The position numbers and the translations under genes were made by a program. This document shows, piece after piece, positions 1 to 41,937 of a stretch of DNA of 41,937 nt. Each line of letters starts with the position of its first letter. Within the stretch, counting starts at the first letter, position 1. Under the pieces are notes generated by a model that did no database searches, was not told the DNA's origin, and was given only the letters and a program-made list of their open reading frames with translations. This stretch comes from an uncultured Mediterraneibacter sp. (GTDB lineage: Bacteria > Bacillota > Clostridia > Lachnospirales > Lachnospiraceae): NCBI GenBank assembly GCA_944376695.1, contig CALWDM010000021.1:1-41937 (forward strand). The letters run 5' to 3'.

Positions 1-27
1 GCATTTTGAATCAAAAAGGGCAAAAAG

Positions 28-80
28 ATGCTGCCGCATCTATGATTTCTTAATCAATGATGCGACAGCCCCTTTTTTAT
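28..80. terminator. Bidirectional Rho-independent terminator
   Basis: The arms GCTGCCGCATC (30-40) and GATGCGACAGC (59-69) pair with one mismatch. The hairpin is followed by CCCCTTTTTTA on the plus strand and, read on the minus strand, by a T-rich tract. It can end both a plus-strand gene lying left of the window and the minus-strand HAD gene that stops at 195. Nothing else is visible in 1-194. Confidence 0.8.
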
Positions 81-194
81 TTCAAATGAAAGTGCTGTCC
101 GTCAATCACGTTATTTGACTCCTGGGAGTCTTTTGTCCGGCGATGAACAGGATTGATCCGCCAGAGAGACGTGCCTCATGCAAATCCAGGCTGT

Positions 195-965
195 TCAGAT
201 AATCTGAAACCGCCGCAATGCTTTCTCTATCCCGTCGTCATCCACACTGTCTGTCACATAGTCCGCGCTTTTTTTCACTGTATCCTCCGCATTTCCCATC
301 GCGATCCCAATACCGGCGCACTCCAGCATTTCTATATCGTTTTCCCCGTCTCCGAATGCCATCGTCTCCTGGGGCAGGATGTTGTTTTCCTTTAAATACT
401 GCTTTATCCCCTCTGCTTTTCCGCCCTCCCGGGATATAATATCCACGGCCCTGTTATTCCATCTCGTGATTCTGCAATTCGGCAGGATCCTTTTCAGTTC
501 GTCTTCCCTCCCTTTTTCCACATAAGCAATTGCCTGATAAATCTCTCCTCCGCCATTTTCCCCTGTGTCAGGTACGTCTGAAGAGATGTCTCTCTGCGTC
601 TTTTCAACCTCTCTGTTTACAAAATTAATATACATTCTTTCCCGTTCCACAAGCAGGATCGGGATTTCTTTCTTTTGAAACAGCCCTATGATCTGTTCTC
701 TGTCCGCTCCTGTAAGCGCTGAACCGCTCAGCAGAGACTGATGCTGATCAAGGCACAGCTGTCCGTTCAGGGTTATATAGGCGTCAAACGCAATATCCCT
801 GACAGGAAGCTTTTCCAGTTCTCCCATATATCTTCCCGTCGCGACGACGCAGCGGATCCCTTTTTCTTTTAACCGGCTGACAGCCTTTCTGGTACTGATG
901 GACACTTCTCTCTTTGTGTGGGAGACCAGAGTCCCATCCACGTCAAAAAAAACAGCTTTTATCAT
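195..965 (-). CDS. Cof-type HAD-IIB family hydrolase (sugar-phosphatase-like)
   Basis: This is a 256-residue cytoplasmic haloacid-dehalogenase phosphatase of the Cof/YidA type, a family that dephosphorylates sugar phosphates and other small phosphorylated metabolites. Motif I, FFDVDGTL, places the nucleophile and general acid at D8 and D10. The C-terminal GDGENDIEML motif supplies the Mg-binding acidic residues, and the region between them is the C2B cap. The start at 965 is chosen because AAGGAGGAG lies directly upstream; an ATG five codons earlier overlaps that Shine-Dalgarno. The gene stands alone, with its own promoter at 1014-1042 and a terminator at 28-80. The substrate cannot be told from sequence. 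A second Cof-like gene, not closely similar, lies at 27485. Confidence 0.9.
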   Translation of the reverse strand: MIKAVFFDVDGTLVSHTKREVSISTRKAVSRLKEKGIRCVVATGRYMGELEKLPVRDIAFDAYITLNGQLCLDQHQSLLSGSALTGADREQIIGLFQKKEIPILLVERERMYINFVNREVEKTQRDISSDVPDTGENGGGEIYQAIAYVEKGREDELKRILPNCRITRWNNRAVDIISREGGKAEGIKQYLKENNILPQETMAFGDGENDIEMLECAGIGIAMGNAEDTVKKSADYVTDSVDDDGIEKALRRFQII

Positions 966-1013
966 TTCTCCTCCTTGCATTCATTTCTGTTTTATGCATT
1001 TTTTCAGGAACAT

Positions 1014-1042
1014 ATATTATCATCATTCTTTTTTATGCGCAA
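1014..1042 (-). promoter_or_regulatory. Sigma-A-type promoter for the HAD gene
   Basis: Minus strand: TTGCGC (1042-1037), a 17-bp spacer, then TAATAT (1019-1014) with a TG-A extension, giving an extended -10. It sits about 50 bp before the start codon at 965. The match is by eye. Confidence 0.5.
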
Positions 1043-1134
1043 GCCTGCGCCGGAAACATGCCCGGGACCGCATCTGCTTCCCGAAATGATAACGATCACT
1101 GCTTTTTCGAAACCTTTTTCTGTAAAAGCTCAGT

Positions 1135-1156
1135 TATTTAGATTTTTTTCTAAATA
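1135..1156. promoter_or_regulatory. Upstream operator of the sdpRI-like pair
   Basis: Perfect inverted repeat TATTTAGA-N6-TCTAAATA lying just upstream of the -35 box at 1161. Its core TTTAGA-N6-TCTAAA recurs exactly at 1193-1210, so both are probably bound by the ArsR-family protein encoded at 1249. Confidence 0.7.
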
Positions 1157-1160
1157 GTTA

Positions 1161-1189
1161 TTGACTTTTCTCTTTTCCTGCTGTATATA
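1161..1189 (+). promoter_or_regulatory. Sigma-A promoter of the sdpRI-like pair
   Basis: TTGACT (1161-1166), a spacer of exactly 17 bp, and TATATA (1184-1189). The promoter lies between the two identical operator cores, which suits repression by a protein bound at one or both. Confidence 0.8.
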
Positions 1190-1192
1190 GTG

Positions 1193-1210
1193 TTTAGAAA
1201 TATTTCTAAA
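1193..1210. promoter_or_regulatory. Downstream operator of the sdpRI-like pair
   Basis: Perfect 18-bp palindrome TTTAGAAATATTTCTAAA, starting 3 bp after the -10 box and so covering the expected transcription start. It shares TTTAGA-N6-TCTAAA with the site at 1135-1156. The two centres are about 56 bp apart. Confidence 0.75.
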
Positions 1211-1248
1211 TACTTTTATAACCTGTTATTAACGAAAGGGGTGATCTG

Positions 1249-1515
1249 TTGAGTTATGCGGAGACTTTTAAAGCATTATCAGATCCCGTAAGGCGGCAGA
1301 TACTGGAACTGCTGAAAAACGGCAGGCTTTCAGCCGGGGATATTGCCGGGCGCTTTGATATGACCCAGGCTACTGTGTCCTACCATCTGAAGATCCTGAA
1401 GCAGGCAGATCTGATCCGTGAAACACGGGAAAAAAATTATATTTTTTATGAGCTGAACCTGACGGTCCTGGAAGAAATCATGATGTGGCTGTCAGAGCTG
1501 AAAGGAGAGACCTGA
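1249..1515 (+). CDS. SdpR-like ArsR-family autorepressor
   Basis: This is an 88-residue winged-helix repressor of the ArsR/SmtB superfamily. The N-terminus FKALSDPVRRQILELLK is typical of the SdpR autorepressor group. The recognition region MTQATVSYHLKILKQADLI lies near residues 43-61. No cysteine metal-binding motif is visible, so metal sensing is unlikely. Translation most likely starts at TTG 1249, preceded by GAAAGGGGTGA at a good distance. Three bases separate its stop from the SdpI-like gene, so the two form one unit. In Bacillus subtilis SdpR represses sdpRI and is sequestered at the membrane by toxin-bound SdpI. The same logic is inferred here because two matching operators bracket the promoter. 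Confidence 0.88.
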   Translation: MSYAETFKALSDPVRRQILELLKNGRLSAGDIAGRFDMTQATVSYHLKILKQADLIRETREKNYIFYELNLTVLEEIMMWLSELKGET

Positions 1516-1518
1516 TTT

Positions 1519-2169
1519 ATGAAGGACTACAAAAAAACAATCATTATCACCACACTGGTCACACTGCTCCCGATCCTTCTCGGGATCATCCTCTGGGAAA
1601 AACTTCCGGACAGCATTGCTACCCACTGGGGCGCGGACGGTCAGGCAGACGGCTGGTCAGGCAAGACTTTTGCCGTATTCGGGCTGCCCGGTATCCTGGC
1701 GGTCATCCATCTCTTTTCTGTCTGCCTCATGCTCAATGACCCCAAGAGAAAAAACATTCACAAAAAGCCTCTGACTCTCGTATTTTGGATCGTGCCCGTG
1801 GTCTCCCTCGTAGCCAATGGTTTTACCTACATGGCTGCCCTGGGCTCAGATATCGATATCAGCCTCGTCATCTCTATATTAGTGGGGGTCCTGTGTATCA
1901 CGCTTGGGAATTATATGCCCAAACTCCAGCAGAATTATACTGTGGGCATTAAACTCCCCTGGACGCTGAACAGTGCGGAGAACTGGAACCGGACACACCG
2001 CCTCGGCGGAAAGCTTTTCATAGTTGGCGGAGTCCTGATCGCGGTCAGCGGTTTTCTTTCTCCATTTCTCGGGGAAACCGCGGGGATCGTCATAATGCTT
2101 GGGATCATCCTGCTGTGCACACTGGTTCCGGCAGGGTATTCGTTCTGGCTCTTCAGAAAAGGGGTTTGA
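1519..2169 (+). CDS. SdpI family immunity/signal-transducing membrane protein
   Basis: This is a 216-residue polytopic membrane protein. An N-terminal DUF1648-type segment (helix near residues 8-25, then LPDSIATHWGADGQADGW) is followed by hydrophobic helices and the SdpI hallmark GIKLPWTLNSAENWNRTHRL near residues 142-161, then two more helices. B. subtilis SdpI gives immunity to the SdpC cannibalism toxin and binds the SdpR repressor. AAAGGAGAG precedes ATG 1519. No sdpC- or sdpAB-like toxin genes occur in the window, so this is an orphan immunity pair. It may answer toxins from neighbouring cells or general envelope stress. The family call is firm; the ligand is unknown. Confidence 0.9.
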   Translation: MKDYKKTIIITTLVTLLPILLGIILWEKLPDSIATHWGADGQADGWSGKTFAVFGLPGILAVIHLFSVCLMLNDPKRKNIHKKPLTLVFWIVPVVSLVANGFTYMAALGSDIDISLVISILVGVLCITLGNYMPKLQQNYTVGIKLPWTLNSAENWNRTHRLGGKLFIVGGVLIAVSGFLSPFLGETAGIVIMLGIILLCTLVPAGYSFWLFRKGV

Positions 2170-2204
2170 TTCCTGCCCTGAAATGAAATATAATCTATCT
2201 CATA

Positions 2205-2235
2205 AGCAGCCGCACACATCGCTGCGGCTGCTTTT
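2205..2235 (+). terminator. Terminator after the sdpI-like gene
   Basis: Stem AGCAGCCGCA (2205-2214) and TGCGGCTGCT (2223-2232) with a short TTTT tract. The T-run is weak, so some read-through into the GH31 gene at 2261 is possible; no separate promoter for that gene is evident. Confidence 0.65.
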
Positions 2236-2260
2236 CATGTGATCAAAAGGAGGTACTGAC

Positions 2261-4273
2261 ATGATACGGAAATATACTTACGGAGCTCCGCTCCGGACCG
2301 ACGCTGTGACGTCTGACATCCCGGCCGAAAGCGTGGCTCTGTCTTACGGAACCGTCTGCACGAAAGACGGATTTTCTTTTACTTATACAATGGATGACGA
2401 CGCTGTCGTCTACGGTCTCGGCGAGGCAAACCGGGGCGTCAACAAGCGCGGTTACTGCTACATCAGCGACTGTACGGACGATCCCAACCATACCGAGGAT
2501 AAGCGCTCTCTTTACGGGGCCCACAATTTCATCGTAGTCTGGGGAAAAGAGACGTTCGGCCTGTTTTTTGACTATCCTTCCCGCCTGACTTTTGACGTGG
2601 GGTACACGAGAATGGATACCCTGACTGTGTCCTGCGGAAATGCAGATCTGGATCTGTACGTGATAACCGGCAGCTCTCCTTACGATATCGTAAAACAGTT
2701 CCGGCACATCATCGGCAGGAGCTATATCCCGCCGAAATTCGCTTTTGGCTTCGGGCAGAGCCGCTGGGGATACAGGACGAAAGAGGATTTCAGAAAGGTA
2801 GCGCAGGGATACCGCGAAAACCACATTCCACTGGACATGATCTATATGGATATCGATTACATGGATTCTTATAAGGATTTTACACTTGGCGGGCAATTTG
2901 CCGGTTTCCCGGAATTTGTCCGCGAGATGAAGGACAGCCATATCCGTCTTATCCCGATCATTGACGCCGGAGTCAAAATCGAGGACGGGTACGATATCTA
3001 TGAGGAAGGCGTCCAAAACCGGTATTTCTGCCAGCGGGAAGACGGAAGTGATTTTGTCGCCGCAGTGTGGCCCGGTGATACACATTTTCCTGATTTTCTC
3101 GATCCGGATGCGAGGAAATGGTTCGGGGATAAATACCGCTTCCTGACGGACCAGGGCATCGAAGGCTTCTGGAACGACATGAACGAACCGGCAATCTTCT
3201 ATTCCAGAGAAGGGCTGGAGGAGGCAAAAGCGCTTGCCCGGAAGTTTGCAGACGGAGGAGACGGGCGCTGGGACGGCGCCGGCAGTGTGGGCGTATGGCA
3301 GATGGGGGATAAACTCCAGAGCCTCGCCAACAGCCCGGAGGACTACCGGAGGTTTTATCACAATATAAACGGAACGAAAGTGCGCCACGACAAAGTGCAC
3401 AACCTCTATGGCTTCAATATGACCCGCGCGGCCGGAGAGGCCTTTGAGCGGATCGACCCGGACCGCCGCTTCCTGATGTTTTCCCGTTCTTCCTACATCG
3501 GGATGCACCGCTATGGCGGCGTCTGGACAGGGGATAACAAATCCTGGTGGTCCCACATTCTGCTGAACCTGAAGATGATGCCGTCCCTGAACATGTGCGG
3601 CTTTCTCTATGCCGGAGCGGATCTGGGCGGATTCGGAGCAGACACAACGCGGGAACTGCTTCTTCGTTTCCTTGCCCTGGGCGTGTTTACCCCTCTCATG
3701 AGGAACCACGCTGCCCTGGGTACAAGGGAGCAGGAGTGCTATCAGTTTGAAAATATTGAGGATTTCCGCCATGTGATCGGCGTGAGATACCGCCTGCTGC
3801 CCTATCTGTACAGTGAGTTCATGAAGGCAGCGCTGAACGGCGACCTGTATTTCAAACCGCTCGCCTTCGTCTACCCGGAAGACAAAATGGCGGTCCGCAT
3901 CGAAGACCAGCTCATGCTCGGGAATGAGATCATGATCGCCCCGGTATATGAACAGAACGGCAAAGGCAGATATGTATATCTTCCGGAAGAAATGAAATTC
4001 GTCAAATTTCTCCCGGACGGGACAATAAGCGAAGAAATACTCGGGCAGGGCATCCACTATGTGGATATCGCTCTGAATGAGGTTCCTCTGTTTATCCGGA
4101 AAGGGAAATGTATCCCTGTGGCAGCTACCGCAGAATGTGTGGATGAAATAGATACGGAACATCTCCGTATGATCGGATATGACGAAGCTGAATATGTGCT
4201 TTACGATGATGACGGGGTGCATAAAGATTATGACAATAAAAAGAATTACCGCACGCTGAAAAATCAGCATTAA
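2261..4273 (+). CDS. GH31 alpha-glucosidase
   Basis: This 670-residue cytoplasmic glycoside hydrolase family 31 retaining enzyme removes terminal alpha-linked glucose. FGFGQSRWGY opens the catalytic barrel, WNDMNEP gives the nucleophile D306, and VWTGDN gives the acid/base D425. There is no signal peptide. Overall sequence, from MIRKYTYGAP onward, closely follows my recollection of the structurally studied Ruminococcus obeum enzyme. Trp169 in RWGY falls at the position reported there to favour alpha-1,6 (isomaltose) over alpha-1,4 linkages; that is known for the homologue and inferred here. AAAGGAGG precedes the ATG. The gene stands alone between terminators at 2205 and 4274, with no transporter beside it. 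Confidence 0.95.
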   Translation: MIRKYTYGAPLRTDAVTSDIPAESVALSYGTVCTKDGFSFTYTMDDDAVVYGLGEANRGVNKRGYCYISDCTDDPNHTEDKRSLYGAHNFIVVWGKETFGLFFDYPSRLTFDVGYTRMDTLTVSCGNADLDLYVITGSSPYDIVKQFRHIIGRSYIPPKFAFGFGQSRWGYRTKEDFRKVAQGYRENHIPLDMIYMDIDYMDSYKDFTLGGQFAGFPEFVREMKDSHIRLIPIIDAGVKIEDGYDIYEEGVQNRYFCQREDGSDFVAAVWPGDTHFPDFLDPDARKWFGDKYRFLTDQGIEGFWNDMNEPAIFYSREGLEEAKALARKFADGGDGRWDGAGSVGVWQMGDKLQSLANSPEDYRRFYHNINGTKVRHDKVHNLYGFNMTRAAGEAFERIDPDRRFLMFSRSSYIGMHRYGGVWTGDNKSWWSHILLNLKMMPSLNMCGFLYAGADLGGFGADTTRELLLRFLALGVFTPLMRNHAALGTREQECYQFENIEDFRHVIGVRYRLLPYLYSEFMKAALNGDLYFKPLAFVYPEDKMAVRIEDQLMLGNEIMIAPVYEQNGKGRYVYLPEEMKFVKFLPDGTISEEILGQGIHYVDIALNEVPLFIRKGKCIPVAATAECVDEIDTEHLRMIGYDEAEYVLYDDDGVHKDYDNKKNYRTLKNQH

Positions 4274-4317
4274 AAAGTGCCGCAAAGCCATCTGTTCTGA
4301 TGACTCTGCGGCACTTT
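4274..4317. terminator. Terminator shared by convergent genes
   Basis: Perfect arms AAAGTGCCGCA (4274-4284) and TGCGGCACTTT (4307-4317). On the minus strand the hairpin starts right after the AEC transporter stop and ends in TTTTTAATG, a good terminator. On the plus strand the tail TTTCTAC is weaker. Confidence 0.8.
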
Positions 4318-5262
4318 CTACACCATCCCCATGCTCCTGAGCACATACAGCCATCCGGTCAGCGTAAACGCGCTGCAAAGCGTTGTGAGCATGACTACGC
4401 TGGAAGTAAGCACTCCCTCATGCCCCATATTTTTCGCCATGACAAAACAGCTCACCGTAGTTGCGGAGCCCAGCATGACCAGGATCGCCGCCAGCTCTTC
4501 CCGCCGGAAACCCAGCATGACCGCCAGGGGAAGGAACACCGCGGCAAATCCCACCAGCTTCATCACCGCCGCGGCTGCCGCCGGTCTGACCTTTGCGAAG
4601 GCTTTCCTGATATCAAAGGCGGCTCCCATCGCCATCAGCCCCAGAGGGGTCGCCACAGCGCCCACATTGGATACCGTTTTCTCCAGGATGGGCGGCATGG
4701 GGATCTTCAGGGCAGACCAGAGGATGCCCGCCGCGATCCCGATAATGATCGGGTTTGTCACAATGCCCTTTAAAGTAGACTTCCAAAGCTCCTTATCCAG
4801 CCTTTTCCGCTCCGGCTGGAAGAAAGCGAGCACAACGACTGCCATCACATTATAGAGGGGCACGCTGCCGATGATCATTAGCGGCGCCAGTCCTGCGTCC
4901 CCGTAGATATTCTGGATGAACGCGATGCCCAGGAGCGCCGCGCTGCTCCGGTAAGACGCCTGGATGAATTCCCCCTGTATGGACTTCTCTCTCCAAAGAA
5001 AGGAGACTGCCGCCGCGATCCCGATACTGATCAGGGTCGCCGCAAAACAGAACAGGACAAACTTCAGATTCCATACCTCGGAAAAATCCACCGTCGCCAG
5101 GTCTTCAAAGACGAGCACCGGCAGGGGTACCAGGAATACAAATTTATTCATTTTCGACGCAAACACGTCATCGATCCAGCCCAGCTTCCGGAACACCAGC
5201 CCCAGCACCATCATGAGAAAGACCGGGACTGTCGCGTTCAGGCTGAAGATCAGGTTCTCCAT
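4318..5262 (-). CDS. AEC (auxin efflux carrier) family transporter
   Basis: This 314-residue integral membrane protein has about ten hydrophobic helices in two halves. It belongs to the AEC family, whose bacterial members include malate and other organic-acid permeases. N-terminal MENLIFSLNATVPVFLMMVLG is typical. The first half has the pattern KMNKFVFLVPLPVLVFEDLA, and TPLGLMAMGAAFD marks the start of the second half. The start at 5262 is preferred because GGAGGAG lies 4 bp upstream; an ATG six codons earlier has no such site. It lies 105 bp downstream of the large ABC gene on the same strand with no hairpin between, so cotranscription is possible. The substrate is unknown. Confidence 0.88.
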   Translation of the reverse strand: MENLIFSLNATVPVFLMMVLGLVFRKLGWIDDVFASKMNKFVFLVPLPVLVFEDLATVDFSEVWNLKFVLFCFAATLISIGIAAAVSFLWREKSIQGEFIQASYRSSAALLGIAFIQNIYGDAGLAPLMIIGSVPLYNVMAVVVLAFFQPERKRLDKELWKSTLKGIVTNPIIIGIAAGILWSALKIPMPPILEKTVSNVGAVATPLGLMAMGAAFDIRKAFAKVRPAAAAAVMKLVGFAAVFLPLAVMLGFRREELAAILVMLGSATTVSCFVMAKNMGHEGVLTSSVVMLTTLCSAFTLTGWLYVLRSMGMV

Positions 5263-5367
5263 GTATCTCCTCCGTTCCATTTCTTATCCGCGCTGCATTC
5301 TCCTTCTCGCTCTCCTGCCTCGCTCCGCTGACCGGCACGCCGCCGCTGATGCAGACCGTCCGCTCTC

Positions 5368-8300
5368 TTACTCTGTCCGCAGCGCTGTCACCGGGTCGCT
5401 CTTCGCCGCTTTCCCGGACGGGATGATCCCGCCGATCAGTGTCAGCGCCACGCTCAGCAGGATCAGGATGACCGCCGGTACGACCGGGAGCACGGCGCTT
5501 ACATCATTTGTCCCTGCCAGGAAATGGATCAGCATATTCCCTGGTATGAGGATGAGCAGGGTTAGCCCGATGCCGATCAGCCCCGCGCACAGGCCGATGA
5601 TAAAGGTCTCCGCGTTGAACACCTGGGAGATATTTCCCTTTGACGCCCCGATGGCGCGCAGGATCCCGATCTCCTTCTTCCGCTCCAGCACGCTGATGTA
5701 GGTAATGACGCCGATCATGATCGAGGACACGATGAGGGAGATTGCCACAAACGCGATCAGCACATAACTGATGATGTCAATGATATCTGTCACAGAGGAC
5801 ATCAGCGTGCCCACCACATCCGTGTAGGTGATGACCTGCTCTTCTTTCCCCTCTGCCTCCATCCGGCTGTTATATCTATCCAGGATATTGACGACCTCTT
5901 CTTTGCTCTCAAAGTCCTTTGGGTAAATATCTATGCCGCTCGGCACGTCGAAGTCCACATACCCCAGATTCCGCAGATTGTTCTCACAGGAAGCGCTGTC
6001 TCCAGAACTCATGGACATCATAAGCTCCGCCAGTTCTCCCCCGGTCATATTCATCTGGAACGCCTCCGCAAATGCATCCGCGTCAATATCCATTGCGCCT
6101 GAAAATGCATTCTGAAGGCTGCTTCCCGCCTGGGACATTGCCTGTTTCATTGCATTTTCCATCCCGGAGGCAAGCTGTCCCATCACCTGCTGCATGGCGC
6201 TCTGGATCGCCTGGCTGACCGCGCTGCCGTAAGAAGACATGGCGGTCTGCATATAGGATCCCACCGCCCCGGAGATCTGCTGCCCCAGACTGTCCATATC
6301 TACTACTTCCGCAAGCCCCTCTGAGAGTCTCTGCTGTCCGTCCGGCGTACTGAGATAGTCAAGGAAATATTCCGGCATTTTCCCCGGGTCAGGACCGTTG
6401 CCCGCCGCAGCGTAGGTCTGGTATCCTGCCGCAAGCTCTGAGGCAAGCTTCTGGATCTGGTCAGATGAGATCGTGACATTGTCCGCGATTCCCCCGAAGA
6501 TCTTTCCTGTCCACTTGTTCAGGATTTCCTGAGCTTCCGCCGTCCCGAGGTACTCAAGGAGATACGTGTCAAATTGATCCGGGTCTGTGTAGCCATTATC
6601 CGCCGCAAACCGGGCGAATCCACCCATGACCTCGGTGACCATTCCTTTCAGGTCCTCCACGGTCACTGTAATCCCTTCCCCGGACTGGAGGATCTCACTG
6701 ATATTGTCCTTCAGGATCTTCTGGGCTTCCGGGGTGGACAGATAATTCTGGAATGCCCCGCCCAGGCCGGAATAGTCTGCTTCGGGATGCGACTGTGCAT
6801 AGAGCTGATACCCTTCCATCAGGCTGCCCGCAAGAGCGGACATCCCGTCCGGAGACACTGTGACGTCCAGTTCTCCCATAATATCTCCCAGGCTCAGAAC
6901 AGGCATTTCCGGAAGATCCACTGAGATATCTCCCAGATCGATCATGCCCGACAGATCCATGTCGCTTCCGGCTGAACTGAGCGCACCGGAGAGAGCCGTG
7001 GAATTTCCGATCCCCGAGAAAGCACCTGAGTCAAATCCAAACGCCTCTTCCAGCTTCTCTTCATTCACAGTGATCAGAGACTGCATGTCAAAGTCATCTT
7101 TCCCGCTGTCCTCCCCAAAGGGCTCCCCGGTAAACACATTGACAGAGGGCTCCGCGAGCTGCTGCTTTACGATCTCTTCCTGTGCTGCCTGCTCTGCCAC
7201 ATGCTTTGTCAGAGACGCCGGGTAGCAGATCCCTGCATTCAGCGCCGACGCGCTGGCATCCTCGGACGGCTGGACGATCCCCACGATGGTAAGCTTCTCT
7301 CCGTCTCTCACAAGCTGTCTCATATAATCCCGGTCATTCGTCTTATCTCTCCACACATGGTACTGGCTGTCATATTCATAGTAATCCGCGCTGTTCACAA
7401 GCCGGAACGTGATCCTCAGGATATCGTCATAAGAATATTCTCCCATGTCCGCAGGGGTATCCACATTCTCTTCGTTGATAAACTGGCGGACCATCTCATC
7501 TAATTCCAGCGGGTCGCGCAGCCCCATGGTATACAGCATGAAATCGCTCATGCTCCCGCCGGAAGTGAGCACGAGGACACACTCATTGTGATTCTCCGGC
7601 CAGCGCCCTGCCTTTACATCATACTGTCCTTCATAAAGCTCCGGGTTCTCCGGCATCTCATAAAACACATTCGTGCTCATCATGGTGGACATCATGCTGT
7701 TCGAGCTGGAGGACGCTCCCAGACCCATTGCCTCAAAAGAGGTATCCGGGTGCACCTGGCGCACTGTGTCCCCCTCTTCCCGGTAGATCTGCGGGACCAC
7801 ATTGTATGAATACTCGACGGCATTTGTATACTCCCCGATCCCGCTCTCCCCGCTGTCCAGATATTTTTTGAGTGACTCCAGGTCATTGGAATCCATTGTG
7901 GAAAACATATTCGTCACCATTCCGATCACGCGGATACCGCCTGGCTCTCTCTGCGCCTTTTCCTCTGCGCCTTCATCGCTGACCATGATGGAACTGAAAT
8001 CAAATCCGGTGCTCTGGATCTGAAGGGGATACTCTGAGAGCGTCTCCTTTTCTATGTCCTTGATGTAGTCATTCACTCCCGTGGAAAGCGACAGGATGAG
8101 CGCGATGCCGATGATACCGATGGACCCGGCAAATGCGGTCAGCAGTGTGCGCGCCTTTTTTGTCTTCAGATTGTTAAAGCTTAAGGAAAGCGCCGTGAGA
8201 AAGGACATGGACGCCTTTCCCATGTTCCTGTGTTGCGGCGGTTCCATCTCCTTCCGGATCACATATTCGTCGCTGTCGGAGAGGATTTTCCCGTCCTTTA

Positions 8301-8937
8301 AGTTTACGATGCGGGTGGCGTATTCCTGCGCCAGCTCCGGGTTGTGGGTCACCATCACCACAAGGCGGTCGCTGGCCACTTCCTTTAACAGCTCCATAAC
8401 CTGCACGCTGGTCTCACTGTCAAGGGCGCCCGTCGGCTCGTCGGCAAGAAGGATATCCGGATCATTGACAAGCGCCCTTGCAATGGCGACTCTCTGCATC
8501 TGTCCGCCTGAGAGCTGGTTCGGTTTTTTGTGTACCTGCTCGCCCAGCCCCACCTGCGCCAGCGCCTGCCGCGCCCGTCTCCTCCTCTCGCTCTTGCCGA
8601 TGCCGGAGATGGTCAGTGCCAGCTCCACATTCGCGAGGATCGTCTGATGGGGGATCAGATTATAGCTCTGGAATACAAAACCGATCGTGTGGTTGCGGTA
8701 GGAATCCCAGTCTCTGTCCTTATATTTTTTCGTGGAGATCCCGTTGATGATCAGATCCCCGCTGTCATAGCGGTCCAGCCCGCCTATGATATTAAGGAGC
8801 GTCGTCTTACCCGAGCCGCTCGGTCCCAGGATCGCGACAAACTCATTGTCTCTCAAGTTTAAACTTACTTTGTCAAGAGCTTTCTGTACCAGGCTTCCGG
8901 TGCGGTATTCCTTACAGATATCTCTGATCTGAAGCAT
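5368..8937 (-). CDS. Fused ABC ATPase/FtsX-type permease with a large extracytoplasmic domain
   Basis: This 1189-residue MacB-like protein joins an ATPase to its permease. In the N-terminal ATPase, Walker A GPSGSGKTT is at 38-46, the signature LSGGQ at 142-146 and Walker B LLADEP at 163-168. A first membrane helix follows near residues 265-290, then an extracytoplasmic region of about 740 residues, then three C-terminal helices with the FtsX-type ERKKEIGILRAIGAS loop. FtsX/MacB systems act mechanically on envelope substrates rather than as classic importers. Three degenerate repeats of about 65 residues sit outside (YLSTPEAQ at 732, YLGTAEAQ at 796, YLSTPDGQ at 861), followed by an Ala/Gln/Met-rich, probably helical stretch. 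The start at 8937 has AGGGAGAG in place; a TTG further upstream is less likely. Substrate unknown. Confidence 0.9.
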   Translation of the reverse strand: MLQIRDICKEYRTGSLVQKALDKVSLNLRDNEFVAILGPSGSGKTTLLNIIGGLDRYDSGDLIINGISTKKYKDRDWDSYRNHTIGFVFQSYNLIPHQTILANVELALTISGIGKSERRRRARQALAQVGLGEQVHKKPNQLSGGQMQRVAIARALVNDPDILLADEPTGALDSETSVQVMELLKEVASDRLVVMVTHNPELAQEYATRIVNLKDGKILSDSDEYVIRKEMEPPQHRNMGKASMSFLTALSLSFNNLKTKKARTLLTAFAGSIGIIGIALILSLSTGVNDYIKDIEKETLSEYPLQIQSTGFDFSSIMVSDEGAEEKAQREPGGIRVIGMVTNMFSTMDSNDLESLKKYLDSGESGIGEYTNAVEYSYNVVPQIYREEGDTVRQVHPDTSFEAMGLGASSSSNSMMSTMMSTNVFYEMPENPELYEGQYDVKAGRWPENHNECVLVLTSGGSMSDFMLYTMGLRDPLELDEMVRQFINEENVDTPADMGEYSYDDILRITFRLVNSADYYEYDSQYHVWRDKTNDRDYMRQLVRDGEKLTIVGIVQPSEDASASALNAGICYPASLTKHVAEQAAQEEIVKQQLAEPSVNVFTGEPFGEDSGKDDFDMQSLITVNEEKLEEAFGFDSGAFSGIGNSTALSGALSSAGSDMDLSGMIDLGDISVDLPEMPVLSLGDIMGELDVTVSPDGMSALAGSLMEGYQLYAQSHPEADYSGLGGAFQNYLSTPEAQKILKDNISEILQSGEGITVTVEDLKGMVTEVMGGFARFAADNGYTDPDQFDTYLLEYLGTAEAQEILNKWTGKIFGGIADNVTISSDQIQKLASELAAGYQTYAAAGNGPDPGKMPEYFLDYLSTPDGQQRLSEGLAEVVDMDSLGQQISGAVGSYMQTAMSSYGSAVSQAIQSAMQQVMGQLASGMENAMKQAMSQAGSSLQNAFSGAMDIDADAFAEAFQMNMTGGELAELMMSMSSGDSASCENNLRNLGYVDFDVPSGIDIYPKDFESKEEVVNILDRYNSRMEAEGKEEQVITYTDVVGTLMSSVTDIIDIISYVLIAFVAISLIVSSIMIGVITYISVLERKKEIGILRAIGASKGNISQVFNAETFIIGLCAGLIGIGLTLLILIPGNMLIHFLAGTNDVSAVLPVVPAVILILLSVALTLIGGIIPSGKAAKSDPVTALRTE

Positions 8938-9099
8938 AAATGTCTCTCCCTTCTGCGTCAATGTTCCTATTTTATCACATTTTACAGGATTCCTCTATGA
9001 TGTTTCACATTCTGTTAACAAATCCTCAGACCAAACACAGGAACCCAGGGAAAGCTGCCAGACGGGCAATAGTCGGCTCACAGCTGAGACGGATCGGCC

Positions 9100-9132
9100 A
9101 AAAAAAAGAGCGCCTGCGTAATGCAGACACTC
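9100..9132 (-). terminator. Terminator of the spoIIA/spoVA operon
   Basis: Minus strand: GAGTGTCTGC (9132-9123), a 5-nt loop, GCAGGCGCTC (9117-9108), then eight T (9107-9100). The two mismatched positions are G-U pairs. It lies 43 bp past the spoVAB stop. The rest of 8938-9174 holds only the upstream region of the ABC gene. Confidence 0.85.
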
Positions 9133-9174
9133 CGCTTTCCTTCTGTCCGACTCTCCGGCGCCAGTGCTTTCCTC

Positions 9175-9639
9175 CTACCATCCCCTGAAGAAAAAGAGCC
9201 CCGCTCCCAGCCCTTTCCCGACGGCAACGCTTATCGTAAACGCCGCGATATACCTCACGATCCGCGCGCGGCGCATAAATACGGGGAACACATTTAATAT
9301 CTCCGCCAGCGCCATGGACCAGCACCCGACAAAGATCCCGGAAAAGATCCCGAAAATCCCCAGGATTCCGCTTCCTGCAGAAAATACCGCTCCTTCCGAG
9401 AGCCGCTGCATCACTGACGGGGACCCGAGCCCGAATACATAGAACAGGTTTCCCAGGATCCCGCCCAGCGCCACGCTTGTCTCATAGAACAGAAGCCGGT
9501 CCCCTGTGTGGGTGCGGTCGGCGAAATCCGCCACCACGCCGAGCTCCACGATGAAAGCAAACAGTCCCCCTGCTGCGGCCACCCCCGCACTAAGTCCGAC
9601 TGCTGCCAGAAGGATCTGCTGCGCCCACTGTGCCGGCAT
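9175..9639 (-). CDS. spoVAB: Stage V sporulation protein AB
   Basis: This 154-residue membrane protein has about four to five hydrophobic helices and little outside them. It matches SpoVAB, a component of the SpoVA machinery in the spore inner membrane linked to dipicolinic acid uptake and release. Typical segments are the N-terminal AVGLSAGVAAAGGLFAFI and the middle ETSVALGGILGNL. It overlaps the end of spoVAA by 50 bp. AAAGGGGGCGGAG lies upstream of ATG 9639, inside the spoVAA coding sequence. It is the last gene before the terminator at 9100-9132, and spoVAC-AF do not follow. It is slightly longer than the Bacillus protein. Confidence 0.88.
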   Translation of the reverse strand: MPAQWAQQILLAAVGLSAGVAAAGGLFAFIVELGVVADFADRTHTGDRLLFYETSVALGGILGNLFYVFGLGSPSVMQRLSEGAVFSAGSGILGIFGIFSGIFVGCWSMALAEILNVFPVFMRRARIVRYIAAFTISVAVGKGLGAGLFFFRGW

Positions 9640-10261
9640 CCAGCTCCGCCCCCTTTCTCGCCGCGTCCTCTGCCAGAGTCGTCTGGATATCGTTTTCGTA
9701 CAGACGCATCTGCACCTCCATCGGCGTCGGGTCCACGGTAAAACGTTTCTTTCCGAAATGGTTAAAGAAGATCAGGATCCCCGCAGTAATGCCTATGGAA
9801 TATGTGATCTCCAGTATGGTAAATCCGCCCGTCTCCTGCCCTGTGACCAGTTCGTAGAGCTGACCGAACAGCTTTGTCACGTCCACGTCGTTATTAAATG
9901 CCATGATGGAGAAGGCTGCCCCGAAAAAGGTCACTGCCGCGACAAACGCAGTTTTCAGGATATGCCATGCCTTTGGCGGCGTCTTCTGGTCCTCATAGGT
10001 CACGATGATATCTGTTTCCCCCATGTTCTCTATCTGGAGCCGCGGGTATTCCTCATGGATCCGCTCAATGACCCGCAGGATCGAGATGACGCACCTCTGC
10101 TGCCCCGGTTTTGTAAACTTTATGATCCTTAATGTCTTTATCTTCGGGAGCACTGTCTTATCCGCGCATTCCATGGAGAGGATATCCCCGAGGGTGACGT
10201 CCGGCTTCGTCACCTCTGTGTCCCTGTCCCCCTTAATATAAAGTATCATATCAGAAGACAT
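9590..10261 (-). CDS. spoVAA: Stage V sporulation protein AA
   Basis: This 223-residue SpoVAA has an N-terminal soluble domain starting MILYIKGDRDTEV, with TLGDILSMECAD typical of the family. Two predicted helices follow, one near FVAAVTFFGAAFSIMAF and one near ITYSIGITAGILIFF, and then a charged tail. SpoVAA works with SpoVAB and the other SpoVA proteins in the forespore membrane. ATG 10261 is preceded by GGGAGGAAG and lies inside the last codons of the 51-residue ORF upstream, an 11-bp overlap, so the genes are translationally coupled. The C-terminal tail DPSGSSRT lies in the segment that also encodes the SpoVAB start. Confidence 0.9.
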   Translation of the reverse strand: MSSDMILYIKGDRDTEVTKPDVTLGDILSMECADKTVLPKIKTLRIIKFTKPGQQRCVISILRVIERIHEEYPRLQIENMGETDIIVTYEDQKTPPKAWHILKTAFVAAVTFFGAAFSIMAFNNDVDVTKLFGQLYELVTGQETGGFTILEITYSIGITAGILIFFNHFGKKRFTVDPTPMEVQMRLYENDIQTTLAEDAARKGAELDAGTVGAADPSGSSRT

Positions 10262-10406
10262 AGGCTTCCTCCCGCTGCTCCCTGATCAGGAACCCTTCGT
10301 TCCCCTGTTCCTGAGGCGCGCTGTAATAATAGATGACCCCGATCAGAACTGCCGCGAGGACAACTGTGAGCAGGCAGATCCATATCTTTTTTCTTCCGTC
10401 TTCCAT
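10251..10406 (-). CDS. Small 51-residue single-pass membrane protein between sigF and spoVAA
   Basis: An unrecognised small gene, ATG 10406 to TGA 10251. The protein starts MEDGRKKIWICLLTVVLAAV, continues through one strong membrane helix near residues 8-28, and ends in a polar tail with the charged segment REQREEAYVF. AAGGAAAGG lies 13 bp upstream. Its stop overlaps the spoVAA start by 11 bp, and a candidate forespore promoter lies at 10511-10539, so expression with spoVA is expected. Helix, ribosome site and tight coupling support a real gene. Basic residues before the helix and the acidic tail after it suggest an N-in, C-out orientation. Function unknown; a small SpoVA accessory protein is a guess. 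Confidence 0.72.
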   Translation of the reverse strand: MEDGRKKIWICLLTVVLAAVLIGVIYYYSAPQEQGNEGFLIREQREEAYVF

Positions 10407-10510
10407 ACCGTACACCTGACCTTTCCTTCTATTTATACCTATCCCTGCATCCGGAGGATCGCGCTCCTGCCGCCGCGCTTCCCGGATTCAGCAATTGATG
10501 CCGTCAGGTA

Positions 10511-10539
10511 TAGTATCCGGTTTTTGGGGGATTTTATTC
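10511..10539 (-). promoter_or_regulatory. Candidate sigma-F/sigma-G promoter for spoVAA-spoVAB
   Basis: Minus strand: GAATA (10539-10535), 17 bp, then GATACTA (10517-10511). This fits the forespore consensus GHATR-N17/18-CATWHTA with one mismatch. It lies in the 175-bp gap between sigF and the 51-residue ORF, which has no other content and no clear terminator. B. subtilis spoVA is sigma-G dependent. Confidence 0.45.
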
Positions 10540-10581
10540 GTTATACGGCTGTCTTTTCCGTCGTATCTGCTGTCAGACTGG

Positions 10582-11298
10582 CTAAGTTCCCTTCTGTCTC
10601 AGGTCCTGCAGGATCCTTTTCTCCATCCGGGATACCTGCACCTGTGAGATCCCCATCATCTTTCCCACCTCGGACTGTGTCTTGTCGGCAAAATACCGCA
10701 GGTAGATCAGCTGTCTTTCCTGGGCTTCCAGGGATTCAAGGAGCTGCTTTAACACCATGAGATCGAGGAGCTTATCCTCCCGATGCTCCTTTTCTTCAAT
10801 CTTATCCAGAAGGCGGATCTCGCTCCCCTCCTTCTGGTGGATCGGGCGGTACAAAGACTCGATCTCCCCGCCTGCTTCCATCGCCTGCACAAGTTCCTCT
10901 TTTTCCACTCCCAGCTCTTCGGACAGTTCCTCCAGGTCGGGCTCCCTTCCCAGTTTTACATTCAGGCGCTCTCTTGCCTGAAAGCTCTTATAGGCCAGCT
11001 CTTTCAGCGAACGGCTCACCTTGATCATGCCGTCGTCCCTGAGGAACCGCTTGATCTCCCCGGAGATCATAGGCACTGCGTACGTAGAAAATTTCACATC
11101 ATAGGACACGTCAAATTTGTCGATCGCCTTCAGAAGCCCGATGCTCCCGATCTGGAATAAATCTTCCGCCTCTGTTCCTCTGCCGTAAAAACGTTTCACG
11201 ACACACCAGACGAGCCCTACGTTTTCTTCCACAAGCTGTTCTCTCGCTTCTTTATCCCCGGCGTGTGATCTCTGTATCAAAGCGATCGTGTGGTCCAT
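10582..11298 (-). CDS. sigF: RNA polymerase sporulation sigma factor SigF
   Basis: This 238-residue sigma-70 family factor is the first forespore-specific sigma factor. Region 2 includes DLFQIGSIGLLKAIDKFD and KFSTYAVPMISGEIKRFLRD. Region 3 begins at IKVSRSLKELAYK, and region 4 carries the helix-turn-helix SEVGKMMGISQVQVSRMEKR near the C-terminus. It is held inactive by SpoIIAB, encoded immediately upstream with a 22-bp overlap. AAGGAAGGGAACT precedes ATG 11298. Synteny and region 3/4 sequence separate it from SigG, which usually lies beside sigE. Length is near the family norm of about 250. Confidence 0.96.
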   Translation of the reverse strand: MDHTIALIQRSHAGDKEAREQLVEENVGLVWCVVKRFYGRGTEAEDLFQIGSIGLLKAIDKFDVSYDVKFSTYAVPMISGEIKRFLRDDGMIKVSRSLKELAYKSFQARERLNVKLGREPDLEELSEELGVEKEELVQAMEAGGEIESLYRPIHQKEGSEIRLLDKIEEKEHREDKLLDLMVLKQLLESLEAQERQLIYLRYFADKTQSEVGKMMGISQVQVSRMEKRILQDLRQKGT

Positions 11299-11732
11299 AG
11301 TTCCCTTCCTTTTCCGATAGCCTTCTTCATCCTCACCCTTGTCCCCCGGCCGGGCTCTGACTCTACCTCCAGGCTGTCCATAAAGGCTTCCATAAAGGAA
11401 AACCCCATGCCGGACCGGTCCTGCTCCGGCTTGGTCGTATACATGGGCTGCATCGCCTCCCCGACATTTTCGATGCCCCTGCCTTTATCACACACCTCAA
11501 CAGTAAACACATTTTCCTCGATACGGCATCGGATATACACTTTGTTGATCTCATTTTCGTACCCGTGGATGATCGCGTTGGTCACCGCCTCTGACACAGC
11601 GGTCTTGACGTCCGCCACCTCCTCTACGGTAGGGTTGAGCTGCGTGAGGAATGACGCCACCGCTACCCTCGCAAAACCCTCGTTCGCTGACCTGCTCTCA
11701 AACCGGATCTCCATTTCATTTGTATTTTTCAT
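11277..11732 (-). CDS. spoIIAB: Anti-sigma F factor / serine kinase SpoIIAB
   Basis: This 151-residue GHKL-fold protein kinase binds SigF and phosphorylates SpoIIAA. The N box is EAVTNAIIHGYEN, the G1 box is DKGRGI and the second glycine box is SGMGFSFMEAFMD, which together form the ATP pocket. It overlaps spoIIAA by ATGA (11729-11732) and sigF by 22 bp, so the three proteins should be made in linked amounts, as the partner-switch requires. Length matches the family (about 146). Confidence 0.96.
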   Translation of the reverse strand: MKNTNEMEIRFESRSANEGFARVAVASFLTQLNPTVEEVADVKTAVSEAVTNAIIHGYENEINKVYIRCRIEENVFTVEVCDKGRGIENVGEAMQPMYTTKPEQDRSGMGFSFMEAFMDSLEVESEPGRGTRVRMKKAIGKGRELWTTRSL

Positions 11733-12043
11733 ACCGCATCCTCCTCATATATCTGCATTATTTTTGTCACGCCTGAAAGTGTCAGTATCTTCTTTATCCT
11801 CGCGTTTGCGTGGACTGCCCAGACCTCTCCTCCGATCAGGCAGATCGTCTTATATCTTCCCATGATCACCCCTATCCCGGAACTGTCCATAAAGTCGGTC
11901 TTCTCAAAATCAAAGATCACATACTTAATGTGGTTCCGGTCAATTACCGCATCTGCCTCCCGCCGGATCTCCTCCGCGTTGTGGTGATCCACTTCGCGGG
12001 GCAGATAGATGGTAAGGCAGTTCTCCTGCACCTGATATTTCAT
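11729..12043 (-). CDS. spoIIAA: Anti-anti-sigma F factor SpoIIAA
   Basis: This 104-residue STAS-domain protein releases SigF from SpoIIAB when unphosphorylated. The conserved MDSSGIGVIMGRY segment carries the serine phosphorylated by SpoIIAB, Ser55 by analogy with Ser58 in B. subtilis. It would be dephosphorylated by SpoIIE, not encoded in this operon. ATG 12043 has an ideal AGGAGGAG 5 bp upstream; an in-frame ATG 11 codons earlier would add an unrelated extension. A double palindrome lies 35-70 bp upstream of the start. No clear promoter was found. A sigma-H-like -35 (GCAGGATAA, minus 12212-12204) lacks a matching -10. Confidence 0.96.
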   Translation of the reverse strand: MKYQVQENCLTIYLPREVDHHNAEEIRREADAVIDRNHIKYVIFDFEKTDFMDSSGIGVIMGRYKTICLIGGEVWAVHANARIKKILTLSGVTKIMQIYEEDAV

Positions 12044-12077
12044 GCTACTCCTCCTCATGGGGCAGCTCCTTCCCAAG

Positions 12078-12113
12078 AGGGGTCAGACCCCTCCGAAAAG
12101 GGGTCTGACCCCT
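12078..12113. repeat. Paired self-complementary palindromes upstream of spoIIAA
   Basis: AGGGGTCAGACCCCT (12078-12092) and AGGGGTCTGACCCCT (12099-12113) are each near-perfect palindromes and are also exact reverse complements of each other, 6 bp apart. The DNA or RNA can form two small hairpins or one 15-bp stem. They lie in the presumed 5' leader of spoIIAA. Confidence 0.85.
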
Positions 12114-12142
12114 TTTGCTCAAATTGTTCGAATTGTACGTGC

Positions 12143-12173
12143 AAAAAAAGGATGCGCTCCTTCGCACATCCTT
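12143..12173 (-). terminator. Terminator after the TPR gene
   Basis: Minus strand: AAGGATGTGC (12173-12164), a short loop, GCGCATCCTT (12157-12148) with one G-U pair, and seven T (12149-12143). It lies 43 bp after the TPR gene stop and separates that operon from spoIIA. Confidence 0.85.
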
Positions 12174-12216
12174 TTCTTTCGTAATTTTCTTTCAATTTTC
12201 TTTTTATCCTGCCGCT

Positions 12217-13536
12217 TTACTGTGCAGCCTGACTGACCGCATCCAGATTGGTCTGCGCCTCTGCGGCGTATTCAGAATCCGCGTAGCCTTCCACGACTCT
12301 CTGGTAATATGTAGCTGCATTGGCATTGTCCCCGCTGCCCTGGTATGCCTGTGCCAGGTTAAACAGAGCCTGCCCGCTGTTATATCCTTCGTCCATCCGC
12401 ACGACCCTGGACAGTGCGTCCACTGCACCCTGATAGTCCCCGGAGCTCAGCGCTTCGCTGCCTGTGGCAAAATAGGTATCACACGCCCCCGGAAAGACCG
12501 CGGCGGACAGTTCGTCGTAAACTGCCTGCGCATTCGCCCCGAGAGAGTCCCTGCTGACATTGAGCAGCGTCCCCGCGACGTCCGCATCCCCATACTCCGG
12601 GGAATCATACTGATCCTGCGCTGTCATAAGATACTCGTAGCTGTCGCGCGTAGTCTGGGTCTGCTGCGCGGCGTCCTCCGCATTTTCCCCGGAAGCCCGG
12701 TAATTATCCAGCGTCCTTGTCTGCGCGCTGACCTGGGCTTCCAGCGATTTGATCTCCTCGCTGTATTCCCTCATCTGGTCATTCATCCGGTCAGCTCTGG
12801 ACTGCCCCACAGCCGGTGCGACAAGGAACCAGATGACCGCCGCGCCGATCGCAGCTCCGATAAAAATATTTGCCACCGCGAGCTGCCCCGCCATCTCCCT
12901 GATCCGGGAATGCTTCGGCTGTATGATGGTCTCATTGCCCAGGCTGTATTCGACTGCGTCGTCCTTTTTCTTCTCCCGTCTGCGCTTCCCCTTCTGCTGT
13001 ACCAGCTCGTGCATGTAGCGCAGCGTGATGTCATTGGTCGCATCCAGTTTCCGCGCGGTCCGAAGGATCTGCCTTGCATGCGGGTACTGCTCCGTATGCA
13101 GGTAGATCAGCGCCAGGAGCTGATACGCCTTCAGAAAAGACGGGTGGGCGGATATGACCTGCTTGAGCTGGATGACCGCCAGATCTTCCCCGTTCTGCTG
13201 GCAGTATGCCAGGCACTGGTTATATTTTCGGATCGCAAGGTTGATCGTCTCCAGCTCCTTTGCGGAAGCCTGTACATTTTTTATGTAATAGTCCGCGATG
13301 TTGTCTCTTGCCTTTAAATTCTTGCTGATGATCCATTCCACAAGGGCTTCCGGCACCTCCCCGATCCCGTAATAGACAAGCCCCAGCAGATTTCTCGCCG
13401 CGATATTCTCCCTGTTGAACTGCAGGCTGCGCCTAAGCGACGCGACCGCCCCTGACATGTCGCGCATCTGCGCCCTCCGCAGTCCATCGTTATACCAGTA
13501 ATTGGAATGGTATACGATCTTCTTCATGTAATCCAT
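12217..13536 (-). CDS. Membrane-anchored tetratricopeptide-repeat protein
   Basis: This 439-residue protein has TPR-type repeats on both sides of one membrane helix. The N-terminal half (about 1-185) holds several repeats, for example DMSGAVASLRRSLQFNRENI and LAVIQLKQVISAHPSFLKAY. A Lys/Arg-rich linker (KGKRRREKKKD) leads to a helix near residues 218-240 (ANIFIGAAIGAAVIWFLV). A coiled-coil-like stretch follows, and two or three repeats close the C-terminus (GDYQGAVDALSRVVRMDEGY, GDNANAATYYQRVVEGYADS). Basic residues before the helix put the N-terminus inside. TPRs bind other proteins, but no partner is evident. It is the last gene of the ltaS-folC-44 aa operon. MDYMKK has a weak GCGGGG site; Met4 is an alternative start. 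Confidence 0.8.
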   Translation of the reverse strand: MDYMKKIVYHSNYWYNDGLRRAQMRDMSGAVASLRRSLQFNRENIAARNLLGLVYYGIGEVPEALVEWIISKNLKARDNIADYYIKNVQASAKELETINLAIRKYNQCLAYCQQNGEDLAVIQLKQVISAHPSFLKAYQLLALIYLHTEQYPHARQILRTARKLDATNDITLRYMHELVQQKGKRRREKKKDDAVEYSLGNETIIQPKHSRIREMAGQLAVANIFIGAAIGAAVIWFLVAPAVGQSRADRMNDQMREYSEEIKSLEAQVSAQTRTLDNYRASGENAEDAAQQTQTTRDSYEYLMTAQDQYDSPEYGDADVAGTLLNVSRDSLGANAQAVYDELSAAVFPGACDTYFATGSEALSSGDYQGAVDALSRVVRMDEGYNSGQALFNLAQAYQGSGDNANAATYYQRVVEGYADSEYAAEAQTNLDAVSQAAQ

Positions 13537-13605
13537 TTATATCCCCGCTATCTTTCTGAACTGCTGCCGCAGGCCGGACCCCGCCGTCCCGCCGCGTCTG
13601 TGTAT

Positions 13606-13740
13606 CTATTTCTTCTGGTCCATGATCTGCTTCAGAAGGTCTGTCACATCCGACAGGTCTTCCTGATAGACTGCATCCTCGATCTCTTCGACTTCAAGGC
13701 TTGGCTTGAACTTCTTTAATTCTTCTTCAAAATCCAGCAT
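13606..13740 (-). CDS. Small acidic 44-residue protein between folC and the TPR gene
   Basis: An unrecognised small gene, ATG 13740 to TAG 13606, starting MLDFEEELKKFKPSLEVEEI and ending DLLKQIMDQKK. It is acidic and predicted helical, with no membrane segment. The folC stop codon directly abuts its ATG (TAAATG), and AGGAGGAGAG inside the last folC codons is well placed, so translation is coupled. The ribosome site and its position in a compact operon argue for a real gene. The 69 bp after it to the TPR start contain no other feature. Function unknown. Confidence 0.65.
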   Translation of the reverse strand: MLDFEEELKKFKPSLEVEEIEDAVYQEDLSDVTDLLKQIMDQKK

Positions 13741-15024
13741 TTATCTCTCCTCCTGAACCAATCCCTTTATCCTCCCTGCCAGATAGAGGGAGCCGAGGCA
13801 GTAGATCCTGCGCCCGCCCTGTATATCCAGTGCGTACGCAAGCGCCTCTTTCACGGACTCCTTCACTATGACCGGCTGTTCCGTATATTTCCTGAAAATG
13901 TCTGCCAGCCTCTGCGCCGCCGCTCCCCGGCTGTCGTCAATATGGGTGACCACGTAGAGCGCTGCCGCTTTCTTCCGGCAGAGGCACTCAGCCATCTTCT
14001 CATAATCTTTATCCTGCACAGCGGAAAACAGTATGATATTTTCCCTGCCGTCTCCGGGCACACTCTCTGTAAATGCCTCCACAGCGCTGATATTATGCGC
14101 CCCGTCCACATATACATCCGGCAGGACTTCTTCCATGCGCCCCGCCCATTTCAGGTCTTTCAGCGCCGCCCTCCAGCGCTCTGGATGCCCGTTTTCCCCG
14201 AAAAGATACCGCATCACTTCCAGCGCCAGCATGGCATTGCCGGGCTGGTAGATGCCGGTATTGTTCAATTTCCACGTGGTATTACCATAATAAGCACTGG
14301 AACAGGAAAATGCAATATGTTTGTCCCGTATTTCCAGGATTTCGTACGCATCTTTCCCGATTTTTTTACAGAAACTCCCGCGTTCCTCCGCGGTCCGCGC
14401 GATCACGCTGTCGCTTTCCTCCGCGGTCTGCGCGTAAAACACCGGGACGCCGGGGCGGATGATCCCAGCCTTCTCCCCGGCGATCTCCCCCAGCGTATGC
14501 CCCAGGTATTCCATGTGGTCAAAACCGATGGACGTGATCACGCACACAGCAGGGGATTCCACCGCGCTGGTGGCGTCAAGCCTGCCGCCCAGCCCAGTCT
14601 CAATGACCGCGTACTCTGTCCCCGCTTCCGCAAACGCCGCAAGCGCCATGCCGAACAGGAATTCAAAAAATGTAGGATGGGCAAGTCCTTCCCTCTCCAT
14701 AAGCCTCACTGCCTTCCGCGTCTTTTCAAACACAGCGCGGAACTGAGCGTCACTGATCCGCGCCCCGCCGATCACGATACGCTCGTTCATCTTCACCAGA
14801 TGCGGAGACGTAAAAAGCCCCGTCCGTTTTCCCTCCGAACGGAGCATTCCGTCAAGATACGCGCACACAGAGCCTTTCCCGTTCGTCCCCGCCACATGGA
14901 TCACCTTCATGTGCTCCTGCGGGTCTCCAAGACAGCTGAGAAAAGCCCTGGTGTGCTCTCTGTCATTTTTCTTTGTAAATTTCGGGATCTCCAGTATATA
15001 ATTTACAGCCTCTTGATATGTCAT
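13741..15024 (-). CDS. folC: Bifunctional folylpolyglutamate/dihydrofolate synthase
   Basis: This 427-residue Mur-ligase-fold enzyme adds glutamate to folates, and in many bacteria also joins dihydropteroate to glutamate. The P-loop VAGTNGKGSVCAYL lies near residues 44-57. The family segments VIETGLGGRLDATSAV and ITSIGFDHMEYLGHTLGEIA follow, and the C-terminal domain includes YVDGAHNISAVEAF. Length and motifs are normal. Its ATG overlaps the stop of the LtaS-like gene (ATGA, 15021-15024), and its own stop abuts the 44-residue ORF. Whether it has both activities cannot be read from sequence. Confidence 0.95.
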   Translation of the reverse strand: MTYQEAVNYILEIPKFTKKNDREHTRAFLSCLGDPQEHMKVIHVAGTNGKGSVCAYLDGMLRSEGKRTGLFTSPHLVKMNERIVIGGARISDAQFRAVFEKTRKAVRLMEREGLAHPTFFEFLFGMALAAFAEAGTEYAVIETGLGGRLDATSAVESPAVCVITSIGFDHMEYLGHTLGEIAGEKAGIIRPGVPVFYAQTAEESDSVIARTAEERGSFCKKIGKDAYEILEIRDKHIAFSCSSAYYGNTTWKLNNTGIYQPGNAMLALEVMRYLFGENGHPERWRAALKDLKWAGRMEEVLPDVYVDGAHNISAVEAFTESVPGDGRENIILFSAVQDKDYEKMAECLCRKKAAALYVVTHIDDSRGAAAQRLADIFRKYTEQPVIVKESVKEALAYALDIQGGRRIYCLGSLYLAGRIKGLVQEER

Positions 15025-17240
15025 TCTTCCTGCTCTTCTTCCCGTTTGACGAATGCCTGACGGCCATTCTCCGGAGCCCCCTCATCCTCCGGCACCTCCG
15101 TCAGGACGCCTCCATTGTATTCGTAAGTTTCCGAAGTCCTGAATATAGTATCGCTTGACCCGACCTGAGCCACCATGACCGTATCGCCGTCACTAAGCTG
15201 CGACTCCTTCAGGTCCAGTCTCGTATTGTTCAAAAACTTTGTGGTCTGCTTCTCGCCGTTTATATAGACCTTGCTCTGCTTCGTGAAATGATCGCCGTAG
15301 ATGCTGAATGATCCGTCCCACTGCTTTACAACTTCCGAGATCACCGCGTCTTTGACGCCCATGACCATATGTCCTTCCGTGACCGGCTCCCCGCTCTCTT
15401 TGTAGACATACTGGTCGCCGTACATGATATCATACTGAAGGAGCTCCAGGTCCGCCAGGTAATTCTTTGTCTGGCGGCGGTCCTGATGATAATTGAACAC
15501 AGTTCCCGAATGGATGTCCAGACGGTCGAACACCTCTGCCATGATCTGATACGCCGCGTAGTTGCCGTCCTTCTTTTCCAGGCCGATATTATCCCAGATC
15601 ACATAATTCGTATTGTACAGGTACTTGCTCTTTAAATCCTTTGCCTCCAGGTTCATCGTCGGGAGATGGTCCCCGTAGAACACGAGCACAGTCGGCTCAT
15701 TCCTCGCTTCAACGGCATCGATCAGCTCTTTCACAAATTTATCCGTCTCATGCATCAGGTTCACATAGTATTCCCACGCATTGCGCTCTCCCTCGTCTTG
15801 CACGCCGCTTACGATGATCTCCGGGTTCTCCAGCGTCTTCTCTGTAGGATATTCCCCATGTCCTTCCACAGTGATCGTAAAGACAAAATCCTGCCCTTCC
15901 GTAGTGTCCATGGACTCCATGATATTCGGCACAAGAATGTCGTCTGTGGCCCATCCTTTCGGCGTTGTCTGAAGGATGTTCATAAATTCCTTGCTCGTAT
16001 AATGGTCGAAGCCCATGTGGTTAAATACCTGGGCGCGGCTGTAAAAGTTGCCGCCGTTATTGTGGAGCGCCTCTGCCCCGTATCCGAGGGCAGTCAGTGC
16101 GGACGCCGCGCTCTCCAGCGTCTTTGTCTTTCCGTATGTCTTATACGGGTACTCGCCCGGCCCGAAGAAGCGCATGCTCATCCCTGTGAGCACCTCAAAC
16201 TCTGTATTCGCTGTCCCCGCGCCCACGGATGGCACCTTGAAGTACCCAGAGGAATACTCGCTGAACAGCTTCCTCAGGTTCGGGATCGGATCCTCGGAAA
16301 AGCGCAGCCACTCCACTTCCGTGGGGTCAAAAAATGACTCAAGCTGCACGAACATAATATTCGGCAGTTCCTGAGACGATCGTCCGGTCTCGTTCTTAGT
16401 CAGAGCTCCGTTATTGCTGATCTCGTCCATTGTCTGCTCACTGTATCCCGCCGGCTTATTGATGCCGGTATTAAAAAGGCTGGCGGAAAAGCAGTACGGA
16501 AATCCGTAATCTTCATACGCGAAGGCGATATTCCCGAAATAATTGGAGATCACGCGCCTGTCGATCGCCACATTCGTCACCACCAGGCACGCCCCAAAGG
16601 AGACTGCCACACCGCCCAGGGCAATGATCCTGTGCATTTTCCCCTGGAACTGCCCGCCCCTGCGCCACATGGAAACGACCCAGAAAACAAGAGCAACCAC
16701 TCCGATGATGATCATAACAAGCTCAAACGTGTTAAAGTAATTCCCGGTCAGCTCCAGGGCGTCTGAGAGCACCTTTAAGTCCTGCGCGTTAAACGGGGTC
16801 ACCCTCTTCGTGAGCAGATACCCGTTGCAGATCCCGAGGAAGATCCAGAATACGCTGATCAGGATCCTGGCAAACACTCTCCGCCGCACCAGATATACGA
16901 TCGAAAATGTGGCGAATATCATAAATGCATTGTAAAGAAATACAAGGGGTGTACCCGCCAGGTAGTCCCATGCCTCGAAAAAAGAAAGCCTGGATATCAC
17001 CTCGATCAGGAAATTGACCACACAGGCAAGAAGGAACTGCAGCGGGAGGGACAGCCGGTTCATCCACTTATAGACAGGCTGCATCTTTTTCGCGAACCTG
17101 CTGTTGCGGCGCTGTTCCAGGATATGCTGCCTGCGCTCCTTTCTCTCTTTAAAATGCCGTTTGATGTCTTCCTTTTTCAGATTTCTGACTTTGGTAAAAA
17201 ATCCTCTGATATCCGGCTTTTTTATATGGATCCGTTTCAT
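15021..17240 (-). CDS. LtaS-like membrane phosphoglycerol transferase (sulfatase fold)
   Basis: This 739-residue protein belongs to the lipoteichoic-acid-synthase/alkaline-phosphatase superfamily. A Lys/Arg-rich cytoplasmic N-terminus of about 65 residues leads into about five membrane helices (to about residue 235) and an extracellular sulfatase domain. Catalytic elements are E301 in FVQLESFF, the candidate nucleophile T343 in GAGTANTEF, and D524-H525 in FYGDHLP. LtaS-type enzymes move glycerol phosphate from phosphatidylglycerol to envelope polymers. After the catalytic domain there is an extra beta-rich region (about 640-710, SFSIYGDHF...VYINGEKQ) resembling an IPT/TIG fold, then an acidic tail. 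It leads the operon with folC; AAGAAAGGAAAG precedes the ATG. The exact polymer made is unknown. Confidence 0.88.
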   Translation of the reverse strand: MKRIHIKKPDIRGFFTKVRNLKKEDIKRHFKERKERRQHILEQRRNSRFAKKMQPVYKWMNRLSLPLQFLLACVVNFLIEVISRLSFFEAWDYLAGTPLVFLYNAFMIFATFSIVYLVRRRVFARILISVFWIFLGICNGYLLTKRVTPFNAQDLKVLSDALELTGNYFNTFELVMIIIGVVALVFWVVSMWRRGGQFQGKMHRIIALGGVAVSFGACLVVTNVAIDRRVISNYFGNIAFAYEDYGFPYCFSASLFNTGINKPAGYSEQTMDEISNNGALTKNETGRSSQELPNIMFVQLESFFDPTEVEWLRFSEDPIPNLRKLFSEYSSGYFKVPSVGAGTANTEFEVLTGMSMRFFGPGEYPYKTYGKTKTLESAASALTALGYGAEALHNNGGNFYSRAQVFNHMGFDHYTSKEFMNILQTTPKGWATDDILVPNIMESMDTTEGQDFVFTITVEGHGEYPTEKTLENPEIIVSGVQDEGERNAWEYYVNLMHETDKFVKELIDAVEARNEPTVLVFYGDHLPTMNLEAKDLKSKYLYNTNYVIWDNIGLEKKDGNYAAYQIMAEVFDRLDIHSGTVFNYHQDRRQTKNYLADLELLQYDIMYGDQYVYKESGEPVTEGHMVMGVKDAVISEVVKQWDGSFSIYGDHFTKQSKVYINGEKQTTKFLNNTRLDLKESQLSDGDTVMVAQVGSSDTIFRTSETYEYNGGVLTEVPEDEGAPENGRQAFVKREEEQEE

Positions 17241-17364
17241 GTGAGGTCTCTTTCCTTTCTTGATACAGTGGAACCGGCCTGCCGTACACAGACCGGTTTA
17301 TCCTATCCTCCATCGGGGCCCGCCTCTTTGCAGGCGCGCTTCCGCCGCGCCTGTGTTCACACAG

Positions 17365-20013
17365 TTATTTTCCAAGCCCTTCCATACGTTCTTTCACCTG
17401 GGTAAGCATCTGGGTATATTTCTCCAGCTTTGCCCTCTCCTCCTGGACTTTTGCCTCAGGCGCCTTGCTCACGAACTTTTCGTTCGCCAGCATGCCCTGT
17501 GCTCTTTTGATCTCTCTGTTCAGCCTGTCTTCCTCTTTTTTCAGCCGCTCCATCTCCTGCTCAAAGTCCACAAGGTCTTCAAGCGGCAGACAGACGACCG
17601 CGTCCGGCACGACGACAGACACCGCGTTGTCCGCAACGCCGTCCTTTGTCTTCTGGATCAGGACCTCCCCTGCCATCATCAGAGGCTGAGCAGATACTTT
17701 TACTGCCTCCATGCCTTCGCTGAGAGCCTCATCTTCACAGACAATATATACTTTTGTCTTCCGGCTGTTCGGCACATCCATCTCTGAGCGAATGTTTCGG
17801 ATTCCCTTTACAACAGCCTTCACATGCTCCATCACGTTCTCGTCTTCCGGGAAGCTCCACTCGTCCCTGTATTCCGGCCAGCGGGACATCATCAGGGATT
17901 CCTCCTCCGGCACAAGGGCGCTGTAGATTTCCTCCGTGATAAACGGCATGAACGGATGCAGGAGCTTCAGCGCCTGTCCCAGCACGGTTTTCAGCACCCA
18001 GAGCACACAGTCCGCTGCCGCCCTGTCCTCTTCCGCGTGATAGATCCTGTATTTCGCGAGCTCAACATACCAGTCGCAGAACTCATCCCAGATGAAGTCA
18101 TAAACCTTCTGCACGGCAATGCCCAGCTCAAACTTGTCCATGTTCTCTGTCACGTCTTTTGCAAGGGTGTTGACCCTGGACAGGATCCAGCGGTCCGCCG
18201 GGGTCAGCAGGGCGCTGTCCGGCTTCTCCATCACATTTTCCTCCATATTCATGAGGATAAAACGGGATGCGTTCCATACCTTGTTTGCAAAATTGCGGCT
18301 TGCCTCCACGCGCTCATTGTAGAAACGCATGTCATTTCCAGGCGCATTTCCCGTAACAAGGGTCAGCCTCAGGGCGTCTGCGCCGTACTTGTCAATGATC
18401 TCCAGCGGATCGATCCCGTTCCCTAAAGACTTACTCATCTTTCTTCCGAGAGAGTCTCTCACCAGTCCGTGGATGAGAACGGTGTGGAACGGGGATTTCC
18501 CGGTATGCTCATATCCGGAAAATACCATGCGGATCACCCAGAAGAAAATGATGTCATACCCTGTCACAAGCACATCTGTCGGGTAGAAGTAGTCCAGATC
18601 CTCTGTCTTCTCCGGCCAGCCAAGCGTAGAGAAGGGCCAGAGCGCGGAGGAGAACCAGGTATCCAGTGTATCCTCATCCTGGGTAAAATGTGTGCACCCG
18701 CAGTGCGGGCATTTCTCCGGCGCATGCCTGTCTACTACGAACTCGCCGCACTCGTCGCAGTAATATGCCGGGATGCGGTGTCCCCACCAGATCTGTCTGG
18801 AAATACACCAGTCCTTGATATTTTCCAGCCAGTGCAGATAGATCTTGTCAAAGCGCTCCGGCACGAATTTCAGCTCCCCTGTCTTCAGCGCGTTGATGGC
18901 AGGTTTTGCCAGTTCTTCCATCTTCACGAACCACTGCTGTTTGATCAGCGGCTCCACAGTCGTACCGCAGCGGTCATGAGTTCCCACGGCATGTGTGTGG
19001 GGAACGACTTTTACGAGATACCCCTGCCCGTCCAGTTCCTGCACGATGGCTTTTCTCGCCTCATAGCGGTCCATGCCCGCATATTTCCCGCCGTTCTCAT
19101 TAATGGTGGCGTCGTCGTTCATGATATTGATCTCAGGCAGATGATGCCTCTTACCTACTTCAAAGTCATTCGGGTCGTGCGCAGGAGTGATCTTCACTGC
19201 TCCTGTACCGAACTCTTTGTCCACATAGTCATCCGCCACGATCGGGATCTCGCGCCCTACGAGCGGCAGGATCACATTTTTCCCGATGATATCCTGGTAT
19301 CTCTCATCGTCCGGGTGCACCGCGATGGCAGTATCTCCGAGCATGGTCTCCGGACGTGTGGTCGCGATCTCGAGGAACCGGTCCGTGCCCACGATCGGAT
19401 ATTTGATGTGCCAGAAATGTCCTTCCTGCTCCTCGTGCTCTACTTCCGCGTCGGAGAGAGAAGTCTTGCATTTGGGGCACCAGTTGATGATCCTGGACCC
19501 TTTGTAAATGTATCCCTTCTTATATAAATTGATGAACACTTCCTCCACGGCTTTGGAGCAGCCCTCGTCCATGGTAAAGCGCTCCCTGTCCCAGTCGCAG
19601 GAAATCCCCAGCTTCTTTAACTGGTTCTCGATCGTGCCCGCGTACTCTTCCTTCCACTGCCACGTCCTTTTCAGGAAGCCCTCGCGGCCTAATTTTTTCT
19701 TGTCAATTCCCTCTTCTTTGAGCTGGTTTGTCACCTTGACCTCTGTGGAAATCGCCGCGTGGTCCGTCCCAGGGATCCACAGGGCGTTATACCCTTCCAT
19801 CCTCTTGCAGCGGATCAGAATGTCCTGCAGCGTATTGTCCAGGGCATGTCCCATGTGCAGCTTTCCTGTAATGTTCGGAGGCGGCATCACCGTTGTGAAC
19901 GGCTTTCTGCTCCGGTCCACCTCAGCGTGGAAATATTTGTTCTCACACCATTTTTCGTACAGTTTTTCTTCGATCTGTTTGGGATCATATGTCTTTGCCA
20001 GTTCTTTTCCCAT
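17365..20013 (-). CDS. valS: Valine--tRNA ligase
   Basis: This 882-residue class I aminoacyl-tRNA synthetase charges tRNA-Val. The HIGH-type motif HMGH is at 53-56 (after PPPNITGKL) and KMSKS at 525-529. The editing domain lies between, with [20 protein letters not shown] zinc-ribbon-like CDECGEF...CPHCGC segment precedes the KMSKS half. The anticodon-binding domain and a C-terminal coiled coil ([19 protein letters not shown]) complete the usual architecture. AAGGAGAGGAAGG precedes ATG 20013. Expression is controlled by the T-box leader at 20155-20608, whose candidate specifier codon is GTA (valine). Confidence 0.97.
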
Positions 20014-20154
20014 AGTCCTTCCTCTCCTTGCTCTCCCTCATAATTTTTATCACGTCAGCCCGCCCCATATATAACTGTCCATATATATCTTATATATCTC
20101 CTGCCGGAAGCATCTGGCGGCAGGCATTGTGTTCACGGAATTTTCACACATGCA

Positions 20155-20187
20155 TTAAAAAACGCCCCTTACATCATGTAAAGGGCG
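20155..20187 (-). terminator. T-box terminator hairpin
   Basis: Minus strand: CGCCCTTTACAT pairs with ATGTAAGGGGCG (one G-U) and is followed by six T (20162-20157). The upstream T-box sequence can compete with it to form the antiterminator. Confidence 0.9.
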
Positions 20188-20608
20188 AAGATTCCGCGGT
20201 ACCACCTTATTTCATATATTTTCCTTCCGCACACCCGCAGGCTCCTGTCCCCGGGCGTCCCGATAAAATATATCTCTTAAGTCCTGTAACGTGGACCACT
20301 CCGGGATAACCTACCCGCGCGCCCGCGCCTTATCCCGGCTGCGGGAAACGCTCTTCAGCTGTCCGGTTCAAAAGCTACCTTCCATCACCCTGTACCGAGA
20401 CTGCCTTTCAGCCCTGCCGGCGCTCTTTCTTCTATATTTATAAGATCCACAGAGCGCGCAGCTGCGGACAGCCCTCTCTGCCGGAAGCAGTGATGTACTC
20501 CTCTTCGTCTGCACCTTTTACTTTCTGAGCGGAACAGAACATCAGGCCCGTCATACGCCCTCTGCCCTTCTCCTAAATTTTACAAAGTTGTTAACTGGAA
20601 ATTAACTA
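20155..20608 (-). promoter_or_regulatory. T-box riboswitch leader of valS
   Basis: The minus strand carries the diagnostic T-box AAGGTGGTACCGCGG (20208-20194) just before the terminator. TGGT inside it would pair with the ACCA end of uncharged tRNA. Upstream, stem I contains GACGAAGAGGAGTACATC and CAGAGAG, conserved stem I features. A pattern GAA-G-GTA-GCTTTTGA puts a valine specifier GTA at 20378-20376. Stem I seems to have an extra arm formed by the pairing segments near 20455 and 20425 (GCGCTCT/AGAGCGC). Uncharged tRNA-Val should stabilise antitermination and raise valS expression. The 141 bp between terminator and ATG hold no other feature. The T-box call is certain; the exact specifier is inferred from spacing. 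Confidence 0.93.
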
Positions 20609-20614
20609 TCAACT

Positions 20615-20643
20615 ACTATATCCGCAAGACAATGATTTGTCAA
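20615..20643 (-). promoter_or_regulatory. Sigma-A promoter of valS
   Basis: Minus strand: TTGACA (20643-20638), 17 bp, TATAGT (20620-20615), a near-consensus promoter placing the start near 20608, right ahead of the T-box leader. Confidence 0.85.
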
Positions 20644-20686
20644 GATGTTTAGAAAATCTTAAGGTTTCCGGCGGTTCGCTCACATC

Positions 20687-20849
20687 GTAACAGTTCAGCC
20701 CGCGCCATTCGGAAAACCGCACTGCGTGCTTACTGCGGCTGCCGCCGCTGTTTTCCTCATAAACAGGCGCTCAGCTCATCGGACTGCCCGCTCGAAAAAT
20801 CATGCGAGCATGATTTTTCGAGCGGGCAGCCCGATGGCTGAACTGTTAC
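20687..20849. mobile_element. MITE-like non-autonomous insertion, 163 bp
   Basis: Perfect 14-bp terminal inverted repeats, GTAACAGTTCAGCC (20687-20700) and GGCTGAACTGTTAC (20836-20849), are bounded by an 8-bp direct repeat. The interior has no coding capacity but holds several hairpins, including a 21-bp-arm palindrome at its right end. These are the marks of a miniature inverted-repeat transposable element. An 8-bp duplication would suit families such as IS256 or ISL3, but no transposase is present here to confirm that. It lies between the valS promoter and the 3' end of the glucosaminidase gene, where it may also act as that gene's terminator. Confidence 0.72.
20784..20829. repeat. Long perfect palindrome within the MITE-like element
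   Basis: Two perfect 21-bp arms (20784-20804 and 20809-20829) with a 4-nt loop CGAG. The stem extends outward imperfectly (CAGCTCATCGGA against CCCGATGGCTG), sharing bases with the terminal repeat, so alternative folds compete. There is no T-run after it. Confidence 0.9.
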
Positions 20850-20850
20850 C

Positions 20851-21615
20851 TCACATCATATCTTTTATCATATTTACGATGTCATACCCATAGTTATCCC
20901 CGGTCGCCCATCCAAGCCCTTCCGGGTTTTCCTGCTGCCCCAGCCACTCCACATAGGGCGCGGCGCCTTTTTTCACATATTCATACCGGTCGTCCACACA
21001 TTCCTGCGCCAGCGGGTCAGACGTAGCGTATGCCTTCAGGTGCTGGATCTGAGCGCGTATCCCGGTCCGCACGTCCGGGTATGAGTTCCCCGGCACTCCG
21101 CCTCCTGTCGTCCCGAGCCCCGCGAAATTAAACTGCTCGATGCCTGCGTCTCCCCCATACTGGAGAAATCCCGTCTCCTTCATGGTCTGCGCAAAGGCGA
21201 CCTCCGGCCGAACGCCTTCGGCCGACGCCTCATCATAATACATCTGGCAGAACGTCTCTATGGAGTCCGCGCCTCCCTTTGAGAGCTGGTCTGAGGGATA
21301 GTCTTTCCCCGAAGAATTGAAGTAATCCACCATCTCCTGAACAGTTACAGGGCTTTCTCCCATGATCGGATACTGCCCGTCCGCGATCGTTTCCTCTGCT
21401 GTCCCTGCATTCCCCGCTTCTGCTTCTGCCTGGCTGGCGGCCTGCTCCGCCTGAGCGCTGTTCTCCTGCCCGGAGACTGCTTCTGCCAGCCTGGCGCTGT
21501 CATCCGCAGAGGCAGACAGGCGCCCCGAAGCGCCGGCAAGCGCCAATGTCAGCACGAGAAGAACAGCAAGTCCCGCTTCTATATATAATCTGATCCTTTT
21601 ATCCTTCCAGTCCAT
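20851..21615 (-). CDS. Membrane-anchored GH73 glucosaminidase-domain protein
   Basis: This 254-residue predicted peptidoglycan hydrolase has a short basic N-terminus and one membrane helix (IEAGLAVLLVLTLALAGA, about 12-29), which is an uncleaved anchor or signal. An Ala/Glu/Gln-rich linker of about 50 residues follows, then a glucosaminidase (mannosyl-glycoprotein endo-beta-N-acetylglucosaminidase-like) domain. AFAQTMKETGFLQYGG carries the likely catalytic Glu147, and FNFAGLGTTGGGVPGNSYPDV is the typical following loop. It would cut cell-wall glycan at the outer face. ATG 21615 is chosen because AGGAGG is 9 bp away; an in-frame GTG two codons earlier is too close. A mobile element sits directly at its 3' end without changing the protein. 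Confidence 0.87.
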   Translation of the reverse strand: MDWKDKRIRLYIEAGLAVLLVLTLALAGASGRLSASADDSARLAEAVSGQENSAQAEQAASQAEAEAGNAGTAEETIADGQYPIMGESPVTVQEMVDYFNSSGKDYPSDQLSKGGADSIETFCQMYYDEASAEGVRPEVAFAQTMKETGFLQYGGDAGIEQFNFAGLGTTGGGVPGNSYPDVRTGIRAQIQHLKAYATSDPLAQECVDDRYEYVKKGAAPYVEWLGQQENPEGLGWATGDNYGYDIVNMIKDMM

Positions 21616-22019
21616 ACGCACTGTCCTCCTGAGATATTCTATTCCTCCCGCACAGCAGATATGCCATGGTAATAACGGGAACGGTTCCGCCCGCTCTATG
21701 GCTGCACTGTTGCTAAAAATGCAATGATTTCTGTCATTTCATTGCCGCCTTGCGAAAATTATGTTATCCTGATCTCATCTTAAAGGCGGGATTTCTCCCG
21801 CCGGATACAGCGTATCTATTAACCCCGCCGCAAAAGCGGCATCAATACTCATTCTCGGTCCTGTTTTCCAGGAAAGCCTCCGATAATGAAAAATAATGAA
21901 ACAACTTTCATACAGAAAAACAGGTTCCTGCTTTACATACTTTAAAGATATGATAAAATAATCTCAGATGCAAGCCTTTCCTGTATGAAGCACTGTTTCA
22001 GAAGGAAAGGAGAAAGCTT
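21616..22019. other. 404-bp intergenic region with small hairpins and a plus-strand promoter
   Basis: No gene is seen. Hairpins GGCGGGA-TTTC-TCCCGCC (21785-21802) and GCCGC-AAAA-GCGGC (21827-21840) lack T-runs. ATGGCTGCACTGTTGC at 21698-21713 matches the MITE end GGCTGAACTGTTAC at 12 of 14 positions and may be a relic. An extended -10 promoter for the Rpn gene is listed separately. Confidence 0.6.
21932..21959 (+). promoter_or_regulatory. Promoter for the Rpn-family gene
   Basis: TTTACA (21932-21937), 16 bp, TGA-TAAAAT with the -10 at 21954-21959 and an extended TGn. It is 61 bp before ATG 22020, which has the strong AAGGAAAGGAG site. Confidence 0.6.
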
Positions 22020-22820
22020 ATGGCACACATTGTCAACAATTTCATAATGCTTCCCACCGTCCTTTCGTCAGACTACGAAGACGCGAAACTTGGCATCCTT
22101 GATGTCGCTGTCCTCCTGGAGGATAGTACACAGATCGACCTCGAAATGCAGGTTATCTATTTCACGTACTGGACAAACCGCATACTTTTTTACCTGAGCA
22201 GAATGTACGCAGGACAGTTGAAAAAAGGCGAGCCCTACGACAAGCTGAAAAAATGTATCCATGTGAGTATCCTTAATTTTATCCACTTCCCGGAGGATAA
22301 AAGATGTTATCACAAAATTTGTTTCTGTGATATAAAAACAGGGATGCCCTATACTGACTTGATGGAACTCCACATCCTGGAGTTAAAAAAACTCCCGAAA
22401 AAAACTATAAAAGAAGACAGTATTGTCCGATGGATGCGTTTCTTTAATGGGAAGACCATAGAGGATTTTAAGGAGATGGCTAAAACAGACGAATATATCG
22501 AAGAAGCTTTCGATGAGTTGGAAAAGCTGAGTGCTGACGAGCGGAAACGCCTGGAATACGAGGCCCGTGAAAAGGCTGTCCGCGACTATAATACTTTAAT
22601 GGGAAGCGCTCTCAGAGACGGGATCAGACAGGGACTGGAGCAAGGCAGACAGAAGGGACTCCAGGAGGGGCTTCAAAAAGGACTTCGGGAAGGGCGTTAT
22701 TCTACACTGAAAGACATCACGCAAAGAATGCTGGCAAAAGGATTTTCTCTTGAAGAGATTTCAGATGCACTTGGTGAGGAGGTGAAGACTCTGCGCGGAC
22801 TTATTGATAAGACAGATTAG
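22020..22820 (+). CDS. Rpn/PD-(D/E)XK family nuclease (putative transposase family), short at the N-terminus
   Basis: This 266-residue protein is of the recombination-promoting nuclease (Rpn, TIGR01784-like) family. KLGILDVAVLL (D28) and IDLEMQ (E42-x-Q44) form the PD-(D/E)XK active site. The tail has the characteristic repeats DGIRQGLEQGRQKGLQEGLQ and LREG, followed by a small helical end with MLAKGFSLEEISDALG. Typical members carry about 45 residues ahead of LGILDV with an FK..FG..EN..L..FLNA pattern. Here only MAHIVNNFIMLPTVLSSDYEDA is present, and the frame upstream (to 21957) does not encode the missing part. The protein may therefore be 5'-truncated or an alternative short form. Promoter, ribosome site and terminator are intact. 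Confidence 0.82.
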   Translation: MAHIVNNFIMLPTVLSSDYEDAKLGILDVAVLLEDSTQIDLEMQVIYFTYWTNRILFYLSRMYAGQLKKGEPYDKLKKCIHVSILNFIHFPEDKRCYHKICFCDIKTGMPYTDLMELHILELKKLPKKTIKEDSIVRWMRFFNGKTIEDFKEMAKTDEYIEEAFDELEKLSADERKRLEYEAREKAVRDYNTLMGSALRDGIRQGLEQGRQKGLQEGLQKGLREGRYSTLKDITQRMLAKGFSLEEISDALGEEVKTLRGLIDKTD

Positions 22821-22861
22821 TCTTTTATCGGCATCGTTCTGCCAGTGTTCCTGAAGCCAAA

Positions 22862-22907
22862 GAGGCGCTTCCTGCACGGTCACATCGCCAGGAGCGCCTC
22901 CTTTTTT
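22862..22907 (+). terminator. Terminator after the Rpn-family gene
   Basis: GAGGCGCTTCCTG (22862-22874) pairs with CAGGAGCGCCTC (22889-22900) with one bulged base, followed by CTTTTTT (22901-22907). It also lies just past the end of the convergent rhaM gene. Confidence 0.85.
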
Positions 22908-22926
22908 CTGTATCACAGCCCTTTTT

Positions 22927-23241
22927 TCAATCCAGATGGAATACCTCATGCAGATCTATGGAAACAGGGCTGTTGTCCGGGTTTGTCTCCATGATATCAG
23001 CCATGAAATCCCACCACTTGCGGTTGATGGCTGTATCCGCGCTCTCGTCCCATTTTGCCGGATCCTCCACCTCAATGTACCCGTAGAGCGCCAGTGTCTC
23101 CCTGTCAAAGAAGATCGTATAATTCCTGCCGCCATACTCGTGGATCATATCCTGCATCTCCGGCCACAGTTCATTGTGGCGTTTCTCATACTCTGCCTCC
23201 ATGCCCGGATACAGTTTCATTTTAAAACCTTTTCTTACCAT
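22927..23241 (-). CDS. rhaM: L-rhamnose mutarotase
   Basis: This 104-residue dimeric alpha/beta-barrel protein interconverts the anomers of L-rhamnose. The N-terminal KGFKMKLYPGMEAEYEKRHN includes the conserved His22. WPEM, NYTIFF, the NRKWWDFM segment and the C-terminal NPDNSPVSIDLHEVFHLD all match the RhaM/RhaU family. The start at 23241 is used because AGGAGG lies 8 bp upstream; the open frame continues further but without homology. No other rhamnose gene (rhaA, rhaB, rhaD or transporter) is in the window, so this is an orphan copy with its own extended -10 promoter at 23332-23337. Confidence 0.92.
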   Translation of the reverse strand: MVRKGFKMKLYPGMEAEYEKRHNELWPEMQDMIHEYGGRNYTIFFDRETLALYGYIEVEDPAKWDESADTAINRKWWDFMADIMETNPDNSPVSIDLHEVFHLD

Positions 23242-23331
23242 TGCTGCCGCCTCCTGTCTTAATGTTCGATCGTTCCGCGGAACCGCGCTTCTCACACAGT
23301 ACCGCCTCATACATGATCCGGTTCCTGTTCT

Positions 23332-23337
23332 ATTATA
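23332..23337 (-). promoter_or_regulatory. Extended -10 element for rhaM
   Basis: Minus strand TGC-TATAAT, with the hexamer at 23337-23332. The -35 region is poor (ATGTTT-like), as is common for extended -10 promoters. Confidence 0.5.
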
Positions 23338-23415
23338 GCACGTTCACTTAGAAAAAACATGAAAAGAACAGATGAAAAGACCCAATCACGCATTTTACTT
23401 TTCTGAGACTTGTGC

Positions 23416-23421
23416 TATAAT
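23416..23421 (+). promoter_or_regulatory. Extended -10 element for pncB
   Basis: TGC-TATAAT (hexamer 23416-23421) with a weak TTTTAC 17 bp upstream, 68 bp before ATG 23489. It carries the same GTGCTATAAT string as the divergent rhaM promoter. Confidence 0.55.
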
Positions 23422-23488
23422 CGAAAAGAAAATCACACCCCAGCCGTTGTCCGTGCGGCTCTGTGACGAATGAAAAGAGGGAAATACT

Positions 23489-24937
23489 ATGAGTTCACAG
23501 AATCTTACTCTGCTGACTGATCTCTACGAACTGACCATGATGCAGGGTTATTTCGAGACACAGGAAAATGAAACCGTTATCTTTGACATGTTTTTCAGAG
23601 AAAATCCGAACAAAGGCGGTTATTCCATCATGGCCGGGCTGGAACAGGTCATCGAGTATATCAAGAATCTGAACTTTTCTTATGAAGATGTAGATTATCT
23701 GCGAGGGCTCGGGATCTTCAGCGAAGATTTTCTCCATTACCTGAGCGGATTCCACTTCAGCGGTGATATCTATGCGATCCCCGAGGGGAGCGTCATCTTC
23801 CCCCGCGAACCGCTGATCAAAGTGGTCGCGCCGATCATGGAGGCGCAGCTCGTGGAGACCGCGATTCTGACAATCATCAACCACCAGTGCCTGATTGCCA
23901 CAAAAGCCTCCCGCGTCGTCCACGCCGCTCAGGGGAACGGCGTCATGGAGTTTGGGCTGCGGCGTGCCCAGGGACCGGACGCGGGATTATACGGCGCGCG
24001 CGCGGCAATGATCGGCGGATGTGTCGGCACATCCAATGTGCTCGCGGGAGAACTGTTTGACGTGCCCGTCCTGGGGACCCACGCCCACAGCTGGATCATG
24101 AGCTTTAAGGATGAATATACCGCATTTAAAGAATATGCCCGCCTGTATCCGGACGCCTGCACTCTCCTCGTGGACACATACGACACGCTGAAATCCGGCG
24201 TCCCCAATGCGATCCGTGTATTTCAGGAAATGCGCGACGCGGGCATCCATCCCAGGAGCTACGGTATCCGCCTGGATTCCGGAGACCTGGCGTATCTGTC
24301 CAAAAAGGCGAGGAAAATGCTGGATGACGCCGGTTTCACAGACGCGGTCATCGCGGCTTCCAACGACCTGGATGAATTCCTCATCAATGACCTGAAGATC
24401 CAGGGCGCGCAGATCACTTCCTGGGGCGTAGGCACAAACCTCATCACTTCCAAAGACTGCCCGTCCTTCGGCGGGGTGTATAAGCTGGCGGCAATCCAGG
24501 ATGAGAACGGCGAATTTATACCGAAGATCAAGATCTCCGAGAACATTGAGAAGATCACGAATCCCGGGAACAAAACGATCTACCGGATCTATGACAAAGA
24601 GACAGGCAAGATGCGCGCGGACCTGATCTGCTTTGTCGGAGAGGAATACGATACCTCAAAGGACCTGCTCCTCTTTGACCCAAACGCCACCTGGAAGAAA
24701 ACAAGGCTCGCGGGCGGGACTTATACAATGAAGGAAATCCTGAAACCGGTCTTCATCCGGGGGGAGTGCAAATATCAGTCCCCCACAGTAAAAGAGATCG
24801 CCGAATTCTGCCGGCAGGAAAAGGAAACTCTCTGGGACGAGACAAAGCGTCTCTTCAATCCGCACAAAGTATATGTGGACCTGTCCCAAAAGCTGTACAA
24901 TACAAAAGCAGAGCTTCTCAACAGCGTCAATGTATGA
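23489..24937 (+). CDS. pncB: Nicotinate phosphoribosyltransferase
   Basis: This 482-residue Preiss-Handler pathway enzyme converts nicotinate, PRPP and ATP to nicotinate mononucleotide for NAD salvage. N-terminal LLTDLYELTMMQGYF, the GLRRAQGPDAGLYGARAA segment, and GTHAHSWIMSF (His198 and His200, a conserved active-site region) identify it. GIRLDSGDLAYLSK and TSWGVGTNL continue the phosphate-binding core. Length fits the longer bacterial type. GAGGG precedes the ATG. It is monocistronic or the first gene ahead of ddl-murF; a perfect but T-less hairpin at 24951-24973 lies between. Confidence 0.96.
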   Translation: MSSQNLTLLTDLYELTMMQGYFETQENETVIFDMFFRENPNKGGYSIMAGLEQVIEYIKNLNFSYEDVDYLRGLGIFSEDFLHYLSGFHFSGDIYAIPEGSVIFPREPLIKVVAPIMEAQLVETAILTIINHQCLIATKASRVVHAAQGNGVMEFGLRRAQGPDAGLYGARAAMIGGCVGTSNVLAGELFDVPVLGTHAHSWIMSFKDEYTAFKEYARLYPDACTLLVDTYDTLKSGVPNAIRVFQEMRDAGIHPRSYGIRLDSGDLAYLSKKARKMLDDAGFTDAVIAASNDLDEFLINDLKIQGAQITSWGVGTNLITSKDCPSFGGVYKLAAIQDENGEFIPKIKISENIEKITNPGNKTIYRIYDKETGKMRADLICFVGEEYDTSKDLLLFDPNATWKKTRLAGGTYTMKEILKPVFIRGECKYQSPTVKEIAEFCRQEKETLWDETKRLFNPHKVYVDLSQKLYNTKAELLNSVNV

Positions 24938-24950
24938 CCAGACATATGAT

Positions 24951-24973
24951 CCGGCACTGGATCCCAGTGCCGG
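24951..24973. terminator. Perfect hairpin between pncB and ddl (weak terminator)
   Basis: CCGGCACTGG-ATC-CCAGTGCCGG, a 10-bp perfect stem 14 bp past the pncB stop. The tail TTCTC is poor, so termination would be partial. An AT-rich tract (24989-25010) between it and ddl could hold a promoter, but no clear boxes are seen. Confidence 0.45.
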
Positions 24974-25033
24974 TTCTCAGCGCTTAAAACTATAAATATA
25001 AATAAAAAAACAGATCAAGGAGTATGAATCAGC

Positions 25034-26089
25034 ATGAAAATCATCGTACTTGCAGGCGGATTAAGCACAGAGCGGGACGTCTCCCTGGCGTCAGCAGCAG
25101 GAATATGCAGGACTCTCATAGAAAAAGGGCATGACGCATTCCTTCTGGATGTTTTCCTCGGGCTGGAAAACGCGCCGGAAAATCTGGAAGACGTATTTAC
25201 CCTTCCCGGCCGCGGGCTGGAGATTGCTGGCAATATCGGGACAGCCGAGCCGGATCTGGCGGCAGTAAAAGCTTCCCGCCCGGACCAGTCTGACTGCTTC
25301 CTGGGGCCAAATGTCATCGAACTCTGCCGTCTGGCGGATATTACCTTCCTCGGCCTTCACGGCGGCGAGGGGGAGAACGGGAAACTCCAGGCGACCTTTG
25401 ACCTGCTTGGCATCCGTTACACAGGCCCCGGCTCACTTGGCTGCGCGGTGGCGATGGACAAAGGCTTTACCAAACAGGTATTCCTCCAGTCCGGCATCGA
25501 CACCCCGGCAGGGGCTTGCCTGCACAAAAACGCAGCGGACCGCTCAGTCAGATCCCTGGGGCTTGACTTCCCGGTCGTGGTAAAACCCTGCTCCGGCGGA
25601 TCCAGCATCGGCGTATATATCGTAAATACGGAATCCGAATATGAAAAGGCTCTTGAAAAGTCCTTCCGCTATGAGGATGAAGTTGTCATCGAGGAATATA
25701 TCAAGGGAAGGGAATTTGCCTGCGGAGTCATTGACGGGGAGGCGCTTCCCCCGATCGAGATCATCCCGAAGACCGGATTTTTCGATTACGCGAACAAATA
25801 CCAGGCGGACGCGACTCTGGAAGTATGCCCTGCCGACATCCCGGAGGAGATCGACCGGCGGATGCGGGACCTGACGGTACGCGCCTTTCACGCGCTGAAG
25901 CTCAGTGTATACAGCCGTGCGGATTTTCTTCTGGATGAAAAAGGGAACCTGTACTGCCTGGAGATGAACACTCTCCCGGGAATGACCGCCGCAAGCCTTC
26001 TCCCAAAAGAAGCAAAGGCGATCGGCATTGAATACGGGGAGCTGTGCGAACTCATTATCAAAAAATCACTGGAGGCAAGATATTCATGA
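25034..26089 (+). CDS. ddl: D-alanine--D-alanine ligase
   Basis: This 351-residue ATP-grasp enzyme makes the D-Ala-D-Ala dipeptide for peptidoglycan. The N-terminus MKIIVLAGGLSTERDVSLAS, HGGEGENGKLQATFDLLGI, the ATP-binding VVKPCSGGSSIGV and the Mg-binding end LEMNTLPGMTAASLLP are all present. The omega-loop FFDYANKYQA keeps the Lys-Tyr pair typical of D-Ala-D-Ala rather than vancomycin-resistance D-Ala-D-Lac ligases; that reading is by analogy. Its stop overlaps the murF start (ATGA, 26086-26089), so this enzyme and the ligase that uses its product are coupled. Confidence 0.95.
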   Translation: MKIIVLAGGLSTERDVSLASAAGICRTLIEKGHDAFLLDVFLGLENAPENLEDVFTLPGRGLEIAGNIGTAEPDLAAVKASRPDQSDCFLGPNVIELCRLADITFLGLHGGEGENGKLQATFDLLGIRYTGPGSLGCAVAMDKGFTKQVFLQSGIDTPAGACLHKNAADRSVRSLGLDFPVVVKPCSGGSSIGVYIVNTESEYEKALEKSFRYEDEVVIEEYIKGREFACGVIDGEALPPIEIIPKTGFFDYANKYQADATLEVCPADIPEEIDRRMRDLTVRAFHALKLSVYSRADFLLDEKGNLYCLEMNTLPGMTAASLLPKEAKAIGIEYGELCELIIKKSLEARYS

Positions 26090-27465
26090 AACACATGTCA
26101 TTACAGGAAATCGCCGCTGCCTGCGGCGGTACATACCACGGCAGCCCCGAACTTGCTTCCCGGGAAGTCAGCAGCGTGGTCATTGACAGCAGGAAAGTGG
26201 AAAAAGACAGCCTTTTTATTGCGATAAAAGGAGCCCGGGTGGACGGTCACACTTTTATCCCCCAGGTAATGGAAAACGGGGCGCTCTGCTCCGTGTCCGG
26301 GCAGGATCTGGGCGATGTGCCCTATCCGTATATCCAGGTTGCCTCCTGCACTCAGGCATTAAAGGACATCGCGGAACACTACCGCCGCTCTCTGGACATC
26401 AAGGTAGTCGGGATCTCCGGCAGCGTCGGAAAGACAAGCACAAAAGAGATGATCGCCTCCGTGCTCAGCCAGAAATTCAATGTCCTGAAAACAGAGGGGA
26501 ACTTTAATAATGAGATCGGGCTTCCCCTGACCGTATTCAACCTCCGGGAAGAGCACGAGATCGCGGTGCTCGAGATGGGGATCAGCGGGTTCGGGGAAAT
26601 GACCCGCCTTGCGAAGATCGCCCGCCCTGACATCTGCGTGCTTACCAATATCGGAACGGCACACCTGGAAAACCTGGGCTCGCGCGACGGTGTCCTGAAG
26701 GCAAAAACAGAGATGTTTGACTATATGAACCCCAACGGCACGATCATACTGAACGGGGACGATGACAAGCTCCGGGAGTTTACTCCTCAAAACGGGATAA
26801 CGCCGGTCTATTTCGGTCTGGATCCCTCCTGTCCGTTCCACGCAAACCATATCGTAAGCCGCGGGCTGAAAGGAACAGATGCAGAATTCATCACGCCCAA
26901 GTCCCGTTTCCAGGCGCATATCAATATCCCCGGCAGCCATATGGTGTCCAATGCACTCGCCGGGGTCGCAGTGGGTTACGCCTTAGGCATGTCTGATGAG
27001 CAGATTGCCCGGGGCGTTGAGGTAAACGCGCCCATCCAGGGGCGCAGCAACCTGATCGAAACCGGGAAGTACACGGTGATCGATGACTGCTACAATGCAA
27101 ATCCTGCTTCTGTAAAGGCATCTCTGGATGTACTTTCCTGCGCAGACACCAGGACCGCAGCCATTCTGGGCGATATGTTTGAGCTGGGTGAGCATTCAGA
27201 AAAAATGCACTACGACACAGGCGCCCATGCCGCAGACGCGGGGATCGATGTCCTTGTATGCATCGGCAGACTCTCTGCGGACACTGCACGGGGAGCGCAA
27301 GAGACCGCGCAGAAAAAAGGGCTTTCCATGAAAGTCGTTCACTATGCTTCAAAAGAGGAATTTTTCGGGCAGGCAGACAGCCTTCTGAAAGAGCGCGATA
27401 CGATCCTGGTAAAAGCATCGCATGCAATGGAATTTTCCAGGATCGTAGACTGGCTCCAGCACTAA
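26086..27465 (+). CDS. murF: UDP-N-acetylmuramoyl-tripeptide--D-alanyl-D-alanine ligase
   Basis: This 459-residue Mur ligase attaches D-Ala-D-Ala to the UDP-MurNAc-tripeptide, the last cytoplasmic step of peptidoglycan precursor synthesis. The N-terminal domain contains VVIDSRKVEKDSLFIAIKGARVDGH. The P-loop GISGSVGKTSTKEM spans about 109-122, and EGNFNNEIGLPLTVFNL is the classic MurF segment. The C-terminal domain has IDDCYNANPASVKASLDVL. The start at 26086 is used because GGAGG lies upstream and it matches the family N-terminus; the frame is open for 14 more codons into ddl. Confidence 0.96.
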   Translation: MKHMSLQEIAAACGGTYHGSPELASREVSSVVIDSRKVEKDSLFIAIKGARVDGHTFIPQVMENGALCSVSGQDLGDVPYPYIQVASCTQALKDIAEHYRRSLDIKVVGISGSVGKTSTKEMIASVLSQKFNVLKTEGNFNNEIGLPLTVFNLREEHEIAVLEMGISGFGEMTRLAKIARPDICVLTNIGTAHLENLGSRDGVLKAKTEMFDYMNPNGTIILNGDDDKLREFTPQNGITPVYFGLDPSCPFHANHIVSRGLKGTDAEFITPKSRFQAHINIPGSHMVSNALAGVAVGYALGMSDEQIARGVEVNAPIQGRSNLIETGKYTVIDDCYNANPASVKASLDVLSCADTRTAAILGDMFELGEHSEKMHYDTGAHAADAGIDVLVCIGRLSADTARGAQETAQKKGLSMKVVHYASKEEFFGQADSLLKERDTILVKASHAMEFSRIVDWLQH

Positions 27466-27484
27466 CAGGAAAGGATAGATACCC

Positions 27485-28297
27485 ATGAAATATCAGGTTC
27501 TCGTACTGGATCTGGACGGTACGCTCACAAATTCAAAAAAAGAGATCACAGAGCCCACAAAACAGGCTCTGATCGACATCCAGGAAGCAGGAAACACCGT
27601 TGTCCTCGCCAGCGGCCGTCCGATCAACGGAGTCGCTCCTCTTGCCAAAGTTCTCCAGATGGACCGCTTCGGCGGATATATGCTCTCCTTTAACGGCGCG
27701 CGCATCACAAAATGTTCGACCGGTGAGATCATTTACAACCGTACAGTCCCCCGGGAGATCATACGGCCGGTATATGAATATGTAAAGACATTCCCCGGAC
27801 TGGACATTATCTCCTACACTGACACACAGATTATCTCAGGCATCCGGCCGAACCAATACGCAGAGATCGAATCCGGCATCAACAGCATGGAAATCATCTC
27901 CGTGGAAGACTTCCCGGCGTTTTTAAGCTTTCCGGTGAACAAGCTCCTCGTGACAGGCGCCCCTGAGGTCCTGGAGACAATGATGGAACCGCTCCGCAAT
28001 AAATATCACGGGCTTTTGAACATTTACCGCTCTGAGCCGTTCTTCCTTGAGATCATGCCGAAAAATGTGGACAAGGCCCATTCTCTGCAGAAGCTTCTGA
28101 ACAGCGTCGGTCTGACTTCGGATTCCATGATCTGCTGCGGAGACGGGTACAATGACCTGTCCATGATCGAATACGCCGGGCTTGGCGTGGCAATGGAAAA
28201 TGCCCAGCCGATCATCAAAGAATCCGCGGACTTTATCACCCGTTCCAATGATGAGGACGGCATCCTTCATGTGGTCAACCTGTTCATGCGCGATTAA
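27485..28297 (+). CDS. Cof-type HAD-IIB family hydrolase
   Basis: This 270-residue HAD phosphatase has motif I VLDLDGTL (D9, D11), motif II LASGRPI, and the C-terminal CCGDGYNDLSMI acidic motif. A Cof-type cap lies between. It follows murF by 19 bp with AGGAAAGG upstream, so it is the third gene of the ddl operon. Members of this family dephosphorylate sugar phosphates or related compounds. The link to cell-wall synthesis is only by position. Its stop codon overlaps that of the convergent uridine-kinase-like gene (TTAA at 28294-28297), leaving no room for an intergenic terminator. Confidence 0.92.
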   Translation: MKYQVLVLDLDGTLTNSKKEITEPTKQALIDIQEAGNTVVLASGRPINGVAPLAKVLQMDRFGGYMLSFNGARITKCSTGEIIYNRTVPREIIRPVYEYVKTFPGLDIISYTDTQIISGIRPNQYAEIESGINSMEIISVEDFPAFLSFPVNKLLVTGAPEVLETMMEPLRNKYHGLLNIYRSEPFFLEIMPKNVDKAHSLQKLLNSVGLTSDSMICCGDGYNDLSMIEYAGLGVAMENAQPIIKESADFITRSNDEDGILHVVNLFMRD

Positions 28298-28887
28298 ACG
28301 GTAAGACAGATACTGCATTTTTCTTTTATGCGGTATGTCTTAAAATACAGCTCTTCCAGCGGGATCCATTCATTCATAAACCGGGGCAGCATCTGGGGAC
28401 CATTTCTAATTAAGATCCTCTCTTGCTGCTCCGCCGGAGATACATCCATAAATATCCTGATATCATAGATATCCCCAAAATACGGATGACAGCTGTAAGC
28501 CCCCTCTATGACAATGAGGGGGCTCTTTACGATATGCACGGTTTCTCCAGGTTCCTGCCTGGAGCAGTCATACCGCTGATATTCAAATTGTTCTCTCCCT
28601 TCCAGGAGCGGAAGGATCACCTCCCGCCGGAACCGTTCCCGGTCCACATTCCCGCCCGGCTCTGCCAGCCTCTCCGGCGTCCTCTGCTCCTTCTGCAGAA
28701 AAAAGTCATCCATATGGACTATTTCAGCCCTGTACCGCTGTGCGATCATCCCTGCAAGAGTCGTCTTTCCGCTCCCGCAGCGTCCGTCGATCGCCAGGAG
28801 GACCGGAAAATTTTTCCTGGCTGAGCTGCCAGAGACATGTTTCTGTAGCTCTTCTTCAATCATCCCGATGATTTGCAATGGTTTCAT
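28294..28887 (-). CDS. Uridine-kinase-like P-loop NTPase
   Basis: This 197-residue small-molecule kinase of the uridine kinase/phosphoribulokinase superfamily has a Walker A GRCGSGKT at about 35-42. VHMDDFFLQKEQRTPERLAE is the substrate-binding region typical of the group, and PLIVIEGAYSCHPYF is the Walker B-like strand. It lacks the usual full length of Udk enzymes, and the phosphorylated substrate is unknown. ATG 28887 has no clear ribosome site; a TTG two codons upstream is an alternative. It lies 48 bp downstream of trxA on the same strand and may be cotranscribed. A hairpin-forming repeat (28303-28341) lies inside its last codons. Confidence 0.8.
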   Translation of the reverse strand: MKPLQIIGMIEEELQKHVSGSSARKNFPVLLAIDGRCGSGKTTLAGMIAQRYRAEIVHMDDFFLQKEQRTPERLAEPGGNVDRERFRREVILPLLEGREQFEYQRYDCSRQEPGETVHIVKSPLIVIEGAYSCHPYFGDIYDIRIFMDVSPAEQQERILIRNGPQMLPRFMNEWIPLEELYFKTYRIKEKCSICLTV

Positions 28888-28935
28888 TAGCAATGTTTTT
28901 ATTTCTGATATTATTTCCGATGTTACCGTATGGTC

Positions 28936-29244
28936 CTATTTTACCAGTTCAAGAAGCGCATTCTTCGGCACTGCTCCGATCTGTTTTCCCGCGATCTCTC
29001 CATTTTTAAACGCGATAAATGTAGGAATGCTCATCACACCAAATCTCTGCGCCAGTCCCATTTCCTCGTCAATATTGATCTTGCAGACTTTCACACCCGC
29101 TTCTTCTCCTGCGATCTCCTCCACGACCGGTCCCATCATCTTGCACGGTCCGCACCAGTCTGCGTAGAAATCAACCAGCACCGGCTTGTCAGCCTGCATT
29201 ACTTCCTGCTCAAAATTCGCTCCTGTCAACTTTGTTACTGCCAT
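28936..29244 (-). CDS. trxA: Thioredoxin
   Basis: This 102-residue thioredoxin has the redox motif W30-C-G-P-C34 and the cis-proline loop SIPTFIAFKNGE. It reduces protein disulfides in the cytoplasm, with electrons normally from thioredoxin reductase, which is not encoded here. AAAGGAGGATAT precedes the ATG. An inverted repeat overlaps the inferred -35 region (29311-29335), so the gene may be regulated; a Crp/Fnr-type regulator is encoded directly upstream. Confidence 0.96.
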   Translation of the reverse strand: MAVTKLTGANFEQEVMQADKPVLVDFYADWCGPCKMMGPVVEEIAGEEAGVKVCKINIDEEMGLAQRFGVMSIPTFIAFKNGEIAGKQIGAVPKNALLELVK

Positions 29245-29288
29245 GTTTATATCCTCCTTTAAAAGTGGTTTTTAACCGTTATGTTCTT

Positions 29289-29335
29289 ATTCTATCATAT
29301 TTTTTTGTTTTTTCAGTGACAAAATCACACTGAAA
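29289..29335 (-). promoter_or_regulatory. trxA promoter region with overlapping inverted repeat
   Basis: Minus strand extended -10 TGA-TAGAAT (hexamer 29294-29289). The inverted repeat TTTCAGTG-N9-CACTGAAA (29311-29318 and 29328-29335) covers where the -35 should be, and no good -35 hexamer is seen. This arrangement suggests an operator or activator site. Confidence 0.45.
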
Positions 29336-29336
29336 C

Positions 29337-29362
29337 GGATAACCGTGTCTGTCTTGTTATCC
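29337..29362 (-). terminator. Possible weak terminator after the Crp/Fnr gene
   Basis: GGATAAC (29362-29356 on minus) and GTTATCC (29343-29337) form a 7-bp stem 30 bp after the stop, followed only by GTTTC. Weak. Confidence 0.3.
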
Positions 29363-29392
29363 TGTATCCAAAACTCTCCCCCCTCCTTCGTC

Positions 29393-30061
29393 TCATATCT
29401 TCCCCAGCCCTGGAGCATCCAGTACTTCTATCCTGCCTCTGGTCAGTTTCACGAGACGGTCATTCTGGAACTGCTTTAAAATACGGGTCACCACTTCTCT
29501 CGCAGTGCCCACATCTCTCGCCAGAACATCATGGGTAATATTCAGCGTCTCTTCCCCGGTAATTCCCCGATGAGCCAAAAGAGCTCCCGCGACCCGGGAC
29601 GCCACATTAGAAAATACGAATTGATTAAAGAGCCACATAATATCCGAAAACTTCTCCGAAATCATCTCCATCGTATATTCTTTCACCGCGCTGCTCTCAT
29701 CATACAGCTTCCGGTAAATCTTTTTCGGTATCGTATATATCACGCAGTCTGTCTCCATCTCCATATCCAGTTCAATGTCCATACCGTTTAGCATACATGC
29801 TGCGCTCAGGATACTCACATCCCCCTCCAGCAGCCGGAATAGTGTAATATCTCCTCCTCCCGGGGAAGTAATAAAGACACGTACTCTCCCCTGGGCAATG
29901 ATCTGAACCCCCGCGCACTCTCCTCCTCCGAAGTGGAGCCCTGTCTTCTTCGGACACAGATTTCTCACTGTACTCATCTGTATCTCCACTCTCTGTCTCT
30001 CCGATAAGTCTTCCCAAAAGGGGAACACCTTTTTAAACATCTGTTCCAAATTCCCGTCCAT
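29393..30061 (-). CDS. Crp/Fnr family transcriptional regulator
   Basis: This 222-residue regulator has an N-terminal cyclic-nucleotide-binding-like beta barrel (about 15-130, with GECAGVQIIAQGRVRVFITS) and a C-terminal helix-turn-helix DVLARDVGTAREVVTRILKQF. One cysteine sits near residue 35 (RNLCPKK), another in GGGECAGV and one in AACMLNG, but no N-terminal Fnr-type four-cysteine cluster is visible, so an FeS sensor is not indicated. The start at 30061 has GGAGG 5 bp upstream; earlier ATGs are too close to it. A TGT-TATACT extended -10 lies at 30112-30104. Position suggests it may control trxA, but its effector is unknown. Confidence 0.9.
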   Translation of the reverse strand: MDGNLEQMFKKVFPFWEDLSERQRVEIQMSTVRNLCPKKTGLHFGGGECAGVQIIAQGRVRVFITSPGGGDITLFRLLEGDVSILSAACMLNGMDIELDMEMETDCVIYTIPKKIYRKLYDESSAVKEYTMEMISEKFSDIMWLFNQFVFSNVASRVAGALLAHRGITGEETLNITHDVLARDVGTAREVVTRILKQFQNDRLVKLTRGRIEVLDAPGLGKI

Positions 30062-30453
30062 CATATCCTCCAATACCCAGGGTTTGAATGCAACAATACA
30101 TTAAGTATAACACATTCTTGCTGTAAATACTGTACTATTTTCTTTCCCCGGCATGGATCCGGTTCCGTGAGCTGAATTTCATGTGAAATCACATGCGGCT
30201 TTCCAAATCTGAAAGTCAATGATTTAACATGATCATAATTCCTGGAAATCTGCTTGACAACGCGATTACTCAGGCAATAAAAATGTCCGCAAGACCGTAA
30301 ACGACCTATGCGGACAGGTTGATATTCTTCCTTCCTCATGGAGGGGGAGACGGGGCAGCCCACACTCCCGTGCTGCATCCGTTTTCTATAAACCGCGTTT
30401 CACTGTTTTCAGGCAGTTCATTTTCCCGGGAGGCTCCCCGCCAAAATACGCAT
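30062..30453. other. 392-bp intergenic region with Crp/Fnr promoter and overlapping palindromes
   Basis: It contains the extended -10 TGTTATACT (minus 30112-30104) for the regulator. Two overlapping inverted repeats, ATTTCA-TG-TGAAAT (30176-30189) and CATGTG-AAAT-CACATG (30180-30195), lie about 70 bp upstream of it. The terminator of the raffinose operon is at 30276-30316. No gene is seen in it. Confidence 0.6.
30276..30316 (-). terminator. Terminator of the alpha-galactoside operon
   Basis: Minus strand: TGTCCGCA (30316-30309) and TGCGGACA (30291-30284) enclose a 17-nt loop and are followed by TTTTTATT. It lies 138 bp after the GH13 stop. Confidence 0.65.
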
Positions 30454-32439
30454 TTATCTCTCCAGCCAGAGGAACCCCCATGGCTGTACTCTGGTTTTTT
30501 CTGTTCTTCCTGTCTTTCCGGTCAGCAGGTCTGTATATTCTGTGACCTCGGGCATCCAGATTTCTTTTTCTTCATCGCTGAAGTTGAACACCGCATGAAG
30601 CTCTCTTCCTTCCGCCTTCCTGACGATCCAGAGGATGGAGGTGTCGCTATAATCTTTTGTGTATAGCTCTGCGTCCGCGCTGAAGACGGCGTCGTTCCTG
30701 CGGATTTCTTCCAGCCTGGTGAGGGCATGGAAGATCTTTTCCTGGACGCTTCCCTTTTTCTCTATATTTTCCGCCAGGTCCCAGCAGAATTTTCCTCTAT
30801 GGATGTAGCGGGAGTCCGGCGCTTTGTCCGGGTCGTCTTTGTATGTGTAGTCGTTGACCTGCCCGATCTCGTCCCCGCTGTAGAGCATGGGGATGCCGGA
30901 CTGGGTAAACATGTATGCGTGGAGCATGATGTCTTTTCCTACCGCGCGCTCCATTTTCTCCTCATCCTGCTCGAAGCCGGCGCTCTCGATCCCGCACATG
31001 GAAGCCGTAGTCGCGCAGAAACGGGCGTCCCCTGTCACCGGGTCTTCGTTGTACAGCTCTCCCCTGCTGACGCTGCCCTCTGTCCTGCCCTGGAAATAAT
31101 CGTTCAGGTATTTCTTGTGCGGCACCTCTTTCATGCCCCACTCGCTGAGCGTGGCATAATCCAGGCCCCAGCCGATATCGTCATGACACCGGAGATAATT
31201 CAGGAACGTGTACTCTTTCGGAAGCGAGCAGACGATATCCATCTGCTTTCTCAAAAGCCGCACATCCCGGGTTGCCACGGTGTTCCACGTCGTTGCCATT
31301 GTAGTGACATTGTAGAGCATGTGGCATTCCGGCTTTTCTACTGTGCCAAAATACGGCGCCACTTTTTCCGGCTCCATGACCACTTCTCCGAGGAGCACGA
31401 TGCCCGGGCACACGATCTCGCCGATCATGCGCATCATCCGCACGATCGTATGCACCTGCTGCAGGTTCCGGCAGTTCGTCCCCAGTTCCTTCCAGATATA
31501 GGGCACCGCATCGATCCGGATGATGTCCATCCCCTGGTTCGCCAGATAGAGGAAGTTGTACATCATCTCATTAAACACTCTCGGGTTGCGGTAATTCAGA
31601 TCCCACTGGTATGGATAAAATGTAGTCATCACGTAATGTCCGGTCTCCGGCAGCCAGGTGAAGCTCCCCGGCGCGGTTTCCGGGAATACCTGGGGCACAG
31701 TCTTCTCGTATTCCTCAGGGATCGACGGGTCTGCGAAGAAGAAATACCGGCTCATGTATTCGCCGTCTCCCTGGCGCGCCTTCACCGCCCACTCGTGGTC
31801 CTCGGACGTATGGTTCATGACAAAGTCCATGCACAGACTGATCCCTTTTTCGTGGCACTTGTCCGCCAAGTCCGCCAGGTCATCCATGGTTCCCAGCTCC
31901 GGTTTCACTTTGCGGAAATCCGCCACCGCATACCCGCCGTCAGACCTGCCTTTTGGCGAATCAAGGAAAGGCATGAGATGGATATAATTTACATTGCAGC
32001 TTTCAAGATACGGGAGTTTTTCCTGCACTCCTTTGAGGTTTCCGGCAAAGTTGTCGATGTACATCATCATGCCGACCATATCCCGGCTGTGGTACCATTT
32101 CCCTTCTTTTTCTCTCTTTAAATCAAGAGCCCTGAGGCTCTCTTTCCTCGAATCATAATAACGCTTCATCTGATCGCAGAGTTCTGCAAACATGTCAGCA
32201 TTTCCATATAACTCCATATAAAGCCAGCGCAGCTCGTCATGGCGGCTGCTCAGCCGCTCCGCAAACACACGGTCCTCCTCAGCCGCCGGCCTGGCCGCCG
32301 CTGAGTGAACTACCGCCCCGGTTCTGTCTGCTGCCTCAGATCTGGCCGCATCAGAGTGAACCGCATCAGTCCTGACCGCTGCCGCGCCCTGCTTTCCTGC
32401 ACCTGTATTCTTTTTGCTGTTTCCCCTTGTTTTTGCCAT
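30454..32439 (-). CDS. GH13_4 amylosucrase-like glucosyltransferase/sucrose hydrolase
   Basis: This 661-residue GH13 enzyme aligns by motif with Neisseria amylosucrase, including FAGNLKGVQEKLPYLE, YIHLMPFLDSPKGRSDGGYA and DFVMNHTSEDHEWA. The predicted nucleophile is D310 (IRIDAVPYIWK), the acid/base E352 (LLGEVV), and the transition-state Asp D420 (CHDDIGW). Amylosucrases act on sucrose, releasing fructose and either transferring glucose into alpha-1,4-glucan or hydrolysing it. There is no signal peptide. About 55 N-terminal residues are an Ala/Arg/Asp-rich repetitive stretch (TDAVHSDAARSEAADRTGAV) unlike the family. It begins 4 bp after the GH36 gene, with AGGGGGAG upstream. Subfamily assignment is from recalled motifs; transferase versus hydrolase activity is open. 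Confidence 0.87.
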   Translation of the reverse strand: MAKTRGNSKKNTGAGKQGAAAVRTDAVHSDAARSEAADRTGAVVHSAAARPAAEEDRVFAERLSSRHDELRWLYMELYGNADMFAELCDQMKRYYDSRKESLRALDLKREKEGKWYHSRDMVGMMMYIDNFAGNLKGVQEKLPYLESCNVNYIHLMPFLDSPKGRSDGGYAVADFRKVKPELGTMDDLADLADKCHEKGISLCMDFVMNHTSEDHEWAVKARQGDGEYMSRYFFFADPSIPEEYEKTVPQVFPETAPGSFTWLPETGHYVMTTFYPYQWDLNYRNPRVFNEMMYNFLYLANQGMDIIRIDAVPYIWKELGTNCRNLQQVHTIVRMMRMIGEIVCPGIVLLGEVVMEPEKVAPYFGTVEKPECHMLYNVTTMATTWNTVATRDVRLLRKQMDIVCSLPKEYTFLNYLRCHDDIGWGLDYATLSEWGMKEVPHKKYLNDYFQGRTEGSVSRGELYNEDPVTGDARFCATTASMCGIESAGFEQDEEKMERAVGKDIMLHAYMFTQSGIPMLYSGDEIGQVNDYTYKDDPDKAPDSRYIHRGKFCWDLAENIEKKGSVQEKIFHALTRLEEIRRNDAVFSADAELYTKDYSDTSILWIVRKAEGRELHAVFNFSDEEKEIWMPEVTEYTDLLTGKTGRTEKTRVQPWGFLWLER

Positions 32440-32443
32440 GTTC

Positions 32444-34636
32444 TCACTCCCCCTGATCGTCCTGCACGAAATGCCACTGGTATGCCCTGTATTCGCCCAG
32501 CTCTACCGGGACCGGGATCCCGGCTTCCATAAGCGCAGTGCTGTTGTATGTCCTGCCGCTCTCCTCCTCGCGGTATAAGGTATTTTCCGCCAGGCCTCTG
32601 AGTTTGATATAAGACACATCCATATTGGCATGCTGCCGGATCGTCACCGCCTGGACGAGCGCTTCTCTTCCGTCTTCTGAGACAAATTCCCATGCCCCCG
32701 TGTCCGCTGTCTGCGGATTTGTGAGACGGTAGTAAAGCCCCTGCTGGACAAGGCGCGCGTACTTTTTGTACTCTTTAATCTGACCGCGGATCTCATCCTT
32801 TTCTTCTTCGCTCAGCTTGTTGAGATCCAGTTCATAGCCGAAGGTCCCCGGCGTCGCTGCCACTGCCCTGGTCTTAAGCGACGTGACCCTTCCGGTCTGA
32901 TGATTCGGCGATGCAGAGACGTGCGACCCTACGGAGGAAACCGGATAGATAAACGATGTGCCGTACTGGATCTCCAGACGGTCTATGGGGTCCGTATTGT
33001 CGCTGCACCAGATCTGCGGCGTATAATAGAGCATCCCGGCGTCAAACCTGCCGCCGCCTCCGCTGCATCCCTCGATCAGGATATCCGGGTAGCGCTGCAC
33101 AATACGCTCCAGGAAATCATACAGGCCGAGGACATAGTCGTAGAGCACTCTGCCCTGCCCGTCTCCGGTTGCGGAGTACACGTCCGCAATGCTCCGGTTC
33201 ATATCCCATTTGATATACTCGATATTCCCCTGGTCCAGGACCGCGCAGATCTTATCATAGATATAATCCACCACTTCTTTTCTGGAAAAGTCCAGGACGA
33301 GCTGGTGCCTGGAGCGGTTCGGCCGGCGCCCCGGTATCACGAACGCCCAGTCCGGGTGCTCCCGGTAGAGGCTGCTGTCTTCATTTACCATTTCCGGCTC
33401 GATCCAGATGCCGAACTTCATCCCCATATCATTGATCCTGCGGATGAGCTCTCCCAGGGTGCAGCCCAGCTTTTCCTCATTGACCGTCCAGTCGCCCAGC
33501 CCCCTGAGCTCACTGTCCCGGTTCCCGAACCAGCCGTCGTCCATGACGAACATCTCGATCCCAAGATCCGCCGCCTGCTCAGCCAGCTTCACCAGATCCT
33601 CTCCCGCAAAATCAAAATAGAATGCTTCCCAGCTGTTCAGGAGGATGGGGCGGACGCTCTCTTTATATTTGCCTCTGCACAGATGCCCGCGCATGCAGCG
33701 GTGCAGGTTCTGGGAGAGTTTCCCGATCCCTTCGGAGGAATAACTTAAGATCACTTCCGGCGACTGGAACGCTTCGCCCGCCTCAAGGGGATAGGCAAAC
33801 TGCTCCTCGCACAGCCCCATGAGCAGCCTTGTCTGATAATACTGGTCCATCCCTGCCTCACTCTGGAACCCGCCGCTGTAGACAAAGGACATGGCATAAC
33901 ACCCGCCCGCGGTCTCTGTGGTCTCCCGCTCCGCCAGGATCACTGCCGGATTGTACTGATGGCTGGAAGTGCCCCTCAGGCTGCCGATCTTCGAGACCCC
34001 GTGGCCCACAGGGAGCCTCTGGTAATTGCGCTCCATCGCATGGCGCCCGTAAAAGGTGATAAAGTCATACTCGCCGCCTGCCATGTCCAGACATGCCGGG
34101 GCCAGCTTTTTGACCGACACGTGTCCGCTGCTCCTGTTTATGATCTTTACGCTCCGCGTGATCACATCGTACTCGGGAAGTACGCCGTAGTACAGCACTG
34201 CCTGCACCTTTGAGACCCGGTCTTCCAGCATCACTTCCAGTGTCTGCGCCTCCTCCGCATCCGCGTACACTGCCGGCAGGCCTTTCAGAGAATATTTCCC
34301 CTCTCTGATGCTGTGGCTCACATACCGGAAATCGCTGCTGTATGTGCGGTCTGTGTTCTTGATGATGCAGGCAGGGGTCCTGTAATCTCCTGTGCCGAGC
34401 GACGGGAATTCCTGGGGAAGGGCGTCCATGGAGTAGGTCTTATCCTTGCCCGCGTCATATGGATTCCCCGAAAACCCTCTGTCATAAAACGTCAGCAGGT
34501 AATCCATACAGCCGTCCGCCCGCCTCCCGTAATACAGATGGAGCAGGAACCCATACCGGTCCACCTGCATCTGGTAAGTCGTGTTCTTCGTGTGCAGAGT
34601 AAGCGTCTTCTGCTTTTCATCATATAATATGCTCAT
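32444..34636 (-). CDS. GH36 alpha-galactosidase
   Basis: This 730-residue cytoplasmic alpha-galactosidase would remove galactose from raffinose, stachyose or melibiose. The nucleophile is D478 in YIKWDMNRS and the acid/base D546 in WCSDNTD. The N-terminal beta-supersandwich leads to the barrel marked by FVMDDGWFGNRD and GIWIEPEMVNEDS. The CSGGGGRFDAGML loop binds substrate. Length and residue positions resemble Geobacillus AgaA, which is a tetramer. AGGAGAG precedes the ATG. It lies between the ABC permeases and the GH13_4 gene on one strand, so its sucrose product would be handed to the next enzyme. Confidence 0.96.
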   Translation of the reverse strand: MSILYDEKQKTLTLHTKNTTYQMQVDRYGFLLHLYYGRRADGCMDYLLTFYDRGFSGNPYDAGKDKTYSMDALPQEFPSLGTGDYRTPACIIKNTDRTYSSDFRYVSHSIREGKYSLKGLPAVYADAEEAQTLEVMLEDRVSKVQAVLYYGVLPEYDVITRSVKIINRSSGHVSVKKLAPACLDMAGGEYDFITFYGRHAMERNYQRLPVGHGVSKIGSLRGTSSHQYNPAVILAERETTETAGGCYAMSFVYSGGFQSEAGMDQYYQTRLLMGLCEEQFAYPLEAGEAFQSPEVILSYSSEGIGKLSQNLHRCMRGHLCRGKYKESVRPILLNSWEAFYFDFAGEDLVKLAEQAADLGIEMFVMDDGWFGNRDSELRGLGDWTVNEEKLGCTLGELIRRINDMGMKFGIWIEPEMVNEDSSLYREHPDWAFVIPGRRPNRSRHQLVLDFSRKEVVDYIYDKICAVLDQGNIEYIKWDMNRSIADVYSATGDGQGRVLYDYVLGLYDFLERIVQRYPDILIEGCSGGGGRFDAGMLYYTPQIWCSDNTDPIDRLEIQYGTSFIYPVSSVGSHVSASPNHQTGRVTSLKTRAVAATPGTFGYELDLNKLSEEEKDEIRGQIKEYKKYARLVQQGLYYRLTNPQTADTGAWEFVSEDGREALVQAVTIRQHANMDVSYIKLRGLAENTLYREEESGRTYNSTALMEAGIPVPVELGEYRAYQWHFVQDDQGE

Positions 34637-34692
34637 ATTTAAGTCTCTCCTGATCTGTTCTATCGTAATTCATGGCTCGCCCGCGAGTCCTG

Positions 34693-34736
34693 GAGCAGAG
34701 TTTCGGGTCAGCTGAAGCTGACCCGAAACTCTGCTC
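34693..34736. repeat. Long perfect palindrome between permease and galactosidase genes
   Basis: Perfect 21-bp arms (34693-34713 and 34716-34736) with only GA between. No T-run follows on either strand. It starts 8 bp past the MalG-type permease stop and may protect the 3' end of the transporter mRNA or reduce read-through to the enzyme genes. Arm length equals that of the hairpin at 20784-20829, but the sequence differs, and no terminal repeats or target duplication were found. Confidence 0.88.
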
Positions 34737-34744
34737 ATCGCCGC

Positions 34745-35587
34745 TTACTTCACGGCGCCGTTTACAACTCCATTGATGATCTGTTTCTGGCAGATCACAT
34801 AGAAGATAATGATCGGGATCAATGCCAGAAGATAAGACGCAAACGCCAGGTTATAGTTCGTGCCGAACTGTGTCTGGAAAGTCAGCTGCGCCAGAGGCAG
34901 TGTGTTCTGACCTTTTCCTGACATGATGATCAGAGGCGTCATAACGTCATTCCATACCGCAAGGGCTGTGATGACCGCGACTGTCGCGTGCATCGGCTTC
35001 ATGATCGGGAAGATGATGCTCCAGAACGTCCGCCATGTGCTCGCCCCGTCTACCCTCGCCGCTTCTTCCAGAGCGATCGGGATATTTACGAGATATCCTG
35101 TGTAAAGAAGTAAATTCATCGGCATATAGAATACCACATACAGCAGGATCACGCCAGCCCAATTGTCAAGGTGCATCTCAGCGGTCTGTTTTGCCAGCGG
35201 CATCATCAGGATCGCGAACGGGACAAACATACCGCTTACGATGAACAGATAGATCACATTGTAGATCCTGCTGTGCGCTTTATTCCTTCCCACCGCATAT
35301 CCCATCAGGGCGTGGAGCAGGATACAGAGCACTACCGTGGTCACTGTCACCAGAAGGCTGTTCCCCAGGGAGCGCCAGAAATCCGTAAGTTCCATGGCCT
35401 GTGCGAAATTGCTCAGGCTCCAGGATGCCGGGAGCGACAGGATGCCGGAAATGCTGTTGGTCATTTCAGAGGGCTGCTTGAACGCGATCACGATGGTCAT
35501 ATACAGCGGGAACGCCACTGTCAGCAGTCCGATAAACAGAAGGATCGTAACAGGCCAGTTGATTCTTGCTTTCATTTTCTCATACAT
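34745..35587 (-). CDS. ABC sugar transporter permease, MalG type
   Basis: This 280-residue inner-membrane permease has six predicted helices. The ATPase-docking EAA loop reads EEAARVDGASTWRTFWSIIFPIMKP near residues 170-195. It pairs with the MalF-type permease encoded just upstream, whose stop shares a base with this start (TAATG). Together with the lipoprotein it should import alpha-galactosides. No ATPase gene is present, so a shared MsmK/UgpC-like ATPase encoded elsewhere is presumably used, as is known for many Firmicutes sugar importers. Confidence 0.93.
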   Translation of the reverse strand: MYEKMKARINWPVTILLFIGLLTVAFPLYMTIVIAFKQPSEMTNSISGILSLPASWSLSNFAQAMELTDFWRSLGNSLLVTVTTVVLCILLHALMGYAVGRNKAHSRIYNVIYLFIVSGMFVPFAILMMPLAKQTAEMHLDNWAGVILLYVVFYMPMNLLLYTGYLVNIPIALEEAARVDGASTWRTFWSIIFPIMKPMHATVAVITALAVWNDVMTPLIIMSGKGQNTLPLAQLTFQTQFGTNYNLAFASYLLALIPIIIFYVICQKQIINGVVNGAVK

Positions 35588-36459
35588 TATAACTGTTCCT
35601 CCTTCTTACCTGATATGGTCATCTGCGCCACAGAGATCGCCACGATCACAATGAAGAATACGACCGCATTGGCGCTCTGGTAGCCAAAGCTTCCGCCGGA
35701 CAGACCGTTATTGTAGATCAGATAGGAGATGGACTCCGTGCTCTGCTCAGGACCGCCCTTTGTCATTGCCATGATCTGGTCAAATACCATCAGGAAGTTC
35801 TTCACACAGAGTACCATGTTGATCGTAAAGAACGGGACGATCAGCGGGAAGGTCAGGTATTTGAATTTCTTCCACCCTGTCGCGCCGTCCAGGTCGCCCG
35901 CCTCGTACACATCCTCAGGCACGGTCTGGAGTCCGGAGATATAGATGATCGTATTCATGGCGATGGACTGCCATGCGCACACGATCACAATGGCGATCCA
36001 TGCGGTCTTGCTGCTGGAGAGCATACTGGAGCTCAGAGCCTCGATCCCAAGCGCATCGCCCAGCCCCGGAAGGATATATGTAAAAAAATACTGGAAAATA
36101 TATCCTACGACCAGCGCCCCGAGTACGTTCGGGATAAAGTAAGCCGCTCGCAGGAACGTCTTGCCCTTGATCCTGCTGTTCAGCCCGAGGGCAAGGAGAA
36201 GGCTGATCACATTCGTCACGATCGTCGCCACGATAGCGAGCTTGATGGTGAACCAGTAAGAGCCCCCGATCCTCGGATCAGTAAACAGGTCGATATAATT
36301 GCGGAATCCCACAAAATCGTAAGTCCCAAAGCCTTTAAAGTTTGTAAAGCTGTAGATGACACCGCGGATCAGCGGTATCGTATTAAAGCAGACAAACAGT
36401 GCCAGGATCGGTATGGTGATCAGCATATAAGTCCGCTTACTGTCGTTTGCATGTTTCAT
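35587..36459 (-). CDS. ABC sugar transporter permease, MalF type
   Basis: This 290-residue permease has six predicted helices, beginning TYMLITIPILALFVCFNTIP. The EAA loop is VYEAGDLDGATGWKKFKYLTFPLI. AAAGGAGCGG precedes ATG 36459, 18 bp after the binding-protein gene. It forms the heterodimeric channel with the MalG-type partner. The substrate is inferred from the linked GH36 and GH13_4 enzymes as raffinose-family sugars. Confidence 0.93.
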   Translation of the reverse strand: MKHANDSKRTYMLITIPILALFVCFNTIPLIRGVIYSFTNFKGFGTYDFVGFRNYIDLFTDPRIGGSYWFTIKLAIVATIVTNVISLLLALGLNSRIKGKTFLRAAYFIPNVLGALVVGYIFQYFFTYILPGLGDALGIEALSSSMLSSSKTAWIAIVIVCAWQSIAMNTIIYISGLQTVPEDVYEAGDLDGATGWKKFKYLTFPLIVPFFTINMVLCVKNFLMVFDQIMAMTKGGPEQSTESISYLIYNNGLSGGSFGYQSANAVVFFIVIVAISVAQMTISGKKEEQL

Positions 36460-36477
36460 AATCTGACCGCTCCTTTC

Positions 36478-37761
36478 CTATTTGTCAGTCCCGTGTTCTT
36501 CGTTGTACTCCTGCACCTCACGGATGATGTCTCTGTTATATCTCTGCCAGTCTTTGTCAAATTTCGCCAGGAACGCGTCCACATCCTTGTTGATCAGAAA
36601 TGTCTGAATCTGTGCGTCCACCGCCATCTCGGACGGATAGTAGTGGTCCTGGTAGTCCGTCATATTGCCGGACTCGATAAACGGCGACATTCCGTCCAGC
36701 ATGGGCGCAAGCTCGAACTCTCCCTCTTTGCACGGCACCGCGTTCTGGTCGTCAATATAAGCCTGGATGTTTTCATCCTCAAGCAGGAAATCGAGCACCT
36801 CATACGCCGCCTCCTTATTCTCGCACGCCGCGGTCACCGCAAACATCAGGTCAACTCCTGAGTTCAGCGTATTCTTTGACGCATCGTCATTTCCCGGAGT
36901 TACGAAGGAATCAATGTTCATCTCCGGATTCACGGAGAGGATCTGAGGCACCGCATAGCTTCCGATTGGGTACATCGCCGACTCTCCGTTGGCGAACGCG
37001 GTACACGCGTCATTGTATCCGTATGCGAACGGGTCCTCCGGTCCGTAGCTTACCAGTTCCAGACATTTCTCCGCTGTCTCCTGGTATTCATCCGTGAAGG
37101 TTGTCTCTCCTGCGTTCACCTGCTTGCATGTATCTGCTGGCGCCAAGTCAACGGCAAGGGAGTTCCACGGCGCCAGGCAGGTCCATGTATCTCGGAACCC
37201 AAAATAGAACGGCAGGATCCCCTCTGCCTGTATCTCCTCACAGAGATCGATCAGCTCGCTCCATGTCTCCGGTATCTCCCATCCATGCTCCTCGAACATA
37301 TCCCTGTTGTACAGGATGCCCGCCGCATTCGCCACATAGGGCACGCCGTACGTCCCGTCCGTGGGAGTGATCTCCAACGCTTCCAGGATATCCACATAAG
37401 ATTCCTTGATATCCGCCAGTCCCGGATAGTCCGATACATCCGCAAGGATATCCGCATCCACATAATAGGAGTAGTTGATATCTCCCCCTATGCCGATAAT
37501 GTCCGGGTAATCTTCCCTTACGAACCGTGTCCTCATGATCGTACTGGCATCATTCGGAGAACTGATGGTCAGATGGATATCATCGTGAGACGCATTGAAC
37601 TCCTCCTCTACCTTATCGAAATACGCTGCTGCCTCTGGTTTGTACTGGAGGATCTCGATCTCCGTTTTCCCTGAGTTTTCATCCGCACCGCATCCCGGAA
37701 GGATGGCCGCCGTCAGCATGGCTGCTGCCAGAGCCATACTAATCGCATTTTTTCTCTTCAT
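36478..37761 (-). CDS. Extracellular sugar-binding lipoprotein
   Basis: This 427-residue family 1 solute-binding protein captures sugar for the importer. The lipoprotein signal is MKRKNAISMALAAAMLTAAI followed by LPGC, with the lipidated Cys24. The mature part has the usual two-lobed features, for example YGVPYVANAAGILYNRDMFEEHG in part and the C-terminal NKDVDAFLAKFDKDWQRY. The start at 37761 matches the signal peptide and has AAGGAAGGAG upstream; the frame is open further. It is the first gene of the minus-strand operon, transcribed from 37807-37812, divergent from the AraC regulator. Confidence 0.93.
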   Translation of the reverse strand: MKRKNAISMALAAAMLTAAILPGCGADENSGKTEIEILQYKPEAAAYFDKVEEEFNASHDDIHLTISSPNDASTIMRTRFVREDYPDIIGIGGDINYSYYVDADILADVSDYPGLADIKESYVDILEALEITPTDGTYGVPYVANAAGILYNRDMFEEHGWEIPETWSELIDLCEEIQAEGILPFYFGFRDTWTCLAPWNSLAVDLAPADTCKQVNAGETTFTDEYQETAEKCLELVSYGPEDPFAYGYNDACTAFANGESAMYPIGSYAVPQILSVNPEMNIDSFVTPGNDDASKNTLNSGVDLMFAVTAACENKEAAYEVLDFLLEDENIQAYIDDQNAVPCKEGEFELAPMLDGMSPFIESGNMTDYQDHYYPSEMAVDAQIQTFLINKDVDAFLAKFDKDWQRYNRDIIREVQEYNEEHGTDK

Positions 37762-37806
37762 CGTAGTCCCAGCTCCTTCCTTTCGCCTTAAACTTTTCTT
37801 TGTCTT

Positions 37807-37926
37807 ATTATAACATCGCAAAATGCGTCCTAAAATATCTTCATTTCTTTTATTTTATATCAATATTCAACTTATGCATTGTTTATATAAAGTGTAGTCG
37901 CATTATGATATATTTTGCGCTATAAT
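37807..37926. promoter_or_regulatory. Divergent promoters of the alpha-galactoside operon and its AraC regulator
   Basis: Minus strand: TGT-TATAAT (hexamer 37812-37807) for the binding protein, with no good -35. Plus strand: TATAAT (37921-37926) for the regulator, also with a weak -35. Each -10 is preceded by the same ATTTTGCG string (minus near 37825-37818; plus 37912-37919). On the minus side this forms the partial palindrome CGCA-AAA-TGCG (37818-37828). Weak -35 boxes and a shared motif suggest control by the AraC protein. Confidence 0.55.
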
Positions 37927-37967
37927 AGCCGTAAAGACATGCATTAAGAACAGTGGAGATGATAGAA

Positions 37968-38825
37968 TTGAGTGATTTTTTATTTTCCGTATTTCCCAAT
38001 GAAAATTTCGTAGACCTGGGGCTGTACCAGTTCGGCAAAGAACAGTGCCAGCCCGCCCACTCCTTCGGCCCCGTATCCAGGAATCATTACCTCTTCCATT
38101 ATGTACTGTCAGGTACAGGCCGTCTCATGGCAAATGATTCCAAAGGACAGACAAAGGAATATCAGATCAAGAGCGGCCAGGGTTTTATGATCTTCCCAAA
38201 GCAGATCAACACCTACATCGCGGACCAGGAGCTTCCCTGGGAATATGCATGGATCGAATTCGACGGGCTCAGGGCAAAGGAGATCGTCGAGCTCGCGGGG
38301 CTTACCCCGGACCACCCGGTGTATCACGCCTCGTCAAAAGAGCTGCGGGAACTCATGAAAGACGAGATGCTCTACATCGCGGAGCACGGGGACGCGTCCC
38401 CCTTCCATCTGATCGGACATCTCTTTCTCTTCATCGACTACCTGTCCCGCTCCTCTGCGGGCATGCATCTGTCCTCCAGCGGGAAGGTCCGTGATTTCTA
38501 TATTAAAGAAGCGCTGAATTATATTGAACAGAATTTCCAGAATGATATCTCAGTAGAAGGGATCGCGCAGTTCTGCGGGCTGAACCGCACATATTTTGGA
38601 AGGATCTTTAAAGGGGCCGTGGGCAAGTCCCCGCAGGAATTCCTCTTAAGCTACCGCATGACAAAAGCCGCGGAACTGCTGAAGCTGACCCGGCTCTCCA
38701 TCAGCGACGTCGGAAACGCCGTAGGATATCCGAATCAGCTTCACTTTTCGCGCGCATTCAAAAACACATACGGAGTCTCGCCCCGGGAATGGCGGAACCA
38801 GAACCGGATCACTCACAGAGAGTAG
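37968..38825 (+). CDS. AraC-family regulator of the alpha-galactoside operon
   Basis: This 285-residue regulator has an N-terminal cupin-like sugar-sensing domain (HYVLSGTGRLMAND, GQGFMIFPKQINTYIAD) and a C-terminal AraC DNA-binding domain. The latter has two helix-turn-helix units, VEGIAQFCGLNRTYFGRIFK and ISDVGNAVGYPNQLHFSRAFK. It is similar in build to MsmR/RafR activators. TTG 37968 is preferred because GGAG lies 9 bp upstream; GTG 37953 and ATG 37959 in the same frame lack a good site. It is divergent from the transporter operon and most likely activates it when substrate is bound. Confidence 0.9.
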   Translation: MSDFLFSVFPNENFVDLGLYQFGKEQCQPAHSFGPVSRNHYLFHYVLSGTGRLMANDSKGQTKEYQIKSGQGFMIFPKQINTYIADQELPWEYAWIEFDGLRAKEIVELAGLTPDHPVYHASSKELRELMKDEMLYIAEHGDASPFHLIGHLFLFIDYLSRSSAGMHLSSSGKVRDFYIKEALNYIEQNFQNDISVEGIAQFCGLNRTYFGRIFKGAVGKSPQEFLLSYRMTKAAELLKLTRLSISDVGNAVGYPNQLHFSRAFKNTYGVSPREWRNQNRITHRE

Positions 38826-38907
38826 ATCTGTCTCTGGATATTCCATCCCCGCTCTGGTAAAATAGGATCAACAGATAAACCGAAAAAATATAAGGAGGTT
38901 TTGCGGG

Positions 38908-40617
38908 ATGAAGGTCATTGACTTTAAAGATGCAAAATGCCGTCACTGTTACAAATGTGTGCGCAACTGCGCGGTAAAAGCGATCTCAGTCAAAGATGAA
39001 CAGGCGAGGATCATGGTGGACCACTGCATCAACTGCGGCCGGTGCCTGGAGGTCTGTCCGCAGAATGCGAAGACATTTGCCAGCGACATGGAACGGGTAA
39101 AAGACTATCTGCGGCAGGGATTTCAGACCATCATATCCATCGCCCCGTCCTATGCGGGCGTGCTGGAATTCGACACGCCGGGGCAGGTCGTGGACGCCCT
39201 CCAGCGGCTGGGATTCCGGGAAGTGCGCGAGACCGCGGAGGGCGCTGCCCTTGTGACGAACGAATACAAAAAGCTGGTGCGGCAGAATGAAATGCCGAAC
39301 ATCATCACCACATGCTGCCCGAGCGTGAACGACCTGATCGAGAAGTATTACCCGGACTGCGCGAAGCTGATGGCGCCCGTCGTATCCCCGATGATCGCTC
39401 ACGGACGGTATATCAAGAAGATCTACGGGCCGGATGTAAAGGTCGTTTTCCTCGGGCCCTGTATCGCGAAAAAGCAGGAAGCCATCGGAGATGAGAGAGT
39501 ATTTGGCGCGGTGGACGCGATCCTTACTTTTGAGGAGCTGGCGGACTGGCTCCACGAGGAAGGGATCGACCTGCATCAATGCGAGGATAAGCCCATGGGA
39601 AACCCGGATCCGAAGATCAACCGCCTCTATCCTGTGAGCGGCGGCGTGATCCAGTCTGTGATCACAGAAGAGGAGGCAGACGGATACCACAAGGTATTTG
39701 TAGACGGGCTGGAAAACTGTATGGAAATGCTGGAATGTCTCCGAAAAGGCGAGCTGGATCACTGCTTCATCGAGGCGAACGTCTGCGAGGGCGGATGCGC
39801 GAAGGGCCCGGCATCCGCCCACTGGAACACCTCCTATGTAAAGACAAAAGTAAAGATCGAGAATGTCGTATCTTACAAGGCGGCGAGAGACCTGCCCGAT
39901 ATGAGCACAGAAGAACTGGCGAAAGAATTCGGGGACCGCAGTCTGTCGGATATCATGCCGTCAGAAGAACAGATCCGCAGGATCTTAAGGTCCACAGGGA
40001 AATATTCCCCGGAGGACGAACTGAACTGCGGAGCGTGCGGGTATTCCACCTGCCGCGAAAAGGCGGTCGCTGTCTTCCAGGGAAAGGCGGAGCTGTCCAT
40101 GTGCATGCCGTACGCGCTGGCACAGGCAGAGTCCATGTCCAATGTAGTCATGGATGTGACCCCGAACATGATCTTTGTGATCGGCAGCGACATGCGGATC
40201 CTGGACTGCAACCGAAAAGGGCAGGAACTCCTGGGCGTAGGGCACGAAGAGGCGGTCCAGAGATACATATTCGAATTCATAGAGACCGAAGATATCGAGA
40301 CAGCGCTTCTCACAAGAGAGCCTGTGCTGCACAAAAAGATCCAGCTCGAAAACGGCAGGATGGTCGCTGAGGAGACTATCGTGTACATCGAAAACCTGGA
40401 CGCTGTCCTCGTCACATTCCAGGATATAACAAGAGATGAAAAGATCCGGGAACAGCACTATAACCTGAAAGTAGAGACCGTGGAAATGGCGCAGAAGGTC
40501 ATTGAGAAGCAGATGATGGTGGCCCAGGAGATCGCAGGGCTCCTCGGCGAGACGACCGCAGAGACAAAGGTCACCCTCACCAGGCTCAGAGATTCGATCC
40601 TGAACGAGGAGGAATGA
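38908..40617 (+). CDS. Sensory [FeFe]-hydrogenase with PAS domain (HydS-type)
   Basis: This 569-residue protein has a multidomain redox-sensor layout. Two 4Fe-4S ferredoxin motifs come first (C11, C14, C17, C21 and C40, C43, C46, C50). A compact hydrogenase H-domain follows, with L1 TTCCPS (C136, C137), L2 GPCIAKKQE (C185) and L3 NVCEGGC (C293, C297), so all expected H-cluster ligands are present. An FeS domain is next (C374, C377, C382, C399; NCGACGYSTC), then a PAS domain (about 408-515) and a C-terminal coiled coil. L2 and L3 differ from catalytic hydrogenases (no MPC, no MAC). This fits group C sensory hydrogenases, which signal H2 or redox state to an output partner. AAGGAGG precedes the ATG. 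It is coupled to the phosphatase downstream. Confidence 0.88.
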   Translation: MKVIDFKDAKCRHCYKCVRNCAVKAISVKDEQARIMVDHCINCGRCLEVCPQNAKTFASDMERVKDYLRQGFQTIISIAPSYAGVLEFDTPGQVVDALQRLGFREVRETAEGAALVTNEYKKLVRQNEMPNIITTCCPSVNDLIEKYYPDCAKLMAPVVSPMIAHGRYIKKIYGPDVKVVFLGPCIAKKQEAIGDERVFGAVDAILTFEELADWLHEEGIDLHQCEDKPMGNPDPKINRLYPVSGGVIQSVITEEEADGYHKVFVDGLENCMEMLECLRKGELDHCFIEANVCEGGCAKGPASAHWNTSYVKTKVKIENVVSYKAARDLPDMSTEELAKEFGDRSLSDIMPSEEQIRRILRSTGKYSPEDELNCGACGYSTCREKAVAVFQGKAELSMCMPYALAQAESMSNVVMDVTPNMIFVIGSDMRILDCNRKGQELLGVGHEEAVQRYIFEFIETEDIETALLTREPVLHKKIQLENGRMVAEETIVYIENLDAVLVTFQDITRDEKIREQHYNLKVETVEMAQKVIEKQMMVAQEIAGLLGETTAETKVTLTRLRDSILNEEE

Positions 40618-40619
40618 CT

Positions 40620-41795
40620 ATGAGCGTGAGTATCGATGTGGCTTGGAAAAGCCTGAATAAGCAGAACGAAGAACTCTGCGGAGACAAGGTCGAGATCATC
40701 AAGACACAGGATTCGGATATCATGATCCTGGCGGACGGCATGGGCAGCGGGGTGAAGGCAAATATCCTCGCCACGCTGACATCCAAGATCCTGGGGACCA
40801 TGCTCTACGAGGGGGCTGACATCGAGTCCTGCGTGGAGACGATCGCCAAGACACTCCCCATCTGCAAGGTCCGGAAAGTCGCTTACGCCACGTTTTCCAT
40901 CCTCCAGATCTTCCACAGCGGGGAGGCGTATCTGGCGGAATTCGACAATCCGTCCTGCGTCTTCATCCGCGACGGGAAGATCGTGAAATATCCCTATGAG
41001 ACGCGGGAGATCGGCGGGAAAAAGATCCATGAGTACCGCTTCCAGGTAAAAAAGAACGACTGTTTTGTGCTGATGAGCGACGGGGTCATCTATGCAGGGG
41101 CAGGCTCCATCCTCAATCTCCAGGGTTGGACCTGGGAGGCAATGGCGGAATATACGCTGAAATGTACGAAAAAGACCATGTCCGCGTCCAGGCTCGCAGT
41201 GATGCTCAGCCAGGCGTGCGATGAACTGTATGAAGAAAAGCCCGGAGATGACACAACCGTGGCAGTGGCGCGGGTGATCGACCGCAGGGTGGTCAATATC
41301 TTCACCGGACCGCCGAAGTCAAAAGCAGATGACGAACGGCTGATGCACGATTTTATGCATACCGAGGGAAAAAAGGTCGTGGCAGGCGGCACGAGCGCCA
41401 ATATCGCCGCGCGTATCCTGGGCCGGGAGATCATAACAAAGGCGGACAGCCGGAACCCGGATGTACCGCCAATGGCAACACTGGAAGGCATAGACCTGGT
41501 CACAGAGGGCGTGCTGACCCTCGGGAAATGCCTGAAGATCCTGAAAAAATACGTCAATGACGAATTCGATGCTGAGTTCTTTGACGAGCTGGACGCAGAC
41601 AACGGGGCCTCCCGGCTGGCAAAGCTGCTGATCGAAGACTGCACGGAGCTGAACCTTTTCGTCGGCACGGCAGTCAATGCGGCGCATGCAGAATCAGAGC
41701 TGAACTTTGACCTGAGCATGCGGCAGAACCTCGTGGAGCAGCTGATCGCCACGGCAGAAAAAATGGGGAGGACGGTAACTGCCAAATACTACTGA
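40620..41795 (+). CDS. SpoIIE/PP2C-family protein phosphatase with unassigned C-terminal domain
   Basis: This 391-residue protein has an N-terminal SpoIIE-type PP2C phosphatase domain. The metal-binding motifs ADGMGSG (D39, G40), LMSDGV and PGDDTTVAV are all intact. From about residue 222 a further domain follows (FTGPPKSKADDERLMHDF, KKVVAGGTSANIAARILG, and the helical end) that I do not recognise. Such phosphatases next to sensory hydrogenases are thought to be their output. The target phosphoprotein is unknown. ATG 40620 is chosen because GAGGAGG ends 7 bp upstream; ATG 40614, overlapping the hydrogenase stop, is too close. It has no membrane helices, unlike SpoIIE itself. Confidence 0.87.
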   Translation: MSVSIDVAWKSLNKQNEELCGDKVEIIKTQDSDIMILADGMGSGVKANILATLTSKILGTMLYEGADIESCVETIAKTLPICKVRKVAYATFSILQIFHSGEAYLAEFDNPSCVFIRDGKIVKYPYETREIGGKKIHEYRFQVKKNDCFVLMSDGVIYAGAGSILNLQGWTWEAMAEYTLKCTKKTMSASRLAVMLSQACDELYEEKPGDDTTVAVARVIDRRVVNIFTGPPKSKADDERLMHDFMHTEGKKVVAGGTSANIAARILGREIITKADSRNPDVPPMATLEGIDLVTEGVLTLGKCLKILKKYVNDEFDAEFFDELDADNGASRLAKLLIEDCTELNLFVGTAVNAAHAESELNFDLSMRQNLVEQLIATAEKMGRTVTAKYY

Positions 41796-41937
41796 AATCT
41801 GTATTTGCAGGGGGAGCCTTCTTTGTGAATGTGACGTCCGAAAACCGTTGATGTGACGCAGACGTTTTCGCGGCGGGCGGGGATATGGCTCGGGTTCCGG
41901 TTCCGTAATCCGGGAAAGACGTAAAAGGGAGAAAGCA
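41796..41937 (+). other. End of window: no gene, probable ribosome site of the next gene
   Basis: 142 bp without a start codon in a convincing frame. CGAAAAC (41841-41847) and GTTTTCG (41864-41870) form a small stem with no T-run. The last bases, AAAAGGGAGAAAGCA, look like a Shine-Dalgarno, so another gene of the same operon probably begins just beyond the edge. Confidence 0.4.

Follow-up and report, generated by a model that had tools for sequence, protein, structure and literature searches.

A sensory-type [FeFe]-hydrogenase gene paired with a SpoIIE-like phosphatase gene in Mediterraneibacter: a candidate H2-responsive switch

The last two genes of the DNA analysed here, a stretch of 41,937 nucleotides from an uncultured Mediterraneibacter sp. 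that we call the window, encode an [FeFe]-hydrogenase, HydS, and a SpoIIE/PP2C phosphatase which would together form an H2- or redox-responsive phosphatase switch of the HydDB C3 (HfsB-HfsC) kind; we give this reading a probability of about 0.62. The model has four steps. The H-cluster of HydS, whose ligands are recognizable in the sequence, would react with H2; the resulting change would pass from the H-domain through the C-terminal Fe-S/PAS region to a tail at about residues 530-562; the tail would bind the phosphatase through the private C-terminal domain of the latter, through its core or through both, and so gate its activity; finally, the phosphatase would dephosphorylate Ser/Thr of some protein controlling the expression of hydrogenase and alcohol dehydrogenase, a step proposed because of the published data on hfs genes and on Ruminococcus albus. 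To judge from sequence, the pair is of a kind already known as a class, since HydDB defines [FeFe] group C3 as 'Phosphatase-linked (putative)' (PMC5037454, in excerpt).

The gene pair and its neighbourhood

Both open reading frames that the first-pass annotation had joined into a hydrogenase-phosphatase pair are present (Table 1), and the conservation in relatives that it proposed to look for was found. In the genome contigs examined, the phosphatase gene immediately follows hydS in 80 of 80 loci, and the pairing is therefore not due to chance; the serine/threonine phosphatase alongside, which is the mark of C3, is thus found in the window and in every one of these loci. Within the window's genus the phosphatase is present in 32 of 37 genomes. 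The phosphatase frame as listed, with its start at 40614, has its first 4 bases in common with the hydS frame, and the annotation needs correction at this point: translation probably starts at the second ATG (40620), two bases past the HydS stop codon, because an AGGAGG stands 7 nt ahead of it and most relatives start there.

Table 1. Features of the hydS-phosphatase locus (positions in the window; residues where indicated)
Feature	Position	Strand	Description and basis
hydS/hfsB-type sensory [FeFe]-hydrogenase gene	38908..40617	+	569 aa; ORF, Pfam, alignment, H-domain tree
hydS parts	residues 7-54; 74-301; 374-399; 416-507; ~530-562		2x[4Fe-4S]; H-domain; C-x2-C-x4-C-x16-C; PAS; tail
hfsC-type SpoIIE/PP2C serine phosphatase gene	40614..41795	+	393 aa by ORF; Pfam, PDB profile matches, Shine-Dalgarno/relatives
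Conserved hydS C-terminal tail, predicted phosphatase-docking element	40465..40617	+	stretch behind the tail profile
Phosphatase C-terminal domain, residues 222-393	41277..41795	+	profile searches
Promoter-like site TGGATA-17-TAAAAT, TG before the second hexamer	38835..38863	+	between the araC gene and hydS; weak evidence

Promoter-like sites number 6 in the 4.1-kb region against 3.2 expected from shuffling. The AraC-type gene at 37953-38825, upstream of hydS, was considered as a further member of the switch; a blastp search of the ORFs in the loci returned, upstream of hydS, a single weak match (22%, L058), and the gene therefore looks like a chance neighbour.

The contig ends at 41937, 142 bases 3' of the phosphatase gene, and it had been suggested that fermentative hydrogenases are encoded just outside the window. 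This suggestion is not supported. The other three PF02906 genes of the genome are found at 35.6 and 43.1 kb in a contig of 84,277 bases and at 22.8 kb in one of 44,062 bases, which places its catalytic hydrogenases on other contigs and no less than 20 kb from their ends; in 31 loci of the genus, covered for 0.2 to about 10 kb each, no catalytic hydrogenase was found to the right of the phosphatase. In the wider set a group A or B hydrogenase occurs in the covered DNA of 49 of 80 loci, and a small gene for a thioredoxin-like [2Fe-2S] protein, assigned by its position as the probable counterpart of hfsA, in that of 62. In many other genomes a small [2Fe-2S] gene and a group B gene adjoin the pair, both of which are missing from this position in the window's genus: no hfsA-like gene lies to the left of the window pair, and neither an hfsA-like nor an hfsD-like gene was seen beside the pair in the covered DNA of the 31 genus loci. 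Both in these and in the wider locus set, no other conserved substrate gene and no conserved kinase gene was found beside the pair. DRTGG and [2Fe-2S] proteins were also considered as substrates and their conserved residues listed; with 6 and 3 sequences, the DRTGG sets were too small to argue from.

Class and active site of HydS

Pfam places in HydS, within the boundaries of Table 1, Fer4-type clusters, an Fe_hyd_lg_C domain (204 bits, cut-off 22.1) and a PAS domain, together with an FeS domain (PF04060) at 372-401. The H-cluster ligands C137, C185, C293 and C297 are invariant in 57 aligned HydS sequences, the window's included, and so are C374, C377, C382 and C399 (spacing x2, x4, x16); of the eight ferredoxin cysteines all are invariant as well except C43, which is a cysteine in 55 of 57. 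Pfam and the alignment thus bear out the H-cluster cysteines, the two ferredoxin clusters, the C-x2-C-x4-C-x16-C domain and the PAS domain of the first-pass annotation. Assembly of the H-cluster requires HydF and HydG, both of which scored above cut-off in a profile search of the window's genome.

The H-domain stays below the models of the catalytic groups, with 115.8 bits to TIGR02512 of group A (cut-off 405.95) and 222 bits to TIGR04105 of group B1 (cut-off 450). In a tree of 91 selected H-domains (out of 92, one having been dropped for length, and with TmHydS outside the sample), a branch with an SH-aLRT of 93 (not starred) sets off the 53 phosphatase-linked proteins from groups A, B and D and from two sensors fused to sigma-54 activators. 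Model scores and tree, the check suggested for it, put the H-domain in no catalytic group, so that the proposal of a sensory-type (group C) hydrogenase is supported. HydS has the marks of group C, namely the H-cluster cysteines, a C-terminal FeS cluster with a PAS domain, and an H-domain outside A, B and D, with the exception of one typical loss. Its C136 aligns with the proton-relay cysteine of CpI (C299, a number taken from the excerpt of PMC10407848), and this residue is Cys in 33 and Ala in 14 of the 57 sequences. Since the same excerpt gives 'mostly' Ala at the C299 position in group C, we count the loss of the cysteine as typical and not as defining; its retention in HydS, against mostly Ala in the group, means that some turnover is possible.

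HydS could accordingly be a slow catalytic enzyme that poises the redox state, the phosphatase being regulated only through the general redox state or through the [2Fe-2S] protein, with no direct sensing of H2. This is consistent with the retention of C136 in over half of the sequences, the window's among them, and of E119 (CpI E279 position) in 31 of 57, and with the frequency of the [2Fe-2S] gene near the pair; in one genome (G180) the phosphatase persists without HydS and adjoins a small [2Fe-2S] gene, and for this reason the [2Fe-2S] protein may be its partner there. Other positions argue against slow catalysis: those of CpI S319 and E282 are A156 and K122 in the window HydS, that of M353 is Gly in 55 of 57 sequences and that of M497 Asn or Ser in 51 of 57, the last two resembling TmHydS, which has Gly and Ser there (PMC8163306, in excerpt). 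Moreover, the window's genus has no [2Fe-2S] gene next to the pair. We regard slow catalysis as unlikely; HydS probably senses H2 instead of making it.

The HydS tail, the phosphatase and the question of a second arm

Pfam recognizes SpoIIE at residues 37-221 of the phosphatase (61.1 bits, cut-off 25), and D41-G42, S155-D156-G157 and D212-D213, which we take to be the PP2C metal motifs, are invariant in 63 aligned phosphatases, in keeping with the intact motifs noted earlier. The SpoIIE equivalog model TIGR02865 is not reached (46.4 bits, cut-off 490.8). The PP2C core is common to this protein and the SpoIIE of sporulating bacteria (PDB profile matches 5mqh, 3t91 and 5ucg); SpoIIE has a membrane part, whereas the window phosphatase carries a private C-terminal domain and has a hydrogenase as its candidate partner. 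For this domain of about 170 aa no convincing relative was found in Pfam (six sequences) or in the PDB, and in 291 genomes of the class its profile found no other gene except for one chance-level fragment.

The segment 530-562 is the most conserved of HydS, with a mean majority identity of 0.85 against 0.52 for the H-domain and 0.44 for the PAS domain. Tail and phosphatase each have matches in 86 of the 291 class genomes, 85 of which are common to both, and, the one fragment apart, the tail and the phosphatase C-domain are confined to the HydS-phosphatase pair. A phosphatase match follows within 400 bp of the tail in 84 of 87 cases; in the other three, HydS is the first of a tandem pair (G100), the contig breaks off (G117) or the phosphatase gene has moved away (G155). 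In the genomes that encode the two group C-like proteins with a fused sigma-54 activator, neither the tail nor the phosphatase has a match. Tail distances follow phosphatase distances beyond the effect of the H-domain, with a partial r of 0.83 for the core; without one divergent clade the value is 0.40 (core) and 0.33 (C-domain), compared with 0.38 and 0.36 for the PAS domain, which in the full set likewise passes every one of 500 permutations. The co-divergence of tail and phosphatase thus rests largely on that clade. From the matched and exclusive occurrence, the conservation and, weakly, the co-divergence, we infer that tail and C-domain may dock and gate the phosphatase. Strict adjacency with co-inheritance can yield matched occurrence without contact. 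A degenerate HisKA helix, which the tail resembled, was considered as its origin and dropped, as six tails gave no HisKA match in Pfam at E up to 5 and a PDB search gave a single match, at E 0.71.

The phosphatase might instead be one arm of a double switch acting on a small DRTGG-domain protein, to which a group D hydrogenase with its SpoIIAB-like kinase would add phosphate and from which HydS with the PP2C phosphatase would remove it, under opposed H2-controlled inputs. A gene for such a kinase lies directly upstream of the group D gene in 132 of 139 loci (the kinase of the window's genome scores 61.2 bits to TIGR01925 spIIAB, cut-off 135), and the window's genome carries both arms. The two arms stand together in locus L052 and, with hydABC as a bridge, in 4 of the 22 genus loci, and they meet in G155, where the phosphatase gene, some 15 kb away from hydS, heads a row of phosphatase, DRTGG, kinase, group D, DRTGG, PHP and hydABC genes. 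Across genomes the association is weak: group D occurs in 49 of 86 genomes with the phosphatase and in 89 of the 205 without it (odds ratio 1.7, p 0.04, ignoring kinship). Among the 49 genomes with phosphatase and kinase, the two lie within 20 kb of each other only in G155 and at least 200 kb apart on one contig in 10, while in 38 they are on different contigs, where spacing is unreadable. Shared links to hydABC could account for the synteny, and the excerpt of PMC10407848 takes the fact that groups C and D overlap only in part as a sign of different functions. The double switch is thus improbable, about as much so as slow catalysis. A little more doubtful still is its general form, that in Clostridia two mirror-image H2 sensors would write and erase one phosphate on the DRTGG protein beside the kinase, group D steering the SpoIIAB-like kinase and group C the SpoIIE-like phosphatase through the private contact of tail and C-domain; if true, this would be an H2-controlled partner-switch built of sporulation-type parts, whose link the gene order of G155 would show.

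Least probable is that the tail is the phosphatase's own substrate, T549, T550 and T553 being phosphorylated by some kinase and the PP2C phosphatase resetting the sensor: the three residues are invariant in 57 HydS, the divergent tails L157-L159 keep hydroxyl residues at all three places (S, T, S), tail and phosphatase co-occur and no other conserved substrate gene was seen beside the pair, but neither was a conserved kinase gene, and the whole stretch around the threonines is conserved, which a docking surface explains equally well.

Significance and known systems

The first-pass annotation held the output of such hydrogenases through a phosphatase to be essentially unexplored. As a class it is known, from HydDB C3 and from T. 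saccharolyticum, in which hfsB and hfsC have each been deleted (PMC5707799; see also PMC11837493; both in excerpt); the statement stands for the output mechanism and the phosphatase target, of which we found no description in the literature. The excerpt of PMC5707799 reports adhE transcripts two- to threefold up on deletion of hfsA or hfsB but not of hfsC. In T. thermosaccharolyticum lacking hfsABCD, overexpression of hfsD alone gave a high ethanol yield (PMC11837493), and the phosphatase is therefore not needed for that phenotype. In R. albus the HydS cluster was 111-fold down in co-culture (PMC6776011, in excerpt). The C-terminal cluster of TamHydS, of group D, was not reduced under H2 (PMC13104023, in excerpt), which speaks against a simple electron relay.

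The signal transduction mechanism of sensory [FeFe]-hydrogenases was stated to be unknown in 2024 (PMC11376134, in excerpt), and the interaction partners of the group D enzyme were still to be identified in 2026 (PMC13104023). New here are two short parts that lend themselves to testing, the private tail of HydS and the private C-domain of the phosphatase; for the other sensor class, the pairing of group D with the kinase, which has few exceptions, points to a candidate partner. Provided that we read the R. albus and hfs data correctly, sensing of this kind would steer the balance between acetate and ethanol, as well as the output of H2, in Clostridia that ferment.

Among characterized proteins, TmHydS of Thermotoga maritima (PMC10055695) is, like the window HydS, of group C, with a PAS domain and Gly at the M353 position (PMC8163306); compared by description, it has Ala at the C299 position (A131; PMC10407848) where the window HydS has Cys. 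HydDB C3 joins, as in the window pair, a hydrogenase of group C type to a serine/threonine phosphatase, and by that description we found nothing that excludes membership. The hfsABCD operon of Thermoanaerobacterium (PMC5707799, PMC11837493) likewise holds a PAS-bearing sensory hydrogenase, HfsB, and a serine phosphatase, HfsC, and its order of small gene, hydS, phosphatase and group B enzyme recurs in many of the fetched loci; the window's genus differs in that neither the [2Fe-2S] gene nor a group B enzyme adjoins the pair, and the window's genome has its group B gene on another contig. R. albus (PMC6776011) has a HydS with H-cluster and PAS domain and a putative Ser/Thr phosphatase, as in the window; their putative cluster comprises eight genes, among them those for a group A1 hydrogenase and an alcohol/aldehyde dehydrogenase, whereas the window pair stands beside an AraC-type gene.

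The hydrogenase-phosphatase pair and its H-domain

HydS, a sensory-type [FeFe]-hydrogenase, and the adjoining SpoIIE-type PP2C phosphatase had been proposed in the first-pass annotation as a candidate H2/redox phospho-switch. The H-cluster cysteines that it named were read correctly: C137, C185, C293 and C297 are unvarying in 57 aligned sequences, as are C374, C377, C382 and C399 and seven of the eight ferredoxin cysteines, the other, C43, being a cysteine in 55 of the 57. In the phosphatase, D41, D156, D212 and D213 are invariant among 63 aligned sequences. Its translation would more likely start at 40620 than at 40614, because a Shine-Dalgarno sequence is placed for the former, which is also where most relatives start. 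The window contig stops at 41937, 142 bases beyond the phosphatase stop codon. An AraC-type regulator gene (37953-38825, plus strand) lies 82 bases upstream of hydS, a position not conserved in relatives, and the ORFs divergent from it presumably encode a sugar ABC transporter.

Features of the window, of its genome (contigs C3 and C17) and of loci fetched around relatives (L numbers)
Feature	Location	Strand	Remarks
HydS	window 38908-40617	+	569 aa; two ferredoxin-type clusters, [FeFe] H-domain, PF04060-type cluster, PAS
SpoIIE-type PP2C phosphatase	window 40614-41795	+	ORF and Pfam
Group D hydrogenase	L005:12429-14294 = C3:42428-44293 (with the SpoIIAB-like kinase gene preceding it)		
Group A enzyme	C3		582 aa; hydABC-type neighbours; PF02906
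Group D protein	C3		470 aa; PF02906; same gene as the group D hydrogenase above
Group B enzyme	C17		506 aa; PF02906
Group C-like hydrogenase + PAS + sigma-54 activator AAA+ + helix-turn-helix fusion	L167:4405-7041	-	
Group C-like hydrogenase + PAS + sigma-54 activator AAA+ + helix-turn-helix fusion	L168:336-2957	+	
Phosphatase locus of genome G180	L165:8896-10348	-	

The reading of HydS as sensory agrees with its scores against the NCBIfam group A and group B1 models, which are far under the cut-offs, and with its phylogeny. A quick IQ-TREE search on the ferredoxin and H-domain parts of 91 sequences, TmHydS and CpI not among them, gave a tree in which a branch (SH-aLRT 93, not starred) sets the 53 phosphatase-linked proteins apart from those of groups A (13), B (18) and D (5) and from 2 sigma-54-fused proteins. 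The sequences are a selection: the window and three others from its genus, and roughly one locus in two from outside it. The group A and B labels come from NCBIfam models, on examples; the group D label follows the description of M2e enzymes in PMC8163306 (no PAS, a hydroxyl residue at the M353 position, a C-terminal cluster), which the 470-aa protein fits. Of the 57 HydS sequences, 55 have Gly at the M353 position and 51 have Asn or Ser at that of M497. An untypical feature is the cysteine at the C299 position of CpI (C136), retained in 33 of the 57; group C is reported to have mostly Ala there (PMC10407848).

The two sigma-54-fused genes adjoin hydABC genes, and their genomes have matches neither to the HydS tail nor to the phosphatase. 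Such a fusion of hydrogenase and transcription factor, occurring in nature, supports the idea that these H-domains act as sensors; no description of the type was found among the titles and abstracts listed by a literature search.

Conservation of the pair and of its private modules

A full-length or near-full-length phosphatase of this family occurs in 32 of 37 genomes of the window's genus and in 9 of 24 from the order's other families, counting strong matches only (the automatic tally, 52/61, takes in weak SpoIIE matches). The two genes also stay together in a scan of genome contigs with at least 587 confirmed relatives: in all of the best 80, many on MAG contigs and some with little flanking DNA, the phosphatase is preceded, at no more than 250 bases and in the same orientation, by a hydS frame, including hydS genes cut by a contig end or in pieces (e.g. 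L086, L098, L121, L133, L153). Within the DNA available for these best 80 loci, 62 also have a small thioredoxin-like [2Fe-2S] gene, and 49 a hydrogenase of group A or B. Loci of the window's genus did not show the small gene next to the pair, and hydABC is upstream in 6 of the 22 genus loci with at least 6.4 kb of upstream DNA. In Clostridium ganghwense (L100:6207-10004) a tandem pair of hydS genes precedes a single phosphatase.

The most conserved stretch of HydS is its tail, residues 530-562, with a mean majority identity of 0.85 (PF04060 region 0.69, ferredoxin part 0.63, H-domain 0.52, PAS 0.44). Across 291 class genomes, a tail profile built from 19 sequences (E <=0.001) has 87 matches in 86 genomes and the phosphatase profile (E <=1e-20) matches 86 genomes, 85 being common to both. 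A same-strand phosphatase match follows within 400 bp of the tail in 84 of the 87. Of the three exceptions, one is the leading copy of a HydS tandem (G100), one is in G155, and one is in G117, where HydS ends 18 bases short of the contig end and the neighbour is therefore unassembled. The sole phosphatase genome without a tail match is G180, whose phosphatase stands behind a small [2Fe-2S] gene, HydS being absent there. This phosphatase is changed at the C22 and C84 positions, cysteines otherwise common in the protein.

The phosphatase C-domain (residues 222-393) gave nothing convincing against Pfam (best E 0.041) or PDB (designed proteins as the best match, E 0.027). Its profile matches 85 of the 86 genomes that have the phosphatase; in the remaining one, G121, no more than about 80 N-terminal residues are encoded. 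Elsewhere among the 291 there is one chance-level fragment with two stops (G140). With H-domain distance allowed for, tail and phosphatase distances in 90 loci give a partial r of 0.83 for the SpoIIE/PP2C core and 0.64 for the C-domain, reached in 0 of 500 permutations, as also for PAS in the full set. This co-divergence owes most of its strength to a single divergent clade of four, minus which the tail gives 0.40 and 0.33 and PAS is alike (0.38 and 0.36). From these comparisons of sequence we infer that the tail may be an output element docking on the phosphatase.

A possible opposing arm

Besides hydS, the window's genome has three further PF02906 genes, none of them closer than 20 kb to an end of its contig, and HydF and HydG score above cut-off. 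Beside its hydABC stand DRTGG, SpoIIAB-like kinase, group D hydrogenase, DRTGG and PHP genes. The kinase scores 61.2 bits against TIGR01925 (cut-off 135). Of 139 group D loci in the 291 genomes, 132 have the kinase gene immediately before the hydrogenase, and three of the seven others (G071, G109, G330) begin at a contig edge. A 'histidine kinase-like ATPase' adjoining TamHydS was previously noted (PMC8163306); the near-strict pairing and the SpoIIAB likeness are added here. Hydrogenases of the TamHydS class may have this kinase as their partner.

The two arms, HydS/phosphatase and group D/kinase, stand together in L052 and, via hydABC, in 4 of 22 genus loci; the DNA of L038 ends before the place. 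The most striking case is G155 (L163 and L164), in which the phosphatase gene has moved away from hydS and heads a DRTGG-kinase-group D-hydABC row, about 15 kb from a [2Fe-2S] gene, hydS and group B hydrogenase. The data do not support an obligate two-arm system, since genome-wide co-occurrence is weak (group D in 49 of 86 phosphatase genomes and 89 of 205 others) and the arms are mostly apart: of the 49 genomes with both, 38 carry them on different contigs and 10 at a distance of 200 kb or more, and G155 alone has them within 20 kb.

In the window itself, a 151-aa protein (11277-11732, minus strand) is a weak match (46 bits) to the profile of the SpoIIAB-like kinase. The ORFs on either side of it have suitable sizes, and it probably belongs to the ordinary spoIIA operon.

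Relation to described systems

The class of phosphatase-linked sensory hydrogenases is already known. HydDB group C3 is 'Phosphatase-linked (putative)' and 'May sense H2 and regulate processes via serine/threonine phosphatases' (PMC5037454), Ruminococcus albus has HydS with a phosphatase (PMC6776011), and the sensory assignment is termed putative (PMC8924675). In the open-licence literature, as far as accessible, no description was found of the HydS tail, the phosphatase C-domain or the phosphatase target; what is new here is a concrete, testable proposal for the output step of the pair. The genetics of the hfs genes is already in print (PMC5707799, PMC11837493), and the order of small gene, hydS, phosphatase and group B enzyme is that described for hfsABCD in the same two papers, the small [2Fe-2S] gene being hfsA by our own assignment.
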